Of a DNA stretch of 64,000 nt, positions 1 to 64,000 are shown in pieces. Location of the stretch: positions 1 through 64,000 of the forward strand of contig NZ_FNEK01000007.1 of assembly GCF_900099935.1 (NCBI RefSeq), given 5' to 3'. The position numbers and the translations under genes are program-made. Below the pieces are notes generated by a model. The model searched no databases. It saw nothing but the letters and a program-made list of their open reading frames with translations, and was not told the origin of the DNA. The first letter of the stretch is position 1. Each line of letters opens with the position of its first letter. Source of the DNA: Aliiruegeria lutimaris. Its GTDB lineage: Bacteria; Pseudomonadota; Alphaproteobacteria; Rhodobacterales; Rhodobacteraceae.

Positions 1-250
1 CGAGTGTGATCTCTCCCTTGTCGGCGATGCGCGCCACAATCCAGCCGGTCACGCCGGCCAGTTTGCGGTGGCCACCTCCGTTACCTTGCGGCCGCGGTGT
101 CAGTGATCCGGTTTCCCGCCGCAGCTTGATCAGATCGTTCACAAATCTCGGCGAGACCCGGAAGTGCCGCGCCGCCTCGCGGTGCCCGTGACCTTCATCG
201 ACAAAAGCGACGACGCGCTCGCGTAACTCTATTGGATGTGGTCTGCCCAC
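1..250 (-). CDS. IS630-family transposase, N-terminal part
   Basis: This is the first 83 or so residues of a transposase, read from a GTG at 250 that follows an AGGGG-type ribosome binding site; an in-frame stop lies just upstream at 260-262. The peptide begins VGRPHPIELRERVVAFVDEG and continues with EAARHFRVSPRFVNDLIKL, the helix-turn-helix typical of IS630 transposases that binds the terminal repeats. The DDE catalytic domain, or a second reading frame as in programmed-frameshift members, lies beyond the window edge, so it cannot be judged whether the gene is intact. Confidence 0.8.
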   Translation of the reverse strand, partial: MGRPHPIELRERVVAFVDEGHGHREAARHFRVSPRFVNDLIKLRRETGSLTPRPQGNGGGHRKLAGVTGWIVARIADKGEITL

Positions 251-336
251 CTGCGACCCCTATATCTGCCTCAACAGAAGGGAAACACATCACAACCAAT
301 CTGGGAATCCTGAATCGGATAGGCCGCGACACGCTC
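1..336 (-). mobile_element. IS630-family insertion sequence, partial
   Basis: The element runs off the left edge of the window. It is recognised by its transposase N-terminus (1-250). The outer end is placed at about 336 because a TA dinucleotide, the target these elements duplicate, lies at 337-338, and because the neighbouring decarboxylase reading frame loses its family pattern exactly there. The terminal sequence read inward on the minus strand begins GAGCGTGTCGCGG. The opposite end and terminal repeat lie outside the window, so the boundary is an inference. Confidence 0.55.
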
Positions 337-484
337 TAATGGTGACTTCGCCACCGAAAAGACTGGTCAACTCCGCCATGCACTGCTCCAGTATGGGGGC
401 GTCATAGATGTAGCAAGGTGTTGGCAGGCTGGGATTTTCCCCGACAATTGTCTCGAGGTGGGACAGGAGGCTGCGCGTCTGCAA
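337..484 (-). pseudogene. PLP-dependent decarboxylase, 5' fragment cut by the IS
   Basis: About 49 codons remain, running from a possible TTG start at 484 to the IS junction. The translation contains SLPTPCYIYDAPILEQCMAE followed by LTSLFGGEVTI. This matches the beginning of fold-type III PLP enzymes of the ornithine/diaminopimelate decarboxylase kind, in which a TP-x-Y-x-YD segment precedes the strand carrying the PLP lysine (YAVKAN). The IS interrupts exactly before that lysine motif, so the fragment cannot be active. It is divergent from the carrier protein gene at 595, with about 110 bp between them that should hold both promoters. The start codon is uncertain, and the family call rests on a short segment. 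Confidence 0.5.
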
Positions 485-594
485 GTTGTGTCCATTGACC
501 GATGGAAAAAAGCACTGCAAACAGCCTACAGACCGATGGCAGGCTACGTAATCTTCGCCTCCCTGCCCGCTGCGTATCGTCGGAAAGGAAGACA

Positions 595-840
595 ATGGCC
601 GATACAGCTCAACTGGCTGAGAAGATCCTCGAATTTCTGCGGGACGAGATCGACGATGAAGACGTCGCGCTCGATGCACAGACGGCCCTGTTCTCGGACG
701 GGCTGATCGACAGTTTCGCCATGGCCGGCCTGATCGAGTTCCTGGAAGAGGAGACGGGCAAGACGATTGCACAATCCGATGTCGTGCTGGAGAATTTCGA
801 CAGCATCGAAAAGATCGTCGCCTTTCTCAGCCAGGACTGA
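595..840 (+). CDS. Acyl/peptidyl carrier protein
   Basis: An 81-residue stand-alone carrier protein. The segment DGLIDSFAMAGLIEFLEEET has the DS(L/F) pattern around the phosphopantetheine-bearing serine, here Ser40, and the rest is acidic and helical as expected (about 80 residues in the family). The ATG at 595 follows GGAAAGGAAGAC. The FA-M variant after the serine differs from the housekeeping fatty-acid AcpP pattern DSL(D/E), so this is more likely a specialised carrier. The divergent neighbour is a truncated PLP decarboxylase. Carrier proteins next to such decarboxylases occur in small biosynthetic clusters that load an amino acid on the carrier. No ligase or other partner is visible, so the substrate is unknown. 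Confidence 0.8.
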   Translation: MADTAQLAEKILEFLRDEIDDEDVALDAQTALFSDGLIDSFAMAGLIEFLEEETGKTIAQSDVVLENFDSIEKIVAFLSQD

Positions 841-1027
841 TTGCTGTACGGATTGCGGCAAGACGAGATCCAGGTAGGGAAACACGGCCCGAAACCAATT
901 GGATGGCCCGCTTCTCAAACTGCCTGTCCAGAGAACATGACTTTCATTGCCTGCATCTGAATTCGACCATGCTTGCAAGTGCCCGGTTGGGCCTGATGGC
1001 TCAGTCGGATCGCCAAGTTTCGGGTCT

Positions 1028-1066
1028 GAAAATGAAAATGGAGGGTCCCACCCCGGAACCCTCCAT
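1028..1066 (-). terminator. Intrinsic terminator downstream of the DUF2853 gene
   Basis: A 9-bp perfect stem (ATGGAGGGT at 1038-1046 with ACCCTCCAT at 1058-1066) has an 11-base loop. Read on the minus strand it is followed by TTTTCATTTTC. It fits termination of the minus-strand gene ending at 1217. No gene or other structured element was seen in the rest of 841-1216 apart from the inverted repeat at 1174-1205. Confidence 0.55.
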
Positions 1067-1173
1067 TACCCCACGTGCCTCAGTTGCACCACACGCGTCG
1101 GAAAGTATCTCCGGGGTCATCCTTGACCCGCAAGACATAGCTACCCGACGAGATGATTCCTTGCAAACATCTA

Positions 1174-1205
1174 GTATCGCGCATTTTTCTCAAATTGCGC
1201 GATAC
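1174..1205. repeat. Perfect 10-bp inverted repeat
   Basis: GTATCGCGCA at 1174-1183 and TGCGCGATAC at 1196-1205 are exact reverse complements around a 12-base AT-rich centre. The repeat lies 12 bp past the stop codon of the minus-strand gene ending at 1217. There is no T-tract on either side, so it may be an RNA 3'-end stabiliser or a Rho-assisted end rather than a simple terminator. Confidence 0.5.
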
Positions 1206-1216
1206 CGCGACCCGTG

Positions 1217-1558
1217 TCAGCTGTAGACGGATTCCTTGCCGAATTGCTTGACCAGAAGGTAATAGAACACGGCGCGATACTTGTTGCGCTCGCCCGAGCC
1301 ATAGGTTTCGACGGCCTTCGCGATGCCCGCGTCAAGATCGGGGCCATCGGAAAGCCCAAGCTTCTTGATGAGGAAATTGTTCTTTACGGTTTCCAGCTCG
1401 CTTTCCTGGCTGGACGCCACGGTCGAGGAATCCGCGTTGTAGATCGACGGGCCGCAACCGATGGTCACCTTGGTCAGGAGATCCATGTCGGGCTCCATTC
1501 CGCACTTGTTTTTCAGATCATCGGCGTATTTGGCGATCAACTCGTCGCGCTTGCTCAT
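1217..1558 (-). CDS. DUF2853 family protein
   Basis: A 113-residue soluble protein with no signal peptide or membrane segment, starting MSKRDELIAKYADDL. The sequence fits the DUF2853 family, short alphaproteobacterial and Bacteroidetes proteins of unknown function; the marks recognised are the charged N-terminal helix, the central GCGPSIYNADSSTV segment and the C-terminal VFYYLLVKQFGK. The ATG at 1558 is preceded by GGGAGGAAGGCC, a strong ribosome binding site. The gene stands alone between two terminators and is therefore probably monocistronic. No biochemical role can be assigned from the sequence. Confidence 0.75.
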   Translation of the reverse strand: MSKRDELIAKYADDLKNKCGMEPDMDLLTKVTIGCGPSIYNADSSTVASSQESELETVKNNFLIKKLGLSDGPDLDAGIAKAVETYGSGERNKYRAVFYYLLVKQFGKESVYS

Positions 1559-1706
1559 GGCCTTCCTCCCGTTCGTAACACTTATCTACAATGGACAGAC
1601 GGTCTTCCGTCTTCCCAGCACGTTAATCGCCCGCCCTCACGAAACAAGCCCAAATCCGTGGCAAGACGGCGCGATTCTGTAACGTCACGGGCGCATCCGG
1701 CACTTT

Positions 1707-1738
1707 CAAAACAAAACGCCCCGCTCGGAGGCGGGGCG
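1707..1738 (-). terminator. Intrinsic terminator of ahcY
   Basis: CGCCCCGC at 1717-1724 pairs with GCGGGGCG at 1731-1738 around a 6-base loop. On the minus strand this is followed by TTTTGTTTT. It lies 25 bp past the ahcY stop codon. Confidence 0.85.
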
Positions 1739-1762
1739 CTTGAAACCGTGGAAACGAAACCG

Positions 1763-3151
1763 TCAGTAGCGGTAATGTTCCGGCTTGAAAGGACCTTCGA
1801 CCGTCACGCCGATATAGTCTGCCTGCTCGGGGCTGAGCTCGGACAGGCGCACGCCGATCCGGTCCAGATGCAGTCGAGCGACCTTTTCGTCGAGGTGCTT
1901 CGGCAGGATGATGACCTCGTTGCCATAGCTCTCGGCGTTCTGCCATAGCTCCATCTGCGCCAGCACCTGGTTGGTGAAGGAGGCGGACATGACGAAGGAC
2001 GGGTGGCCGGTGGCGTTGCCGAGGTTCAGCAGGCGGCCTTCGGAGAGCAGGATCATGCGATTGCCGTTCGGCATCTCGATCATGTCCACCTGGTCCTTGA
2101 TGTTGGTCCATTTCAGATTCTTCAACGAAGCCACCTGAATCTCGTTGTCGAAATGGCCGATATTGCCGACGATCGCCATGTCCTTCATCTCGCGCATATG
2201 CTCGAGGCGAATGACATTCTTGTTGCCGGTGGTGGTGATGAAGATATCGGCGGTGGAAACCGCGTCTTCGAGCCGGACCACCTCGAACCCGTCCATCGCC
2301 GCCTGAAGCGCACAGATCGGGTCGATCTCGGTCACTTTCACACGGGCACCGGCGCCGCGCAGCGAGGCGGACGAACCCTTGCCCACATCACCATAACCGC
2401 AGACGACGGCGGTTTTGCCGGCCATCATCGTATCAGTGGCACGGCGGATGCCGTCCACAAGCGACTCCTTGCAGCCATACTTGTTGTCGAATTTCGACTT
2501 GGTGACGGAGTCGTTCACGTTGATCGCCGGGAAGGGCAGTTGACCCTTCTTGTGCAGGTCATAAAGGCGGTGGACGCCGGTGGTGGTCTCTTCCGAGACG
2601 CCCTTGATCTGGTCGCGAATCTTGGTGAACCAGCCCGGGCTTGCAGCCATCCGCTTTCGGATCTGGTTGAAGATGACCTCTTCTTCCTCGGAACCGGGCA
2701 CGCCAAGCACGTCTTCGCCAGCCTCGGCACGAGCGCCAAGCAGAACGTAGAGCGTCGCGTCACCGCCATCGTCCAGGATCAGGTTCGGGCCCTCGGGGAA
2801 CTGGAACGAACGGTCGAGGTAATCCCAGTGCTCCTCAAGCGACTGGCCCTTGACCGCGAAGACCGGCGTGCCACCGGCGGCAATCGCCGCGGCGGCGTGG
2901 TCCTGAGTGGAGAAGATGTTGCACGAAGCCCAGCGAACATCGGCGCCAAGCTCCACCAGCGTCTCGATCAGCACGGCGGTCTGGATGGTCATGTGCAGCG
3001 AGCCGACGATCCGCGCACCGGAAAGAGGCTTGCTCGCGCCAAATTCGGCACGCAGCGCCATCAGGCCGGGCATTTCGGTCTCGGCGATGTCCAGCTCCTT
3101 GCGACCGAACTCGGCCAGCGAGATGTCCTTGACGATATAGTCCTGCGCCAT
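1763..3151 (-). CDS. ahcY: S-adenosylhomocysteine hydrolase
   Basis: Cytosolic NAD-dependent enzyme that splits S-adenosylhomocysteine into adenosine and homocysteine, keeping SAM-dependent methylation from product inhibition. The 462 residues match the usual bacterial length. The start MAQDYIVKD at 3151 was chosen over an upstream ATG (3217) because AAGGAGCGCAGC precedes it and family members begin this way. The SAH/adenosine region includes [13 protein letters not shown] and [16 protein letters not shown]; the NAD-binding fold has GYGDVGKG. The C-terminus ends KPEHYRY, the conserved KxxxYRY-type tail. The leader (3152-3260) was read for a SAM/SAH riboswitch and none could be supported. It is monocistronic, with its own terminator. 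Confidence 0.97.
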
Positions 3152-3343
3152 GCTGCGCTCCTTGCAAAATCGAATTGGGTTGAGCGGGCACATAGCGTCG
3201 GCGCGCTTCTGCGGCAAGGGCGGACGGCAGATTCCACGAATCCAGGCAGCATGAACCGTGCCGATCGCATCTCGGGGCTACACATGGCGTCGAGATTTCG
3301 GTACGCAGCCAGAACAAAGCCGCAACACCCAAGGATGTGCTTC

Positions 3344-3940
3344 ATGGCCAAAGCTCCCCGCGCCTGGCAACGTATGCTCTCCGGCAGGCGCCTGGACCTG
3401 CTCGACCCGACGCCGATGGATATTGAGATCGAGGATATCGCCCACGGGCTGGCCTTCGTGGCGCGCTGGAACGGTCAGACAAAGGGCGATTTCGCCTATT
3501 CGGTGGCCGAACATTCCGTGCTGGTGGAAGAGATCTTTAGTCGGCTGGTGCCCGATGCACCGCCGAAATGGCGACTGGCCGCGCTGCTGCACGATGCACC
3601 GGAATACGTGATCGGCGACATGATCTCGCCGGTGAAGGCCGCCATCGGTGCAAATTACGGTGCATTGGACGAACGGTTGACGGCGGCGATTCATATTCGT
3701 TTCGGACTGCCCGCGCAGATACCCGCCATGGTGAAAAAGAAGATCAAGAAGGCGGATCGAATCAGCGCCTGGCTGGAGGCGACACAGTTGGCCGGATTCT
3801 CGATAACCGAATCCAACAAGTTCTTTGGCAAGCCGGACCCGGCAATCATTGACGGGCTGGTGCTGCATCTGCGCCCGCCGGTCGAGACACGGGAGGCCTT
3901 TACCCGAAGGCACAAAGAGCTTCTCGACAGCATCGCATGA
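3344..3940 (+). CDS. HD-domain phosphohydrolase (YfbR-like)
   Basis: A 198-residue soluble HD-superfamily enzyme. Metal ligands are visible as His57 (in AEHSVLVEEI), His83-Asp84 (in LLHDAPEYVIGDM) and an Asp in KKADR. This is the layout of YfbR-like 5'-nucleotidases and nucleotide phosphohydrolases. The start at 3344 follows AAGG at 3331-3334; an in-frame ATG at 3335 sits inside that Shine-Dalgarno and is less likely. It is followed 46 bp later by a secreted-protein gene on the same strand. The substrate cannot be read from the sequence; a role in nucleotide clean-up is inferred from the family only. Confidence 0.8.
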   Translation: MAKAPRAWQRMLSGRRLDLLDPTPMDIEIEDIAHGLAFVARWNGQTKGDFAYSVAEHSVLVEEIFSRLVPDAPPKWRLAALLHDAPEYVIGDMISPVKAAIGANYGALDERLTAAIHIRFGLPAQIPAMVKKKIKKADRISAWLEATQLAGFSITESNKFFGKPDPAIIDGLVLHLRPPVETREAFTRRHKELLDSIA

Positions 3941-3986
3941 CAATGTCACCTTGACGGCAATTGGTGGGGCGAAGGGAAATCGAAAC

Positions 3987-4559
3987 ATGAAATCTCTCAT
4001 TGGGTTGGTCGCCCCGCTGGTCTTATGCGCGGCAACCGCACAGGCGGATCACGACTGGTGCCGGACACTGTTCGAAAACACACCGGACATCGCGGACTCT
4101 GCCCTGAAGGTCGAGCGAACCGAGTACGACACGCCCGGCCTTGGGTTTGGAATACGCTTTGACTACCCGGATCCGGAGGCGTTGTCGGTCTTCTTCTTCG
4201 ACGCGGATGCGCCAGAGATCGACGAAGCGCTGGTCGAGAAGTATTTCTTTCTCGGCGCGCAGGATGTTATCCGGGTGAACAAGTCACTTGGTCACCGGCC
4301 AAAGGGAAAACCGAGATTCGAGCGCATCGAACTCGGTGATCAGGCCGAGACCGTCGTCTTTCGGATGGACCTCCATACCGAGAGCGATACCCAAGCCTTT
4401 ATCAACGATTACCTGACAATCCACGGTTGGGGCGACTGCATGGTAAAGATGCGCTTGACCGGGACGGAGCCCGACGAGCGAGCCGCTGCGCAACGCGCGA
4501 GCGAGGTTCTCGACAGGCTCATAACGAGTTTGCCAGCGCCGTCCGAAACCGCAAAGTAA
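3987..4559 (+). CDS. Secreted hypothetical protein
   Basis: A 190-residue protein with a clear cleavable signal peptide (MKSLIGLVAPLVLCAATAQA, cleavage expected after AQA), so it is probably periplasmic. Two cysteines in the mature part (DWCRTLF near the start and GWGDCMVKM near residue 153) could form a disulfide. The rest is a mixed acidic alpha/beta domain with no motif I recognise. The start follows GAAGGGAAATCGAAAC. It converges on the lipoprotein gene at 4571 with 11 bp between the stops. Function unknown. Confidence 0.7.
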   Translation: MKSLIGLVAPLVLCAATAQADHDWCRTLFENTPDIADSALKVERTEYDTPGLGFGIRFDYPDPEALSVFFFDADAPEIDEALVEKYFFLGAQDVIRVNKSLGHRPKGKPRFERIELGDQAETVVFRMDLHTESDTQAFINDYLTIHGWGDCMVKMRLTGTEPDERAAAQRASEVLDRLITSLPAPSETAK

Positions 4560-4570
4560 ACCTTGCCCTG

Positions 4571-4942
4571 TCAGGTGGCGCAGGTTCGTCCTGCGCTTTC
4601 GGCACCATGCTGCCAGCCGACAAAGGCGGCAGGATCATAGGCGCGCGGTTCGAAATAGAGCGCGGTGCCATCCTTCCAACGCGCCTCCCGCAACCCGGAG
4701 CAAGCCGCACCCACCGAAACCGGCCCCGCACCCATCAGTTTGGACATCGCGGTGATGACCCCGGGCTCGGCGCGGTTGAAATCGATCTCCTGTCCGGTCG
4801 CGCCAGCATTGATCCCGTCCTGCGTGAAGACGGGCTCAGCCACTGGAGACCGGTATTCCGAAATCGAAGCCTCCGGTTGCGGGTTGCCAGACGTGCAGCC
4901 GGCGAGTAGCAAAAAACCGACCGCGAGGGCCGGTTTTCGCAT
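4571..4942 (-). CDS. Small lipoprotein downstream of regA
   Basis: A 123-residue protein with a lipobox (VGFLLLAGC, lipidated Cys16) and then SGNPQPEAS, indicating a membrane-anchored lipoprotein. The mature domain contains Cys residues in GAACSGLREARW and at the C-terminus (GRTCAT), a possible disulfide. The ATG at 4942 is preceded by AGGATAACGAGA; an in-frame ATG at 4963 nearly touches the regA stop (4968), so the gene is probably co-transcribed with regA. In Rhodobacter the position after regA is taken by hvrA, whereas here it is this lipoprotein. No domain family was recognised. Confidence 0.7.
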   Translation of the reverse strand: MRKPALAVGFLLLAGCTSGNPQPEASISEYRSPVAEPVFTQDGINAGATGQEIDFNRAEPGVITAMSKLMGAGPVSVGAACSGLREARWKDGTALYFEPRAYDPAAFVGWQHGAESAGRTCAT

Positions 4943-4967
4943 TCTCGTTATCCTGCCTGTCATTGCC

Positions 4968-5522
4968 TCAGCGCGGGCTGCGCTTGGCAAGGATTCGCTG
5001 CAGCGTCCGGCGATGCATGTTGAGCCGCCGCGCCGTCTCGGAGACGTTGCGGTCGCACAGCTCGTAGACTCGCTGGATATGTTCCCAGCGCACGCGATCG
5101 GCCGACATCGGGTTTTCCGGCGGCGGCGGCAGCGCGTCGCCATTGGCCAGAAGCGCCGCGGTCACGTCATTTGCATCGGCGGGCTTGGACAGGTAATCCG
5201 TCGCGCCGATTTTGACCGCCGCAACGGCGGTGGCGATGGCGCCATACCCCGTCAGCACGACAATGCGCGCATCGGGTCGTTTTTCTCGAATGGTTTCAAC
5301 CACATCGAGGCCGTTGCCGTCTTCCAGACGAAGATCCACCACCGCGTAGGCGGGCGGACGGGCCGTCGCAACGGCCTTGCCGGCCGCGACCGACTGGGCC
5401 ATCTCCGGCTCGAAGCCACGTTTCTCCATGGCACGGGCCAGACGGCGCAGGAATGGCTCGTCGTCGTCAACGATCAGAAGCGACTTGTCCTCGCCGATAT
5501 CCTGCAGTTCGCGCTCCACCAT
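4968..5522 (-). CDS. regA: Redox response regulator RegA/PrrA/ActR
   Basis: A 184-residue DNA-binding response regulator, partner of the RegB kinase at 6357. Its homologues activate photosynthesis, respiration, carbon- and nitrogen-fixation genes when the quinone pool is reduced. The receiver domain has the acidic pair in IVDDD (residues 18-22), phospho-acceptor Asp63 in VVDLRLEDG, Thr/Tyr in LTGYGA and Lys in LSKPAD. A proline linker (DALPPPPENP) leads to a C-terminal Fis-type helix-turn-helix, SETARRLNMHRRTLQRILA, near-invariant in this family. It lies downstream of senC with a 120-bp gap that carries its own promoter-like sequence. Confidence 0.96.
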   Translation of the reverse strand: MVERELQDIGEDKSLLIVDDDEPFLRRLARAMEKRGFEPEMAQSVAAGKAVATARPPAYAVVDLRLEDGNGLDVVETIREKRPDARIVVLTGYGAIATAVAAVKIGATDYLSKPADANDVTAALLANGDALPPPPENPMSADRVRWEHIQRVYELCDRNVSETARRLNMHRRTLQRILAKRSPR

Positions 5523-5566
5523 CGGCAGCCTCCGGCTTTAACCTTTGAGTTCTTGTTGTTCGACCG

Positions 5567-5634
5567 GACACTAGTGTCACGACGCCGCAGCGTCAAACAG
5601 TTGCGCGACGGAAGTGGCGTCTTTGCAACGCAAA
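5567..5634 (-). promoter_or_regulatory. Candidate regA promoter with operator-like palindromes
   Basis: On the minus strand TTGACG (plus 5591-5596) and TAGTGT (plus 5568-5573) are 17 bp apart, a sigma70-like spacing. The -10 falls inside the perfect palindrome GACACTAGTGTC (5567-5578). A second inverted repeat, TTTGC-AAC-GCAAA (5622-5634), lies upstream of the -35. The arrangement suggests regulated, possibly autoregulated, transcription of regA separate from senC. No transcription start is known. Confidence 0.35.
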
Positions 5635-5642
5635 ACACTGTT

Positions 5643-6263
5643 TCAGAGCTTCTCTAGGAAGCACTGAACCTTGTCGGCCAGTTGGTCCGGCGTCAGTTCG
5701 CGCCGGAAATACTCAAGAAAACCGGTATCCGGAAGAACCAGGTAGGAAAAGGTCGTGTGATCGATCAGGTAATACTCGTCCTCGGGATCGCGTATGCTGA
5801 AATAGGTCCGGTATGCTTTCGACGCCGCGCGGATCTGCTCCTCCGATCCTGTCAGCCCGAGCATGTCCGGATGAATGTTATAGGTGAAATCGGCCATCGA
5901 CTGCGCATCGTCCCGGCCATGGTCCACCGACACGAAGATCGGCTGCACGTCAAAACCGCGTTCCTTGAGAATATCCACGGCTTCGGCATTGCGCACCGTG
6001 TCCATCGGACAGACATCCGGGCAGTAGGTATAGCCGAAATAGAGCAGCGACGGCCGGGTGAAGATTTCCTTGTCGGTCACGGTCTCGCCGGTTTCGCTCA
6101 CCAACTCCAATGGACCGCCAATCCCGCCGGGGCCGGCGGCCACCGCGCCGGAACGGCATTCGGCGAATTCGTCTTTCTCGCCGGTCATCACAAAGACGGT
6201 CATCGCGCCGAGCACGGCAACCACCGTTGCGCCGGCCAGTATGGCAATGGTGCTGGTCTTCAT
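5643..6263 (-). CDS. senC: SCO1/SenC copper chaperone for cytochrome oxidase
   Basis: A 206-residue inner-membrane-anchored thioredoxin-fold protein of the SCO1/SenC/PrrC family. It delivers copper to cytochrome c oxidase and influences RegB signalling in Rhodobacter. One N-terminal transmembrane segment (about residues 5-27) is followed by a periplasmic domain. The copper ligands are Cys81 and Cys85 in YTYCPDVCPMD and His169 in LIDHTTFSY. It is divergent from regB with 93 bp between the starts and lies upstream of regA, the standard regB / senC-regA layout of the Rhodobacter group. Confidence 0.95.
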   Translation of the reverse strand: MKTSTIAILAGATVVAVLGAMTVFVMTGEKDEFAECRSGAVAAGPGGIGGPLELVSETGETVTDKEIFTRPSLLYFGYTYCPDVCPMDTVRNAEAVDILKERGFDVQPIFVSVDHGRDDAQSMADFTYNIHPDMLGLTGSEEQIRAASKAYRTYFSIRDPEDEYYLIDHTTFSYLVLPDTGFLEYFRRELTPDQLADKVQCFLEKL

Positions 6264-6356
6264 CGTGTCAACTCCGGATTCGAACCCGTTTGCCGATGCC
6301 CCGGCGTCTCGCTATCAAGAGCGAACGCATCGCCTTGTCGAGACACAGGAGCAGAA

Positions 6357-7757
6357 ATGGCTGAACCTTCCTTCCCGGTTTTCGACGGAATGTCGAGAAG
6401 CCATTGGGTGAGATTGCGCACCATGATCGTTCTGCGATGGGTCGCGATCTCCGGGCAGCTCGCTGCCATCGTGATCGCACTGAGCGTCTATCGGCTTCAG
6501 CTCGAACTCGGGCTGTGCCTGATGGCAATCGGCGTGGCGATCGTGGCGAACCTGCTGGCCGTGTTCGTCTATCCGCAGAACAAGCGGCTGTCCGAGCACG
6601 AGACCTTCCTGACATTGCTGTTCGATCTCTCGCAGCTGACCTTTCTGCTCTACCTGACCGGGGGACTGAACAACCCGTTTGCCCTTCTGGTCCTGGCGCC
6701 CGTGACAATTGCCGCGACCACCCTGAGGCTGCATTACACCGCCGTTCTCGCCGGCGCCGCCATCTTGTTCATCACGCTGGTCGGGTTTTTCTACCTGCCC
6801 TTGAGGACCCAGGATGGGACGCTGCTGAGCATCCCCGACATCTTCCGCTTCGGCTTCTGGATTTCCATCGTGGTCGGGATCGGGTTCATGGCGCTCTATG
6901 CCCGGCGCGTGGCGAACGAGGTTCACTCCATGTCCGACGCGCTGGTCGCCACGCAAATGGCGCTGGCCCGCGAGCAGAAGCTGACCGATCTCGGCGGTGT
7001 CGTGGCGGCGGCGGCCCATGAGTTGGGAACCCCGCTGGCGACGATCAAGCTGGTGAGCGCGGAGCTGATCGAGGAGCTCGAAGATGACGAGATCTTGCGC
7101 CAGGATGCCGAGCTGATCCGAGACCAGGCCGACCGCTGCCGCGACATCCTGCGATCCATGGGACGGGCCGGCAAGGACGACCTGCACATGCGCCAGGCGC
7201 CGCTGGACACGATCATCCGCGAAGCCGCCGAACCGCATGGCGATCGCGGCAAGACACTTCATTTCGAAGTGTCCCCGGGGCCCGAAGGCGGGAGCCGGCA
7301 ACCCTCGGTTCACAGGCGGCCGGAGATCATCCACGGACTGCGAAACCTGGTGCAGAATGCGGTCGATTTCTCGCAGGAAAACGTGTGGGTGGATGCCCGC
7401 TGGACACCCGAGCAGATCATCATCCGTATTGCCGATGACGGCCACGGCTTCCCGCCGCAAGCCCTCGGCCGGATTGGCGACCCGTTCATGCGGATCCGCA
7501 AATCCTCCGCCGAACGGGCCAAGCGCCCGGAATACGAGGGCATGGGGCTTGGCCTGTTCATCGCCAAGACCTTGCTGGAGCGGTCCGGTGGAACGCTGAC
7601 CTTCTCCAACGGGTCCGATCCGTTCCTGACCGAATCCGAGCGGCCGGAGCGCAGTGGGGCCATCATCGAAGTGGCCTGGAACCGTGACGATATTGCAGCA
7701 GATGATCCCGAAACGAGCGAAGGCCTCGGGGAAAATCTGCCGTTCCGCGTGGGCTGA
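6357..7757 (+). CDS. regB: Redox sensor histidine kinase RegB/PrrB
   Basis: A 466-residue membrane histidine kinase that senses the redox state of the ubiquinone pool and phosphorylates RegA. Six transmembrane helices (about residues 22-185) carry the quinone-sensing motif GGLNNPFALL (102-111). The phospho-acceptor is His221 in AAAHELGTPLATIK, and the redox-active cysteine is Cys261 in DRCRDILRSMGRAGKDD. The ATPase domain shows LVQNAVDFS, ADDGHGFP and GMGLGLFIA. Start ATG 6357 follows ACAGGAGCAGAA. All key residues of the R. capsulatus and R. sphaeroides proteins are present. Confidence 0.96.
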   Translation: MAEPSFPVFDGMSRSHWVRLRTMIVLRWVAISGQLAAIVIALSVYRLQLELGLCLMAIGVAIVANLLAVFVYPQNKRLSEHETFLTLLFDLSQLTFLLYLTGGLNNPFALLVLAPVTIAATTLRLHYTAVLAGAAILFITLVGFFYLPLRTQDGTLLSIPDIFRFGFWISIVVGIGFMALYARRVANEVHSMSDALVATQMALAREQKLTDLGGVVAAAAHELGTPLATIKLVSAELIEELEDDEILRQDAELIRDQADRCRDILRSMGRAGKDDLHMRQAPLDTIIREAAEPHGDRGKTLHFEVSPGPEGGSRQPSVHRRPEIIHGLRNLVQNAVDFSQENVWVDARWTPEQIIIRIADDGHGFPPQALGRIGDPFMRIRKSSAERAKRPEYEGMGLGLFIAKTLLERSGGTLTFSNGSDPFLTESERPERSGAIIEVAWNRDDIAADDPETSEGLGENLPFRVG

Positions 7758-7767
7758 CCCGCTTTCC

Positions 7768-7782
7768 TTAACGAGAGGTTAA
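7768..7782. promoter_or_regulatory. Perfect CtrA-type box TTAA-N7-TTAA
   Basis: TTAACGAGAGGTTAA lies 51 bp before the TTG start of the PAS-domain gene and 10 bp after the regB stop. It matches the alphaproteobacterial CtrA consensus (TTAA, seven bases, TTAA) exactly. The position is right for control of the downstream gene. CtrA binding is inferred from the motif. Confidence 0.5.
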
Positions 7783-7833
7783 CTATTGATCTCATAGGAG
7801 TAGATCGACCGAACTCAGGCAGAGGGCTTTCTC

Positions 7834-9420
7834 TTGATACAACAGATTGACCTGACACTTGGGCTTGTCATGGTCGTATCGTCCTTGGGAACGGCCATGC
7901 TGGCCCTGATCGTGATCTCCCACTTTCAGCCCACTCGAGAAATTTCATGGAATCCCATCGAGACGCTCGACGAAAAGATCGTCTTTCTGTTCCAGGACAT
8001 GGTTCTGGTCGATGCCAGCCCCGGCGCGCGCACACTGCTTGAAAGCGGTCCGGACTTCCTGGCGGACTGGCCGCGCTTTCTGGCCGTGTTGGAGCAACGT
8101 TTTACGGATTTTCCCGAAAAAATCGGAACCCTGGCCGAGAGCCAGTATTTCGTGCTTCACAGCCCCAACGGCGAAACTCTCGAAGCGGAGTGGCGGGGCG
8201 GGCTGGCACGGATCGTTGTCAGGGCGAACCCCGACGCGGAGCATTCCGATACAGGCGAGAGCTTGACCAAAGCCGTCCATGGCGGAGAAGTCGACACCTT
8301 GCAGAAGGTTGTGGACCTCGCGCCTATGCTCGTCTGGAAGCAGGACGCCGCCGGCCAGGTGCGCTGGGCGAACAGCGCCTATGTCGATATCGTCGAACGG
8401 ACCCTGGTTGACGATGAGACAATCGGTTGGCCATTGCCCCGGATTTTCGATCTTCGAGCGATCGGTGCAGAGAAAACGCGGTCTCCGAAACGGATGTCGA
8501 TAGGCCTGCCGGGATCGGAAAAGGCGTGGTTCGACTGCTATTTCGAACCTGTCGGCGAGGAAACGCTTGGTTTTGCCTTGCCGGCGGACGCGCTCGTGCG
8601 GGCGGAGACCTCCCTGCGCGAGTTCGTTCAGACCCTGACCAAGACATTCGCGCACCTGCCGACCGGCCTCGCCGTGTTCGACCGCGAGCGCCGCCTTGCC
8701 CTGTTCAATCCGGCGCTTGCGGACCTGTCCGCGCTGGAGCCGCAATTTCTCAGCGCGCAACCGACCTTGTTCGAATTCCTGGACAAGCTTCGGCAAAAGC
8801 AACGCGCGCCGGAGCCCAAGGATTTCGGACAATGGCGGCAGCAAATCCTGGAGTTGGAAAGCGCCGCGGCCTCCGGAACCTACCAGGAGACATGGTCGCT
8901 CCCGACCGGCGAGACCTATCGTGTCACCGGCCGGCCACATCCCGACGGCGCGATTGCGTTCCTGTTCGAAGACATCAGCGAAGAAATGACCCTGACGCGC
9001 CAGTTTCGCGCCGAGCTTGAACTTGGACAAGCGGTGCTCGATGGCGTCGAGGAGGCCATTGCCGTGTTCTCTGTCTCCGGCACCCTCGTTCAGTTCAACA
9101 CGGCCTATTGCAACCTGTGGAATCACGACCCAAACGCGACGCTTGGCGATACCGGAATCATCGAGGCGACGCGGCTTTGGCAGAAAGCCTGCGTGCCGAG
9201 CCCCGCTTGGGGCGATCTAAGGGATTTCGTCGGCGCGACGCATGAGCGTGCCGAATGGAATGCCCAGATCCGGCGAACCAACGGCTTGCTGCTGGAGTGC
9301 CGCTTTGTCCCCCTGATCGGGCATAACACGCTCGTTTCCTTCTCGATCGTCAACGAGACCAACGGAAACGACAACGCGCCGCCCAAGATCTGGACACGGA
9401 TGCCCGTCGCGTTGCGCTGA
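7834..9420 (+). CDS. Membrane-anchored PAS-domain protein
   Basis: A 528-residue protein with one N-terminal transmembrane segment (LGLVMVVSSLGTAMLALIVI, about residues 8-27) and at least three PAS-like segments: one around VFLFQDMVLVDASPGARTLL, one around MLVWKQDAAGQVRWANSAYV, and a C-terminal pair around LPTGLAVFDRERRLALFNPA and EAIAVFSVSGTLVQFNTAYC. No kinase, GGDEF, EAL or HTH domain follows, so its output must be through a partner or through dimerisation. The start is TTG at 7834, preceded by GCAGAGGGC. The gene follows regB and precedes tsaE. A CtrA-type box upstream hints at cell-cycle or phase-dependent expression. Role unknown. Confidence 0.75.
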   Translation: MIQQIDLTLGLVMVVSSLGTAMLALIVISHFQPTREISWNPIETLDEKIVFLFQDMVLVDASPGARTLLESGPDFLADWPRFLAVLEQRFTDFPEKIGTLAESQYFVLHSPNGETLEAEWRGGLARIVVRANPDAEHSDTGESLTKAVHGGEVDTLQKVVDLAPMLVWKQDAAGQVRWANSAYVDIVERTLVDDETIGWPLPRIFDLRAIGAEKTRSPKRMSIGLPGSEKAWFDCYFEPVGEETLGFALPADALVRAETSLREFVQTLTKTFAHLPTGLAVFDRERRLALFNPALADLSALEPQFLSAQPTLFEFLDKLRQKQRAPEPKDFGQWRQQILELESAAASGTYQETWSLPTGETYRVTGRPHPDGAIAFLFEDISEEMTLTRQFRAELELGQAVLDGVEEAIAVFSVSGTLVQFNTAYCNLWNHDPNATLGDTGIIEATRLWQKACVPSPAWGDLRDFVGATHERAEWNAQIRRTNGLLLECRFVPLIGHNTLVSFSIVNETNGNDNAPPKIWTRMPVALR

Positions 9421-9471
9421 TCGCGGCCCATTGCAGCTTGCAGGCATGGGGCAGAACGCTAGTCTGCGCCC

Positions 9472-9999
9472 ATGACCGGGCCAAGCCAGATATCCCTCTA
9501 CCAATGCTCCATCGACCTTCCCGATGCGGAGGCGACCGCACAACTTGGCGCGCATCTGGCCCGGCTCCTGCAACCGGGCGACTGCCTGTTGCTGTCCGGT
9601 CCGATCGGTGCTGGCAAGAGCCATCTTGCCCGCGCCGCCATACGCTGCCTCATGGAAGAAAACGGTGAGGCGTCGGAAGACATTCCCTCGCCGACCTATA
9701 CACTCGTTCAAACCTACCCGGCGGGCGATACCGAGCTATGGCATGCGGATTTGTTTCGCCTGACCGACCCGTCGGAAGTGATGGAACTCGGCCTCGACGA
9801 AGGTTTGGAGAGCGGGATCTGTTTCATCGAGTGGCCGGACCGGCTTGGCTCGGAGGTACCCGGCGATGCGCTCACCGTCGAGTTGTCCGACCGGGGACAA
9901 GGCCGGCGTGCAGTTCTGAGGGGACCGGAAATCCGCTGGCGAAACAGGCTATTGCGGGTGGAGAATGCGATGAAGGGTCCCGATGACACGACAGGCTGA
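9472..9999 (+). CDS. tsaE: tRNA threonylcarbamoyladenosine ATPase TsaE
   Basis: A 175-residue P-loop ATPase that works with TsaB and TsaD to form N6-threonylcarbamoyl-adenosine at position 37 of ANN-decoding tRNAs. Walker A is GPIGAGKS (43-50). The family motifs SPTYTLVQTY, LWHADLFRL and ICFIEWPDR are all present. It starts the run tsaE-amgK-murU-addB-addA, where each gene overlaps the next; its stop overlaps the amgK start by 17 bp. Confidence 0.95.
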   Translation: MTGPSQISLYQCSIDLPDAEATAQLGAHLARLLQPGDCLLLSGPIGAGKSHLARAAIRCLMEENGEASEDIPSPTYTLVQTYPAGDTELWHADLFRLTDPSEVMELGLDEGLESGICFIEWPDRLGSEVPGDALTVELSDRGQGRRAVLRGPEIRWRNRLLRVENAMKGPDDTTG

Positions 10000-11005
10000 C
10001 CGACAACATTTCCTGTCGTCCTGCGGATGGGGTGCGGCCGCGACCCGGCCGTTGGCCGGCGATGCATCCGCCCGCAGCTATCTCCGCCTGAACGACCCGT
10101 CGCTGGGAACCGCGGTGCTGATGGATGCGCCGCCCGAAACCGGCGAGGATATCCGCCCTTTCTGCAAGATCGCGCACTTCCTTGCCGATAGCGGACTTTC
10201 GGCTCCCCGGATCCTCGCCGAGAATCCCGAACTCGGGTTCCTGCTGCTCGAAGATTTCGGCGACGCCCTTTTCGCGCGCCTCATAGAGGACGACCCCGCG
10301 CGGGAAACCGGTCTCTACGAAGCCGCCGTAGACGTGCTTCTGGAACTGCACCGCCATACGCCGCCTGCCGGGCTTCCAACGCTTGGCCCTCGGGAAATGT
10401 CGCGGGCTGTCGATCTTGTGCTGACCTGTTATGCCTCCGGCGCCGGTAAGACCTTTCCGTCCGACGCTCCGGACACTCTGGCCCAACTTCTCCGCCCGCA
10501 TCTCGATACCCTCGCCCACACACCACCGGTTCTGGCGTTGCGCGATTTCCATGCCGAGAACCTGCTTTGGCTTCCAGACAGGCAGGGCGCACGCCGGGTG
10601 GGCTTGCTGGATTTTCAGGACGCCTTTGCCGGCCATCCGGCTTACGACCTGATCTCGCTGCTCGAAGACGCGCGACGCGATGTCTCGGAAACCGCACGGA
10701 AGGCGGCGCTCTCCCGCTTCGGCGACCTCGGAAATCACCCGCCGGAGGAGCTTGCGCGTGCTTGCGCAACGCTGGGCGCGCAAAGGAATTTGAGAATCCT
10801 CGGCGTTTTCGCACGGCTTTGCATGCAGTTTGGCAAGGCGCATTACGTCGAGCTGATGCCGCGCGTCTGGTCCCATCTGCAACGAGACCTGACCCATCCT
10901 TCGCTTGCCGATATCGCGGATTTCGTGTCTGAGACCCTTCCCGCGCCCAGCGAAGAGGTGCTCCAATCCATCAGGGAGAAATGCGGAACATGCCCGACGC
11001 CGTGA
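9983..11005 (+). CDS. amgK: Sugar kinase of the AmgK family (anomeric MurNAc/GlcNAc kinase)
   Basis: A 340-residue aminoglycoside-phosphotransferase-fold kinase. AmgK phosphorylates the anomeric OH of N-acetylmuramic acid released from peptidoglycan, feeding the MurU bypass to UDP-MurNAc that skips fosfomycin-sensitive MurA. Visible motifs: GDASARSYLRL near the N-terminus, the catalytic loop LRDFHAENLLWL and metal-binding LLDFQDAFAGHPAYDL. The pairing with a nucleotidyltransferase directly downstream is what separates AmgK from other APH-fold enzymes. It overlaps tsaE by 17 bp and murU by 25 bp, so the three are translationally coupled. Sugar specificity is inferred from context. Confidence 0.85.
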   Translation: MTRQADRQHFLSSCGWGAAATRPLAGDASARSYLRLNDPSLGTAVLMDAPPETGEDIRPFCKIAHFLADSGLSAPRILAENPELGFLLLEDFGDALFARLIEDDPARETGLYEAAVDVLLELHRHTPPAGLPTLGPREMSRAVDLVLTCYASGAGKTFPSDAPDTLAQLLRPHLDTLAHTPPVLALRDFHAENLLWLPDRQGARRVGLLDFQDAFAGHPAYDLISLLEDARRDVSETARKAALSRFGDLGNHPPEELARACATLGAQRNLRILGVFARLCMQFGKAHYVELMPRVWSHLQRDLTHPSLADIADFVSETLPAPSEEVLQSIREKCGTCPTP

Positions 11006-11679
11006 TGCTCTTTGCCGCCGGGTTCGGAACCCGGATGGGCAGCCTGACAGCGAACCGTCCCAAACCGCTGCTGGAAGTGTCCGGGCAGGCGTTGCTCGAC
11101 CACGCGTTGGCGTTGACCGATGCCGCTGGCGTGCGGCGCAAGGTCGTCAATACGCATTATCATTCCGATCAGATCGAAGATCACCTCTCGGTACGCTCCG
11201 ACGTGGCCGTCTCGCGGGAACTGCCCAACATTCTCGAAACCGGTGGCGGCCTGCGCAAGGCGCTGCCACTGCTTGGGGATAGCCCTGTCTTTACCCTGAA
11301 CACCGATGCCGTCTGGACCGGACCGAACCCGCTCGCTGCCCTGCGCGCGGCCTGGGATCCGGTCAGGATGGATGCCCTTCTGATGCTGGTCGCACCGGAA
11401 AATGCCCTTGGTCACAACGGCGCAGGCGATTTCCAACCGGGGCCCGACGGGCGCCTGCAACGTGGTCCCGGCGCGATCTATACCGGGGCACAGATCCTGC
11501 GGACGGAGGGGTTGAACGAAATCTCGCAGGACGCGTTCTCGCTGAACCTGCTGTGGGACCGGATGTTGGAAGCGGGGCGGCTTTTCGGCCTGCTGCATGA
11601 AGGGAACTGGTGCGATGTCGGGCGCCCTGAAGGAATCACCACTGCCGAACGGATGCTGGCCGGACAGATCAATGGGTGA
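10981..11679 (+). CDS. murU: Nucleotidyltransferase MurU (MurNAc-1-phosphate uridylyltransferase)
   Basis: A 232-residue sugar-phosphate nucleotidyltransferase with the signature FAAGFGTRMGSLTANRPKPL at the N-terminus. ETGGGLRKAL and LNTDAVW (the metal-binding Asp region) are the expected later motifs, and WCDVGRPEG closes the fold. Coupled to the AmgK-type kinase it should convert MurNAc-1-phosphate and UTP to UDP-MurNAc. Mannose-1-phosphate guanylyltransferase is a common alternative label for this family; the neighbour argues for MurU. A second start at 10990 (MPDAVMLF) is also possible. The stop overlaps the addB start (ATGGGTGA). Confidence 0.85.
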   Translation: MRNMPDAVMLFAAGFGTRMGSLTANRPKPLLEVSGQALLDHALALTDAAGVRRKVVNTHYHSDQIEDHLSVRSDVAVSRELPNILETGGGLRKALPLLGDSPVFTLNTDAVWTGPNPLAALRAAWDPVRMDALLMLVAPENALGHNGAGDFQPGPDGRLQRGPGAIYTGAQILRTEGLNEISQDAFSLNLLWDRMLEAGRLFGLLHEGNWCDVGRPEGITTAERMLAGQING

Positions 11680-14638
11680 AGCCGCCAGACTCTTCGCCGT
11701 CGGGCTGGGGCAGGACTACCCGAAAGCGCTCGTCGACGGGCTGGCCGCACGGCTGCCGGAAAGCGACCCGACCGCCTGGGCGCGCTGCACGATCTATGTG
11801 AACAGTGGGCGGATGCTGCGCCGCATCCGCGATGAGTTCGACGCCGGCCCCCCGCGCCTTCTGCCCAAGCTGCGGCTTCTGTCGGAGCTCTCGGACGCAG
11901 CCGATTTTCCCGAGATCCCGCAGGCGCTCAAGCCGCTCGAGCTGAAACTCGACCTGGCCGAGCTGCTGATGAGCCTGATCGAGACCAACCCGGAGCTTGC
12001 GCCGCGCTCTGCCGTTTTCGACCTGGCCGAAAGCCTCGCCGCGCTGCTGGACGAGATGCATGGCGAGGGCGTTGGGCCCGAGACGTTGGCCGCGCTGGAT
12101 GTCGGTGGTTTTGCCCAGCATTGGGAGCAGGGGCGCGCGATTGTCGAAGCCGCCTTCACCTATTTCGGCGACCGATCCGACCGGCTCGCCGGTTCGGAAG
12201 CCCGGCGGCGGCTGATCGTGAAAGCTCTCTCCGAACGCTGGGAGCATACCCCGCCCAAGGGCACCATCGTCATCGCGGGCTCGACCGGCTCGAGGGGCGC
12301 GACGCGGATACTGATGGAAGCCGTCGCGCAGCTCCCGAACGGGCATGTCGTTCTGCCCGGTTTCGATTTCGATCAACCCCCGTCGGTCTGGAAAGCGCTG
12401 GAGCGCGGCATTCCCGCCGAGGATCATCCGCAATATCGCTTCAAGGCCCTGCTGGATGGGCTGGAGCTTGCACCGGACGAGATCAACCCCTGGGCTGACA
12501 CACCGCCGGCAGTGCCGGAACGCAACCGCCTGTTATCTCTGGCGCTACGCCCGGCGCCAGTAACCGACCAGTGGCGCCATGAGGGCCGGCGTCTGACCGG
12601 GTTGACCGCGGCAACCGCCGAAATGACCCTCGTCGAGGCGCCGAACCAACGCGCGGAAGCCGGCGCGATTGCCCTGCGCCTGCGCAAGGCAGTCGAAGAC
12701 GGGCGGAAAGCGGCGCTGATCAGCCCCGATCGGATGCTCACCCGCCGCGTCACAGCCGCGCTTCAACGCTGGGATATCGAGCCCGATGACAGCGCCGGCG
12801 AGCCCCTGCATCAGGCCGCGCCAGGCCGGTTCCTGCGGCATGTCGCGCAATTGCTGGAAGTTGCGCCGGAGCTGCCGCAATTGCTTGTGCTTCTGAAACA
12901 CCCGATCACGGCCTCGTCCAGGGAAGTTCGGGGGCCGCATTTGCGTTGGACACGGGAGCTGGAACTGTACCTGCGGGCAAGGGGCACCACCCATCCCGGC
13001 GCGGCGGAATTGCGCGGCTTTGCCGAAGATCAGAAAGTCAAAGATGGACGCGAGGACTGGGCCGAATGGCTGGCTGGTCTTCTGGCCTCCGTCCGACGAG
13101 GCAAGGCGGCAAGCCTCTCCGACCATGTCGTCAACCATCTCGATCTGGCGGAACGTTTGGCCACGGGATTTGGGGGAGAGGATACCGGCAAGCTTTGGAA
13201 GAAAGACTCCGGCGAGACGGCGGCCAGCGCCATGCAGGCGCTGCACGATGCCGGCGATCGGGGCGGAGCGATGACCGCCCGCGATTACGCGACTCTGCTG
13301 CATGGCCACCTGTCCGGCTTTAACGTGCTGGACCCGGTGCGGCCCCATCCGAATGTCATGATATGGGGCACGCTGGAGGCGCGGGTTGGTGGCGCCGACC
13401 TCGTCATCCTTGCCGGCCTGACCGATGGTACCTGGCCCGATCTGCCCCAGCCCGACACATGGCTCAACAGGCCGATGCGACGGGAGGCCGGGTTGCTCAG
13501 CCCGGAACGCCGGATCGGCCTGTCGGCGCATGACTTCCAGCAAGCGATTGCGGCGCGCGAAGTCCTGCTGACCCGACCGGAGCGCGACGAGGAGGCCGAG
13601 ACCGTTCCCTCGCGCTGGCTCAACCGGCTCACCAATCTGCTCGGCGGGTTGGGCCCGGAGGGCGAGAAAGCCCTTTCGGAGATGCGCGCGCGCGGACAGC
13701 GCTGGCTCCAAGGCGCATTCGCCCTTGAGCAACCCGAAACGACCCTGCCCCGCGCCCCGCGCCCGTCCCCCTGCCCGCCCGTGGCCGTTCGCCCCCGCCA
13801 ACTTGCCGTCACGCGGATCACGCAACTGATCCGGGATCCCTACGCCGTCTATGCCCGCCACATCCTGCGGCTGCGAAAGCTGAACCCGCTGGCGCCGGAA
13901 CCCGATGCCCGGCTGCGCGGCATCGCATTGCATGAGATCATGGAGAAATTCGTACTGGCACGCCAAAGCTGGCAAGGCGACCGGGACGCCGCCCGGCAAT
14001 GCCTGTCCGGGTTCGCGCGCGAGGAGCTTGCCCGTGCGACGCCGGTGCTGTCCATGCAGGCGCTCTGGCATGCGCGACTCATGGCCGTGGCCGACCGGAT
14101 CATCGACGGAGAATTTGCCCGCCTTGAGGAAGGCGAACCGGCGTTGACCGAGGAATGGGGGCGTCTGGAACTGTCCGACCTCGATTTCACACTGATCGCG
14201 CGGCCGGATCGGATCGACCGTCTGCACGGTGGCGGCTACGCGGTGTACGACTACAAATCCGGCCAGCCGCCCTCGAAGGACATGGTTCTGCATTTCGAGA
14301 AACAGCTCCCGCTGGAAGCGGCGATGCTGGAGCAGAACGGGTTCACGGCTCTACCCAAGGCTCCGGTTGAAAAGCTGGGCTATATCGCCATCGGCGCCAG
14401 CGGGCAGGACCGACTGCTGGACGTCGACACGAAGGACGGACGCCTTGCCGATGTCACGCTGGACGGGCTGCGGGAGTTGATTACGCGCTTTCGGGACCGG
14501 GCGCATGGCTACAGCTCGATCCGCGCCGCGCAGCTGACCAATTTCGCGGGCGATTACGATCACCTCGCGCGTTACGGTGAATGGGACCTGACCAGCGAGG
14601 TCGAGCGGATCATGGTCGGGCCGGAGGACGCATCATGA
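11672..14638 (+). CDS. addB: Double-strand break repair nuclease subunit AddB
   Basis: A 988-residue subunit of the AddAB helicase-nuclease, the alphaproteobacterial counterpart of RecBCD for resecting double-strand breaks. The start at 11672 (MGEAARLFAVGLGQDYPKAL) overlaps the murU stop and matches the family N-terminus. The inactivated helicase-like region spans most of the protein. The C-terminal PD-(D/E)XK nuclease is visible in LHEIMEKFV, DRIDRLHGGGYAVYDYKSGQ. The iron-sulfur cysteines of Bacillus AddB are not seen, as in other alphaproteobacterial AddB. The ATGA overlap with addA implies coupled synthesis of the complex. Confidence 0.93.
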   Translation: MGEAARLFAVGLGQDYPKALVDGLAARLPESDPTAWARCTIYVNSGRMLRRIRDEFDAGPPRLLPKLRLLSELSDAADFPEIPQALKPLELKLDLAELLMSLIETNPELAPRSAVFDLAESLAALLDEMHGEGVGPETLAALDVGGFAQHWEQGRAIVEAAFTYFGDRSDRLAGSEARRRLIVKALSERWEHTPPKGTIVIAGSTGSRGATRILMEAVAQLPNGHVVLPGFDFDQPPSVWKALERGIPAEDHPQYRFKALLDGLELAPDEINPWADTPPAVPERNRLLSLALRPAPVTDQWRHEGRRLTGLTAATAEMTLVEAPNQRAEAGAIALRLRKAVEDGRKAALISPDRMLTRRVTAALQRWDIEPDDSAGEPLHQAAPGRFLRHVAQLLEVAPELPQLLVLLKHPITASSREVRGPHLRWTRELELYLRARGTTHPGAAELRGFAEDQKVKDGREDWAEWLAGLLASVRRGKAASLSDHVVNHLDLAERLATGFGGEDTGKLWKKDSGETAASAMQALHDAGDRGGAMTARDYATLLHGHLSGFNVLDPVRPHPNVMIWGTLEARVGGADLVILAGLTDGTWPDLPQPDTWLNRPMRREAGLLSPERRIGLSAHDFQQAIAAREVLLTRPERDEEAETVPSRWLNRLTNLLGGLGPEGEKALSEMRARGQRWLQGAFALEQPETTLPRAPRPSPCPPVAVRPRQLAVTRITQLIRDPYAVYARHILRLRKLNPLAPEPDARLRGIALHEIMEKFVLARQSWQGDRDAARQCLSGFAREELARATPVLSMQALWHARLMAVADRIIDGEFARLEEGEPALTEEWGRLELSDLDFTLIARPDRIDRLHGGGYAVYDYKSGQPPSKDMVLHFEKQLPLEAAMLEQNGFTALPKAPVEKLGYIAIGASGQDRLLDVDTKDGRLADVTLDGLRELITRFRDRAHGYSSIRAAQLTNFAGDYDHLARYGEWDLTSEVERIMVGPEDAS

Positions 14639-17600
14639 GCGGTTTCGACGAGGCAACCCAGCGCCAGATCGAGGCCGCGAACCCGCGTGCATCTACCTGG
14701 CTGTCGGCCAATGCCGGCTCGGGCAAGACGCGGGTTCTGACGGACCGGGTGGCGCTTTTGCTTCTGGGTGATGTGCCGCCGCAAAACATCCTCTGCCTGA
14801 CCTATACCAAGGCGGCGGCCTCCGAGATGCAGAACCGCCTGTTCAAACGGCTCGGCGAATGGGCGATGCTGGAGGACGCCAACCTGCGCACGGCGCTTGG
14901 CAAGCTGGGCGTGCCGGTCGCGCTCGACGCAGAGACGCTCTCCAAGGCGCGGCGTCTGTTCGCGGGGGCCATCGAGACGCCGGGCGGGTTGAAGATCCAG
15001 ACGATCCACTCCTTCTGCGCCGGTATCCTGCGACGCTTCCCGCTGGAGGCTGCCGTCAGTCCCGGATTTACCGAGATGGACGACGAGGCCGCCGCCCGGC
15101 TGCAGGTACAGGTTCTGGACCATGTCGCCGCGACGGAACCCGCGCTTTTCGCGGAGATGGCCGCGCTTGTCAGCGATGCCGACATGACGGGGCTGGCTGC
15201 GCAGCTTTCCTCCAACCGTGAAAACTTCAAGGAGCCGCCCGACTGGAACCGGGCGCTGCATTCAGTGGGGCTGCCCGATGGGTTCACGCCCGAAACCGCA
15301 CTGGCCGAGATTGCGGCTGCGCTGGAAGATCCGGCCATGGAGCAGGTGGCGGACCTGCTCTTGGCACAGTCGAAGACCATGCAGGAATTCGCTGCCGAGT
15401 TGCGTAGCCTGCGTGCCACCGGGCTGGGTGCGGACGGGTTCACATTGCTGGTTAAGCGCTGCCTTTACGCCTCCGGCGACAACATGAACCAGCCCAAACC
15501 TTCGGTTCTAACCAAGAACGCGCGCACCGATCTGGGACCGTTGGCCGACGATATAGACGCTCTTGCCGAAACCGTCGCGGCGGCGAAACAGGCCTTCCTG
15601 GCGCATGACGTGGCGCTGAAATCGCATGTCCTGCACCGTTTCGCGGCGGCTTTCCTGCCGGAATATGCGCGCCAGAAGGAGCTTGGCGGCTGGCTCGATT
15701 TCGATGACCAGATCCAGAAGGCCGAGGCGTTGCTGGCGCGCGAGGGCGTGGCCGAATGGGTGCTCTACAAGCTCGATGGCGGCATCGACCATATCCTTGT
15801 TGATGAAGCGCAGGACACCAGCCCCCTGCAATGGCGGGTAATCGAGCACCTGACTCGTGAATTCACCTCGGGGACGGGTGTGTCCGAGGCAGGCGAGCGC
15901 TCGATCTTTGTCGTCGGAGACCTGAAACAGTCGATCTATTCCTTCCAGGGCGCCGACCCGACCGGGTTCATCAACATGCGCCGGGCATTTGCCGAAAAAC
16001 TCACGCATATCGATCTGACGTTGCAGCAACTGGAGCTGAAATACTCCTTCCGCTCCTCGGGCGAGATCCTGAGCACGGTCGACGTGACTTTCGGCGCCGA
16101 CAACACGCATGGCATGGGCGGTGCGGTGAGCCATGTCGCCTTCAAATCCGCTCTTCCGGGGCGGGTGGACCTGTGGCCGGTGATCGAGCCGAAGCCGAAA
16201 CCCGAGAAAAGGGAATGGTACGACCCGATCGACATGGTCAGCGACGAACACCATGTTGTCGAGCTGGCCCAGCATGTCGCCCGGCAGGCGCGCGAGATGG
16301 TGGATAGCGGGTTCCTTTGGGAAGAGCGCGATGGCGGTTTCCATCCGCGCCCCATTCACGCGGGCGATATCCTGATCCTCGTGCAGGGGCGGGGCGGCGG
16401 CAGCAACGTGTCGCTGTTCCAGGAGATCATCGCGGCCTGCAAGGGGCAGGGGCTCGATGTGGCAGGCGCCGATGTGCTCAAGCTGGGCGAGGAGCTTGCG
16501 GTGCGAGATATCCTCTCGGTCCTGGCTTTCCTGTCGATGCCGGAGGACGACCTTGCGCTGGCCGAGGCGCTGCGCTCGCCGCTGCTCGGATGGAGCGAGG
16601 CGGCGCTCTACGATCTGGCGACGGAGCGGGCAGAGAAGGAATATCTCTGGGCCGCGCTGCGCCGCCGACAGGAAGAGTTTGCCGAGACCTACGCGATCCT
16701 GCGCGATTTACGCGATGTGGCGGATTATCTGCGCCCCTATGACCTGATCGAACGGCTGCTCACACGCCATAACGGGCGGCGGCGGCTGATGGCGCGGTTG
16801 GGCGAGGAGGCCTCGGACGGCGTGGATGCGTTGCTGACGCAGGCGCTGGCCTTCGAACAGGCGGAAGCGACCAGCCTGACGGGCTTTCTTGCCCGAATGG
16901 AGGGGGCTGAGGTCGATGTGAAGCGGCGTGCGGAGGGCAGGGGTCGGAAATTGCGGGTTATGACCGTGCATGGCTCCAAGGGGCTGGAATCCCCCATCGT
17001 GATCCTGCCCGATTGCGGCAACCGGCGGCAGTCGCGCGAGTTTCGCGGTGACCTTCTGCCGACCGAGGGCGCGCCGCTCTGGAACGCCGCGAAGGCGCAG
17101 AGCCCCGAACCCGTCAATGCGCTACGGCAAATCGCCATCGACAAGCGCGCCGAGGAATCCCAGCGCCTGCTCTACGTGGCGATGACCCGGGCGGAGCAAT
17201 GGCTGATCGTGGCCGCGGCGGGCGATCTCGGCAAGGCCGGGGATAGCTGGTACGAGCAGGTCCGCGCGGGGCTCGAGGAAGCCGGTGCAGGCGCGCAGGA
17301 ATTCCCGGCCGGCGAGGGGCTTCGGCTTCAGGCGGAGGCATGGAACAGTGCGTGTCGCCCCGACGGTATGGACAGCGAAGAACGGAAAACCACTGAATTG
17401 CCGGCCTGGGCCAGCAGCCCGGCCAGCCCTCCGATCCGAACGGAGGGAACCCTTTCGCCGTCCGATCTTGGCGGGGCCAAGATCGTGCCAGGCGATTCCG
17501 ATGGGCTTTCCGAGGAGGAGGCCAAGCTGCATGGCACCCGGATCCACCTCCTGCTGGAACAATTGCCGAATTTCGCAGCGGAAAGCTGGCCGGAAGCGGT

Positions 17601-18027
17601 CGAGACCCTTCTGGGACCGGATGTGTCGCCAGCGGACGCAAACAAAATGCTCACGGGCGCGCGCCATATCCTCGAAAACGAGGCACTGGAATTTCTGTTT
17701 GCCGCCGACACGCTGGCGGAAGTCGACATTTCCGCCAATCTTTCCGAGCTGGCAGGACGGCGCGTGCATGGCGCCATCGACCGGCTCGTGATCCGTCCGG
17801 ATTCGGTTCAGGCCGTCGATTTCAAGACCAATGCCAGGGAACCCGCCACGGCAAGTGAAACCCCAGAGGGGCTCTTGCGGCAGATGGGCGCCTATGCGGC
17901 AGCGCTGAAACAGGTATTTCCGGGACGGCGTGTCGAAACTGCGATCCTCTGGACACGGAGCGGTCGCCTCATGGCGCTCCCCGACGAAATGGTGCACGCT
18001 GCCGTGAGCAGTGCTGCCCTGCCTTGA
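14635..18027 (+). CDS. addA: Helicase-nuclease subunit AddA
   Basis: A 1130-residue UvrD-type helicase with a RecB-like nuclease. Walker A is NAGSGKT (26-32). [31 protein letters not shown] and [17 protein letters not shown] are helicase motifs Ia, II and [22 protein letters not shown] and [13 protein letters not shown] are motifs V and VI. The nuclease core is [12 protein letters not shown] near residue 1080. The start at 14635 overlaps the addB stop as ATGA. trxA follows after 58 bp, probably from read-through plus its own promoter. Confidence 0.95.
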
Positions 18028-18085
18028 CGCTACGGGGGGCGCTCCTTACGTTCCGCTGCAACGCCTGATGCGAAGGAGAAGATTA

Positions 18086-18406
18086 ATGGCAACCGTTGCT
18101 GTGACTGACGACAGCTTTGACGCTGACGTGAAGAATTCCGAAGTTCCCGTGGTGGTGGATTTCTGGGCCGAATGGTGTGGCCCCTGCAAACAGATCGGCC
18201 CGGCGCTCGAAGAACTGGCCACTGAATATGGCGACAAGGTCAAGATCGCCAAGGTGAACGTGGACGAGAACCCGAATTCGCCCGCCATGCTCGGCGTTCG
18301 TGGCATTCCGGCCCTCTTCCTGTTCAAGGATGGCCAGGTGGTTTCCTCCAAGATCGGCGCCGCCCCGAAAGCCGCGCTGAAGGCCTGGATCGACGAATCC
18401 GTCTGA
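18086..18406 (+). CDS. trxA: Thioredoxin 1
   Basis: A 106-residue cytosolic thioredoxin that reduces protein disulfides with electrons from thioredoxin reductase. The active site is WCGPC (Cys31, Cys34), preceded by VVVDFWAE and followed by the cis-proline loop [11 protein letters not shown]. The start MATVAVTDD follows the strong site CGAAGGAGAAGATTA. A terminator directly follows. Confidence 0.97.
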
Positions 18407-18430
18407 GCCGAACAGGAATTCCCATGGACA

Positions 18431-18452
18431 GGGGCGCTTCGGCGCCCTTTTT
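18431..18452 (+). terminator. Intrinsic terminator of trxA
   Basis: GGGCGC (18432-18437) and GCGCCC (18442-18447) pair around a TTCG tetraloop and are followed by TTTTT. This ends the addBA-trxA transcript before hslV. Confidence 0.9.
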
Positions 18453-18516
18453 CATGCCCGGTTGTGCGCGGAGCGCGGCACGACCATATAGAGCGCGACC
18501 AGACATGGAGACGATT

Positions 18517-19074
18517 ATGGCCAAGAGCGAATTCCCCGGCTGGCACGGGACAACGATCATTGGCGTACGCAAGGGCGACGAGGTTGTCGTTGCGGGCGAC
18601 GGGCAGGTGAGCCTGGGCCAGACCGTGATCAAGGGCACGGCGCGCAAGGTGCGGCGGCTTTCGCCCGGCGGGCATGACGTTGTCTGCGGTTTCGCGGGTT
18701 CGACGGCAGATGCCTTCACGCTGTTGGAGCGGCTGGAGAAGAAACTGGAAGCCACGCCCGGACAGCTAGCGCGGGCGGCAGTCGAGTTGGCCAAGGATTG
18801 GCGGACGGACAAGTACCTTCAGAAGCTCGAAGCAATGCTGATCGTGACCGATGGCAAGGAGTTGCTGGTGATTACCGGGGCCGGCGATGTGCTGGAGCCA
18901 GAACACGGAATCGCGGCGATTGGCTCGGGCGGCAATTTCGCTCTCGCGGCGGCGCGGGGCATGATGGACGGCGAGTTGTCCGCCGAGGAAGTCGCGCGCA
19001 AGGCGATGGCGATCGCGGCGGATATCTGTGTCTATACCAATGGTAACCTGACCGTGGAACGCATCCGCTCCTGA
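18517..19074 (+). CDS. hslV: ATP-dependent protease peptidase subunit HslV
   Basis: A 185-residue threonine peptidase that forms the double-hexamer core of the HslUV (ClpQY) heat-shock protease. The catalytic N-terminal threonine after processing is Thr12 in [12 protein letters not shown], so an 11-residue propeptide is removed. [18 protein letters not shown] and [17 protein letters not shown] are family blocks. The start at 18517 follows TGGAGACGATT; an in-frame ATG at 18505 is possible. Its ATPase partner hslU is not adjacent but lies 6 kb away on the opposite strand (25240-26547). Confidence 0.96.
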
Positions 19075-19103
19075 CCTGAATGCCGCCCCGAGATGCACGC
19101 GAA

Positions 19104-19152
19104 CGGTCCTGCGGACCGCGCCTCCGGCGGGGATACTTGTTGTCAGAAGAAG
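19104..19152. repeat. Possible dispersed intergenic repeat (REP-like)
   Basis: Past the hslV stop, the hairpin CGGTCC-TGC-GGACCG (19104-19118) runs into CGCCTCCGGCGGGGATACTT and then CAGAAGAAG. A CCTCCGGCGGGGAT...AGAAGAAG block is, as I recall, a frequent intergenic repeat in Rhodobacteraceae chromosomes. Only one copy is in this window, so the call rests on memory. The rest of 19075-19293 holds no gene that I can support. Confidence 0.3.
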
Positions 19153-19293
19153 TGAATGCGGCCGCTTCGTTATCTTCTGACCGGAAAAATCCCGGAGTCC
19201 GCATCAGGTCACGCCATTGGGCCGAACAACCAATGGCAGCGGAGCAGCGCGCGCAACGATCATAAACGGCGCAAATCGAAACCAGGCTAGACC

Positions 19294-19322
19294 AAAAAAA
19301 ACGGGAGGCGCGGTGCCTCCCG
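19294..19322 (-). terminator. Intrinsic terminator of secB
   Basis: CGGGAGGC (19302-19309) and GCCTCCCG (19315-19322) pair, with an A8 run at 19294-19301 that is a T8 tract on the minus strand. It lies 27 bp past the secB stop. Confidence 0.9.
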
Positions 19323-19348
19323 TATTCGCTTCACAGGTTCCGTGGAAC

Positions 19349-19876
19349 TCAGGCGTCCGGTTTCGCCTTCGCCGCCTGCTCGGCCTGGGCGCGACGAATC
19401 AGTTCCTGGCGGTAAAGGGCCACGAAATCGACGGTGTCGAGATTGAGCGGCGGGAAGCCGCCATCGCGGGTCATGTCGGAAACGATGCGGCGCACGAAGG
19501 GGAAGAGCATCCGCGGGCACTCGATCAGCAGGAACGGGTGCAGTTGCTCGTCCGGCACGTTCTCGATCAGGAAAATGCCGCCATATTCCAGCTCCATCAG
19601 GAACAGGGGAGACTTGGCTTCGTCCTTGTTCCGGGATTCGACCTTGAACTTGGTGACCACTTCGTACTGGTTCTCGACGTTCCGCTTCTTGGCGTCGAGA
19701 TTGACCTGCACCTGCACATCGGGCGAAACCTCGCCATTCACGCCCTTCTGGGCGACAATGTTCTCGAAGGAAAGGTCACGGATGAATTGTCCGAGAACCT
19801 GCATCTTCGGCTGTGCAGGCGGTTGTTGCGCGCCATCTTGGGGGGTTGCGCCGCTATCGGTGGGTTGATCGGACAT
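19349..19876 (-). CDS. secB: Protein-export chaperone SecB
   Basis: A 175-residue homotetrameric cytosolic chaperone that keeps preproteins unfolded and hands them to SecA. Family blocks seen are QVLGQFIRDLSFENI, VQVNLDAKK, YEVVTKFKVES, LMELEYGGIFLIENV and LFPFVRRIVSDMTRDGGFPP. The N-terminal 24 residues are a disordered Gln/Pro-rich tail and the C-terminus is Ala/Lys-rich. It lies 64 bp downstream of fxsA on the same strand. Confidence 0.97.
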   Translation of the reverse strand: MSDQPTDSGATPQDGAQQPPAQPKMQVLGQFIRDLSFENIVAQKGVNGEVSPDVQVQVNLDAKKRNVENQYEVVTKFKVESRNKDEAKSPLFLMELEYGGIFLIENVPDEQLHPFLLIECPRMLFPFVRRIVSDMTRDGGFPPLNLDTVDFVALYRQELIRRAQAEQAAKAKPDA

Positions 19877-19940
19877 ATTTGTCTCCAGAAAATTGCAATT
19901 CTTCGGGCTGATGCGGCCTTATCAGAGTGCGACCGGCGCC

Positions 19941-20429
19941 TCAATCCTGAGTCCAGCCGGATGGACCGCTTGTCCGGCGCGGTTCCTGGGAAATTTCGTT
20001 GTATTCACCGTCGATCACGTCTTCGCCAGTCCGGCGCGGGCCGGTACGAAATCCGGTACCCGTCATCGTTGCCGAGGAGTGGATCACGATGCGGGAGCGG
20101 ATGTAGCGGAACATCGCCTCACGCACTTTCGGGATCAACAGGAGGAAGCCGACCGTGTCGGTGAAAAAGCCCGGTGTCAGCAGCAGCGCACCCGAAAACA
20201 GGATCATGGCGCCGTGGGCCAGCGGTTCGGTCGGGTCGTTGAGATCGTTGAAGGAATTCTGGACATCCATCAGCACCCGCATCCCCTGTTGCTTTACCAG
20301 CCACGTGCCGATCACCGCCGTCAGCACGACGATAAACAGCGTCCAGCCGAGCCCGAGGAACGATCCCAGTTGAATAAACAGGGCGATCTCGATCAGCGGA
20401 ATGGCGATAAACAGCAATAGCAGGGGCAT
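19941..20429 (-). CDS. fxsA: FxsA family membrane protein
   Basis: A 162-residue inner-membrane protein. FxsA overproduction in E. coli relieves exclusion of phage T7 by the F plasmid; the normal role is unknown. Two N-terminal hydrophobic segments (about residues 2-20 and 24-43) are followed by KQQGMRVLMDVQ, then GAMILFSGALLLTPGFFTDTVGFLLLIP, the family hallmark around residues 73-100, and a polar C-terminal tail. It is divergent from the tim44-like gene (105 bp gap) and upstream of secB. Confidence 0.9.
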   Translation of the reverse strand: MPLLLLFIAIPLIEIALFIQLGSFLGLGWTLFIVVLTAVIGTWLVKQQGMRVLMDVQNSFNDLNDPTEPLAHGAMILFSGALLLTPGFFTDTVGFLLLIPKVREAMFRYIRSRIVIHSSATMTGTGFRTGPRRTGEDVIDGEYNEISQEPRRTSGPSGWTQD

Positions 20430-20534
20430 AAGCCTTCTCCCGGGGGCGGTGTTTGTGGACTTGTTATCCGTGCTCGCTTACATAAGTGCCCTGTAAGCCG
20501 GATACCAACCCCGACACGAAAGAAGAGGACTTAG

Positions 20535-21203
20535 ATGAGTGCTGCTGTGATCCAGCTCCTGGTTTTGGCCGGGATTGCGATTTTCCTGATACTGCGGCTC
20601 AGGTCCGTCCTTGGAACCCGTGAAGGCTTCGAGAAACCGCCGCTCCCCGTGAACGAAAGCAAGGCGGACCGCATGGCCGGACGTCCGGAGTTTGAAGTGA
20701 TCGAAGGCGGTGTCGACCATGACATCACCAACCACGTCGAAGAAGCCAGCCCGTCCGCCGACGCGCTCGCCCAGATGAAGCGTGCGGAGCCCAGCTTCAA
20801 TGTCGGCGAGTTCCTGCATGGCGCGCGTGGTGCCTACGAGATGATCCTGATGGCGTTCGAGCATGGCGACATCGAACAGGTGGCCCGTTTCCTGAGCCCG
20901 GATGTGCATGACGCGTTCAGCCAGGTTCTTGAACATCGCGCATCGCAGGGGCTGACAATTGACGCGAATTTCATTGGCGTCCGGGAGCTTTCCCTTGTGC
21001 GTGCGGAATTCGACCAGGCCACCGATACCGGCGAAATCACCGTCCGCTTCGTTGGCGAACTGACGTCGGTTGTCCGTAATGCCGAGGGCGAAGTGCTCGA
21101 AGGGTCCGAGAACGAGATCAAGCGCCAGCGCGATGTCTGGACATTTGCCCGCCGCATGGGCACGGGCGACCCGAACTGGCAACTGGTGGCCACGGGCGAA
21201 TGA
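20535..21203 (+). CDS. Tim44-domain membrane protein (TimA-like)
   Basis: A 222-residue protein with an N-terminal transmembrane helix (VIQLLVLAGIAIFLILRL, about residues 5-22) and a C-terminal Tim44-like domain, from about residue 85, in the cytosol. Alphaproteobacterial relatives of mitochondrial Tim44 (TimA) bind membranes, and their export role is unproven. The domain includes FLHGARGAYEMILMAFEHGD and ends GDPNWQLVATGE, as in the family. The stop overlaps the mltA start (ATGA), and smr follows. tim44-mltA-smr next to secB is a common alphaproteobacterial grouping. Confidence 0.9.
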   Translation: MSAAVIQLLVLAGIAIFLILRLRSVLGTREGFEKPPLPVNESKADRMAGRPEFEVIEGGVDHDITNHVEEASPSADALAQMKRAEPSFNVGEFLHGARGAYEMILMAFEHGDIEQVARFLSPDVHDAFSQVLEHRASQGLTIDANFIGVRELSLVRAEFDQATDTGEITVRFVGELTSVVRNAEGEVLEGSENEIKRQRDVWTFARRMGTGDPNWQLVATGE

Positions 21204-22231
21204 CACCTGCGGGCCGCGCGGCAATTTTCGCGGCCCTGCTGGCGGCTGCCAGCCCCGCGGTTGGAGGGTCCGACCTTCAGATCCTGTCCTTTGACGACCT
21301 GTCCGGTTGGGCGGAGGACGATCATGAAGCGGCCCTCAAGACCTTTCTGAAGACCTGTGACATCCCGAGCGAACCGGAATGGCGCGGCCTGTGCAAGCTG
21401 GCCAAGGCGCAGGGCGGCGGACGGAGTTTCTTCGAGCTGTTCTTTCGCCCGGTTCTGATTGGAGGAGACGAGGAGGCGCTGTTTACCGGCTATTACGAGC
21501 CGGAGCTGCGTGGCTCGCTCACACCGTCGGCCCGGTATCGTTTCCCGCTTTTCGCCAAGCCCAGGGAACTGCCAGACGGGCAGCCCTGGGCCACGCGGGC
21601 GCAGATCGAGGAAGAAGGGCTTCTGGCCGGGCGCGGTCTGGAAATTGCCTGGGTCGAGGATCCAGTGGAATTGTTCTTCCTGCAGATCCAGGGATCGGGC
21701 CGCATCCGCTTGCCCGGCGGACAGGTGATCCGGGTCGGATATGGTGGCCATAACGGACATAACTATCGCTCTATTGGGCAGGAAATGATCCGTCGCGGGA
21801 TCTATGAGGCGCATCAGGTCTCGGCGCAGGTGATCAAGAACTGGGTCCGCCGAAACCCGGTGGACGGTCAGGAATTGCTCCGCCACAATCCGTCCTTCGT
21901 GTTCTTTCGAAAGGTGACGGGAAACGATCCCGGCGAAGGACCGATCGGCGCGATGAACCGGCCGGTTACCGCGGGGCGCAGTATCGCGGTCGATCCGGAC
22001 TTCACGCCGCTGGGCGCACCGGTCTGGATCGAAAAGAACGGCGCCGAGCGGATCCGTCGGCTGATGATCGCGCAGGATACCGGCTCCGCGATCAAGGGAT
22101 CGCAACGCGCCGATATCTTCTTTGGCAGCGGCGACAAGGCGGGGAAGGCTGCCGGAAAGGTCCGTGATCCGGGGCGCATGGTTGTACTGGTTCCCATCCA
22201 GCGCGCCTATGCCATGACCGAAGAGGAGTAA
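21200..22231 (+). CDS. mltA: Membrane-bound lytic murein transglycosylase A family
   Basis: A 343-residue peptidoglycan lytic transglycosylase that cleaves MurNAc-GlcNAc bonds to form 1,6-anhydro-MurNAc. A signal peptide (MTPAGRAAIFAALLAAASPA) has no lipobox, so this member is probably periplasmic or released rather than lipid-anchored. FTGYYEPELRGS, FLQIQGSGRIRL and VGYGGHNGHNYRSIG are MltA blocks. The catalytic Asp lies in IAQDTGSAIKG, followed by RADIFFGSG. The start shares ATGA with the preceding gene, and smr follows after 3 bp. Confidence 0.94.
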   Translation: MTPAGRAAIFAALLAAASPAVGGSDLQILSFDDLSGWAEDDHEAALKTFLKTCDIPSEPEWRGLCKLAKAQGGGRSFFELFFRPVLIGGDEEALFTGYYEPELRGSLTPSARYRFPLFAKPRELPDGQPWATRAQIEEEGLLAGRGLEIAWVEDPVELFFLQIQGSGRIRLPGGQVIRVGYGGHNGHNYRSIGQEMIRRGIYEAHQVSAQVIKNWVRRNPVDGQELLRHNPSFVFFRKVTGNDPGEGPIGAMNRPVTAGRSIAVDPDFTPLGAPVWIEKNGAERIRRLMIAQDTGSAIKGSQRADIFFGSGDKAGKAAGKVRDPGRMVVLVPIQRAYAMTEEE

Positions 22232-22234
22232 CGG

Positions 22235-22846
22235 ATGCCTCGCAAGCGCCGCCTCTCGGAGGATGACCTGGCGGTCTGGAAACAGGTCGCGCGGACGACG
22301 AATCCGCTGCACCCGAACCGCAAGAAACGTGTTTCGGACCCGGTTGTGACGGCCAAACCCAAGAAGCCGTCCAAGTCGGAGCCGGAACTGAAAGTCGTTA
22401 CAGAATTCCGAATTGGTCAGGCCGCCCGCTACGATCAGTCAAAGGGGCATGACCTCGGCCATACGTTGGAGCAGCGGCTCGCGGGCCAGCCGGTTCGGAT
22501 GGACAAGAAGACCTTTGGCCGGATGAAGAAGGGCAAGCTGAAACCAGAGCGCAAGATCGATCTGCACGGGATGACTCTCTCGCAGGCGCATCCGGCCCTG
22601 AACCGTTTCATCATGTCCGCCCATGCCGACGGATGCCGGCTCGTGCTGGTAGTGACAGGCAAGGGTGAGGGCAAGGGCAGGCAGGACGACGGTCCGATCC
22701 CGACTCCGCGGGGCGTTCTGCGCAACCAGGTGCCGCAATGGCTGCACCTTGCGCCGCTCAGTACGATGGTGTTGCAGGTGATAGACGCCCATATCAGCCA
22801 TGGCGGCTCAGGCGCCTATTACGTCTACCTTTCCCGCAGGCGGTAG
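22235..22846 (+). CDS. Smr/MutS2-type endonuclease domain protein
   Basis: A 203-residue protein with a basic, low-complexity N-terminal half and a C-terminal Smr domain. The domain has the conserved IDLHGMTLSQA (about residues 108-118) and VVTGKGEGKG, ending in YYVYLSRRR. Stand-alone Smr proteins are nucleases acting on DNA branch structures or on mRNA at stalled ribosomes; which applies here is not visible. It forms an operon with tim44-mltA. Its last 39 bp overlap, tail to tail, the 3' end of the MFS gene on the other strand. Confidence 0.88.
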   Translation: MPRKRRLSEDDLAVWKQVARTTNPLHPNRKKRVSDPVVTAKPKKPSKSEPELKVVTEFRIGQAARYDQSKGHDLGHTLEQRLAGQPVRMDKKTFGRMKKGKLKPERKIDLHGMTLSQAHPALNRFIMSAHADGCRLVLVVTGKGEGKGRQDDGPIPTPRGVLRNQVPQWLHLAPLSTMVLQVIDAHISHGGSGAYYVYLSRRR

Positions 22847-24058
22847 TGTGTTCCGGGCCCCCCGCATCGCCAGGGTCACGATGATGGCCGTGACGATGAA
22901 ATACCCGGCTATCAACACCATCTGCTTCTCGAACCCGAGCCCTGTATCGATAAGATATCCCGAGACGACCGGACCGATCGCCGAACCGAGGACCATGATC
23001 GCAGCGGCAACCGACTTGATCGCTCCAAGGTTTCGCGTGCCGTAAAACTCGGCCCAGAACGCGCTCACGAGGGTCGCGCTTGCGCCAGTAGTCATCCCGA
23101 CGAGAGCCATTCCGAGCGCAGCGCCGGCCAGACCGTTGCCGAGGCCGAGCACAAGGAAACCAAGCGCCATGGGCAAGGCGAGAAACGGGAGAAGCCGCGC
23201 GGTTCCCAGCCGGTCCAGCGCGATCCCGCTGGCCAGCATCATCACTGTGGCGCAGCCCGTGAAAACCGGGAAAAGGGCAACAAAGGAGAGATGGGAAAAG
23301 CCCTTGATATCGGCGACATGCACCTGGAAGAAAAACAGCGCCGTGATGAAGGCGGACGGGCCAAGCAAGAGCGGCACCATCGCCCAGAATAGCCAATGCC
23401 GCAGCATCTCGTTGCGATGCCAGTGGCGACCTTCCATGCCGGTGGACGATTGGGAGTGCGCGGACTCCGACGGTGTTCGCTCCCGGCGAAGCAACCCCGT
23501 CAAGACCGGCACCACCGCAAGGACAAGGAGACCTGCGACGACCCAGAGCGCGCGCCAGCCGAAAACCGGCAGAAGGGCCACAAAGCCCAGCGGAAGCAGC
23601 GCTTGCCCGATGGTCACCCCGAGCGTTGCCACCGCGAGCGCCTTTCCCCTGTTTGCATCGAACCAGCGCCCCATGGCGACAATCGCGATGTGAAAGGTCA
23701 TGCCCTGTCCGGAAAGCCGCAAGGCGTAGATCACGAATGGCAGCGCCCAGGCGGTTGGAATGGCGGCCATCGCCAAACAAGCGGCAGCAAGGATCGGCAG
23801 AACAATCAGGGCGAGATCGCGTGCGCGGAACCGGTCGGTAAGCGGGCCGACCCAAAGCATCGTGACAGCCGAAGCCAGTGTCCCAAGCGCGTAGATTGCG
23901 CCCCAATCTCCATGGCTCAGCGAAAATGCGGAACGGATTTCACCGGCGAAAACCGAAATGAGAAAGGTCTGGCCGAAGCTGGAAGTCAGCGTCAGCAGGA
24001 AGCCTGCGCTGAGCCAGGCCGCATTCTCGCGCAGGAAACCGAGCGGTCTGGCCTGCAT
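22808..24058 (-). CDS. MFS transporter
   Basis: A 416-residue major facilitator with twelve predicted transmembrane helices in two halves. The loop between helices 2 and 3 reads VGPLTDRFRARD (normal G-x-x-x-D-R-x-G-R variant), and a long polar loop (RRERTPSESAHSQSSTGMEG) separates the halves. The overall pattern fits monocarboxylate/oxalate-formate-like or CynX-like carriers, but the substrate cannot be read. Its start lies 1 bp past the stop of the esterase lipoprotein upstream (24060), so the two are one transcript. Confidence 0.85.
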   Translation of the reverse strand: MQARPLGFLRENAAWLSAGFLLTLTSSFGQTFLISVFAGEIRSAFSLSHGDWGAIYALGTLASAVTMLWVGPLTDRFRARDLALIVLPILAAACLAMAAIPTAWALPFVIYALRLSGQGMTFHIAIVAMGRWFDANRGKALAVATLGVTIGQALLPLGFVALLPVFGWRALWVVAGLLVLAVVPVLTGLLRRERTPSESAHSQSSTGMEGRHWHRNEMLRHWLFWAMVPLLLGPSAFITALFFFQVHVADIKGFSHLSFVALFPVFTGCATVMMLASGIALDRLGTARLLPFLALPMALGFLVLGLGNGLAGAALGMALVGMTTGASATLVSAFWAEFYGTRNLGAIKSVAAAIMVLGSAIGPVVSGYLIDTGLGFEKQMVLIAGYFIVTAIIVTLAMRGARNTLPPAGKVDVIGA

Positions 24059-24059
24059 G

Positions 24060-25178
24060 TCAGTAACCCGCTTCCTGGTGGATACGCGCAGGATCTAGGA
24101 TGATCTCGGTCGCATTTTGCACGGTCAGGATGGTTCCCGGTATGAGACCGGGACGGGTGGTAATGTCGCCTCTGAAGGCCTGCTCTATCCGGTCGGTCCT
24201 GGACATCAGCGCGATCAGTGTGGGAGAACTGACAGCGGTCAGATGCGTGTTGCGGGCATCGCCGAACTCGGAGACGTTGATCACGGTGACATCGAGCGAA
24301 CTGACATCGGCAGCCGAACTGATATTTCCCAGACGCGCCTTCTCTCCGGTCAGGCGTGCCGAGAGCCGCAAGGCCCCGTCTCGGTTCGAAACCAGGATCA
24401 GGAATGGTTGCGGCAGCGTGCCAATATCGGCGGCCTGACTGTGGAACAGGTCGATATCGAGATCGGGCGCCATTAGGGCCACGCCGCCGATCCTGTCCCA
24501 AGCCTTGCCGCGGCCTCTCAGGGACATCTGCCGCAACGTTTCCATCGTCACCTGGGATCCAAGAGAGTGGGCAAGCAAGACGATGTTCCGACCACCAGCG
24601 GCGGCAATTTCCTCGATCAAGGTTTCAAGCCCTCTGCGCGCGAAAAGCACACTGTCGCGGTCATAGGCATATCGGAGCGGGGAGCCGCTCGACGGCCAGG
24701 CATAATGGACCGGCAGGGCATTGATACCGAGATCGGAATGGATCTGGGCCGCACGGAAAACGCCATCGGCCATGGTGTTGTTGAAACCATGGATGAATAT
24801 GAAGACTTCCCCGTTGTATTGCGGGTTTTCAGCCAGCCTCCGCGCGATATCCGCACGAAATTCCGAAGCGGACAAGGGCTGGATCGAACGGGTCAGGAAG
24901 TGCCGCTCCGGATCGGGGTTCTTTCCACCGACCTCGACCTTTCCCTCCGCATGCTCGGGCGGGATCGAGATTTCCATACTGGAAAAACGGATCTGCCCGC
25001 GACTTGCAGCGCCAAAAGCGCCGCTTTCGTCGCGCTGGCGGGTAGAACCGACAAGGATTTCCACATCTGTACCGATCCCGGACGGGGCCGTGCGTGGGGC
25101 GATCTCTGAGCGTCCCGTGCAGGATGCCAGAACGAGCGCCAGGATCACTAGGATCCGTATCGGTGACGATGTATACAT
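24060..25178 (-). CDS. Alpha/beta-hydrolase lipoprotein (DUF900)
   Basis: A 372-residue lipoprotein (lipobox LVLASC, Cys20) with an alpha/beta-hydrolase domain of the DUF900 type. IFIHGFNNTMADGVFRAAQI (about 127-146) holds the oxyanion region, and the nucleophile is Ser205 in LLAHSLGSQV. An Asp in MAPDLDIDLF and a His in NTHLTAV near the end could complete the triad. It probably acts on the outer or inner membrane facing the periplasm as an esterase/lipase of unknown substrate. Coupled to the MFS gene downstream. Confidence 0.85.
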   Translation of the reverse strand: MYTSSPIRILVILALVLASCTGRSEIAPRTAPSGIGTDVEILVGSTRQRDESGAFGAASRGQIRFSSMEISIPPEHAEGKVEVGGKNPDPERHFLTRSIQPLSASEFRADIARRLAENPQYNGEVFIFIHGFNNTMADGVFRAAQIHSDLGINALPVHYAWPSSGSPLRYAYDRDSVLFARRGLETLIEEIAAAGGRNIVLLAHSLGSQVTMETLRQMSLRGRGKAWDRIGGVALMAPDLDIDLFHSQAADIGTLPQPFLILVSNRDGALRLSARLTGEKARLGNISSAADVSSLDVTVINVSEFGDARNTHLTAVSSPTLIALMSRTDRIEQAFRGDITTRPGLIPGTILTVQNATEIILDPARIHQEAGY

Positions 25179-25239
25179 GATGCCCGTCTAGACCGTTGAT
25201 GTGACAGGCGCCATGTATTCGGCAATTCGCCGCGGCCGT

Positions 25240-26547
25240 TCAGAGGACGTAGCGGCTCAAATCTGCCGACCCGGCCAGTTCGCCAAGGTTCTCGCTGACA
25301 AAATCGGCATCCACAGTCACGGCCTGGCCTGGCCGGTCGGGCGCTGTGAAGCTCAACTCCTCGAAAACACGTTCCATGACAGTGTAGAGACGACGCGCGC
25401 CGATATTCTCGACGCTGCTATTCACCTCGGCCGCGATGCGGGCCAATGCGGCGATGCCATCTTCGGTGAAATCGACCACCACTTCTTCGGTTGCCATGAG
25501 CGCGGTGTATTGGCGGGTAAGCGCATTGTCTGTTTCCGTCAGGATGCGAACGAAATCGTCCTCGGTCAGGGCGCGCAATTCAACGCGGATCGGCAGGCGG
25601 CCCTGGAGTTCCGGCAGCAGGTCGGACGGCTTGGCAATGTGGAAAGCGCCGGATGCGATAAAGAGGATATGGTCCGTCTTGACCGGCCCGTGCTTGGTGG
25701 AAACCGTGGTCCCCTCGATCAGGGGCAGCAGGTCGCGCTGCACGCCTTCGCGGCTCACATCGCCGCCGCGCGCTTCCTGGCGGGCGCAGACCTTGTCGAT
25801 CTCATCGAGAAACACGATGCCGTTCTGTTGCACGGATTCCAGAGCCATTCGGGTCACGGCCTCGTCGTCGAGAAGCTTGTCGGCCTCTTCGGAGAGCAAC
25901 ACCTCGTAGCTGTCGGCCACGGACAGGCGGCGTTTCACAGTCCGTCCACCGAACGCCTTGCCGAAGATCGAGCCGAGATCCATCGCACCCATATTCATGC
26001 CCGGCTGGCCGGGAACCTCGAACATGGGCATGGAGGGACCGGCATCGGCGACTTCCAGTTCGATGATCGTGTCGTCCAGCTCGCCACTCTTGAGCTTCTT
26101 GCGGAACATCTCGCGGGTCTGTTCGCGCGCATCCACGCCGGCGATGGCTTCCAGAACCCGCTCCTCGGCGTTCTGATACGCCTTGGCCTTGACCTCGTCG
26201 CGCATGAAATCCCGCGTCTGCTGGATCGCGGTATCAACCAGATCGCGGATAATCTGTTCCACGTCGCGACCGACATAACCGACTTCCGTGAACTTGGTCG
26301 CTTCCACCTTGATGAAAGGGGCACGGGCGAGCTTGGCCAGGCGGCGCGAGATCTCTGTCTTGCCGACGCCCGTGGGGCCGATCATCAGGATGTTTTTCGG
26401 GTAAACCTCGTCGCGCAGGTCGTCGGAGAGCTGCTTGCGCCGCCAGCGGTTGCGGAGCGCCACGGCCACGGCGCGCTTGGCATCCTTCTGGCCAATGATG
26501 AAACGGTCGAGCTCGCTCACGATCTCGCGGGGGGTCAGGTCGGTCAT
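25240..26547 (-). CDS. hslU: ATP-dependent protease ATPase subunit HslU
   Basis: A 435-residue AAA+ unfoldase that feeds substrates to HslV. The start [20 protein letters not shown] at 26547 was chosen over an upstream ATG (26568) because family members begin there. Walker A is GPTGVGKT (57-64), Walker B lies in [11 protein letters not shown], and sensor motifs occur in FIASGAFH and ENIGARRL. The I-domain spans about 110-240. The C-terminus ends DLSRYVL, the tail that docks into HslV. It is convergent with, and 6 kb from, hslV. Confidence 0.97.
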
Positions 26548-26691
26548 GTTCTCGGCCTTTGCTGGCAATATTGTCGCCTAGGTAGTCACCCCAGCGTCAG
26601 ACGCAAGCCTTCACGGTTGCCCGGAATCACTTCTCATGCGTTCATTGCCGGGATTTTCGATCCTTTTTTCCCGGACTGACCGGAGTTTGAT

Positions 26692-27480
26692 ATGCGCCTG
26701 AAAGTTTTTGTCTCGCTGTTGCTTTTTCTCGTTTCGGCCTGTGGAGGCGGGGGAAAGGACAAGGGGGAGGTTTCCAGAACCGGCTCCCGTCCGGTCGCCG
26801 TGACCCATCCAGATTTTGGCGATGCCGATCCGCATCCGTGGTCGGGCCGCACACCAAAATCCTATGCCGTGCACGGGCTGGACGTGTCGCGCTGGCAAAG
26901 CTCCATCGACTGGGCAACCGCGCGCGAGGCCGGGATTTCCTTTGTCTTCATAAAGGCGACCGAAGGAGTCGAGGAGATCGACCCGATGTTCCAGGAACAT
27001 TGGCAGAATGCCGGGCGGGCCGGGATTCCGCGCGCGGGCTATCATTTCTATTACTTCTGCGCACCGGCCGAGGCGCAGGCGAAATGGTTCATCGCCAATG
27101 TCCCGCGCGAGGCGGGTGGGTTGCCCCATGTACTTGATATGGAATGGAATCCTTATTCGCCCACCTGCACGTTACGACCCGATGGCGCGGTAGTCCGCGC
27201 GGAGGCGAAGACATTTCTGGACATATTGGAACGCCATTTCGGCCAGCGGCCCATTCTCTATACATCGGTCGATTTCTGGGAGGACACCGATATTGGAAAG
27301 CTCTACGGAACGCGCTTCTGGTTGCGCTCAGTCGCGGACCATCCCTCGAAACGTTTCCCCGGAGCGCAGTGGGACTTCTGGCAATATACCGGCACCGGGC
27401 TCGTGCCGGGCGTGTCAGGCAAGGTCGATATCAACGTGTTCCACGGCTCCCAGCAGGCGTGGAAGAGCTACCCGAACTGA
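26692..27480 (+). CDS. GH25 lysozyme-like lipoprotein
   Basis: A 262-residue lipoprotein (lipobox FLVSAC, Cys17) carrying a glycoside hydrolase family 25 muramidase domain. Active-site strands are visible as HGLDVSRWQ (Asp64), VFIKATEG and HVLDMEW (the catalytic Asp149-x-Glu151 pair), and YTSVDFWE. The domain covers nearly the whole mature protein, with no added wall-binding repeats. It would hydrolyse peptidoglycan beta-1,4 bonds from a membrane-anchored position. Start ATG 26692 follows CCGGAGTTTGAT. The gene is a single unit, convergent with dnaQ. Confidence 0.9.
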   Translation: MRLKVFVSLLLFLVSACGGGGKDKGEVSRTGSRPVAVTHPDFGDADPHPWSGRTPKSYAVHGLDVSRWQSSIDWATAREAGISFVFIKATEGVEEIDPMFQEHWQNAGRAGIPRAGYHFYYFCAPAEAQAKWFIANVPREAGGLPHVLDMEWNPYSPTCTLRPDGAVVRAEAKTFLDILERHFGQRPILYTSVDFWEDTDIGKLYGTRFWLRSVADHPSKRFPGAQWDFWQYTGTGLVPGVSGKVDINVFHGSQQAWKSYPN

Positions 27481-27488
27481 TCGCCGGT

Positions 27489-28178
27489 TCAGTCCAAAAA
27501 GGTCTTCCAGAGCGCGCCGTCACCGAGCTTTTCCACCAACGCCTGATGCGCGAGGCGTTCCGGCTCCGTCAACTTCGAGGGCAGGGGGGCCGGACGCGGG
27601 CGCGGACGCCATGCGGATCCGGAACTGGAGCTGCTCTGGGAATTGGAGGCGAGAGCAAAATCGGGCTGCCGGCCACCAATGAGTTCCAGATAGACATCCG
27701 CGAGGATCTCGGAGTCGAGAAGCGCTCCGTGTAGTGTGCGCGAGGAGTTGTCGATGTTGAAGCGGCGGCAAAGCGCGTCCAGCGAGGAGGGGGAACCGGG
27801 GAAACGCTTTCGCGCCATTGCCAGCGTGTCCAGCGCCTGTGCCTTTGGCAGTTTCGCAAAGCCCGCCCATTCCAGCTCCGCATTGAGAAATTTCATGTCG
27901 AAGGGCGCGTTGTGGATGACCAGCACGGCATCCTGAATGAAATCCATGAAATCCTGCGCGATCGCCTCGAAAAGGGGTTTGTCGGCCAGGAACTCATCGG
28001 AGATTCCATGAACTTCATAGGCTTCCGTCGGCATGCTTCGCTGGGGGTTGATATATTGGTGATAGGTGCGGCCGGTGGGAACATGGTTTTCGAGCTCCAC
28101 GCCGCCGATCTCGACAATCCGGTGGCCATCGTAGGGGTCCAGTCCGGTTGTCTCCGTATCCATCACGATCTCACGCAT
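27489..28178 (-). CDS. dnaQ: DNA polymerase III epsilon subunit (3'-5' proofreading exonuclease)
   Basis: A 229-residue DEDDh exonuclease that proofreads for the replicative polymerase. ExoI is [10 protein letters not shown] (residues 6-15), ExoII lies in [13 protein letters not shown] and ExoIII in [17 protein letters not shown]. The C-terminal tail after residue 180 is a Ser/Pro-rich linker followed by a helix that should bind the polymerase alpha subunit. The start overlaps the coaE stop by 8 bp. It is the last gene of maf-aroE-coaE-dnaQ, the set that commonly flanks the alphaproteobacterial origin. Confidence 0.96.
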
Positions 28179-28764
28179 GCGATTTCCTCAACTCCGTCAT
28201 CAGCGTCCGAACCTGTGCTCGTGCGCCTTCCAGAGTAGTCGTGTCAATGACCAGATCCGCGCGGGCGCGTTTCTGGGAATCCGGCATCTGTTTCGACAGG
28301 ATTCGGTGGAATTGTTCAACACTCATGCCGGGGCGGGCAAGGACACGTTTGCGTTGTTCCGCCGCCGGGGCCGAGACGACCACGTTCAGGTCCATCCCTG
28401 CGCTCGCGCCGGTCTCGAACAGAAGCGGGATGTCGAGCAGCAGGATCGGCGCATCGGTCGCCGCAATGAACTCGGCGCGATCCTTCGCAAGGAGCGGATG
28501 CACGACGGCTTCGATCCGCGCCAGCGCGGTGTCATCCTGGCTGATCCACTCTTTCAATGCCTCGCGGCTCACTGCACCGTCGACGATGGAAGACGGGCAG
28601 ATGTCGCCGATCGGATCCACTGCGGCACCCCCCGGTGAATAGAGACGGTGCACGGCGGCATCGGCATCCCAGATCGGCACGCCTTCATCCGCGAACATGC
28701 CGGCGGTTGTCGACTTTCCCATTCCGATGGAACCGGTCAGTCCGATCAGGAAAGGTTTCGTCAT
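28171..28764 (-). CDS. coaE: Dephospho-CoA kinase
   Basis: A 197-residue P-loop kinase for the last step of coenzyme A synthesis. The start [19 protein letters not shown] at 28764 contains Walker A GSIGMGKS (11-18). [13 protein letters not shown] and [12 protein letters not shown] are family blocks for dephospho-CoA binding. The ATG at 28764 overlaps the aroE stop (ATGA), and the stop overlaps the dnaQ start. Confidence 0.96.
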
Positions 28765-29594
28765 TGAGCGAGCACCGCCTGACGGAGTTCGTCTGTCACT
28801 TCGGGCCGGATGCCAAACCAACGCTCGAAACCGGGCGCGGCCTGATGCAGAAGCATTCCGAGACCATCGACAACCCGGCAACCACGCTCGGCTGCGTGCC
28901 TGAGAAACGGCGTTTCGAGCGGAGCATAGACGAGATCGTTTACGGTGGCAGCCGGATCGAGCGCATCGAGCGAAACGCGGAATTCCGGCTTGCCGACCAT
29001 CCCAAGCGAGGTGGTATTCACGACGGTGGCCGCGCCGGCCAGCATCGGACCCGAATGCACCCAATCGTAGACTTCGATCTTGGGCCCGAATTCCGATCTC
29101 AACGCTTCGGCGCGACCGCGTGTGCGGTTGGTCAGGCGAATGGTCGGGGCACCGGCATCAATCAGGGCCGTGACGATTGCACGGGCGGCGCCACCGGCGC
29201 CGAACACCGCCGCCGGACCCGATTGCGGATCCCAGCCGGGAGCGTTTTGGCGCAGGTTGGCGAGGAAACCATAGCCATCCGTGTTATCAGCGTGAATTCG
29301 ACCATCTTCGTGGAAAATCAATGTGTTGGCTGCACCGATAAGGGCGGCGCGATCAGTTACCAGGTTGGCAAGGGAAAGCGCTGTCTCCTTGTGCGGGATG
29401 GTAACGTTGACGCCGACGAAACCCATCCGGGGGAGCATTTGCAACACCTCGGCCAGATCGGATTGAGCGATATCCATCGGAATGTAGTGGCCCGCCACGC
29501 CATACGTCTTCAACCAATGGCCATGCAACCTGGGAGACAACGAATGGGCGACGGGAGATCCGATCACCCCGGCAAGTGGTATTCTGGCAGTCAT
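28761..29594 (-). CDS. aroE: Shikimate dehydrogenase
   Basis: A 277-residue NADPH-dependent enzyme reducing 3-dehydroshikimate in aromatic amino acid synthesis. Shikimate binding: [10 protein letters not shown] and the catalytic lysine in NVTIPHKE; then [13 protein letters not shown] binding: [10 protein letters not shown] with NRT following. [18 protein letters not shown] closes the fold. It is linked by 4-bp overlaps to maf upstream and coaE downstream. Confidence 0.96.
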
Positions 29595-30187
29595 GTTTCG
29601 ATCACCCCTCTGAGTGCAAGATGATCTAACAGGGGCAATAACGGAAGCCCAAGGACGGAAAAGAAATCGCCATCGACACGCTCGAAAAAGCGGACACCTT
29701 CGGATTCGAGCTGGTAGGCGCCAACACAGTAACGGATCTGGTCCCAGTTCCGCGTGACATAGGAGTCGACATAGCTTTCCGACAACGTTCGCATCTTCAT
29801 TCGAACCGTTTCTGTGAACCGCCAGACAGGGCGATTGTCTTCGGCCAGCACCGCCGCACTGTGAAGGCGATGTTCCCGGCCCGAAAGCCGCAGAATCTGT
29901 TCGCAGGCATCGGCCGAATCAGCGGGCTTGGTCAGGATCGTTCCATCGAGTTCGAGAATCTGGTCGCATCCAAGAACCAGCTTTTCTGGTGCGCGCGCCG
30001 ACACCCTGAGCGCCTTGAGCTCGGCGAGATGATCGGAGATGTCGCGCGGCGAGAGGCCTTCGGCTTGCATCGCATGGCGCGCGGTCTCTTCGTCGATACG
30101 GGCTTTCGCCACCTCGAACGGAACGTGGGCATTGCGCAAGAGCTCGGCCCGGATTTCCGACCCGGACGCAAGACACAGAACTGGCAT
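29591..30187 (-). CDS. maf: Maf-like nucleotide pyrophosphatase
   Basis: A 198-residue Maf/HAM1-fold enzyme that hydrolyses non-canonical or modified nucleoside triphosphates. The start MPVLCLASGSEIRAELL at 30187 gives the Maf signature LASGSxxR at residues 5-12; LVLGCDQILEL holds the catalytic Asp, and GREHRLHSAAV follows. The active-site set resembles the 7-methyl-GTP/UTP class, but the substrate is not resolved. It is the first gene of the leftward run and borders the proposed origin; a DnaA-box-like TGTGGATAT overlaps its start codon. Confidence 0.93.
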   Translation of the reverse strand: MPVLCLASGSEIRAELLRNAHVPFEVAKARIDEETARHAMQAEGLSPRDISDHLAELKALRVSARAPEKLVLGCDQILELDGTILTKPADSADACEQILRLSGREHRLHSAAVLAEDNRPVWRFTETVRMKMRTLSESYVDSYVTRNWDQIRYCVGAYQLESEGVRFFERVDGDFFSVLGLPLLPLLDHLALRGVIET

Positions 30188-30596
30188 GTGGATATCCTCG
30201 TGGATAGCTCTGGGACTCCGGACTGTAAATCTTGTGACCTGATTGGAAGAAGATTTCCAGTAGGGGACTGGCAGAGCATATCGGGGATTACGGTCACACC
30301 CCGTCCACGGTGTGCAGTTTGAGCCGGGTGACTTGGGATGAATCCTGCTGTCCACCGCTGTCCCGGACCCGCACCCAGAACTGTCTACAGCGGGAAATTT
30401 TTTAACTATATGAAAAACAGAGAAATAAAATACTTATCCACAGAGTGTGACGAGCCTGTCTGATCTTTTTCACATTGGGGATGACTCGGTGGAGTTTCCA
30501 ATAATCCACAAATGCACAGGGACTACATCAACAACATCTTTTATTTCTTCTTTTATTTTTTATTTAGGGTAGGTCGGATTTCCTGGGAGGACGACC
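30188..30596. other. Probable chromosomal replication origin oriC
   Basis: A 409-bp gene-free stretch between divergent maf and hemJ, much richer in AT than its surroundings. It contains one perfect DnaA box (TTATCCACA, 30434-30442), a one-mismatch box (TAATCCACA, 30502-30510), a reverse one-mismatch box across the maf start (TGTGGATAT, 30187-30195), a weaker reverse CGTGGATAG (30199-30207) and AAATGCACA (30510-30518). Two AT-rich runs (about 30396-30437 and 30537-30565) could be the unwinding element. Three GANTC sites occur (30214, 30340, 30483). dnaQ-coaE-aroE-maf on one side and hemJ-rho-mnmE-mnmG-rsmG-parAB on the other is the known alphaproteobacterial origin neighbourhood. Confidence 0.75.
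30434..30442 (+). promoter_or_regulatory. Perfect DnaA box
   Basis: TTATCCACA matches the high-affinity DnaA consensus exactly. It abuts the AT-rich run at 30396-30437 inside the proposed oriC. Confidence 0.75.
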
Positions 30597-31049
30597 ATGA
30601 TAGAAGACTGGCTGACCGAATATTATGTCTGGATCAAGTCGCTACACGTGGTCTCCGTGATCGCATGGATGGCGGGTTTGTTCTACTTGCCGCGTCTGTA
30701 CGTTCATCACACGGAACAGACGACGCCAGGTACCGAGATGGATACCGTCTTCCAGATGATGGAGCGGAAGCTTTTGAAGCTCATCATGAACCCATCCATG
30801 ATCGCCAGCTGGGTCTTTGGCCTGATGCTGGTGCTGACCCCCGGGATTGTCGACTGGGGCGCTGTGTGGCCTTACACGAAGGCTGTGTCGATCCTGGCAA
30901 TGACCTGGTTCCATATGTGGCTCGCGGCGCATCGGCGCGACTTCATAGATGGGGATTTCAAGCTGTCAGGGCGCACCTACAGGATCATGAACGAGCTGCC
31001 GACGGTCTTGATGCTAATCATCGTCTTCTCGGTCATCGTTCGTTTCTGA
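30597..31049 (+). CDS. hemJ: Protoporphyrinogen IX oxidase HemJ
   Basis: A 150-residue inner-membrane haem-synthesis enzyme oxidising protoporphyrinogen IX to protoporphyrin IX, the form used where HemG and HemY are absent. Four transmembrane helices are predicted. The family block KSLHVVSVIAWMAGLFYLPR (residues 14-33) carries His17, a haem ligand, and YVHHTE follows. The start ATG 30597 follows CTGGGAGGACGACC. It is the first gene to the right of oriC, so its promoter must lie in or next to the origin. Confidence 0.94.
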   Translation: MIEDWLTEYYVWIKSLHVVSVIAWMAGLFYLPRLYVHHTEQTTPGTEMDTVFQMMERKLLKLIMNPSMIASWVFGLMLVLTPGIVDWGAVWPYTKAVSILAMTWFHMWLAAHRRDFIDGDFKLSGRTYRIMNELPTVLMLIIVFSVIVRF

Positions 31050-31070
31050 AGGGTCCGTGTTGCGTGGGAA

Positions 31071-31099
31071 TTGACTCCATGGCCTGGAGTCCTTAAATG
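31071..31099 (+). promoter_or_regulatory. Candidate rho promoter with palindromic spacer
   Basis: TTGACT (31071-31076) and TAAATG (31094-31099) are 17 bp apart. The spacer holds the perfect inverted repeat GACTCCA-N5-TGGAGTC (31073-31091), each arm carrying a GANTC (CcrM methylation) site. It lies between hemJ and rho. Confidence 0.4.
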
Positions 31100-31148
31100 C
31101 GCGTCAACGGCAGTCCTGCCAGGTCTCTCCATTCAAATACGAAATCGC

Positions 31149-31165
31149 CACCGGTTGCGCCGGTG
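31149..31165 (+). promoter_or_regulatory. Leader hairpin abutting the rho ribosome binding site
   Basis: CACCGG-TTGCG-CCGGTG forms a 6-bp stem with a 5-base loop, and the Shine-Dalgarno AAGGA follows without a gap (31166-31170). A protein or RNA acting on this hairpin could affect rho translation. Confidence 0.4.
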
Positions 31166-31179
31166 AAGGAATATTATTC

Positions 31180-32451
31180 ATGGCCGAACAATCGCTGACA
31201 CTCTCCGAACTCAAGGCGCAGAGCCCGAAGGATCTTCTGTCCACGGCAGAGGAGCTGGAGATCGACAACGCCTCCACGATGCGCAAGGGCGACATGATGT
31301 TCGCCATTTTGAAGGAGCGTGCCGAGGATGGCTGGGAAATCGCCGGTGATGGCGTTCTGGAAGTCATGCAGGACGGTTTCGGTTTTCTGAGATCGCCGGA
31401 AGCAAACTACCTGCCTGGTCCGGACGACATTTACCTGTCGCCCGATATGATCCGGCAATACTCGCTGCGCACGGGCGATACGGTTGATGGCGTGATCCAG
31501 GCGCCGCGCGAGAATGAGCGCTATTTCTGCATGACGAAGGTTACGCAGATCAATTTCGAGGACCCCGAACGGGCACGTCATAAGGTCAATTTCGACAACC
31601 TGACCCCGCTCTACCCGGATGAACGGTTGAAGATGGAGACGGACGATCCGACGGCGAAGGATCGCTCTGCCCGGATCATCGACCTGGTGGCGCCGATTGG
31701 AAAAGGTCAGCGGTGCTTGATCGTGGCGCCTCCGCGGACCGGCAAGACGGTGCTGCTTCAGAACATCGCGCATTCGATCGAGAAGAATCATCCGGAGTGC
31801 TACCTGATCGTTCTGCTGATCGATGAGCGCCCGGAAGAAGTGACCGATATGCAGCGGAGCGTGAAGGGCGAGGTGATCTCCTCGACCTTTGACGAGCCTG
31901 CGACGCGGCACGTTGCCGTGTCGGAAATGGTGATCGAGAAGGCCAAGCGCTTGGTCGAGCATAAACGAGATGTTGTTATTCTTCTAGACTCTATCACAAG
32001 ACTTGGTAGGGCATTCAACACAGTCGTGCCGTCTTCGGGCAAGGTTTTGACCGGTGGTGTGGACGCGAATGCGCTGCAACGCCCGAAGCGGTTCTTTGGT
32101 GCAGCCCGGAATATCGAAGAAGGTGGGTCGCTTACGATCATCGCGACGGCTCTGATCGACACAGGCAGTCGGATGGACGAAGTGATCTTCGAGGAATTCA
32201 AGGGAACGGGTAACTCGGAAATCGTGCTCGATCGTAAGGTTGCGGATAAACGTGTCTTCCCGGCGATGGATATTCTCAAGTCCGGTACCCGGAAGGAAGA
32301 GCTTCTGGTCGATAAGGGAGACCTGCAGAAGACGTTTGTCCTGCGTCGGATCCTGAACCCGATGGGTACGACGGATGCGATCGAATTCCTGATCTCGAAG
32401 TTGAAGCAGACGAAGTCGAACTCTGATTTCTTCGACTCCATGAACACCTGA
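31180..32451 (+). CDS. rho: Transcription termination factor Rho
   Basis: A 423-residue hexameric RNA helicase that ends transcription at Rho-dependent sites. The N-terminal domain starts [20 protein letters not shown]; the cold-shock-like RNA-binding fold has [15 protein letters not shown]; Walker A is [46 protein letters not shown] (Walker B) and [12 protein letters not shown] are core motifs. ATG 31180 follows AAGGAATATTATTC. It stands between hemJ and mnmE on the rightward replichore. All catalytic motifs are intact. Confidence 0.98.
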
Positions 32452-32473
32452 TACGGGCTACTAGGGGAGAGAA

Positions 32474-33754
32474 ATGGATACGATCTTTGCCCTGGCGACG
32501 GCGCCTGGCCGTGCCGGGGTGTCGGTGGTACGTGTTTCGGGCCCGAGAGCCTGGGAGATATGTCGTCTCCTTGCCGGAGATGTCCCGGCACCTCGCCGGG
32601 CCTCTTTGCGTCGATTGGTTAGTTCCGGTGTCGTGATTGATGAGGCTTTGATTTTGGCTTTTTCGGCTGGCGAGAGCTTTACCGGAGAAGAAGTTGTCGA
32701 ATTTCAGACCCATGGCAGTCCTGCCGTCGTCGGATTCTTACTGAAGACTCTCTCGGCACAAGAGGGAGCGCGGGTTGCCGAGCCCGGTGAGTTCACGCGT
32801 CGGGCACTGGAGAACGGACGTTTGGACCTCGCGGAGGTCGAGGGGCTTTCGGATCTCTTGACCGCGGAGACGGAAGCGCAAAGACGTCAGGCATTTCGGA
32901 TTTTCGATGGCGAGCTCGGCCGGCAAGTCGAGATCTGGAGATCCAAACTGCTGAGATCGGCGGCCTTGGTCGAGTCCACGATTGATTTCGCGGATGAAGA
33001 GGTGCCGGAGAATGTGTCACCCGAAGTGGAAAGCTTGTTGCGATCTCTTCGGAACGAGTTTGCCCGAGAAATTGAGGGAGTCGCTGTTTCAGAGCGTCTC
33101 CGATCCGGTTTTGAGGTCGCAATTGTTGGTCCGCCGAACGCTGGTAAGTCGACCTTGCTGAATCGTCTGGCGGGTCGTGACGCAGCGATTACGTCTGAAA
33201 TCGCGGGTACGACTCGAGATGTGATCGAGGTCCGCATGGATATCGACGGGCTTCCGGTGACATTCCTGGATACAGCAGGATTGCGTGAAACAGAGGATGT
33301 CGTTGAAGCAATCGGCGTTCAGCGGGCGCTTGATCGGGCAAACCAAGCGGATCTTCGGGTTGTTCTGGGGGTGGCAAGTCCGGGTTTGAAACTGGAGCCC
33401 GAGGATCTGGTTTTGATCCCGAAATCTGATCTTTTGGATGAGGCGGTAGAAAACCCGATTTCCGGGGTGACGGGTGAAGGTGTTACCGATCTTTTGGAGC
33501 AGATTTCCGCGGTTCTTGGCAAGCGCGTTTCCCAAGCGCATCTTGCTACGCATCTTCGTCATCAAGAGGCATTGCAAATTGCGGTCGAATCCCTAGATCA
33601 TGCGCTCGACTACCTGGCGCTGGAATCGGGCTTGGAGGAACTGGTTGCGGAAACGATAAGGGCAGCCATTCGGAGCGTTGATGCCTTGGTGGGTCGCATT
33701 GGCGTCGAAGATGTCCTCGGCGAGATCTTCAGAAACTTCTGCATTGGAAAGTGA
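32474..33754 (+). CDS. mnmE: tRNA modification GTPase MnmE
   Basis: A 426-residue potassium-dependent GTPase that with MnmG adds a carboxymethylaminomethyl or taurine-like group to U34 of tRNAs. The N-terminal tetrahydrofolate-binding domain begins [20 protein letters not shown]. The G domain has GPPNAGKST, the G2 loop AGTTRDV, DTAGLRE and a KSDLL in place of NKxD. The C-terminus ends NFCIGK, with the catalytic cysteine. It is slightly short for the family (about 450). The stop is two bases before the mnmG start codon, so the two partner subunits are co-expressed. Confidence 0.97.
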
Positions 33755-33756
33755 GG

Positions 33757-35628
33757 ATGTTTCACGTGAAACAGGACTATGATGTCATCGTTGTTGGTGG
33801 TGGACATGCCGGTTGTGAAGCCGCTTCCGCTGCGGCGAGGGCCGGTGCCAAGGTTGCGCTGGTTACTCTGAAGGCGACGGATCTTGGAGTCATGTCCTGC
33901 AACCCAGCGATCGGCGGGCTTGGGAAAGGCCATCTTGTCCGCGAGGTCGATGCGCTAGACGGTTTGATGGGGCGCGTTGCTGACCGCTCGGGAATCCAGT
34001 TTCGGCTACTGAATCGGAAGAAAGGGCCGGCGGTTCAAGGCCCGCGCGCACAGTCCGACCGAAAGCTGTACGCGGAAGCCATGACCTCAGAGATTGCGGG
34101 TACAGACGGCCTTGATCTCGTGACGGCTGAGGTTTGTGGGCTCTTGGAAGAGAACCGGCGTATTTCCGGGATCTCCGTTTCAGATGGCAGTGAAATTCGC
34201 GCTGCGGCCGTTGTCTTGACGACTGGTACATTTCTGAACGGAACGATCCATATCGGAGATAGAAAGCACGCTGGAGGCCGGATCGGAGACCGTAACTCGG
34301 TCCTGTTGGCAGATCAGATACGTGGCTTCGATCTGCCCATTGGCCGATTGAAAACTGGTACACCTCCGAGACTGGATGGGCGTACGATCAATTGGAGCAT
34401 TCTGGAGTCTCAACCGGGAGATCTTGATCCGTCGATGTTCTCCTTCCTGTCGACGAGACCGATTGCCAGGCAAATCTCTTGCGGAATCACCCATACGAAC
34501 GCCGCTACGCACGATATCATACGAGCCAATCTGGACCGATCAGCTATGTATGGTGGGCATATAGAAGGTGTTGGCCCCAGATATTGTCCCTCCATCGAAG
34601 ACAAGGTGGTTCGGTTTTCTTTGAAAGACTCTCACCAGATTTTCCTGGAGCCGGAGGGATTGGACGATTTCACTGTCTATCCAAACGGAATCTCTACATC
34701 CCTGCCGGAAGATGTTCAGGAGGCATATGTTCATTCCATTCGTGGACTTGAGGATGTTCGGATCCTTCAACCGGGTTATGCCATCGAGTATGACTATATT
34801 GATCCGAGGAGTTTGGACCATTGTTTGGCTCTGCGACACCTCTCTGGGCTTTTTCTTGCAGGACAGATTAACGGAACCACCGGGTACGAAGAAGCGGCGG
34901 CTCAAGGCTTGGTTGCAGGGTTGAACGCGGCGCGGCATGCTAGGCAACTGGAACCGGTTACTTTCGATCGAAGCGAAAGCTACATTGGTGTGATGGTTGA
35001 CGATCTGATCACCCAAGGTGTTATCGAGCCATACCGGATGTTTACCTCAAGGGCGGAGTACCGTCTGTCTTTGAGAGCGGACAATGCCGACCAGAGATTG
35101 ACGCCTTTAGCCATCTCACTGGGGATTGCTTCCCGGCAACGAGCCGAGGCTTTCGACAAGAAGCTCTCGAAAATCAAGGCGGCAAAGGAATTACTTGGTA
35201 CCCATATGGTCAGTTCAAGGGAACTGGGTGGGGTAGGTGTCAAGGTAAACTTGGACGGTCCCAAGAGGTCGGGCTTGGATTCGTTGACTCTTCCCGGGGC
35301 AAGTGTGGAAGGACTATCGCCCTTGATTCCGGGCTTGGATCAGATTGACCGGGATATCCTGGAGCAGGTTGAGCGAGACTCGCTCTATAAAAATTACATC
35401 GATCGACAGCAGAAGGACGTTGAAGCCTTGAAAAAGGACGAGGCTTGGATCATTCCAGATGGTTTTTCTTATGACGGTCTTGATGGCCTTTCCAATGAAC
35501 TGCGAAGCAAACTTGAGAATGTGCGCCCGCGGACTTTGGCTCAGGCGGGTCGCATAGGAGGCATGACTCCGGCTGCTCTGACCCTGATCCTTGCACATAT
35601 CCGGCGCGGGGAACGCCGGCGTGCCTGA
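33757..35628 (+). CDS. mnmG: tRNA uridine-5-carboxymethylaminomethyl synthesis enzyme MnmG (GidA)
   Basis: A 623-residue FAD enzyme, partner of MnmE. The FAD-binding motif is [19 protein letters not shown] near the N-terminus. [31 protein letters not shown] and [20 protein letters not shown] are family blocks; the C-terminal helical domain contains TRPxTL-like [13 protein letters not shown]. The ATG at 33757 was chosen; a GTG two codons earlier is possible. The first codons MFHVKQ are encoded by a parS site, so the N-terminus is shaped by centromere sequence. The stop overlaps the GTG start of rsmG. Confidence 0.97.
33758..33773. other. parS centromere site 1
   Basis: TGTTTCACGTGAAACA is a perfect 16-bp palindrome identical to the ParB-binding consensus. 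It begins at the second base of the mnmG start codon and so lies inside coding sequence. It is about 3.3 kb from the proposed oriC and 3.3 kb before parB. Confidence 0.95.
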
Positions 35629-36253
35629 ACTTGAACGCTTGATGACAGACACGCTCGGGCTCAATGTTTCACGTGAAACACTCGATCGCTTGAGAACCCA
35701 CCTTGAGTTGCTTCGGAAGTGGAACCCGAAGATCAATCTCGTGTCCCCTTCGACACTTGCTATAGGTGCTGTCAGGCATATTGCAGATTCCGCGCAATTG
35801 ATGAACTGCATCACAGGAGGCGAAAGCTCTTGGCTCGACTTCGGATCGGGCGGAGGATTTCCAGGTCTCGTCTGCGCCATCCTCGCACAGGAGTTGGCGC
35901 CGGATCTCAGGTTCACCCTGGTCGAGAGCGACAAGAGAAAATCGGCGTTCCTTCTTAACACTTCCCGAGCCATCGATCTGAAAGTGACCATTCTGGCAAA
36001 GAGAATCGAAGATGTGCCACCTCAAAACGCGGACATCATCTCGGCCCGCGCTGTGGCGAACCTAGCGAAACTCCTGGAATACGCGAAGCCGCACCTTTCA
36101 GATGTCGGAAAGTGTATTTTTCCAAAGGGGGAGCGCTTTGAGGACGAGCTACGCGATGCCCGAAAGCAGTGGAACTTCAAGTTGTCGCAAAAGCCAAGTA
36201 TAACCGACGACAACGCAGCCATTTTGGTGCTTGGAGATATCGCCCGTGTCTGA
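35621..36253 (+). CDS. rsmG: 16S rRNA (guanine-N7) methyltransferase RsmG (GidB)
   Basis: A 210-residue SAM-dependent methyltransferase for G527 of 16S rRNA (E. coli numbering); loss of it gives low-level streptomycin resistance in other bacteria. The SAM motif is [14 protein letters not shown] (normally D-x-G-S-G-x-G-x-P-G). INLVSPST and [17 protein letters not shown] are family blocks. The start is taken as GTG 35621, overlapping the mnmG stop by 8 bp; ATG 35642 is an alternative. Residues [11 protein letters not shown] are encoded across a parS site. parA starts 8 bp before its stop. Confidence 0.95.
35665..35680. other. parS centromere site 2
   Basis: A second exact TGTTTCACGTGAAACA, identical to site 1, inside the 5' part of rsmG where it encodes VSRET. 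It is 566 bp upstream of the parA start. The two sites are 1.9 kb apart. Confidence 0.95.
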
Positions 36254-37055
36254 CAGATCAAGGCCGAATTCGGCAAAAATCATTGCTGTCGCCAACCAGA
36301 AAGGCGGGGTGGGAAAGACCACAACGACGATCAATCTAGGCGCTGCTCTGGCCGAAACCGGTCATAAAGTACTGATTGTCGATCTGGATCCGCAGGGAAA
36401 CGCCTCAACAGGTTTGGGTGTCTCTGCTTCGGATCGTGGTATGACAACCTATGATCTGTTGCTTGAGGACGCTCCAATCTCCTCGATCGTTCAGCAAACC
36501 GATATTGCAAACCTGTCGCTCGCGCCTTCCACAACCGATCTCAGTTCTGCCGATATCGAGCTTGTTTCCAACGAAAGAAGGAGCTTCCTCCTTCACGACG
36601 CCTTGCGAAAACCGAGTTTTAACGAATTTGGTTACGATCATGTTCTCATCGATTGTCCACCGTCGTTGAACCTTTTGACTGTCAATGCAATGGTGGCAGC
36701 CCACTCCGTATTGGTTCCGCTCCAGAGCGAGTTTTACGCCCTCGAAGGGTTGTCGCAACTTATGATGACTTTACGGGAGGTTCGACAGACGGCCAATCCC
36801 GATCTCCGCATCGAAGGCGTACTCCTGACGATGTATGACATAAGAAACAACTTGTCGCTTCAAGTCGAACAGGATGCGCGCGAAGCTTTGGGTGACCTCG
36901 TGTTTCAGACTCGGATACCGCGCAATGTGCGCATCAGTGAAGCGCCCAGCTTCGCCCAGTCAGTCCTTGAATACGACACGCGCTCCAAAGGAAGCGTGGC
37001 GTACCGGGAGCTCGCGCAGGAAATGGTCTCTCGCAGTGTTGGATCATCGCTTTAA
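36246..37055 (+). CDS. parA: Chromosome partitioning ATPase ParA
   Basis: A 269-residue Walker-type ATPase that binds DNA non-specifically when ATP-bound and drives ParB-parS segregation. The deviant Walker A is KGGVGKTTT (19-27), followed by VLIVDLDPQGNASTGLG (Walker A') and HVLIDCPPSLNLLTVNAM (Walker B). The start is GTG 36246 with GGAG 9 bp upstream; it overlaps the rsmG stop by 8 bp. The 14-residue N-terminus lacks a long HTH extension, as in chromosomal type Ia/Soj proteins. parB follows after 12 bp. Confidence 0.97.
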   Translation: MSDRSRPNSAKIIAVANQKGGVGKTTTTINLGAALAETGHKVLIVDLDPQGNASTGLGVSASDRGMTTYDLLLEDAPISSIVQQTDIANLSLAPSTTDLSSADIELVSNERRSFLLHDALRKPSFNEFGYDHVLIDCPPSLNLLTVNAMVAAHSVLVPLQSEFYALEGLSQLMMTLREVRQTANPDLRIEGVLLTMYDIRNNLSLQVEQDAREALGDLVFQTRIPRNVRISEAPSFAQSVLEYDTRSKGSVAYRELAQEMVSRSVGSSL

Positions 37056-37067
37056 ACCGGGGTGAAA

Positions 37068-38027
37068 ATGGAAAAGAAAAGCAGAAAAACCAGAGGATTG
37101 GGCCGTGGCCTTTCAGCCCTGATGGCCGACGTCTCTATGGACTCGTCGGATCCGACGAATGCAACACCGGTTGCGGCCGAACGGACCTTGCCAATCGAAA
37201 GCCTTGTTGCGAACCCCGATCAGCCCAGAAAAGACTTCTCACCAACGGCATTGCAGGAACTATGTGATTCCATTCGCGAAAAGGGGATCATCCAACCCCT
37301 GATTGTACGCGAGAATCCCCGCGACAAGTCTCAATACGAGATCGTAGCCGGCGAGCGCCGTTGGCGGGCCGCTCAGATGGCGCAAGTGCATGATATTCCT
37401 GTTGTTATCCGGGAACTAGATGACACGGAAGTCCTGGAAATCGCGATAATCGAGAACGTGCAGAGAGCCGATCTGAACGCGATCGAGGAGGGTCTGGGTT
37501 ATCGCCAGTTGATCGAGCGCTTTGGACATACCCAGGAAAAACTGGCTCAGGCGCTCGGAAAAAGCCGCAGCCATATCGCGAACGTAATGCGACTGCTGCA
37601 ATTGCCGGACGAAGTGCAGGGAATGCTCCGCGAAGGAAAGATTTCTGCTGGACATGCCAGGGCAATCATCACATCGGACGAGCCTTCTGCTCTCGCGCGC
37701 CGGGTCATTTCCAAGGGTCTGTCCGTTCGCGAAACGGAAGCTCTAGCCAAAAGATCAGATCCAGCCAGGCAACCTAAGCCTATCAACAAAAGACAACCGC
37801 CGCAGAAAGATGCGGACACGCGGGCACTTGAGTCGGATTTATCCGCCAATCTTCGAATGAAGGTTTCGATTGATCATCTGGACGTAGATGGCTCCGGACA
37901 AATGGTCATCCGTTACCGATCGTTGGACCAACTCGATGCGCTGTGTCAGTTGCTTTCGACGAGCCCGTTGGACGAGTCCATACAAACAACGAGACCGCGC
38001 TCAGGATTACAGCCTGGACAGCGATGA
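37068..38027 (+). CDS. parB: Chromosome partitioning protein ParB (parS-binding CTPase)
   Basis: A 319-residue centromere-binding clamp that loads on parS and spreads using CTP. The N-terminal ParA-stimulating region has RGLGRGLSALM; the CTPase domain has NPDQPRKDF, REKGIIQPLIV and the arginine patch GERRWRAAQMA; ENVQRADLNAIEE precedes the HTH domain (LAQALGKSRSHIANVMRLLQ) that reads parS. The C-terminal dimer domain is present. ATG 37068 follows CCGGGGTGAAA; GTG 37062 is an alternative. Its last 122 bp overlap, tail to tail, the DUF454 gene. Confidence 0.97.
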   Translation: MEKKSRKTRGLGRGLSALMADVSMDSSDPTNATPVAAERTLPIESLVANPDQPRKDFSPTALQELCDSIREKGIIQPLIVRENPRDKSQYEIVAGERRWRAAQMAQVHDIPVVIRELDDTEVLEIAIIENVQRADLNAIEEGLGYRQLIERFGHTQEKLAQALGKSRSHIANVMRLLQLPDEVQGMLREGKISAGHARAIITSDEPSALARRVISKGLSVRETEALAKRSDPARQPKPINKRQPPQKDADTRALESDLSANLRMKVSIDHLDVDGSGQMVIRYRSLDQLDALCQLLSTSPLDESIQTTRPRSGLQPGQR

Positions 38028-38313
38028 TCCAGAATGCGAATCCGAAGCCAAAGGAGAGAAGTAGCACCAACAGGATCGACAAGGTTGCGAGACTCTTGCT
38101 TCGGCGAGATATCGCGCCATATTCGCGCCAATCTGCAATGGTTGGCCCGAAAAGCGCATGATCGAGCAACCAGTCATGCAGCCTTTCTGAAGACCGCGAA
38201 AAGCAGAACGCTGCGAGTAGGACAAAAGGAACTGTAGGCAACAGGGGCAAAAAGGCCCCCACAACGCCAAGCGCGAGAGAAGTTCCTCCCGCCAAGAGCC
38301 AAAGAACCTTCAT
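37906..38313 (-). CDS. DUF454 (YbaN-type) inner-membrane protein
   Basis: A 135-residue membrane protein of the DUF454/YbaN family, function unknown. LLAGGTSLALGVVGAFLPLLPTVPFVLLAAFCFSRSS spans about residues 6-42 and is the family signature (one or two helices). A second hydrophobic block (LATLSILLVLLLSFGFGFAF) precedes FVWTRP, where most family members end. About 20 further residues are read from DNA antisense to parB, so the tail may be an accidental extension. The start overlaps the hemW stop by 4 bp. Confidence 0.82.
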   Translation of the reverse strand: MKVLWLLAGGTSLALGVVGAFLPLLPTVPFVLLAAFCFSRSSERLHDWLLDHALFGPTIADWREYGAISRRSKSLATLSILLVLLLSFGFGFAFWIIAVQAVILSAVSLFVWTRPTGSSKATDTAHRVGPTIGNG

Positions 38314-39509
38314 GTCTGCCCCGCAAGAAGCTCTCGCAAAACGGCATTCAGTATAGAACGGCCGCGTTCCGTCGTCCGTACCCGGTCAGCAGTCCAGCAG
38401 ATCATCCCGCTGTCCTCCATCTCTCTCAGCCGCTCGGGCATTCCCGCGTCGGCCCCAAGCATCATCAACCGTTCGAAAGATATCCCCACCGTCAGGCGCA
38501 ACCCCATCATCAGGTATTCCTCTGCACGATCCTGCGGAGTGAGCCGCTCCTTTACCCAACATGGGGTATCGCGCGTCTCGCTTTCTTCGAGCCATTTCGC
38601 CGGGTTCGATGGCGCCACGCTAGCCCACCGGTTGTCATCAATGGTCAAGCGCCCATGTGCGCCTGGGCCAATCCCTAGGTAATCTCCACCAGTCCAATAC
38701 AATATATTGTGGCGGCTTTCGGAGCCTTTCCGCGCGAAATTGGATATCTCATAAAGCTCCAACCCCGCTCTCGCACACAGATCCACCGTCAGATCATACA
38801 TGTCCGCCGAAAGATCCTCGTCCGGCAAGCCGTGCAATCCACCGGCTGCAAAACGCCGCCCGAACGCCGTTTCTGGCTCGATTGTCAGTTGGTACAGCGA
38901 GAGATGATCGATTGCCATTTCCAACGCGCGTTCCAACTCTCCGCGCCACGCATCCAGGGATTGGTCCTGTCGCGCGTAGATCAGGTCAAAGGAAACACGC
39001 GAAAAGGTATTTCTTGCAATTTCAAAGGCTTTCCTGGCTTCTGCCGCTGAATGCAGCCGCCCTAGCCGGGCCAGATCATCGTCATTCAGAGACTGAACAC
39101 CCAGCGACACCCGGTTAACGCCGGCATCCCGAAACCCTTCAAACTTTCCGGCCTCGACCGAAGATGGGTTGGCTTCCAGCGTGACTTCCAAATCGTTGGA
39201 AACAGGCCAGGTCTTTCGAATTTCCTCGAGGATCAGTCCCACCGTCTCCGGCGCCATCAAGCTCGGCGTGCCGCCACCGAAAAAGATCGAATCGAGCTTC
39301 CTGTCCGGAACAATCTCCGCCGCGGCGCGGATCTGGCGAACATATGCTGCGGCCCACCGAACCTGGTCGATGGATGCCGCAACATGGGAGTTGAAATCGC
39401 AATAAGGGCATTTGGACTGGCAGAACGGCCAGTGCAAATACAGGCCGAAGCCCGCGTTCTGCCAATCAGCTACCGGCAAAACATCCGTCGACCAGCTTGG
39501 CGAACGCAT
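38310..39509 (-). CDS. hemW: Radical SAM haem chaperone HemW
   Basis: A 399-residue radical SAM protein formerly annotated as oxygen-independent coproporphyrinogen oxidase; HemW members bind haem and pass it to respiratory enzymes. The iron-sulfur motif is [10 protein letters not shown] (Cys30, 34, 37), three cysteines with no extra one as in HemN. GLYLHWPF precedes it, and [11 protein letters not shown] and [18 protein letters not shown] follow. ATG 39509 overlaps rdgB by 44 bp; a TTG at 39479 (starting at [11 protein letters not shown]) gives a 389-residue product more like family N-termini. The start is unresolved. Confidence 0.93.
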
Positions 39510-40080
39510 CTGCGCGATGGCTCATGCCATGTTTCCGTTCGGGATCCATTTCACCGAAGGTTTCGGTTTCGCCCACGGGTTGGAACATCGGATCGAAGCC
39601 GAACCCATGTTCACCCCGCAGTGGCCACACCAGATGTCCCTCTACACGCCCATCGAAGATCTCGTCATGTCCGTCCGGCCAGGCAAGGCACAAAACACAA
39701 TGAAAACGGGCCGTTCTGGGCTCCGGCGCCGCGATCTTCTCGCAATTGTCCCAAACCTTCTTCATCGCCATCTTGAAGTCGCGCCCATTCGGCGTCTCGG
39801 CCCAGTCGGCGGTATAGACACCGGGCGAACCATTCAACGCATCCACGCTCAGGCCACTGTCGTCTGACAGGGCCGGCAGGCCGCTGGCCCGCGCCGCGGC
39901 ATGGGCCTTGATGCGGGCATTGCCAGCAAAGCTGTCTTCCGTCTCCTCGGGTTCCGCGAGCCCAAGCTCTCCGGCGGATTTTACCGAAACCCCGAACGGC
40001 GCCAGCAACTGGCCGATCTCGCGAATCTTGCCCGCGTTATGGGACGCGATCACCAGTTCTTTACCTTCAAAGTGACGCAT
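39466..40080 (-). CDS. rdgB: Inosine/xanthosine triphosphate pyrophosphatase RdgB
   Basis: A 204-residue HAM1-family house-cleaning enzyme that removes dITP, dXTP and ITP. The substrate loop is [14 protein letters not shown] near the N-terminus; [25 protein letters not shown] is the conserved catalytic block split by the metal-binding Asp pair; [10 protein letters not shown] and HRADAFAKL follow. The start at 40080 (MRHFEGKEL) lies one base past the rph stop, so the two genes are coupled, as in many bacteria. Confidence 0.96.
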
Positions 40081-40081
40081 C

Positions 40082-40795
40082 TCAGCCCTCCACGGCAGCT
40101 TTCTGCGCGCTGACCAACTCGGCGATTCCACTCTCGGCCAGGTCCATCAGCGTCGTCAGCTCCTCGCGTCCGAAGGTCGCGCCTTCCGCAGATGCCTGAA
40201 CTTCGATCAAACGTCCGCGACCGGTCATCACGAAATTGGCGTCCGTTCCGGCCTCGCTGTCCTCCGGATAGTCGAGATCGACAACCGGTTGACCCCCGTA
40301 AACCCCGCAGGAGACCGCCGCCACGTGATCCGTCATCGGATCGGACAGAACGTCACCGGCCTTGATAAGCTTGTTGACCGCAAGCCGAAGCGCTACCCAG
40401 CCACCGGTGATCGAGGCACACCGCGTGCCGCCATCGGCCTGGATAACGTCGCAATCAATCACGATCTGCCGTTCGCCCAACGCAACCCTGTCAACGCCTG
40501 CCCGAAGAGACCGACCTATAAGCCTTTGAATTTCTTTTGTTCTTCCAGACTGACCGCGTTTGGCCTCGCGGTTCATCCGGCTATGGGTGGCGCGCGGAAG
40601 CATCCCGTATTCCGCCGTTACCCAGCCGAGTCCCGAGTTTTTCAAAAACGGAGGTACCCGTGTGTCGATCGTCGCGGTACACAGCACATGCGTATCGCCG
40701 CATTTGATGAGGCATGAGCCTTCCGCGTGCCGGGTCACTCCGGTCTCGATCGAAATCTCTCTCATCTGGTTTACGTCTCGGCCGGACGGGCGCAT
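40082..40795 (-). CDS. rph: Ribonuclease PH
   Basis: A 237-residue phosphorolytic 3'-5' exoribonuclease that trims tRNA 3' ends. The start [19 protein letters not shown] at 40795 has the family N-terminus (RPSGR). [38 protein letters not shown] and [20 protein letters not shown] are family blocks that form the phosphate and RNA sites. It is divergent from hrcA with a 121-bp shared promoter region and coupled to rdgB-hemW-DUF454 downstream. Confidence 0.97.
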
Positions 40796-40829
40796 GGGCT
40801 TTCTCCTTCTCGCGTTGCCCTCCTCTAGG

Positions 40830-40858
40830 CTTGGAGTGCTCAAGGATGCAACCCCGAT
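40830..40858 (+). promoter_or_regulatory. Heat-shock-like promoter upstream of hrcA
   Basis: CTTGGA (40830-40835) and CCCCGAT (40852-40858) resemble the sigma32 -35 and -10 elements with a 16-bp spacer. GAGTGCTCAA (40834-40843) resembles the right half of a CIRCE element (GAGTGCTAA), but no matching left half was found. Position and downstream gene fit; the sequence match is imperfect. Confidence 0.3.
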
Positions 40859-40916
40859 TGACCCCGGACCCATTCGGTACCTAAATCATAGTCTGATCCA
40901 CGGAGTTTCGTAGGGA

Positions 40917-41984
40917 ATGAAGACCGACACCGGACAGATCCTCGAACAGATGAACGAACGCTCGCGCGAAGTGTTTCGCCGGGTTGTCGAAGGCTACCTT
41001 GTTTCCGGAGAACCTGTCGGTTCCCGCACCCTGACGCGTTCCATGTCCGAGAAGGTCTCTGCGGCAACGGTCCGCAACGTTATGCAGGATCTGGAATTTC
41101 TGGGCCTGCTGAATTCACCCCATGTCTCCGCGGGCAGAATCCCCACGCAGCAGGGGCTGCGCATGTTCGTCGATGGCCTGTTGGAGGTCCGGGATCTCGA
41201 GCAGCAGGATCGGGAGCGTATCGATGCGACCCTCGGTGGGGGCGAGCAGGAAATCTCGAACCTGCTGGACCGGGTGGGTACGGCGCTTTCCGGAGCAACC
41301 CGCGTTGCCAGCCTGGTTCTGGCGCCCAAACACGAGGCACCGATTCGACATATCGAATTCGTCCAACTGGCCGCCGACAGGGCGCTCGTCGTTCTCGTCT
41401 TCGCCGATGGTCAGGTCGAGAACCGGATCTTCACCCCGCCGCCGGGGCAGACGCCATCCTCGATGCGCGAAGCCGCGAACTTCCTGAACTCGCTGGCCGA
41501 AGGCCGGACCGTCTCCGAGCTGCGCCGAACCATTGAACGCGAGATCAAGGAACACCGGCGGGAGATCGACAAACTGGCCCGCGAGCTCGTGGAAAGTGGC
41601 TTCGCGACGTGGTCGGGCGAGGGCGGCGCCACCGAGCGCCTGATCGTCCGCGGTCGGGCAAACCTGCTGGAGGAGAACGCCGAGGCACAGGATCTCGACC
41701 GCATTCGGTCGCTCTTCGACGACCTGGAACGAAAGCGCGACATCGCCGATTTTCTGGAACTCACCGACGAGGGCGAGGGTGTGCGCATTTTTATCGGTTC
41801 GGAGAACAAGCTTTTCTCACTTTCGGGTTCCTCTCTGGTGGTTTCTCCCTATATGAACGCGGATCGAAAGATTGTGGGCGCGGTCGGTGTGATCGGCCCC
41901 ACAAGACTGAATTATGGACGCATCGTGCCCATCGTGGACTACACAGCGCAGCTCGTGGGCAGGATGATATCGGACCGTAGCTAG
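40917..41984 (+). CDS. hrcA: Heat-inducible transcription repressor HrcA
   Basis: A 355-residue repressor that binds CIRCE elements and controls groESL and often its own operon. The N-terminal winged-helix region has RSREVFRRVVEGYLVSGEPV and SRTLTRSMSEKVSAATVRN; then HVSAGRIPTQQGLRMFVDGL. The GAF-like and insert domains follow, ending MNADRKIVGAVGVIGPTRLN and VDYTAQLVGRMI. ATG 40917 follows GTAGGGA. It is eight bases upstream of grpE, a common heat-shock pair. Confidence 0.96.
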   Translation: MKTDTGQILEQMNERSREVFRRVVEGYLVSGEPVGSRTLTRSMSEKVSAATVRNVMQDLEFLGLLNSPHVSAGRIPTQQGLRMFVDGLLEVRDLEQQDRERIDATLGGGEQEISNLLDRVGTALSGATRVASLVLAPKHEAPIRHIEFVQLAADRALVVLVFADGQVENRIFTPPPGQTPSSMREAANFLNSLAEGRTVSELRRTIEREIKEHRREIDKLARELVESGFATWSGEGGATERLIVRGRANLLEENAEAQDLDRIRSLFDDLERKRDIADFLELTDEGEGVRIFIGSENKLFSLSGSSLVVSPYMNADRKIVGAVGVIGPTRLNYGRIVPIVDYTAQLVGRMISDRS

Positions 41985-41992
41985 AGGGTACG

Positions 41993-42571
41993 ATGGCGGA
42001 AGCGAAGAAAGACGAAAACCTGGAAGAACAGGTCGAAGAGATCTCCATTGAAGGTCTGGCCGAAGAAGCTGAGGACTTCATGAGCGATCCACTGGAAACG
42101 GATGATGAACTGGACGCCATCAAGGCGGAGCGCGACGAGTTCCGCGACCGCTTCATGCGTGCGCTGGCCGATGCCGAGAACGCCCGCAAGCGTGGCGAGC
42201 GGGATCGCCGGGAAGCCGAGCAATATGGCGGCTCGAAGCTCGCCCGCGACATGCTGCCGGTCTATGACAACCTCAGCCGTGCGCTGGAAGTGGCGACGAC
42301 AGAGCAGCGCGAACAGGCGGCGGCCCTGATCGAGGGGGTTGAGCTGACCTTGCGCGAATTGCTGAACGTGTTCACGAAGCACGGAATCACGCTGATCAAG
42401 CCGGAGATCGGGGAAAAGTTCGACCCGCAGATCCACCAGGCCATGTTCGAGGCTCCGGTGCCCAACACTTCCGCTGGCGACATCATCCAGGTCATGACCG
42501 AGGGTTTCCTTTTGCATGAGCGCCTGCTGCGCCCGGCCCAGGTCGGTGTCTCCTCGGCACCCGCCGGTTAA
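41993..42571 (+). CDS. grpE: Nucleotide exchange factor GrpE
   Basis: A 192-residue DnaK co-chaperone that releases ADP. An acidic N-terminal tail leads to a long coiled-coil helix (about 35-85, DELDAIKAERDEFRDRFMRA) and the beta-domain with HGITLIKPEIGEKFDPQIHQ. ADAENARKRGERDRREAEQY and LLPVYDNLSRAL-like MLPVYDNLSRALEVA are family signatures. It follows hrcA after 8 bp, and a strong terminator ends the unit. dnaK is not in the window. Confidence 0.97.
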   Translation: MAEAKKDENLEEQVEEISIEGLAEEAEDFMSDPLETDDELDAIKAERDEFRDRFMRALADAENARKRGERDRREAEQYGGSKLARDMLPVYDNLSRALEVATTEQREQAAALIEGVELTLRELLNVFTKHGITLIKPEIGEKFDPQIHQAMFEAPVPNTSAGDIIQVMTEGFLLHERLLRPAQVGVSSAPAG

Positions 42572-42594
42572 AGCAACCGGAACAACAGAAAATT

Positions 42595-42642
42595 CGCGCG
42601 CCCCTACCGGGAGTTTCCCCGGTAGGGGCGCGTTTTCATTTC
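42595..42642. terminator. Terminator between grpE and mutS
   Basis: A 15-bp perfect stem, CGCGCCCCTACCGGG (42597-42611) with CCCGGTAGGGGCGCG (42618-42632), has a 6-base loop and is followed by TTTTCATTT. Read on the minus strand the left flank is AATTTTC, so it may also serve mutS. Confidence 0.92.
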
Positions 42643-42672
42643 CGGAGCCGGAGCTTTTTCAGTTTCGGCTGC

Positions 42673-45318
42673 TTACGAGTCCTTCCGCGCAAGCGCCTTC
42701 AACTCGTAGACGAGGTTCAGGGCCTCGCGTGGCGTCAACTCGTCGGGCAGGACCTTCTCCAGTCGTGCCGAAATCTCGTTCGGAAGCTCTGCCGCTGCCG
42801 GGACAGGGGCCACTGGAACCGCCGAGAAGAGCGGCAGATCGTCGATCAACGTCAGGTGCCGCTTTCCGCCCTCCCTGTCTCCCTTTTCCAGCTGGTCCAG
42901 CACCACGCGCGCCCGTTCCACGACGGAGGCCGGCAAACCCGCCAGACGGGCCACCTGAACGCCGTAGGAGCGGTCTGCGGCGCCCTCGCGGACCTCGTGC
43001 AGGAAAATCACTTCGCCTTCCCATTCCTTCACCGCGACGGTTGCGTTTTCGACCCCGTCGAGCTTCGCAGCCAAGGAGGTTAGCTCGTGGTAATGGGTTG
43101 CGAACAAGGCCCGGCAACGGTTCGCGGCGTGAAGATGTTCCAGCGTTGCCCAGGCGATCGACAAGCCGTCATAGGTAGCCGTACCGCGCCCGATCTCATC
43201 GAGGATCACCAGCGAGCGTTCGTCGGCCTGATTCAGGATGGTTGCGGTTTCCACCATCTCGACCATGAAGGTCGAGCGCCCCCGCGCCAGGTCATCGGAG
43301 GCACCGACACGGCTGAAAAGCGATGAGACGAGGCCGATCATGGCCGATTCCGCCGGCACGAAGCTGCCGGCCTGCGCCAGCAGCGCGATCAACGCGTTCT
43401 GCCGCAGATAGGTCGATTTGCCGGCCATGTTCGGACCGGTCAGCAGCCGGACATGGGCCGCGTTCTGCGCTGCCGTCAGCAAGCAATCGTTGGCAACGAA
43501 GCTCTTGCCATCGCGTTTCAGCGCCAGCTCGACCACCGGGTGCCGTCCACCGACCACATCGAAATCACGGCTTTCATCGACGGTCGGGCGGCACCAGTTC
43601 TCTGCTCGCGCTAGGTCCGCCAGTGCAGTTGAGACATCGATCTCGGCGAGTGCGGCGGCAGCGGTGCCGATCTCGCCCGCGGCGCGCAAGATCTCCTGCC
43701 GGAGCCCCTCGAAAAGCGCCTTCTCGATCTCCTGTGCCCGGTTGCCGGCATTGAGGATCCGGGTTTCGAGCTCGGAAAGCTCCACCGTCGTGAAGCGAAC
43801 CGCGTTGGCCGTGGTCTGGCGATGGATGAAGCTATCCGAGAGCGGCGCGGAAAGCATCTTCTGCGCATGTGTCGCCGTCGTCTCGATGAAGTAGCCCAAC
43901 ACATTGTTATGTTTGACTTTCAGAGATGAAATGCCGGTCGCTTCTGCGTAACGTGCCTGAAGCGAGGCGATCACGCCGCGCCCCTCGTCGCGCAGGGTGC
44001 GTACTTCGTCGAGTTCATCGTCATATCCGCTGGCGATGAAACCGCCATCGCGCAGCATCAACGGCGGTTCCGCTACAAGCGCGGCATCGAGCCGCTCGAC
44101 GATGTCGTCATGCCCTTCCAGATCGCCGATGAAGGGCGTCAGCCCGTCACCGTCGGAAAAGCCTCGCAGCACCTGCGCGATATCGACTGCCTGTCCAAGA
44201 CCATTGCGAATTGCGGCGAGGTCTCGCGGCCCGCCGCGTTCGAGCGACAGCCGCGAGAGCGCCCGGTCCATGTCCGGCACCTTTCGCAGCGCATCGCGCA
44301 AGCGGTTGCAGCCGTCAATGTCGTCCACGAAACCGCCGACGATATCGAGCCGGGTGATCACGGTTTCGATCTTGCAGGAAGGGCTCGAAATCCGTCGCGT
44401 GAGCAGGCGCCCACCCGCAGCGGTCACCGTCCGGTCGATGGCAGAAAGGAGCGAGCCTTCACGCCCGCCCGACAGGCTCGCGGTCAACTCCAGGTTGCGA
44501 CGGGTCGCGGAGTCGATCTGCATCACCTCGCCGCCGATATCCCGTTGCGGGGGACGTAGTAGCGGCAGCTTGCCCTTCTGGGTAATCTCCAAATAGGAGA
44601 CGACCGCGCCGAGCGCGGCAAGCTCGGCCCGTCCGAAATTGCCATAAGCCTGCAGATCCGCGATACCGAAGGCCTCCTTCAGCCGCGTTTCCGCTCCGGA
44701 GCTGTCGAAACTGCTCCGCGCAATCGGCGTTACCGCGGCGCCGGACTCCTCGACGAGCTCGCGAATACCCGATTCCTCGCTATCGGGGAGCAGAACTTCC
44801 CGCGGGGCCAGCCGGGCCAGCTCCGGCCCGAGCCGCACAAGCGGGCAGGGGCCGACGCGCAGCTCTCCGGTCGAAATATCCACCGTGGCGAGCGCCGCGC
44901 TGTCCCGGACCTGGGCAAAGGCACAGAGGAAGTTGTTCCTGCGCGCCTCCAGCAGGCTGTCCTCGGTCAGGGTGCCGGGGGTAACGAGACGCACCACCTC
45001 GCGCCGCACCACCGATTTGTAGCCACGTTTCTTCGCCTCTGCGGGGTCTTCCATCTGCTCGCAGACGGCAACCCGGAACCCTTTGCGGATAAGCGTGAGC
45101 AGGTAGCCCTCTGCGGCGTGAACTGGCACCCCGCACATCGGGATATCCTCGCCCTCGTGCTTTCCACGCTTGGTGAGCGCAATATCGAGTGCGGCGGCCG
45201 CGGCCACCGCGTCGTCAAAGAACATCTCGTAGAAATCGCCCATCCGGTAGAACAACAGCGCCTCCGGATGGTCGGCCTTGATCTCCAGAAACTGTGCCAT
45301 CATTGGCGTGACGGTCAC
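42673..45318 (-). CDS. mutS: DNA mismatch repair protein MutS
   Basis: An 881-residue mismatch recognition ATPase. GTG 45318 was chosen because GGGGAG lies 6 bp upstream and it yields [17 protein letters not shown], the usual N-terminus; ATG at 45336 is an alternative. The mismatch-binding Phe-x-Glu is in [11 protein letters not shown]. The clamp and lever follow. The ATPase has [17 protein letters not shown] (Walker A), [17 protein letters not shown] (Walker B) and [13 protein letters not shown]. The C-terminal tail [20 protein letters not shown] is the conserved helix-turn-helix for tetramerisation. Confidence 0.97.
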
Positions 45319-45464
45319 GGGCATCTCCCCAGGCATCGGCGTTACGTTCGGCGCAGGTTAGTCGAGCTGTGTCCGGCTTTGAAGCGCATCGGCAAAGCTA
45401 TCCACAGCTTCCTTGGTCAAACCGCGTCAATCGGCGGTTTCGCTTTTCCTTGAAAGGCGGGATA

Positions 45465-45487
45465 GTCCAAATCTCAGAGGTTTGGAC
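45465..45487. promoter_or_regulatory. Operator-like palindrome upstream of maeB
   Basis: GTCCAAATCT-CAG-AGGTTTGGAC is an inverted repeat with 10-bp arms and one G:T pairing, 20 bp before the maeB ATG and directly before the Shine-Dalgarno (GGGGGGAGAAAG). It could be a repressor site or an mRNA hairpin. Confidence 0.35.
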
Positions 45488-45507
45488 AGGGGGGAGAAAG
45501 AGCAATC

Positions 45508-47763
45508 ATGGCCAAGAACAAGATCACATCAGACGAAGCACTCCATTACCACATGGACCCGACACCGGGAAAATTCGAAGTTGTCGCGACCAAGGCAATG
45601 ACGACCCAGCGGGACCTTTCGCTCGCCTATTCCCCCGGCGTAGCGGTTCCCGTCGAGGCCATCGCGGAAAACCCCGAAAGCGCCTATGATTACACCACCA
45701 AGGGCAACACCGTTGCGGTGATCTCCAACGGTTCCGCCATTCTGGGGCTGGGAAATCTCGGCGCGCTCGCCTCCAAGCCGGTGATGGAAGGCAAGGCGGT
45801 TCTCTTCAAGCGGTTCGCCGATATCAACTCCATCGATATCGAGCTCGACACCCAGGACCCCGAGGAATTCATCAACGCGGTCAAGCTGATGGGCCCGGCC
45901 TTCGGCGGCATCAACCTCGAGGATATCAAGGCGCCCGAATGTTTCATCATAGAGCAGCAACTCAAGGAGTTGATGGACATCCCGGTCTTCCACGACGACC
46001 AGCACGGCACCGCGGTGATCTGTGCGGCGGGCCTGATGAATGCGCTCTATCTGACCAAGAAGAAGATCGAGGACTGCAAGATCGTGCTCAATGGCGCCGG
46101 CGCCGCCGGTATTGCCTGTATCGAACTGATCAAAACGATGGGCGCCAAGCAGGACAACTGCATCGTCTGCGACACCAAGGGTGTGATCTACCAGGGCCGC
46201 AAGAAGGGCATGAACCAGTGGAAATCTGCCCATGCCGCCAAGACCGATGACCGCACGCTCGAAGACGCGATGAAGGGCGCCGACGTGTTCCTTGGTGTCT
46301 CCGCCAAGGGCGCGCTGACGCCGGAGATGGTCGCCTCGATGAATGACGATCCGATCATCTTCGCCATGGCGAACCCGGATCCGGAGATTACCCCGGAAGA
46401 GGCGCACGAGGTGCGCGGGGACGCCATCGTTGCAACCGGCCGGTCGGACTACCCCAACCAGGTCAACAACGTGCTGGGCTTCCCATACCTGTTCCGCGGC
46501 GCGCTGGATATCCAGGCCAAGGCCATCAATGACGAGATGAAGCTCGCCTGCGCCCGGGCCCTGGCCGAGCTTGCGCGGGAAGACGTGCCCGACGAGGTTG
46601 CCATGGCCTATGGCCGCAAGCTCAGCTTCGGGCGCGACTACATCATCCCGACGCCGTTCGATCCGCGCTTGATCTTTACCATCCCGCCCGCGGTAGCGCG
46701 TGCGGGCATGGATACCGGCGTCGCGCGCCGGCCGCTCGTGGACATGGACGGTTACGAGCAAACCCTCCGTGCCCGGATGGACCCGACGGCGACAATCCTG
46801 TCCTCGATCTCGGCCCGCGCAAAGGCCGCGCAGGCCCGGATGATCTTTGCCGAGGGTGACGATCCCACGGTGTTGCGCGCGGCCGTCGCCTATCAACGGC
46901 AGGGTTTCGGCAAGGCGCTCGTCGTCGGGCGCGAGCAAGATGTGAAGTTGAAGCTCGAAGAAGCCGGCATGGGCGAGGCCTTTCGGGAACTAACGGTGGT
47001 TAACGCCGCCAACACCCGCCATCTCGATGCCTATACGGAGTTTCTTTACAAGAAACTTCAGCGCAAGGGCTTCGACACGTCCGACATTTACCGGATGGCG
47101 GCCCGCGACCGGCACGTCTTTTCGGCGCTGATGCTGGCTCATGGTCATGGCGACGGACTCGTTACCGGCGTGACCCGCAAGGCGGCGCATGTCTTGCATC
47201 AGATGAACCGCGTTTTCCCCGCTTCGGCCGAAGATGGCGCCGTCGGCGTGACGGCCCTGATCCACAAGGGTCGTATTGTTCTGGTCGCGGATACGCTGGT
47301 GCATGAATGGCCCGACGAGGAGGATCTCGCCGATATCGCCATTGCAGCCGCCAGGGTCGCCCGTGGCCTGGGTCTGGAGCCGCGTGTGGCCTTTGCGAGT
47401 TTCTCCACCTTCGGCTACCCGGTCTCCGAACGCGCTCAGAAGATGCACAAGGCGTCGGATGCCTTGGACAAGCGGGGCGTCGACTTCGAATATGATGGCG
47501 AAATGACCGTCGATGTCGCGCTGAACCGCGATCAGATGGCGCTTTACCCGTTCTGTCGCTTGTCGGGACCGGCCAATATCCTCGTGGTGCCGGCGCGTCA
47601 CTCCGCCTCGATCTCCGTCAAGCTGCTGCAGGAGATGGGCGGTGCGACGATTATCGGGCCCATTCTCTCCGGTGTCGGCGCGCAGATCCAGATCTGCCGA
47701 ATGGGGGCGACGGTGAACGATATCCTCCACATGGCCTCGATCGCGGCCTGCAAGATCGGCTAG
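45508..47763 (+). CDS. maeB: NADP-dependent malic enzyme with phosphotransacetylase-like domain
   Basis: A 751-residue MaeB-type enzyme converting malate to pyruvate with NADPH formation. The malic-enzyme part (about 1-430) has [15 protein letters not shown], the catalytic-metal region [11 protein letters not shown] and [11 protein letters not shown], and the NADP fold [15 protein letters not shown]. The C-terminal third (about 440-751) is a phosphotransacetylase-like regulatory domain ([16 protein letters not shown] through [19 protein letters not shown]), which in enteric MaeB binds acetyl-CoA as an inhibitor. ATG 45508 is preceded by GGGGGGAGAAAGAGCAATC. A PfkB kinase starts 4 bp after its stop. 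Confidence 0.97.
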
Positions 47764-47767
47764 CGAA

Positions 47768-48652
47768 ATGGCAATCTACAACTTGGGCTCCATCAATATC
47801 GACTGGTTCTACCGGGTGGATAACTGTCCGGTGAACGGAGAAACGGTAGCCGCCACGGGCTGTGTCAACGGCCTTGGCGGCAAAGGGGCAAACCAGTCCG
47901 TCGCGGCCGCACGCGCTGGATCGGTGGTCCACCATATCGGCTCCGTCGGGGGCGAAGGCGTCTGGGCGATGGAACAACTCAAGGCGATGGGGGTCGATGC
48001 GACCCATGTCGCTATTGAACTGGCCGGACCGACGGGCCACGCGCTGATTTTCGTGACGCCGGATGGCGAAAACCGCATCGTGATCTATCCGGGCGCGAAC
48101 CGGATGATCGAGGAGGCCGACGTGAAAACGGCTTTGGCTCGGGCCAAAGCCGAAGACATGTTGTTGATGCAGAACGAGACGAATGCGCAGGTCTATGCCG
48201 CCAAGCTTGCGCGGGCCCGCGGTATGCGCGTCGTCTATTCCGCGGCGCCGTTCCAACTGGCGGCGGTTCGCGAAGCGATGCCGCATGTGGATCTTCTGGC
48301 GGTGAACGAGGTGGAAGCGCAGCAATTGGCCGAAGCGATGGGGCTTGCCATGACCGATCTGCCGGTCCCGGAATTGCTGGTCACACATGGGGCGAAGGGC
48401 GCCACCTGGTATGACCTGAAGAACGGCGAGATGCTGACTGTCCCCGCGCCGGAGGTTGATCCGGTCGACACCACCGGGGCAGGCGACACCTTTGTCGGCT
48501 ATTTCTGCGCCGGCCGGGACCAGGGAGTGGAAACTGTGGAATGTCTCGAACTGGCTGTGAACGCCGCGGCGCTGAAGGTCACGCGGGATGGCACCTCGGA
48601 GGCGATCCCCACCCTTCCCGAAGTTCGCCTGTTTCTTGAAGAATCACGCTAG
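47768..48652 (+). CDS. PfkB-family sugar kinase (ribokinase-like)
   Basis: A 294-residue ribokinase-superfamily enzyme. The N-terminal substrate motif is GCVNGLGGKGANQSVAAARAG (ribokinase-type GGKGANQA), and the C-terminal signature with the anion hole and catalytic base is VDTTGAGDTFVGYF. PFQLAAVREAMPHVDLLAVNEVEA is the expected middle part. It resembles ribokinase most closely, but the usual companions (rbs transporter, RbsD) are absent. It is 4 bp downstream of maeB and ends at a terminator, so the two are co-transcribed. Substrate not certain. Confidence 0.88.
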   Translation: MAIYNLGSINIDWFYRVDNCPVNGETVAATGCVNGLGGKGANQSVAAARAGSVVHHIGSVGGEGVWAMEQLKAMGVDATHVAIELAGPTGHALIFVTPDGENRIVIYPGANRMIEEADVKTALARAKAEDMLLMQNETNAQVYAAKLARARGMRVVYSAAPFQLAAVREAMPHVDLLAVNEVEAQQLAEAMGLAMTDLPVPELLVTHGAKGATWYDLKNGEMLTVPAPEVDPVDTTGAGDTFVGYFCAGRDQGVETVECLELAVNAAALKVTRDGTSEAIPTLPEVRLFLEESR

Positions 48653-48683
48653 AGCCGGATCGCGTCGACAAAGGCAACAACGA

Positions 48684-48713
48684 AAAAAGGCGGACCGGTC
48701 GGTCCGCCTTTTT
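48684..48713. terminator. Bidirectional terminator after the PfkB gene
   Basis: GGCGGACC (48689-48696) and GGTCCGCC (48701-48708) pair around GGTC, with A6 before and T5 after. It can end both the maeB-PfkB transcript and the minus-strand gene ending at 48735. Confidence 0.9.
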
Positions 48714-48734
48714 CCAATTCATCAGATCCGCAGA

Positions 48735-48917
48735 TCAGTGGTGCGAAGCAGCAGCAGCAGCGATCACAACAAAGACCAGCAGCGGAATCCAGACGCCGCT
48801 CGACGAACCGGTTTCTTCTTCGATGATAACCGGCTCAATGATCGGCTCTTCGTAACCACCAGCAAAAGTGGCGGTCGCGGCGAGCGAGAGAGCAGCGGCG
48901 AGAGCAAACTTCTTCAT
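48735..48917 (-). CDS. Small exported membrane protein, tandem copy A
   Basis: A 60-residue protein: signal-peptide-like N-terminus (MKKFALAAALSLAATATFA), then an acidic segment GGYEEPIIEPVIIEEETGSS, then a hydrophobic C-terminal helix (GVWIPLLVFVVIAAAAASHH). If the signal is cleaved the product is a 41-residue peptide, with an acidic head and a membrane tail. ATG 48917 follows TGGAGGTTAAC. It is paralogous to the gene at 49103-49285, with about 52 of 60 residues identical by eye. I recall similar short proteins being annotated, doubtfully, as ferrochelatase in Rhodobacterales; there is no enzyme domain here. Function unknown. Confidence 0.8.
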   Translation of the reverse strand: MKKFALAAALSLAATATFAGGYEEPIIEPVIIEEETGSSSGVWIPLLVFVVIAAAAASHH

Positions 48918-49102
48918 GTTAACCTCCAGTTTCTGCGCGGACGTATTTAGTGAGGACGCCCACGCCCCAAGTTGTAGTACCTCGTGATCAATTCCTCGCA
49001 GACCGATTCTGTTTTGGCAATTGTTCACGAACTTACCTGATGAGCATGGACCAGATGTCGTCAAATTGGCAACACCCGTTTCCCCTTGTAGTAAAGGCAA
49101 AG

Positions 49103-49285
49103 TCAGTTGCAGGACGCTGCTGCGGCGGCAATCACGGCGAACACCAGAAGCGGTATCCAGGCGCCCGAGGACGAGCCGGTTTCTTCTTCGATGATGACCG
49201 GTTCGATGATCGGTTCTTCATAGCCACCGGCGAAAGCCGCAGTCGTTACGAGAGAAAGCGCAGCTGCAAGAGCGAGTTTTTTCAT
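49103..49285 (-). CDS. Small exported membrane protein, tandem copy B
   Basis: The 60-residue paralogue of copy A: MKKLALAAALSLVTTAAFA signal, the same acidic block GGYEEPIIEPVIIEEETGSS, then GAWIPLLVFAVIAAAAASCN. The C-terminus ends in Cys-Asn where copy A has His-His, the only striking difference. ATG 49285 follows GGAGGTTGTC; an in-frame upstream ATG (49306) would add seven residues without a better ribosome site. The 185 bp between the copies and the 137 bp before copy B are enough for separate promoters, and both contain a CACGAGG(A/T)ACT element on the minus strand. Confidence 0.8.
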   Translation of the reverse strand: MKKLALAAALSLVTTAAFAGGYEEPIIEPVIIEEETGSSSGAWIPLLVFAVIAAAAASCN

Positions 49286-49422
49286 GACAACCTCCGTGTA
49301 CCGCACTGGACGGCCCGGAATTGGTCCGTCCGTGCCCCATGAGTTCCTCGTGGGGCGATTCTCTCAGACGAAGGGTACATTGCCAATTACGCAAGGCGTC
49401 ACAGGGTGTTACGCCATACTGA

Positions 49423-50022
49423 TCAGATCAGGAGCACCTGCGCACCCGGGGAAACCAGCGCGAACAACTCGGAAATATGCTCGTTATAGAGCCCGATACA
49501 GCCATTCGAGGAACGGCGACCGATCTTGCGCGTGTCATGCGTGCCGTGAATACGGTAATATTTCCAGCCCAGGTAGAGCGCATGCGTGCCAAGCGGGTTG
49601 TCCGGTCCCGGCGGAACGAAATCCGGCCATTCCGGGTTGCGCTTCTTCATCGACGGTGTCGGCGCCCATGAGGGCCCCTCGACCTTGCGGGTCACCGAAG
49701 TGCGGCCGCGTCGGGTCATTTCCTCGGAAATCGGCACGCTGGTCGGGTAAAGCTTGTAGATGGTTTGGTCGGCAGACCAGTAATGCAGCGCCCGCGAGGT
49801 CGTATCGACAAGGATCGCGCCGCCATTCGTGTTGGAGAAATAGGGCTGCCAGCTCAGCGAACGGAAGCTGGAAATATTCCGTTGAATGGCCGGGTCGCTC
49901 TCGGGAACAGGTTCGAAAACCGAATTCTGGCCAATGGCGGGGCTTGCGAGCCCACCCAGAAGGGCGGCACCCGTGCCAAGAAACCGTCGGCGGTTTAGCT
50001 TGTTAGAAATCGAATCGGTCAT
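49423..50022 (-). CDS. L,D-transpeptidase (YkuD), Tat-exported
   Basis: A 199-residue cell-wall enzyme. The N-terminus LNRRRFLGTGAALLGGLASP has a twin-arginine-type motif followed by a hydrophobic stretch. The YkuD domain has GGAILVDTTSRALHYWSADQ at its start and the catalytic segment IHGTHDTRKIGRRSSNGCIG with the nucleophilic Cys. Such enzymes form 3-3 peptidoglycan crosslinks or link lipoproteins to peptidoglycan. The start at 50022 (MTDSISNKLN) was chosen; ATG 50043 is possible. It is divergent from the CAP lipoprotein gene. Confidence 0.92.
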   Translation of the reverse strand: MTDSISNKLNRRRFLGTGAALLGGLASPAIGQNSVFEPVPESDPAIQRNISSFRSLSWQPYFSNTNGGAILVDTTSRALHYWSADQTIYKLYPTSVPISEEMTRRGRTSVTRKVEGPSWAPTPSMKKRNPEWPDFVPPGPDNPLGTHALYLGWKYYRIHGTHDTRKIGRRSSNGCIGLYNEHISELFALVSPGAQVLLI

Positions 50023-50182
50023 AGCGTCCTCGTCGGTAATCAACCCTCTCGCAACGGCAAGAATACTATTGCGTCAAGATAGCGTTCGCAAATCAATCGA
50101 TAGTAATCTCCTCCCGAACTGTTTGAAACGGAGCCGGCTTCCCGCTAGAGGGAACAGGATCAAAGGGAATGGTGCTCACGAA

Positions 50183-50671
50183 ATGAAAAGCCTTTTCGCT
50201 CTACTTGCCGCAATGGCGTTTGTTCTGTCTGCCTGTGGAGCGCCTACCGGCGGTGGTTCCGGCTCTTACCGGATTTCCGCGGGGGACACGGCAAAGATCC
50301 AGTATCGCACGCTTGATTCGATCAACAGCGCGCGGACGGCCGCCGGTCTGTCGAGCTTGCAACTCAATGCGCAGCTGAACGCTGCCGCAGCGACGCATTC
50401 GCGCGACATGTCGGCTCAAAACCGGCCCTGGCATTTCGGCTCGGACGGATCCTCGCCGCTCGATCGCGTGGCCCGCGTTGGCTACACCGGCCGTATGTTG
50501 GGTGAAAATATCTCCGAGACCTACGAGTCCGAGGTCGAAACCCTCTCCGCCTGGATGGGCCAGCCCGATACGCGCAACGTGATCATGGATCCGGCCGCGC
50601 GGGATCTGGGATTCTCCTGGTACCAGGAGAAGAACGGCAAGATCTGGTGGACGCTGATAACCGGCGGCTAA
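50183..50671 (+). CDS. CAP/SCP-domain lipoprotein
   Basis: A 162-residue lipoprotein (lipobox FVLSAC, Cys18) with a compact CAP (cysteine-rich secretory/antigen 5/PR-1) domain. DSINSARTAAGLSSLQLNAQ starts the fold; the putative metal/catalytic residues are His in ATHSRDM and WHFGSDGSSP, Glu in LGENISETYES; it ends DLGFSWYQEKNGKIWWTLIT. Bacterial CAP proteins are found near peptidoglycan enzymes but their activity is mostly unknown. It lies between two L,D-transpeptidase genes, with 27 bp to the converging downstream one. Confidence 0.9.
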   Translation: MKSLFALLAAMAFVLSACGAPTGGGSGSYRISAGDTAKIQYRTLDSINSARTAAGLSSLQLNAQLNAAAATHSRDMSAQNRPWHFGSDGSSPLDRVARVGYTGRMLGENISETYESEVETLSAWMGQPDTRNVIMDPAARDLGFSWYQEKNGKIWWTLITGG

Positions 50672-50698
50672 CGCGCCGCCGGTTCTCGCATTCCCCTC

Positions 50699-51199
50699 TC
50701 AAGCGTGAATGTCGATCGGTGTGCCGACGCGGACCATCGCATAGATCTCTTCGATCTGGCGGTCCTTCACCGCGATGCAGCCGGCGGTCCAGTCCTTGCC
50801 GCGCGGGTCGGTCTTGCGGCGGTCTCCGTGGATGAAGATATCGCCTCCCGGATCGCGCCCCTGAGCGCGCGCATAGGCGAAATCTTCGGCATTCGGATAA
50901 GAGATCCCGAGGGACAGGTGGAACGAGCTGCGTGGATTGCGGCGGTCGATGTAATAGGCGCCTTCCGGGGTCTTGCCGTCGCCGCGGAACTGCTTGGGAC
51001 CTTCGGCCGTGTTGCCGAGGTGGACCTTGAAATCGGCCAGCAGTTCCTGATTGTGAAACAAGTAAAGTTTGCGGCGGTGCTTGACCACCTGAAGCCGGGT
51101 CACCTCCGGTCCGTTATAGCTCCGGAACTTGCTGGAAGAACAGGCCGCAAGCGTCAGCGCTGCGCCACCGGCGATAATACTACGTCTGGGAAACAACAT
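50699..51199 (-). CDS. L,D-transpeptidase (YkuD) lipoprotein
   Basis: A 166-residue YkuD-domain protein with RRSIIAGGAALTLAAC, which combines an arginine-rich n-region and a lipobox (Cys20), so it is probably membrane-anchored. LQVVKHRRKLYLFHNQELL starts the domain; the catalytic segment is IFIHGDRRKTDPRGKDWTAG followed by Cys-Ile-Ala. GDGKTPEGAYYIDRRNP is a family block. It differs from the Tat-exported enzyme at 49423 in having no long C-terminal part, so the two are not recent duplicates. Confidence 0.92.
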   Translation of the reverse strand: MLFPRRSIIAGGAALTLAACSSSKFRSYNGPEVTRLQVVKHRRKLYLFHNQELLADFKVHLGNTAEGPKQFRGDGKTPEGAYYIDRRNPRSSFHLSLGISYPNAEDFAYARAQGRDPGGDIFIHGDRRKTDPRGKDWTAGCIAVKDRQIEEIYAMVRVGTPIDIHA

Positions 51200-51286
51200 G
51201 CTCGAACACTGCCTCTATGGGTGTTTTCCGAATTAATTACCTCAGAATCACCGTGAAATGAAGCGCTCACGAAGCCATCGGCGGAT

Positions 51287-52105
51287 TTACGACGTTGTGA
51301 GCGGTGCCTTCTCGCGGCCCATTTCGGCGTCGTTTCGCGCGGCATTCGCCTTCAGGTGTCGCTCGATTTCATTCAGCCGGGAAAGCACCTCATCCCTGTA
51401 GGCATCAGTCTTCTCGACATCTTCCTCGTGATGGGCGTCCTGCATGGAATTCACGATCAGGCCGACCAACAGGTTCACCACCGCGAAGGTGGTCAGGAGG
51501 ATGAAAGGCACGAAAAACAGCCAGGCGCCGGAATGTACCTGCATGACGGGGCGCACGATTCCCATCGACCAGCTTTCCAGCGTCATGATCTGGAACAGGG
51601 AATAGAGCGAGCGGCCGAGCGAGCCGAACCATTCCGGAAAACTCTCTCCATAGAGCTTGGTGCTCATCACCGCGCCGATATAGAAAACCAGTCCCATCAG
51701 CAGGAATACGGAGCCCATGCCGGGAAGCGCCGAGATGAAGCCTTCGACCACGCGGCGCAGGCGTGGCAGGGCGGAGATCACCCGCAGGACCCGCAGGATC
51801 CGCAGCGCCCGCAAGACCGAGAAGGCATGGGCGGCCGGAATGAGGGCAATGCCGACGATTACGAAGTCGAAGATATTCCAAGGGCTGCGGAAAAACCGGA
51901 AGCGATAGGCGATCAGCTTCGCGGTGATCTCGATCACGAAAATCGTCAGGCAGGCATAGTCCAGCGCGATGATCAGCCCGCCCGCGCGATCCATAACGGC
52001 CGGATAGGTCTCCAACCCGAGCAGGATGGCGTTGAAAATGATCACACCGATCACGAGATTTCGCGTGGCCGGCCGTTCGAGCCAGGTTGTAAGGGTTGCG
52101 CGCAT
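51287..52105 (-). CDS. Voltage-gated sodium channel, NaChBac type
   Basis: A 272-residue, single-domain, six-helix channel that assembles as a tetramer. S4 carries four-residue-spaced arginines in VLRALRILRVLRVISALPRL (about 98-116). The pore has the selectivity filter TLESWSM (175-181), the sequence of prokaryotic sodium-selective channels such as NavAb. The S6 helix (FFVPFILLTTFAVVNLLVGL) is followed by a charged C-terminal coiled coil (about 220-265). Start ATG 52105. Related channels serve motility and pH or osmotic responses in marine bacteria. It lies 23 bp downstream of the RNA methyltransferase gene. Confidence 0.93.
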   Translation of the reverse strand: MRATLTTWLERPATRNLVIGVIIFNAILLGLETYPAVMDRAGGLIIALDYACLTIFVIEITAKLIAYRFRFFRSPWNIFDFVIVGIALIPAAHAFSVLRALRILRVLRVISALPRLRRVVEGFISALPGMGSVFLLMGLVFYIGAVMSTKLYGESFPEWFGSLGRSLYSLFQIMTLESWSMGIVRPVMQVHSGAWLFFVPFILLTTFAVVNLLVGLIVNSMQDAHHEEDVEKTDAYRDEVLSRLNEIERHLKANAARNDAEMGREKAPLTTS

Positions 52106-52127
52106 GAGCCTTCCTTGGGCGATTCCG

Positions 52128-53357
52128 TTAGCCGCCGATATGGCTACGCGAGAAGCATGCTGCAAGTTCGACATGGGTGGACCAGCGGAACTGGTCCACG
52201 ACCTGCACCCAATCGAGGCGGAACCCCGCCGCCACCAGCAGACTCGCGTCGCGGGCAAAGGTGACGGGATTGCAGGACACGGCAGCGATGTTGTCGATTC
52301 CCGAAGTGGCTATTTGCTCAACCTGGGCGAGGGCGCCCGCGCGCGGCGGGTCGATGATCGCGCCATCGAACTTGCGCAGTTCATCGGGCAGGAGCGGGCG
52401 ACGGAACAGGTCTCGTGTTTCGGCAGACACCTTCTTGAGCCCGGATGCATTGCGCCAGCCGGAAATCAGCGCGTCGGTCAGCGCCTTCTCCCCTTCGACC
52501 GCGTGCAGTTCGGCCTGCCGGGCGAGCGGCAGGGTGAAGGTTCCACAACCGGCAAAGAGGTCAACGATATGCCCGGCTGATCCGACGGCTTCCGTGACCG
52601 CTTTTCGCAGCGCCGCTTCTCCGTCCCGAGTTGCCTGCAGAAAGGCGCCGGGCGGCGGCACCACCGCGATTCCATCGAAATCCACACGCGGCGCGGCCCG
52701 CAGGCCGACCACCTCGTCTCCCCAACTCAGCCGCGACATGCCATGGCTTTCGACCAGCCCCGCGAGCGCAATGCGCAGGTCAAGGTCGAGCGGCTTGCCG
52801 CCAGATACCGCGATATCAGGCCCCTCCGCGCTCAGAGTGACGGTGAAACTCAGCTCGCCCTTTCGCGAGCCGCCGAGCCGCGTCATCTCCGCGAGTGCGG
52901 GGCGAGTGGCAAGCAGGGCCGGCTCGACCAGCTCGCAACCCGGCACATCAATCACCACATCCGAGGCACGGCCATGAAAGCCGACCAGAACGTCCTTCTT
53001 GGTGCGACGACCGGAAAACACCGCCCGACGGCGGCTGCGCGCCGGGGAGCTGTGGACCGGGCGGTACTCCGTCTCCAGTCGATGCGCTTCCAGCGCCGTG
53101 CGCACGATGCCCAGCTTCCACTCGGCGACGAATGCCTCATCGGCATGTTGCACCGAGCAGCCGCCGCAGGACTTGAAATGCCGACAGGGCGGCGAGACGC
53201 GATGCGGTGAGGGTTCAAGGATACGCACATCCTCGATCCGGTCGCCTTCGAGCCTGCCGGTGATCCGTTCACCGGGCAGGCAGCGCTGGGCAAAGACAGG
53301 GCCGGCGGCAATTCCGTCCCCGCGATGGCCAAGGCGTTCGATCACCCACTCGTTCAT
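52128..53357 (-). CDS. 23S rRNA/tRNA uracil-C5 methyltransferase (TrmA/RlmCD family)
   Basis: A 409-residue SAM-dependent RNA methyltransferase. A TRAM-like N-terminal part precedes the iron-sulfur cluster cysteines in CRHFKSCGGC (58, 64, 67), with the fourth likely in VPGCELV. The SAM site is IVDLFAGCGTFTLPLA; the catalytic nucleophile is Cys in AAVSCNPVTFARD, and DPPRAGA follows the family pattern. It cannot be decided from sequence whether it is RlmD-like or RlmC-like. The start overlaps the ABC gene stop (ATGA). Confidence 0.93.
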   Translation of the reverse strand: MNEWVIERLGHRGDGIAAGPVFAQRCLPGERITGRLEGDRIEDVRILEPSPHRVSPPCRHFKSCGGCSVQHADEAFVAEWKLGIVRTALEAHRLETEYRPVHSSPARSRRRAVFSGRRTKKDVLVGFHGRASDVVIDVPGCELVEPALLATRPALAEMTRLGGSRKGELSFTVTLSAEGPDIAVSGGKPLDLDLRIALAGLVESHGMSRLSWGDEVVGLRAAPRVDFDGIAVVPPPGAFLQATRDGEAALRKAVTEAVGSAGHIVDLFAGCGTFTLPLARQAELHAVEGEKALTDALISGWRNASGLKKVSAETRDLFRRPLLPDELRKFDGAIIDPPRAGALAQVEQIATSGIDNIAAVSCNPVTFARDASLLVAAGFRLDWVQVVDQFRWSTHVELAACFSRSHIGG

Positions 53358-55186
53358 TCCGCCGCCTCCGGGATGTTGAGGAAGCCGCCGGACTGGCGCT
53401 CCCAGTAGCGTGCATAGAGGCCGCCCGCGGCAAGCAACGCAGCATGATTGCCCTGCTCTGCCACGCGGCCCTCTTCCAGCACCACGATCCTGTCCATGCG
53501 CGCAATGGTGGAGAGCCGGTGCGCGATAGCGAGCACCGTCTTGCCCTCCATGACCCGGTCCAGCGCAGCCTGGATCTGTGCCTCAACCTCGCTGTCGAGC
53601 GCCGAGGTCGCTTCGTCCAGTACCAGGATCGGCGCGTCCTTCAGGATCGCGCGGGCGAGCGCAACCCGCTGCCGCTGCCCGCCCGAGAGGCGCACGCCGC
53701 GTTCGCCCAGATGCGCGTCATAACCCTCGCGTCCCTTGAAGTCCCGCAGGGAGAGGATGAATTCGTGCGCCTCGGCACGCTTGGCGGCGGCGATCATCTC
53801 GGCATCGGTAGCGTCGGGTCGGCCATAGAGCAGGTTGTCGCGCGCGGAGCGGTTGAACATCTCCGTTTCCTGCGTGACCATCCCGATCTGTCGGCGCAGG
53901 CTGTCCTGCGTGATCGTGCAAATATCGTGCCCGTCGATCCGCACTATCCCGCTTTCCGGGTCGTGCAGGCGCAGGAGCAGGCTGACAAGCGTGGACTTAC
54001 CCGCACCCGAGGCGCCCACCAGCCCGACCTTTTCGCCCGGATGCAGTTCCAACGAAATACCGTCCACGCCACCCTTGCCGCGTCCGTAGGTGAAGGAGAT
54101 GTTTTCGAAGCTGACCCGCCCGCGCGACGGCTTCAGCGGCCGGGCATCCGCAGCGTCGGTCAGCCCGTGGCGCACTGCCAGCGTGCGCATGCCATCCTCG
54201 ACCTCGCCGACATTGGCATAGATCCCCATTACCGTGAAACTGACCCATCCGGTCATCTGGGCGATGCGAATGGCAATGGCCCCGGCCGCTGCGATGTCTC
54301 CGGCGCTGGCCTGCCCCTGAGACCAGAGCAGGAGCGTGCCGCCGATGAGCAGAACCGGAAGGATTCCGGCGAGCGTCATCAGGACCGCGCGAAACCCCGA
54401 GGCGATGATGCCGAAATCGATCGCGGTCAAACGAAAGCCGTCCATCGCGCCGAGTGCTGCCCGATCCTCGTGGCCGGCGTGGGCAAAGAGCTTCACGGTC
54501 TTGATATTCGTGATTGTGTCGACAACCTGCCCCGAAACGGCAGCGCGCGCGTTGGCCCGCGCTTTGGAGCGTTTGCGGACGCGTGGCAGGAAAAGCGAGA
54601 TCAACCAGAGATAGCAGGCCAGCCAGAGCGAGAGCGCGAGAGCCACCCGCCAGTCGATGGAGGTCAGCAGCAGTGCCGAACCGACAAGCGAGGCCAGCGC
54701 GAAGAAAACCACGTTGATGACTTCGGAGACAACATCCGTCACCGCCCGCGCAGTCTGCATCTGTTTCTGCGCAATCCGGCCGGCGAAATCATTGTCGAAG
54801 AAGGTGACAGATTGGCCCATCGTCCAGCGGTGCAGCCGCGACAGAACGAGCGGCGTCACATTCGGCTGAACGACAACGGAGTTGGCGGTTGCCGCCGCGC
54901 CGAAACAGAGCGGGCGCAGGATTACGAAAAAGGCGAGCGCGAAGAGCAGGAGCGGCAGGTTGCCGGAAAAGAAGTTCTCCGGGCCGGTATCCAGCGCGGT
55001 GTCGATGATCCGGCCCAGCAGCAACGCGCTGATCACTTCCAGCGTGCCGACAAGCGCCGATAACAGCCCCGCGCCAAACAGGATTGGCAGGGTGCCCTTC
55101 AGGCACCAATGCAGAAAGGCTCCAAGCTGCGTCGGAGGCGGGCCTTCTGCCGGGGCGAAGGCGGGGATCAGGTCCGAAATCTTCAT
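53354..55186 (-). CDS. ABC exporter half-transporter (subunit 2)
   Basis: A 610-residue type IV ABC half-transporter: six transmembrane helices in the N-terminal 330 residues, then the nucleotide-binding domain with VGASGAGKSTLVSLL (Walker A), RLSGGQRQRVALARAIL (signature), PILVLDEATSALDSEVEAQI (Walker B) and LAIAHRLSTIARM (H-loop). All catalytic residues are intact, so no degenerate site is apparent. With the partner at 55183 it probably forms a heterodimer. Substrate not readable; MsbA/lipid-flippase or multidrug export are alternatives. Joined by ATGA overlaps to both neighbours. Confidence 0.93.
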   Translation of the reverse strand: MKISDLIPAFAPAEGPPPTQLGAFLHWCLKGTLPILFGAGLLSALVGTLEVISALLLGRIIDTALDTGPENFFSGNLPLLLFALAFFVILRPLCFGAAATANSVVVQPNVTPLVLSRLHRWTMGQSVTFFDNDFAGRIAQKQMQTARAVTDVVSEVINVVFFALASLVGSALLLTSIDWRVALALSLWLACYLWLISLFLPRVRKRSKARANARAAVSGQVVDTITNIKTVKLFAHAGHEDRAALGAMDGFRLTAIDFGIIASGFRAVLMTLAGILPVLLIGGTLLLWSQGQASAGDIAAAGAIAIRIAQMTGWVSFTVMGIYANVGEVEDGMRTLAVRHGLTDAADARPLKPSRGRVSFENISFTYGRGKGGVDGISLELHPGEKVGLVGASGAGKSTLVSLLLRLHDPESGIVRIDGHDICTITQDSLRRQIGMVTQETEMFNRSARDNLLYGRPDATDAEMIAAAKRAEAHEFILSLRDFKGREGYDAHLGERGVRLSGGQRQRVALARAILKDAPILVLDEATSALDSEVEAQIQAALDRVMEGKTVLAIAHRLSTIARMDRIVVLEEGRVAEQGNHAALLAAGGLYARYWERQSGGFLNIPEAAE

Positions 55187-57045
55187 TCCGCCGCGTCGTC
55201 CATTCCGATGAAACCGCCCGATTGGCGTTCCCAGAATTTCGCATAGAGGCCGCCCATTTCCAGCAGTTCCGCATGTGTGCCTTGCTCGACGATATGGCCC
55301 GCGTCCAGCACGAGGATCCGGTCCATCCGGGCGATGGTGGACAGACGGTGCGCGATGGCGATTACCGTCTTGCCTTCCATCACGCCATAAAGCGTGTCCT
55401 GGATGGCGGCCTCGACCTCGCTGTCGAGCGCCGAGGTCGCCTCGTCCAAAACGAGGATCGGCGCGTCTTTCAGGATCACGCGGGCCAGCGCGATCCGCTG
55501 CCGCTGCCCGCCGGAGAGCTTCACCCCGCGCTCACCTACCTTCGCCTCATAGCCGGACTGGCCTTCCTGGTCGGCCAGTTCCTCGATGAACTCATGCGCC
55601 GCGGCGCGTTTCGCGGCGGCGATCATCTCGGCTTGGCTGGCCTCCGGGCGGCCATAAAGGATGTTCTCGGCAATCGAGCGATGGAGCAGCGCGGAATCCT
55701 GCTGCACCATGCCGATATGGCTGCGCAGGCTGTCCTGTGTCACTGCCGTCACGTCCTGCCCGTCGATCAGGATGCGGCCGTTTTCCGGGTCGTAGAAACG
55801 CAGCAGCAGCTTCACCAGCGTCGATTTCCCCGCCCCTGAGCGCCCGATCAGGCCGATTTTCTCGCCCGGCGCGATATCCAGCGTGAGTTCGTCCAACCCG
55901 CCTGCGCCGCGCCCGTAGTGGTGGCTGACCTTCTCGAAACGGATCCGGCCGTCGCCCATCTGCAATTCCGGTGCACCGGGCTTGTCCACCAATGCGATCG
56001 GCTGAGCGATAGTCTCCATCCCCTCGGCCACCACGCCGAGATTGCGAAAGAAACTGGAAACCGCCCACATGATCCAGCCGGTCATGGCGTTGAGCCGCAG
56101 GGTCAGTGCCGTCGCCGCCGCCACGACACCCACGCTCGCCGAACCTTGCATCCAGAGCGCTACGCACCAACCGACGACACCGACAATCAGCCAGCCATTC
56201 AGGATGGTCAGCGAGATATCCATCACCGTGTAGATCCGCATCTCCTTCTGGAAGGTCTTGCGGGTGTTCTCGATGGCGTCCCGGGCGTAGTCGATCTCGC
56301 GGTCATGATGGGCGAACATCTTGACTGAATGGATGTTGGTGTAGCTATCCACCACCCGCCCGGTCACTTCGCTGCGCGCATCCGAGGCCGCCTTGGAAGC
56401 CGGCCCGACCCTCTGAATGGTCCAGCGCAACAGCAGAACGTAGAGCAAGAACCACGCCAGCAGCGGCAGGGCGAGGCGCAGATCAGCTTGCGCAAGCAGG
56501 ATCGTTGCGCCGATCAGGTAGGCGAACGAAAAGGACAGCGCGTCGAAGATCTGGAAGATGGCCTCTCCGGCAGCGGGCGGGGTCTGCATGATCCGGTTGG
56601 CGATCCGGCCCGCGAAATCGTTCTCGAACCAGCCGACCGACTGGCGCAGCACATGCCGATGCGAACGCCAGCGGATCAGCGTGCCGAAATTCGGCATGAT
56701 GCCGTTGTTGAGCACCAGGACGTCGAGCGCTTGGATCAGCGGTCGGAGGATCAGTATGAAGGCGGCAATGCCGATCAACTCCCAGCCGTGTTCCGTCCAG
56801 ACATCGCCTGGGCTGGTACTGCCCAGCATGTCGACCACCCGGCCCATGTAATGGATCAGGGCGATCTCTACCATTGCCACGATGACCGACAGCGTCGCGG
56901 CTACGGCGAAGATCCGTTTGAAGGGCTGCGAATAGTCCCACAGGAACGGCCAGAGCCGGCTTGGCGGCGTATCGGTCTCCTTATACGCGGTATAGGGATC
57001 GACGAGGTTTTCAAAGCGTCGGAACAATTTGGTCAGCCTTGGCAA
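55183..57045 (-). CDS. ABC exporter half-transporter (subunit 1)
   Basis: A 620-residue partner of the downstream half-transporter with the same layout. The N-terminus has a charged cytosolic part (FRRFENLVDPYTAYKETDTP) before six helices; the nucleotide-binding domain has IGRSGAGKSTLVKLL, LSGGQRQRIALARVIL, PILVLDEATSALDSEVEAAI and AIAHRLSTIARM. The two subunits are visibly homologous over the ATPase (most of the Walker B to H-loop stretch identical), suggesting duplication. Both have intact sites. The first gene of the unit; the 62-bp gap before it carries an operator-like palindrome. Confidence 0.93.
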   Translation of the reverse strand: MPRLTKLFRRFENLVDPYTAYKETDTPPSRLWPFLWDYSQPFKRIFAVAATLSVIVAMVEIALIHYMGRVVDMLGSTSPGDVWTEHGWELIGIAAFILILRPLIQALDVLVLNNGIMPNFGTLIRWRSHRHVLRQSVGWFENDFAGRIANRIMQTPPAAGEAIFQIFDALSFSFAYLIGATILLAQADLRLALPLLAWFLLYVLLLRWTIQRVGPASKAASDARSEVTGRVVDSYTNIHSVKMFAHHDREIDYARDAIENTRKTFQKEMRIYTVMDISLTILNGWLIVGVVGWCVALWMQGSASVGVVAAATALTLRLNAMTGWIMWAVSSFFRNLGVVAEGMETIAQPIALVDKPGAPELQMGDGRIRFEKVSHHYGRGAGGLDELTLDIAPGEKIGLIGRSGAGKSTLVKLLLRFYDPENGRILIDGQDVTAVTQDSLRSHIGMVQQDSALLHRSIAENILYGRPEASQAEMIAAAKRAAAHEFIEELADQEGQSGYEAKVGERGVKLSGGQRQRIALARVILKDAPILVLDEATSALDSEVEAAIQDTLYGVMEGKTVIAIAHRLSTIARMDRILVLDAGHIVEQGTHAELLEMGGLYAKFWERQSGGFIGMDDAAE

Positions 57046-57085
57046 AAGGATGAGGCCATCAATAACCTAGCCCTGTTACAGGAAA

Positions 57086-57100
57086 TTGCGCGTTGCGCAA
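57086..57100. promoter_or_regulatory. Operator-like inverted repeat before the ABC pair
   Basis: TTGCGC-GTT-GCGCAA is a perfect 6-bp inverted repeat in the 62-bp gap between the lysE-type gene and the ABC genes. It resembles binding sites of dimeric helix-turn-helix regulators. No regulator gene lies nearby. Confidence 0.3.
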
Positions 57101-57107
57101 AGGCGAC

Positions 57108-57704
57108 TCACTCGAGGAAAAGCAAGCCCACGCAGCCCGCGACGATGATCGCCATCGCTATGTTGAACTGCTTCAAGTGGCGTTCGTCGGTGAGCATCCG
57201 GATGATCGAGCGCCCAACAAGCGCCCACGTGGCGGCACTGCTGAGCCCCATGAAAACAAAGACCGCGCCAACCATCAACGCGGTCGCGAGCGGTGCCTCG
57301 GGGTGGATGAACTGCGCGGTGACCGCGATCGCCATGGCCCAGGCCTTCGGGTTGATCCATTGGAAGCCGGCGGCTTCCAGAAAGGTGAAGGGGCGCGGCT
57401 TTTGGCCTGCGCTGCTCACCCCGCCGGAAGTTGCGATTTTCCAGGCCAGCCAGAGCAGGATCGCTGCGCCGATCCAGCGAAGCGCCTCACGCAGGAGCGC
57501 CGAGGACTGGAACAGCCCTCCCAGGAAGAAGCCGACGAGGAAGACCATCACCGGGAAGCCGAACCCGATACCGAAGATATGCGGTAGCGTGCGCCGAAGG
57601 CCGAAGGTTGCGCCGGAATTGGCCACGAGCGCATTGTTCGGGCCGGGTGTATACGCGGCAACAGCCGCCAATCCCAGCAGGGCGAGGAAGGAGTCGAGGC
57701 TCAT
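57108..57704 (-). CDS. LysE/RhtB-family amino acid exporter
   Basis: A 198-residue inner-membrane exporter with six hydrophobic segments. The signature TPGPNNALVANSGATFGLRR (about residues 19-38) and WINPKAWAMA (about 121-130) mark the LysE/RhtB superfamily, which exports basic or neutral amino acids. Start ATG 57704 overlaps the stop of the CCA-type gene (ATGA), so the exporter is co-transcribed with it. Substrate unknown. Confidence 0.9.
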   Translation of the reverse strand: MSLDSFLALLGLAAVAAYTPGPNNALVANSGATFGLRRTLPHIFGIGFGFPVMVFLVGFFLGGLFQSSALLREALRWIGAAILLWLAWKIATSGGVSSAGQKPRPFTFLEAAGFQWINPKAWAMAIAVTAQFIHPEAPLATALMVGAVFVFMGLSSAATWALVGRSIIRMLTDERHLKQFNIAMAIIVAGCVGLLFLE

Positions 57705-58864
57705 TGCGAACTCTCCGACAGCAATTCCGCACGGGAAAGCTGGAAACTGGACTCGATCCAGCGTCGTTCCATTGCCTTCATCGCGGTGCCGATTTCCGGA
57801 CCGGCGTGATCGGGCATGAGATCCTTTGCCCGAACCGGGAACTCCGCCTTCGCGCCCCGCGCGGCCTCCTCCATCGCCTTCGGCGAAACGGAAACACCAA
57901 TGAGCGCCGAATAGAGGATCACCGCCGCGGGCCCGTCGGACGCGCCGAGGCGATACCCCATCTCGCGGGCCGACATGCCGGACCGCGCGGCATCGGAAAT
58001 TCGTTCCAGCTTGCGGGCGTCCTTTCGGCTCAGCCGCAGCCGGTTCGCCACGTCTTCGCCGCCCAGCGCGGCGAGGCGCAGAACGGGATCGGCACGGCGG
58101 CCGAGCTGTTGTTCGATATGAACCACGATCGGCAACGCCGTCACGTCGGCTCCCGGAAGGATCGTCGGAAGCACGCCGGTTGTCTGCATGACGGAAACAG
58201 CCTGGCTCGGTTCGGGCGCCGAGAGCAGCTTGCGCATTTCCGCACCGATCCGTTCGGCGGAGATCTGGCGCAGCCCGTCGCTCTCCCCGGCACAAGCGTC
58301 GAGCGCCTCGGGGTCCATGCCCTGTTCGGGATCGGCATACCAGGCCGAGAACCGGAAGAATCGCAGGATGCGCAGGTAATCTTCCCGCACCCGTTTGACG
58401 GCGGTGCCGACAAAGCGCAGACGCCTTGCATTCAGATCGCACAGACCGTCCAGCGGATCGAAAATCTCGCCGTGACGGTCGCAATAGATGGCATTCATCG
58501 TGAAATCGCGCCGGTGGGCGTCATCGACTACATTGGTGGCGAAATGCACCACGGCGCGGCGCCCATCGGTCGCGACATCGAGGCGAAAGGTCGTGATCTC
58601 GAACGGTTCGTCATCGACGATAACGGTGACAGTTCCGTGCTCGATACCGGTGGGAATGACCTTTAGCCCGGCATCCTGCATCAGCGCGATCACCGCCTGC
58701 GGTGGCGCATCGGTGGACAGGTCATGATCGGAGACCGGGAAACCCAGCAGCGTGTTGCGCACGCAACCGCCGACAAACAGCGCCTTGTAGCCACCCGCCT
58801 CCAGCAACTTGCAGACATGCTGGACAGCGGGGCTTTCCAGCCAGGGCGCCGAGATCGTTTTCAT
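57701..58864 (-). CDS. CCA tRNA nucleotidyltransferase / poly(A) polymerase family
   Basis: A 387-residue class II nucleotidyltransferase. The start MKTISAPWLESPAVQHVCK at 58864 is chosen. The catalytic motif is LFVGGCVRNTLLGFPVSDHD-LSTDA with the metal Asp pair; RRDFTMNAIYCDRHGEIFDP and FRFSAWYAD follow as in CCA-adding enzymes. The C-terminal part (about 250-387) is a helical RNA-binding region. In alphaproteobacteria this family adds the tRNA 3' CCA; distinguishing CCA from poly(A) addition by sequence alone is risky. The start overlaps the upstream Nudix stop (ATGA). Confidence 0.9.
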   Translation of the reverse strand: MKTISAPWLESPAVQHVCKLLEAGGYKALFVGGCVRNTLLGFPVSDHDLSTDAPPQAVIALMQDAGLKVIPTGIEHGTVTVIVDDEPFEITTFRLDVATDGRRAVVHFATNVVDDAHRRDFTMNAIYCDRHGEIFDPLDGLCDLNARRLRFVGTAVKRVREDYLRILRFFRFSAWYADPEQGMDPEALDACAGESDGLRQISAERIGAEMRKLLSAPEPSQAVSVMQTTGVLPTILPGADVTALPIVVHIEQQLGRRADPVLRLAALGGEDVANRLRLSRKDARKLERISDAARSGMSAREMGYRLGASDGPAAVILYSALIGVSVSPKAMEEAARGAKAEFPVRAKDLMPDHAGPEIGTAMKAMERRWIESSFQLSRAELLSESSQ

Positions 58865-59466
58865 TGCGGTATCCTGTCGGCGAATGACCTCAGGATGCGC
58901 GCGGTCGCGCCCCAAATGTAATAGGGGCCGTGGGGCACGGTATAGAAACTGCGCGAGACCCCGCGCCAATTACGGGTCTCTATCGTGAAGCGGGTCGGAT
59001 CCGTGACCAGTCCCAGCGGCACGGTGAAAACCTCCTGCACTTCGCCCGGTTCCGGGACCGGCTTGAAGCTGTCACGCAAAAGGCCGACCACGGGGGTCAC
59101 GTCGAAGCTGGTCACCGTCTCGTGGCTGTGCAGCGTGCCGAGGATCTCGACATTCGCCGGATCGAGGCCGATTTCCTCATGCGCTTCCCGAAGTGCCGCG
59201 GCTTCCGGGCCCAAATCCGCCTCGTCCAGTTTGCCGCCGGGAAAGGCGACCTGTCCCGGATGGTGTTTCAGGCGCGACGACCGCTTGGTGAGGTAGAGGC
59301 GGATGCCGCGCGGCTCCAGCGCAATTGGCAACAGCACGGCAGCCGCGCGGAGCCGCCTGTTGGGCGGAAGCGCGATATTCTTGTTCAGGTCGTAATCCGA
59401 CGACGGTCTGCCCGGCGCAGCAATGGCGCCGAGCAGCCGGGATCGGAGAGCGTCACGCGGTGTCAC
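58861..59466 (-). CDS. Nudix hydrolase, CoA pyrophosphatase type (NudL-like)
   Basis: A 201-residue Nudix enzyme. The CoA-pyrophosphatase extension LKHHPGQVAFPGGKLDE lies directly at the Nudix box, whose later part reads AAALREAHEEIGL. It probably splits coenzyme A or its derivatives into phosphopantetheine and 3',5'-ADP. ATG 59466 overlaps the Hsp33 stop by 14 bp; the stop overlaps the CCA gene start. So hslO-nudL-cca-lysE form one overlapping unit. Confidence 0.92.
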   Translation of the reverse strand: MTPRDALRSRLLGAIAAPGRPSSDYDLNKNIALPPNRRLRAAAVLLPIALEPRGIRLYLTKRSSRLKHHPGQVAFPGGKLDEADLGPEAAALREAHEEIGLDPANVEILGTLHSHETVTSFDVTPVVGLLRDSFKPVPEPGEVQEVFTVPLGLVTDPTRFTIETRNWRGVSRSFYTVPHGPYYIWGATARILRSFADRIPQ

Positions 59467-60448
59467 CCGGGGCCTCCGCGGCTTCGAAACCGAGTGTCTT
59501 GGGATCGAACACGTAATGCGCGCCGCAGAACTGGCAGTCTGCAGTTACCGTGCCTTCCTCGGTTGTCATGTGGCCGATATCGCGGGCCGAGTAGATCGAC
59601 AGCGACTGGCGCACCTTGTCGGGCGAACAGGTACAGCCGAACTCGACCGGCTGCGCGTCAAAGACCCGGGGGCGTTCTTCGTTGAACAGGCGCACCAGAA
59701 GCTCCGTCGGCTGCACCAACGGGCCCACCATTTCAAGCTCCTCCACCGTGTCGAGCAGGATATTGGCGCGTTGCCAGTTCTCACCCTCCTCGCCATCGAG
59801 AATGTCATCGGCCGACAGCAGTTGCGGTTCAGCCTCCGAATTTTCCGGCGGCGTCGGAATGGAGGCCTTCGGCATCGCCTGCAGCATGATAGCCCCGGCC
59901 CGCCAACCCTCGTGATCGACGCCGGTCGAATGGCCAAAGCGCAGCTCAAAGCGCGTCGGGATCTGTTCGGACTGCGCGAAATAGGTCTCCGCGCATTGCG
60001 ACAGGCTTCCTCCGGCAATCGGGGTGATCCCCTGATAGGGCGTCGTTCCCTTGCCTTGGTCGATCAGGATGGCGAAATAGCCCTTGCCGATAAGTTCGAA
60101 CGGCTTTCCTTCAAGTGGGCGCGTGTCGTCATAGCTGGCATAAGCGCGGATCTGCGCCGGTGTGCCGTCCTGCTTCGGGGCGTAGTAATCGGTCGCGATC
60201 AGCCGCGCAGGACCGTCGCCGCGCACTTGGAGCGATAGCTTCCAGCGGAGCTTGAGCGTCTGCCCGATCAGCGCGGTCAGAAGGGTCATCTCGGCGACAA
60301 GTGCCTCGATGGCCGGCGGATAGTCATGTTGTTCCAGCACCCGATCCAGAACGCCGTCAAGACGGGCGACCCGGCCACGGATGTCGGAACGGTCAAGTTG
60401 GAAGGGCAGGACAGTGTCGTCCCACGCGATTCTGGAACCAATGGTCAT
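59453..60448 (-). CDS. hslO: Redox-regulated chaperone Hsp33
   Basis: A 331-residue holdase activated by oxidative unfolding. The zinc-binding redox switch is visible as CTC in VEFGCTCSPDKV and CQFC in VTADCQFCGAHYVF, spaced as in the family (C-x-C ... C-x-x-C). The N-terminal domain has IEALVAEMTLLTALIGQTLK and GKGYFAILIDQGKGTTPYQG. A roughly 40-residue acidic insertion (ASIPTPPENSEAEPQLLSAD) sits between core and linker. ATG 60448 follows CAAGGAAACCCC-type sequence. It heads the unit running to lysE. Confidence 0.95.
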   Translation of the reverse strand: MTIGSRIAWDDTVLPFQLDRSDIRGRVARLDGVLDRVLEQHDYPPAIEALVAEMTLLTALIGQTLKLRWKLSLQVRGDGPARLIATDYYAPKQDGTPAQIRAYASYDDTRPLEGKPFELIGKGYFAILIDQGKGTTPYQGITPIAGGSLSQCAETYFAQSEQIPTRFELRFGHSTGVDHEGWRAGAIMLQAMPKASIPTPPENSEAEPQLLSADDILDGEEGENWQRANILLDTVEELEMVGPLVQPTELLVRLFNEERPRVFDAQPVEFGCTCSPDKVRQSLSIYSARDIGHMTTEEGTVTADCQFCGAHYVFDPKTLGFEAAEAPGDTA

Positions 60449-60525
60449 GGGGTTTCCTTGCAGGCCTGTGGCTGGCATATCGCAGCCATGTAGGCGCGGC
60501 AATGCGCTGTTAAAAGGGGAAACCC

Positions 60526-60996
60526 ATGATCCGGCGTGTCGGAGGGCCCGTTCAGGCGGGCGAAAGATACATCCTGCGCCACGGCGTCTATGCTGTTTTG
60601 TTGCGGGGGGACCACGTGTTGCTGACGCATCAGGCCGCTCCCATTCCCGAATTGCAGCTACCGGGTGGCGGTATCGATCCGGGGGAACAACCTATTGCGG
60701 CGCTGCATCGGGAAGTCTACGAGGAGACCGGTTGGAGCATGCGGCTGCAAAGGCGGTTGGGGGCCTTTCGGCGCTTCACCTACATGCCCGAATACGATCT
60801 TTGGGCCGAGAAGCTCTGTACGGTCTATGCCGGTATGCCCGTGCGCCGACAGGGCGCGCCGACGGAAAAGGGCCATCTTGCCGTCTGGATACCGGCTGCC
60901 GAGGCCGCAGAGTATCTGGGCAATGAAGGGGATCGTCTTTTCCTCTCGACGGCGATTCGTTCGGGGCTCAATCCGCGTTCCGTTTCGGACCGGTGA
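60526..60996 (+). CDS. Nudix hydrolase of unknown substrate
   Basis: A 156-residue Nudix protein. The box starts LPGGGIDPGEQPIAALHREV and ends YEETGW, complete except for the usual final residue. ILRHGVYAVLLRGDHVLLTH starts the fold. It has no extra domain. Start ATG 60526 follows AAAAGGGGAAACCC. It is divergent from hslO by 77 bp and its last 29 bp overlap the 3' end of the PP2C response regulator gene on the other strand. Confidence 0.88.
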   Translation: MIRRVGGPVQAGERYILRHGVYAVLLRGDHVLLTHQAAPIPELQLPGGGIDPGEQPIAALHREVYEETGWSMRLQRRLGAFRRFTYMPEYDLWAEKLCTVYAGMPVRRQGAPTEKGHLAVWIPAAEAAEYLGNEGDRLFLSTAIRSGLNPRSVSDR

Positions 60997-62236
60997 ACTC
61001 GAAAAGGACGGCGGAAACGTCGTCCGAAAATTCCCTTTCCTCCGCGTACTGGTGCAGGTCCCACGTCACCGCCTCGAGAAATTCCTGCCCTTTCAGATGC
61101 CGGTTGTTGGCCAAGGTTTTCCTCAAGCCTTCTTCCTCGAACATCTTGCCGTCCGGGGACTCGCATTCGGTCACACCGTCTGAAACGATGAAAAGCCTGT
61201 CTCCGCAATCGAGATCGCATTCGACCCGCTCAAAGGATGCATCGGGCATGAGGCCGACCGGCATACCTCCCGAGCCGATTGACTCGACCGAACCATCAGC
61301 TCGCTGGATTACCGGATAAGGATGACCGGCCTGGACCAGCATCACATGGCCGCTTATCAGGTCGACCTCGGCGTAGAGCAGGGTGAAATAGGTCTCCGTC
61401 TGGATTTCATCGAGTGTCAGGTTGTTGAGCCGTTCGGCAACCTGTTCGGGGAGAAGAGCATCATAGATACCGAACTCGCCTTCGAACAGGGCGATATTCT
61501 GGTCTGCGCTGCTTCCCGACAGGTATCCTGCAAGGCGGGCGGTCATGAGGGCAGAGGCGACGCCGTGACCCGAAACGTCGATCGCGAACAGGCCCACGCG
61601 CCGGGAATCGATCGGGAAGAAGCCCACGAGGTCGCCACCGACATGGCCACTCGGACGAAGCAGGAGCGAGACTTCGGAATCGCCAAAGCGCCGGTTTCGT
61701 TCCTTGATTAACGATTGCTGTAACTTGCGGGCCTCGATGAGGTCGCTGTCCAGCGAATCGTAAAGTGCCTGGAGTTCTTCCAATGTGCTGCTCAGCAGGC
61801 GATTCTTGTCCACCAGTTCCTGCTCCATGCGCAGGATGCGCTCGCCGGCATTGAGGCGAGCGCGCAACTCGTCTCCGCTGACAGGTTTGGTCAGGAAATC
61901 GTCCGCTCCCGCATCCAGCCCCTGCGCGACATCCACCGCTTCGGACTTCGACGTCAGCAGGATGAAATACCCGTAGGAATCCCGCTCCATGGCGCGAAAG
62001 GCCTGGCAAAAATCCGGGCCGTTCATCCCCGGCATCATCCAGTCGCTGATCACGAAATCCGGTGGGTTCGCCGCGCATTTTTCCAGAGCTTCGGGGCCAG
62101 AGCCGGCCTCGTCCACGTTGAAACCCCACCGATTCAACGAAGCGCAGAGGATCCGGCGCTGCAATCGGCTGTCATCGACCACGAGGATATTCGGGCGATT
62201 GGAATCCGGATTCGTTTTTTGGCTGTGCGTCTGCAT
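60968..62236 (-). CDS. Response regulator with PP2C (RsbU/SpoIIE-type) phosphatase output
   Basis: A 422-residue signalling protein. The receiver domain (about 16-130) has the acidic pair in LVVDDSRL, phospho-acceptor Asp65 in VISDWMMPGMNG and KPVSGDEL. A coiled coil (about 132-175, EQELVDKNRLLSSTLEELQA) leads to a PP2C/SpoIIE-type serine phosphatase (about 185-415) with GGDLVGFF, DVSGHGVASALMT and FIVSDGVTE holding the metal-binding aspartates. Such proteins dephosphorylate anti-sigma antagonists in partner-switching pathways. No anti-sigma factor is nearby; an Hpt gene is divergent 185 bp away. Confidence 0.93.
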   Translation of the reverse strand: MQTHSQKTNPDSNRPNILVVDDSRLQRRILCASLNRWGFNVDEAGSGPEALEKCAANPPDFVISDWMMPGMNGPDFCQAFRAMERDSYGYFILLTSKSEAVDVAQGLDAGADDFLTKPVSGDELRARLNAGERILRMEQELVDKNRLLSSTLEELQALYDSLDSDLIEARKLQQSLIKERNRRFGDSEVSLLLRPSGHVGGDLVGFFPIDSRRVGLFAIDVSGHGVASALMTARLAGYLSGSSADQNIALFEGEFGIYDALLPEQVAERLNNLTLDEIQTETYFTLLYAEVDLISGHVMLVQAGHPYPVIQRADGSVESIGSGGMPVGLMPDASFERVECDLDCGDRLFIVSDGVTECESPDGKMFEEEGLRKTLANNRHLKGQEFLEAVTWDLHQYAEEREFSDDVSAVLFEFTGPKRNAD

Positions 62237-62307
62237 GGCGGTGCTAGAATCCGGTCGTCAATTTCAACTATGCGCCTCGTCTCCAGTAATTGGGTGACAC
62301 AGGGCAA

Positions 62308-62322
62308 TTAACGTACGGTGAA
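62308..62322. promoter_or_regulatory. CtrA-like box between the PP2C regulator and Hpt genes
   Basis: TTAA-CGTACGG-TGAA matches the CtrA consensus TTAA-N7-TTAA at 7 of 8 defined bases. It lies 72 bp from the phosphatase start and 100 bp from the Hpt start, in their shared promoter region. Confidence 0.35.
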
Positions 62323-62421
62323 CTTGGGACATTTCCTGAATGTTTATGTCTAAGGTCTTTTTTAACGGCGGAGTCTTAGCTTCGGGTTCGCAACATATCG
62401 GCAATGGCCGGAGGATTCGAA

Positions 62422-62754
62422 ATGATCGACTGGAAACGCGTTGGTGATTTGAAGCGCGAGATCGGCGCGTCAGAGTTTGACGAGGTCGTCGAGCTGTTCC
62501 TCGAAGAGGTCGAAAGCGTGATGGACCGGCTGCGGGAAAACCCGAATCCAGACCTGTTCGAAGAGGATTTCCATTTCCTCAAGGGGTGTTCGGCAAATCT
62601 CGGCTTCGCGGACCTCGCCGGTTTCTGCCTTGCAGGCGAGACGATGGCGGCCCGTGGTGAAGCGGCGAAAGTGAATCTCTCTCAAATCTTCAACTGCTAC
62701 GAGAGGTCGAAAATCTTCTTCTTCGAGGGCATGGAAAATGGTCTGGCCGCCTGA
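62422..62754 (+). CDS. Histidine phosphotransfer (Hpt) domain protein
   Basis: A 110-residue stand-alone Hpt protein. The phospho-histidine is His51 in FEEDFHFLKGCSANLGFADL, with the usual K-x(1)-S/A pattern and a helical bundle on both sides. ATG 62422 was chosen because GGAGGATTCGAA precedes it; the ATG at 62404 has no such site. Hpt proteins relay phosphoryl groups between a hybrid kinase and a response regulator. The divergent receiver-PP2C protein is the likely partner by position; the kinase is not in the window. Confidence 0.88.
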   Translation: MIDWKRVGDLKREIGASEFDEVVELFLEEVESVMDRLRENPNPDLFEEDFHFLKGCSANLGFADLAGFCLAGETMAARGEAAKVNLSQIFNCYERSKIFFFEGMENGLAA

Positions 62755-62844
62755 CAACGGTTTTCCGGCCGTGTCGCGATAAGCTGACCTGGCGAGCGCG
62801 AAATCGCACTATACTGCCCGTCGCGGCAACGCCACTCACTCCGC

Positions 62845-64000
62845 TCAGATCACGAATTCTGACAGGGTCTCGTCACTCGTTATGTCGTTGTAGACGAGCC
62901 CGGCCGTTTCGAGACGCGAGAACAGCGCCGTGAAATTCGCCGGGTGGCTCGTCTCGATCCCCAACAGGACCGAGCCGAAATTCCTGGCGGATTTCTTCAT
63001 GTATTCAAAACGGGCAATGTCGTCTTCGGGCCCAAGAAGGTCCAGGAAGTCCCGCAGGGCGCCTGGCCGCTGGGGCAGGCGGAGAATGATGTATTTCTTG
63101 ACGCCGGAGTATCTCTGCGCGCGCTCCTTCACCTCGGGAAGCCGCTCGAAATCGAAATTCCCTCCTGAGGTCACGCAGACGATACGCCGCCCACGGATCT
63201 GGTTGGCCAGATCCGGAAGCACGTCCACCGATAGCGCCCCCGCCGGTTCGAGCACGATACCCTCGATATTGAGCATCTCGAGAATGGTGGTGCAAATCCG
63301 GTCCTCCGGCGCGCAGAGAACATCCGCCGGGGCGACATGGTCCAGCGCTTCGAAGGGCAGGTCGCCGATTCGTGCCACGGCTGCGCCGTCAACGAAGGTG
63401 TTCACACGGTCCAGCGTCACAGGGTGTCCGGCAGCCACCGCTGCGCTCAGGCTGGCCCCGCCCTTGGGCTCGACGTAGCGCAATCCGACCAATGGTGCGG
63501 TTTCCGCCAGGTATTGCGTCACCCCGGCGGACAGACCGCCGCCACCGACAGGCAGGATCACCATGTCGGGCGGGTCGATCTCGTCGAGCACCTCGACCAT
63601 CACCGAAGCCTGCCCCTCGATGACATCGACATCGTCAAATGGTGCGAGAAAATGGCCGCCCTCGGCAACGCACCATTTCTGCGCTTCCGCCAGAGTGTCG
63701 TCGAAATAGTCGCCGGTCAGGCGAATCTCGATCGAGTCTCCGCCAAAAACCCGCGTCTTCTGGATTTTTTGTTGGGGAGTCGTCACAGGCATGAACACCA
63801 CGCCCCGCACGCCGAAATGGCGGCAGACGAAAGCGACGCCCTGTGCATGGTTGCCCGCGCTGGCGCAGACGAAAAGCGATTGGTCCGGTTTGTCCGCCAG
63901 CACCTTGCGCATGGCGTTGAACGCACCGCGTAATTTGTAGGAGCGCACAGGCGAGAGGTCTTCCCGCTTCAGAAGGATCTCGGCGCCGAACCTGTCGGAC
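62845..64000 (-). CDS. ilvA: Threonine ammonia-lyase, 5' part missing from window
   Basis: A PLP enzyme converting threonine to 2-oxobutyrate for isoleucine synthesis. 385 codons to the edge are read; the start codon lies beyond 64000. The PLP lysine is in KREDLSPVRSYKLRGAFNAM. CASAGNHAQGVAF binds phosphate and ILPVGGGGLSAGV is the glycine loop. A short ACT-like regulatory domain (KKYIILRLPQRPGALRDFLD and FNSVLLGIE-like NFGSVLLGIET) occupies about the last 85 residues, so feedback control is likely. The apparent ATG at 63948 is not the start: the codon is GTG inside the PLP motif. Confidence 0.95.
   Translation of the reverse strand, partial: SDRFGAEILLKREDLSPVRSYKLRGAFNAMRKVLADKPDQSLFVCASAGNHAQGVAFVCRHFGVRGVVFMPVTTPQQKIQKTRVFGGDSIEIRLTGDYFDDTLAEAQKWCVAEGGHFLAPFDDVDVIEGQASVMVEVLDEIDPPDMVILPVGGGGLSAGVTQYLAETAPLVGLRYVEPKGGASLSAAVAAGHPVTLDRVNTFVDGAAVARIGDLPFEALDHVAPADVLCAPEDRICTTILEMLNIEGIVLEPAGALSVDVLPDLANQIRGRRIVCVTSGGNFDFERLPEVKERAQRYSGVKKYIILRLPQRPGALRDFLDLLGPEDDIARFEYMKKSARNFGSVLLGIETSHPANFTALFSRLETAGLVYNDITSDETLSEFVI

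Follow-up and report, generated by a model that had tools for sequence, protein, structure and literature searches.

The intergenic region between the divergent genes maf and hemJ (positions 30188–30596 of the window, that is, of the whole 64,000-nt stretch of DNA analysed here) is very probably the chromosomal oriC of this Rhodobacteraceae strain and, beside its rightmost DnaA boxes, it carries a three-nucleotide periodic element that looks like the deviant DnaA-trio without middle adenine suspected by Pelliciari et al. in 2021. The identification as an origin, already put forward in a preliminary description of this DNA, is upheld by the constancy of the gap in position, orientation and length, by the enrichment of boxes, by the strand skew of three relatives, by the parS sites and by published practice for the family. 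Comparison of homologous gaps establishes the conserved position, the box enrichment and the succession of tandem boxes, 4-nt spacer and 3-nt periodic element, whereas the mode of opening is proposed from likeness to Bacillus subtilis.

Gene order and composition of the region

The strain is represented by a draft genome (G000) of 5,811,514 bases in 193 contigs, and the closest named HemJ among the matches listed is that of Aliiruegeria sabulilitoris (95% identity). The genes around the gap, as supported by Pfam, are the following.

27489–28178, minus strand: dnaQ-like exonuclease gene, left side (RNase_T)
28171–28764, minus strand: coaE, left side (CoaE, E 9.3e-39)
28761–29594, minus strand: aroE, left side
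29591–30187, minus strand: maf, left flank (Maf, PF02545, E 6.7e-44)
30597–31049, plus strand: hemJ, right flank (UPF0093, E 1.3e-56)
31180–32451, plus strand: rho
32474–33754, plus strand: mnmE
33751–35628, plus strand: mnmG
36231–37055, plus strand: parA
37062–38027, plus strand: parB

The divergence that had been described, with maf, aroE, coaE and the dnaQ-like gene leaving the gap to the left and hemJ, rho, mnmE, mnmG, rsmG, parA and parB to the right, is therefore as claimed. The statement that such a neighbourhood is known around alphaproteobacterial origins also agrees with the literature: a conserved gene cluster at these origins has long been recognised (PMC1914354, through the title of its reference Brassinga 2001), and oriC was predicted near parAB for 101 Rhodobacteraceae strains (Kopejtka et al. 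2019, PMC6699656). The latter predictions used the same criteria as applied here, namely DnaA boxes, a local GC minimum and nearness to parAB, so that an oriC with boxes near parAB is already published for the family and the maf–hemJ gap would be a further member; neither hemJ nor maf is mentioned in the main text of that paper (count 0) and, unlike here, no unwinding element is described in the parts available. In Caulobacter crescentus and Rickettsia, the origin lies at the hemE–COG1806 boundary (PMC1914354); as here, it is a gap of about 400 bp with DnaA boxes beside a heme-synthesis gene, although the boundaries in our case are maf and hemJ.

The drop in GC was confirmed, the gap having 46.9% against 60.9% for the whole window, a value undercut by just 0.36% of 409-nt windows. 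The two AT-rich runs are equally real, since the top 40-mers of the 64 kb (34/40 AT) begin at 30395–30398 and at 30527. The first run (30394–30434) is 83% AT, and the AT-rich unwinding region expected to adjoin the boxes of an oriC is thus represented by the AT-richest 40-mers of the window. The three GANTC sites are present (30214, 30340 and 30483), yet the enrichment that they might suggest did not stand: across 107 homologous gaps their density (3.24 per kb, against 1.86 in the 20-kb surroundings) is that expected of AT-richer DNA, and shuffles of the same gaps contain 1.53 sites per gap compared with 1.35 observed, so a GANTC/CcrM enrichment was rejected. CtrA-type sites (TTAA-N7-TTAA) reach 0.056 per gap versus 0.012 in shuffled gaps, confined to 6 of the 107, and the gap of the window has none. 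No Rfam family was found at gathering scores within 29000–32000.

That transcription of hemJ passes through the origin is a consequence of geometry, the AT-rich element stopping some 30 nt short of the hemJ ATG. The promoter in or beside the origin that had been postulated for hemJ fared worse: the sole promoter-like upstream match (30402–30431) is at about chance level (2 matches in the region, 0.5 expected, sd 0.8) and was discarded.

DnaA boxes and conservation of the gap

HemJ searches provided 30 loci (our own included) from 100 Rhodobacteraceae genomes, 80 of them with a match, and from a second collection the best 80 of 152 HemJ loci were taken. Among the 110 loci examined, with two copies of our own locus set aside, maf was not found in three (L031, L090 and L100); in all 107 loci with both genes, maf and hemJ diverge across a gap of about 350–460 bp. 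Boxes with at most one mismatch amount to 3.03 per gap in these 107 gaps, about 30 times the 0.095 of mononucleotide shuffles, and perfect boxes to 0.50 per gap against 0.002, with at least one in 44 of the 107. Both here and in the window, therefore, the cluster of boxes in the intergenic gap exceeds chance. The boxes keep similar distances from hemJ, while much of the intervening sequence is not conserved.

The box-like sites of the window gap are as follows.

30187–30207, minus strand: left tandem pair of DnaA-box-like sites, ATATCCACA (30187–30195) and CTATCCACG (30199–30207)
30434–30442, plus strand: perfect DnaA box, TTATCCACA
30502–30510, plus strand: DnaA box TAATCCACA, left member of the tandem pair adjoining the likely unwinding element, aligned in near relatives
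30510–30518, plus strand: second, weak box AAATGCACA, at the aligned position of the family's downstream box

These sites correspond to those of the preliminary description: the perfect box and the one-mismatch near-boxes at 30187 and 30502 were all recovered, and the two weaker ones are real but weak, with two mismatches at 30199–30207 and three at 30510–30518. Over its full length, the window contains 10 boxes within one mismatch where 4.65 are expected, and 2 of 100 shuffles reach 10; three of the 10 fall inside 324 bp of the gap. That the gap has only these three counts against the oriC reading. The box at 30187 does overlap the maf start codon as had been noted, by one base, and the position of the left pair, where the family majority is GTGGATAACCCTGTGGATAA on the plus strand, belongs to the two best-conserved blocks in the 107 gaps. 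Judging from this arrangement, DnaA binding at the left inverted tandem pair and maf expression may interfere with each other.

A periodic element next to the right-hand boxes

The best-conserved block of the gap consists of the two-box platform, four nucleotides and an element with a period of three. In the window it continues from the right-hand boxes as follows.

30519–30522: spacer GGGA, 4 nt (family majority GGCC; a gap of four in 41 of 44 strict cases)
30523–30540, minus strand: deviant DnaA-trio-like element, bound strand 3'-GAT GTA GTT GTT GTA GAA-5'
30541–30567, minus strand: AT-rich run 2, likely duplex-unwinding region, continuing in register with [G/A]A[A/T]-type triplets

Past 30540, the same register gives the triplets AAT AAA GAA GAA and onwards. 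Among the window and nine near relatives, conservation is highest in a run identical or close to TAATCCACAAATnCACAG, after which come CTAC and a T-rich tract, and a plus-strand C is invariant at every third base (30523, 30526, 30529, 30532, 30535 and 30538). A gapless profile of 106 distinct gaps (one near-identical gap, L039, was left out) gave a box, a 4-nt spacer and the plus-strand units CTA CAW CAW CAT CAT CTT, with C frequencies of 0.80, 0.88, 0.62, 0.93, 0.83 and 0.75 at the six unit starts. Since this profile had been seeded with a C-periodic consensus, seed-free tests were made. One of them looked for 18-mers that lack G, have C at no fewer than five of the six third-base places and contain three other C at the most. 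Such an 18-mer lies in the 140 nt ahead of hemJ in 77 of 105 loci, compared with 63 occurrences elsewhere in 3.27 million strand-bases (0.0027 per equal stretch); that the remaining 28 loci lack it counts against our explanation. The autocorrelation of C in 102 G-free runs gave z values of 11.3, 7.3 and 5.4 at lags 3, 6 and 9, the other lags being at or below the shuffles. Finally, 44 of 107 gaps show the element behind a box of no more than two mismatches, 41 of them with a spacer of four, and the combination occurs in 0 of 107 reversed sequences.

The meaning of this pattern is best appreciated against B. subtilis, where a DnaA filament is loaded from two co-oriented boxes onto trios of consensus 3'-GAT-5', and where the loss of one base within the trios slows opening while the loss of three leaves it at about the wild-type rate (PMC6669920). 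The bound strand has been resolved as G20 G19 G18-A17-T16, with Asn187 reading A17, and Arg202 together with Glu228 reading G18; opening is slowed by G or T in place of A17 but not by C (PMC10721633). In the literature covered, this is the only structure in which trios are read base by base. Opening by box plus trio has been shown in vitro for several species besides Bacillus (PMC8287927).

The region shares with the Bacillus BUS two co-oriented boxes (30502–30510 plus the weak 30510–30518), a short spacer, a 3-nt repeat, an AT-rich tail and a first unit 3'-GAT-5', the latter found in 29 of the 44 strict cases. In the Bacillus register, the Rhodobacteraceae bound strand reads 3'-GG-GAT-GTW-GTW-GTA-GTA-GAA, with G as the constant letter at each third base. 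It differs in that units 2–5 mostly have T in the middle instead of adenine: a middle adenine is found in 23, 11, 16 and 14% of units 2 to 5 in the 44 strict cases (9–18% in the family profile), and in all of units 1 to 3 in just one of 96 Rhodobacteraceae cores. The element thus appears unlike the Bacillus trios, its constant letter being the first base and not the middle adenine. The suspicion of "deviant" trios, for instance without middle adenine, was voiced in PMC8287927. A trio variant from Alphaproteobacteria is mentioned neither in the titles and opening lines of abstracts retrieved on DnaA-trios nor in passages of PMC10797057, PMC5043019 and PMC10225481; the supplementary tables of PMC8287927 may hold cases.

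By analogy with the Bacillus BUS, a course of initiation can be proposed in which DnaA would bind boxes spread across 400 bp, those at the maf start (the left tandem pair) and those at 30502–30518 (the right pair) being the outermost; the right pair would then lay a DnaA filament onto the minus strand of 30523–30540 and of the AT-rich run behind it, and the duplex would open at the element and this run, about 30 bp ahead of hemJ. The whole of this explanation, that is, an oriC in the gap, a filament passing from box to trio, opening at the element and deviant trios with a constant G, is one that we hold with considerable confidence.

The most serious competitor accepts the gap as oriC and supposes ordinary middle-adenine trios (3'-NAN-5') in a register one base off, 3'-TAG TAG AAA-5', in which case the recognition would not be new. 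The published search rule, which asks for three or more 3'-NAN-5' trios no farther than 16 bp from a box (PMC8287927), does lend it some support: for the aligned box, 65 of 96 cores contain three or more consecutive NAN triplets that start within 16 nt, mostly in another register than that of the element, compared with 46.9 (sd 4.4) when the tails are shuffled, and 53 of the 65 do so at offsets 8, 11 or 14. If every box in the gap is admitted, 54 of 107 gaps pass with one mismatch allowed and 81 with two, counts without a shuffled control. Nevertheless, the gap of the window fails the rule even when boxes may carry two mismatches. In the shifted register, moreover, the middle A reaches just 45–50% in the near units and 66–79% in the far ones, G being more constant, and three canonical [G/A]A[T/A] trios are present in only 3 of 96 cores. 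A locus from another family (L264), with 3'-GTT repeated five times, has no middle A in either register, and the start G-G-G-A-T agrees with the Bacillus register (PMC10721633). Taken together, we consider the shifted register rather unlikely, if still to be reckoned with.

The reader residue of DnaA and other alphaproteobacterial families

When the DnaA of our strain (encoded on contig 182) was aligned with the B. subtilis chain 8btg_A, Tyr was found at the position of Asn187, the residue that reads the middle adenine, while Glu183 and Glu228 were kept. The same Tyr is present in 9 of 9 Rhodobacteraceae. Of 49 alphaproteobacterial DnaAs, one per genome and picked from the genomes used for origins, 42 have Tyr at this position, while Phe, Asn and Arg occur twice each and Val once; E. 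coli DnaA has Gln. A Lys at the Arg202 position was dropped as an alphaproteobacterial mark, for E. coli likewise has Lys. Partial matches to DnaA-family ATPases were also seen in our own genome (C50:1916–2212 and C77:21542–21838) and, on contig 1 of G013, 14 above the cut-off. These partial copies are presumably transposon ATPases of the IstB type.

The trio-reading residues are not universally conserved, their properties being generally maintained, and the 2023 structure paper leaves open the matter of DnaA homologues that read other sequences (PMC10721633). For other families of the class, 40 of 114 genomes with a Rho match were used, taking the region upstream of rho. At least three one-mismatch boxes within 600 nt were found in 22 of the 40, and in 15 of these the cluster starts 3.1 to 3.8 kb before rho; the 18 other-family loci of the 40 that lack a three-box cluster upstream of rho count against our explanation. 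The periodic element with at least two nearby boxes occurs in 22 of the 40 loci, 15 of them with at least three boxes, and several of the other seven (fewer than three boxes) lie in the places of other genes and are thus probably not origins. Under a stricter rule that demands an adjacent box, 7 of the 40 loci pass, compared with none of 40 in the reversed and in the shuffled controls; in one of the seven (L252) the hit is on the minus strand, and this locus does not enter the unit counts. The E. coli oriC fails this strict rule of box plus element. In such class tallies, the first-base G is partly true by construction of the search rule, and the middle base of the 90 units from the 15 loci with the element and at least three boxes (A 0.32, G 0.30, T 0.38) is to be read knowing that the rule excludes C and favours a first G.

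The two genomes with Asn at the Asn187 position (G191 and G214), both from one genus, have 3'-GAT GAT GAA-5' as their first three units. This pairing is a hint from a single lineage and not a test; a search for covariation beyond the genus, in the order of G191, yielded only two genomes.

From these comparisons it can be proposed, tentatively and at somewhat less than an even chance, that alphaproteobacterial DnaA opens origins by a distinct 3'-GNN-5' class of trios, in which the first guanine would replace the middle adenine as the specifying base, and that this change went with the loss of Asn187, mostly to Tyr. This origin and its relatives supply a defined class of sequences, their register and a single residue to exchange, and therefore the question of deviant trios becomes a strand-separation assay. 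The G-first element could also help to predict origins in Alphaproteobacteria, which the published trio rule describes poorly. The lineages with Phe, Val or Arg at the Asn187 position (L296, L316, L330, L318 and L331, the DnaAs of G128, G108, G209, G102 and G205) would be useful contrasts for trio specificity.

Strand asymmetry, parS sites and other explanations of the region

The check on the origin claim that relied on skew had a divided outcome. The contig that carries the window (C119; 114 kb, too small to decide) has no minimum at 30.4 kb, while three complete relatives fit the gap better than dnaA. The analysis was limited to complete genomes, the nine genomes of our own genus all being in at least 20 contigs, and each relative was divided into 34 to 40 stretches of about 20 kb, with the terminus assumed to lie opposite. 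Relative to the maf–hemJ gap, the best GC-skew step lies at 0 kb in G045, −25 kb in G055 and −15 kb in G003. The best cut for the KOPS-like motif GGGNAGGG lies at 0, at −10 to −15 and at −115 to −125 kb, respectively; the last of these, 115–125 kb off the gap, counts against the oriC reading. The dnaA gene is at +67, −123 and +81 kb and, in 3 of 3 complete relatives, the GC-skew step and the KOPS-like cut are both closer to maf–hemJ than to dnaA.

A palindrome search with the parS consensus returned two perfect sites.

33758–33773: perfect parS palindrome 1, at the start of mnmG
35665–35680: perfect parS palindrome 2, just past mnmG

Allowing up to two mismatches, this pair contains the only matches in our 5.8-Mb draft, and in 5 of 5 genomes tested it is found 3–5 kb to the right of the gap, at matching distances from hemJ.

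The possibility that the true origin lies elsewhere, the gap being a conserved DnaA-regulated promoter region, has to be judged on the same data. It could draw on the lack of a skew minimum in our own 114-kb contig and on the fact that the record starts at dnaA in 4 of 7 other genomes examined; an origin next to dnaA is disfavoured by the skew markers of the three relatives. A second site, on contig 97 of the draft (36139–36374; L112:9140–9375), comprises a pair of perfect boxes at a distance of 227 bp, in what looks like the space between two converging reading frames. These twin boxes are isolated, with no further box of at most one mismatch in 18 kb, and the 482 bp around them found no counterpart among 19 other genomes, of which 8 belong to the same genus, so they were rejected as an origin; they could be a strain-specific DnaA titration site. 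All in all, an origin away from the gap is very improbable.

Least probable of all is that the 3-nt periodicity, typical as it is of coding DNA, reflects a leader peptide or an upstream part of hemJ and no DnaA element, an explanation rejected since the phase to the hemJ ATG is even (distance modulo 3 of 35/34/27 in 96 loci), a stop intervenes between element and ATG in about half of them (53/96 in the hemJ frame, 51/96 in that of the element), G is almost absent from the element, and a locus of another family (L251) has a similar core ahead of a reading frame that, judged from its translation, is HemE-like.
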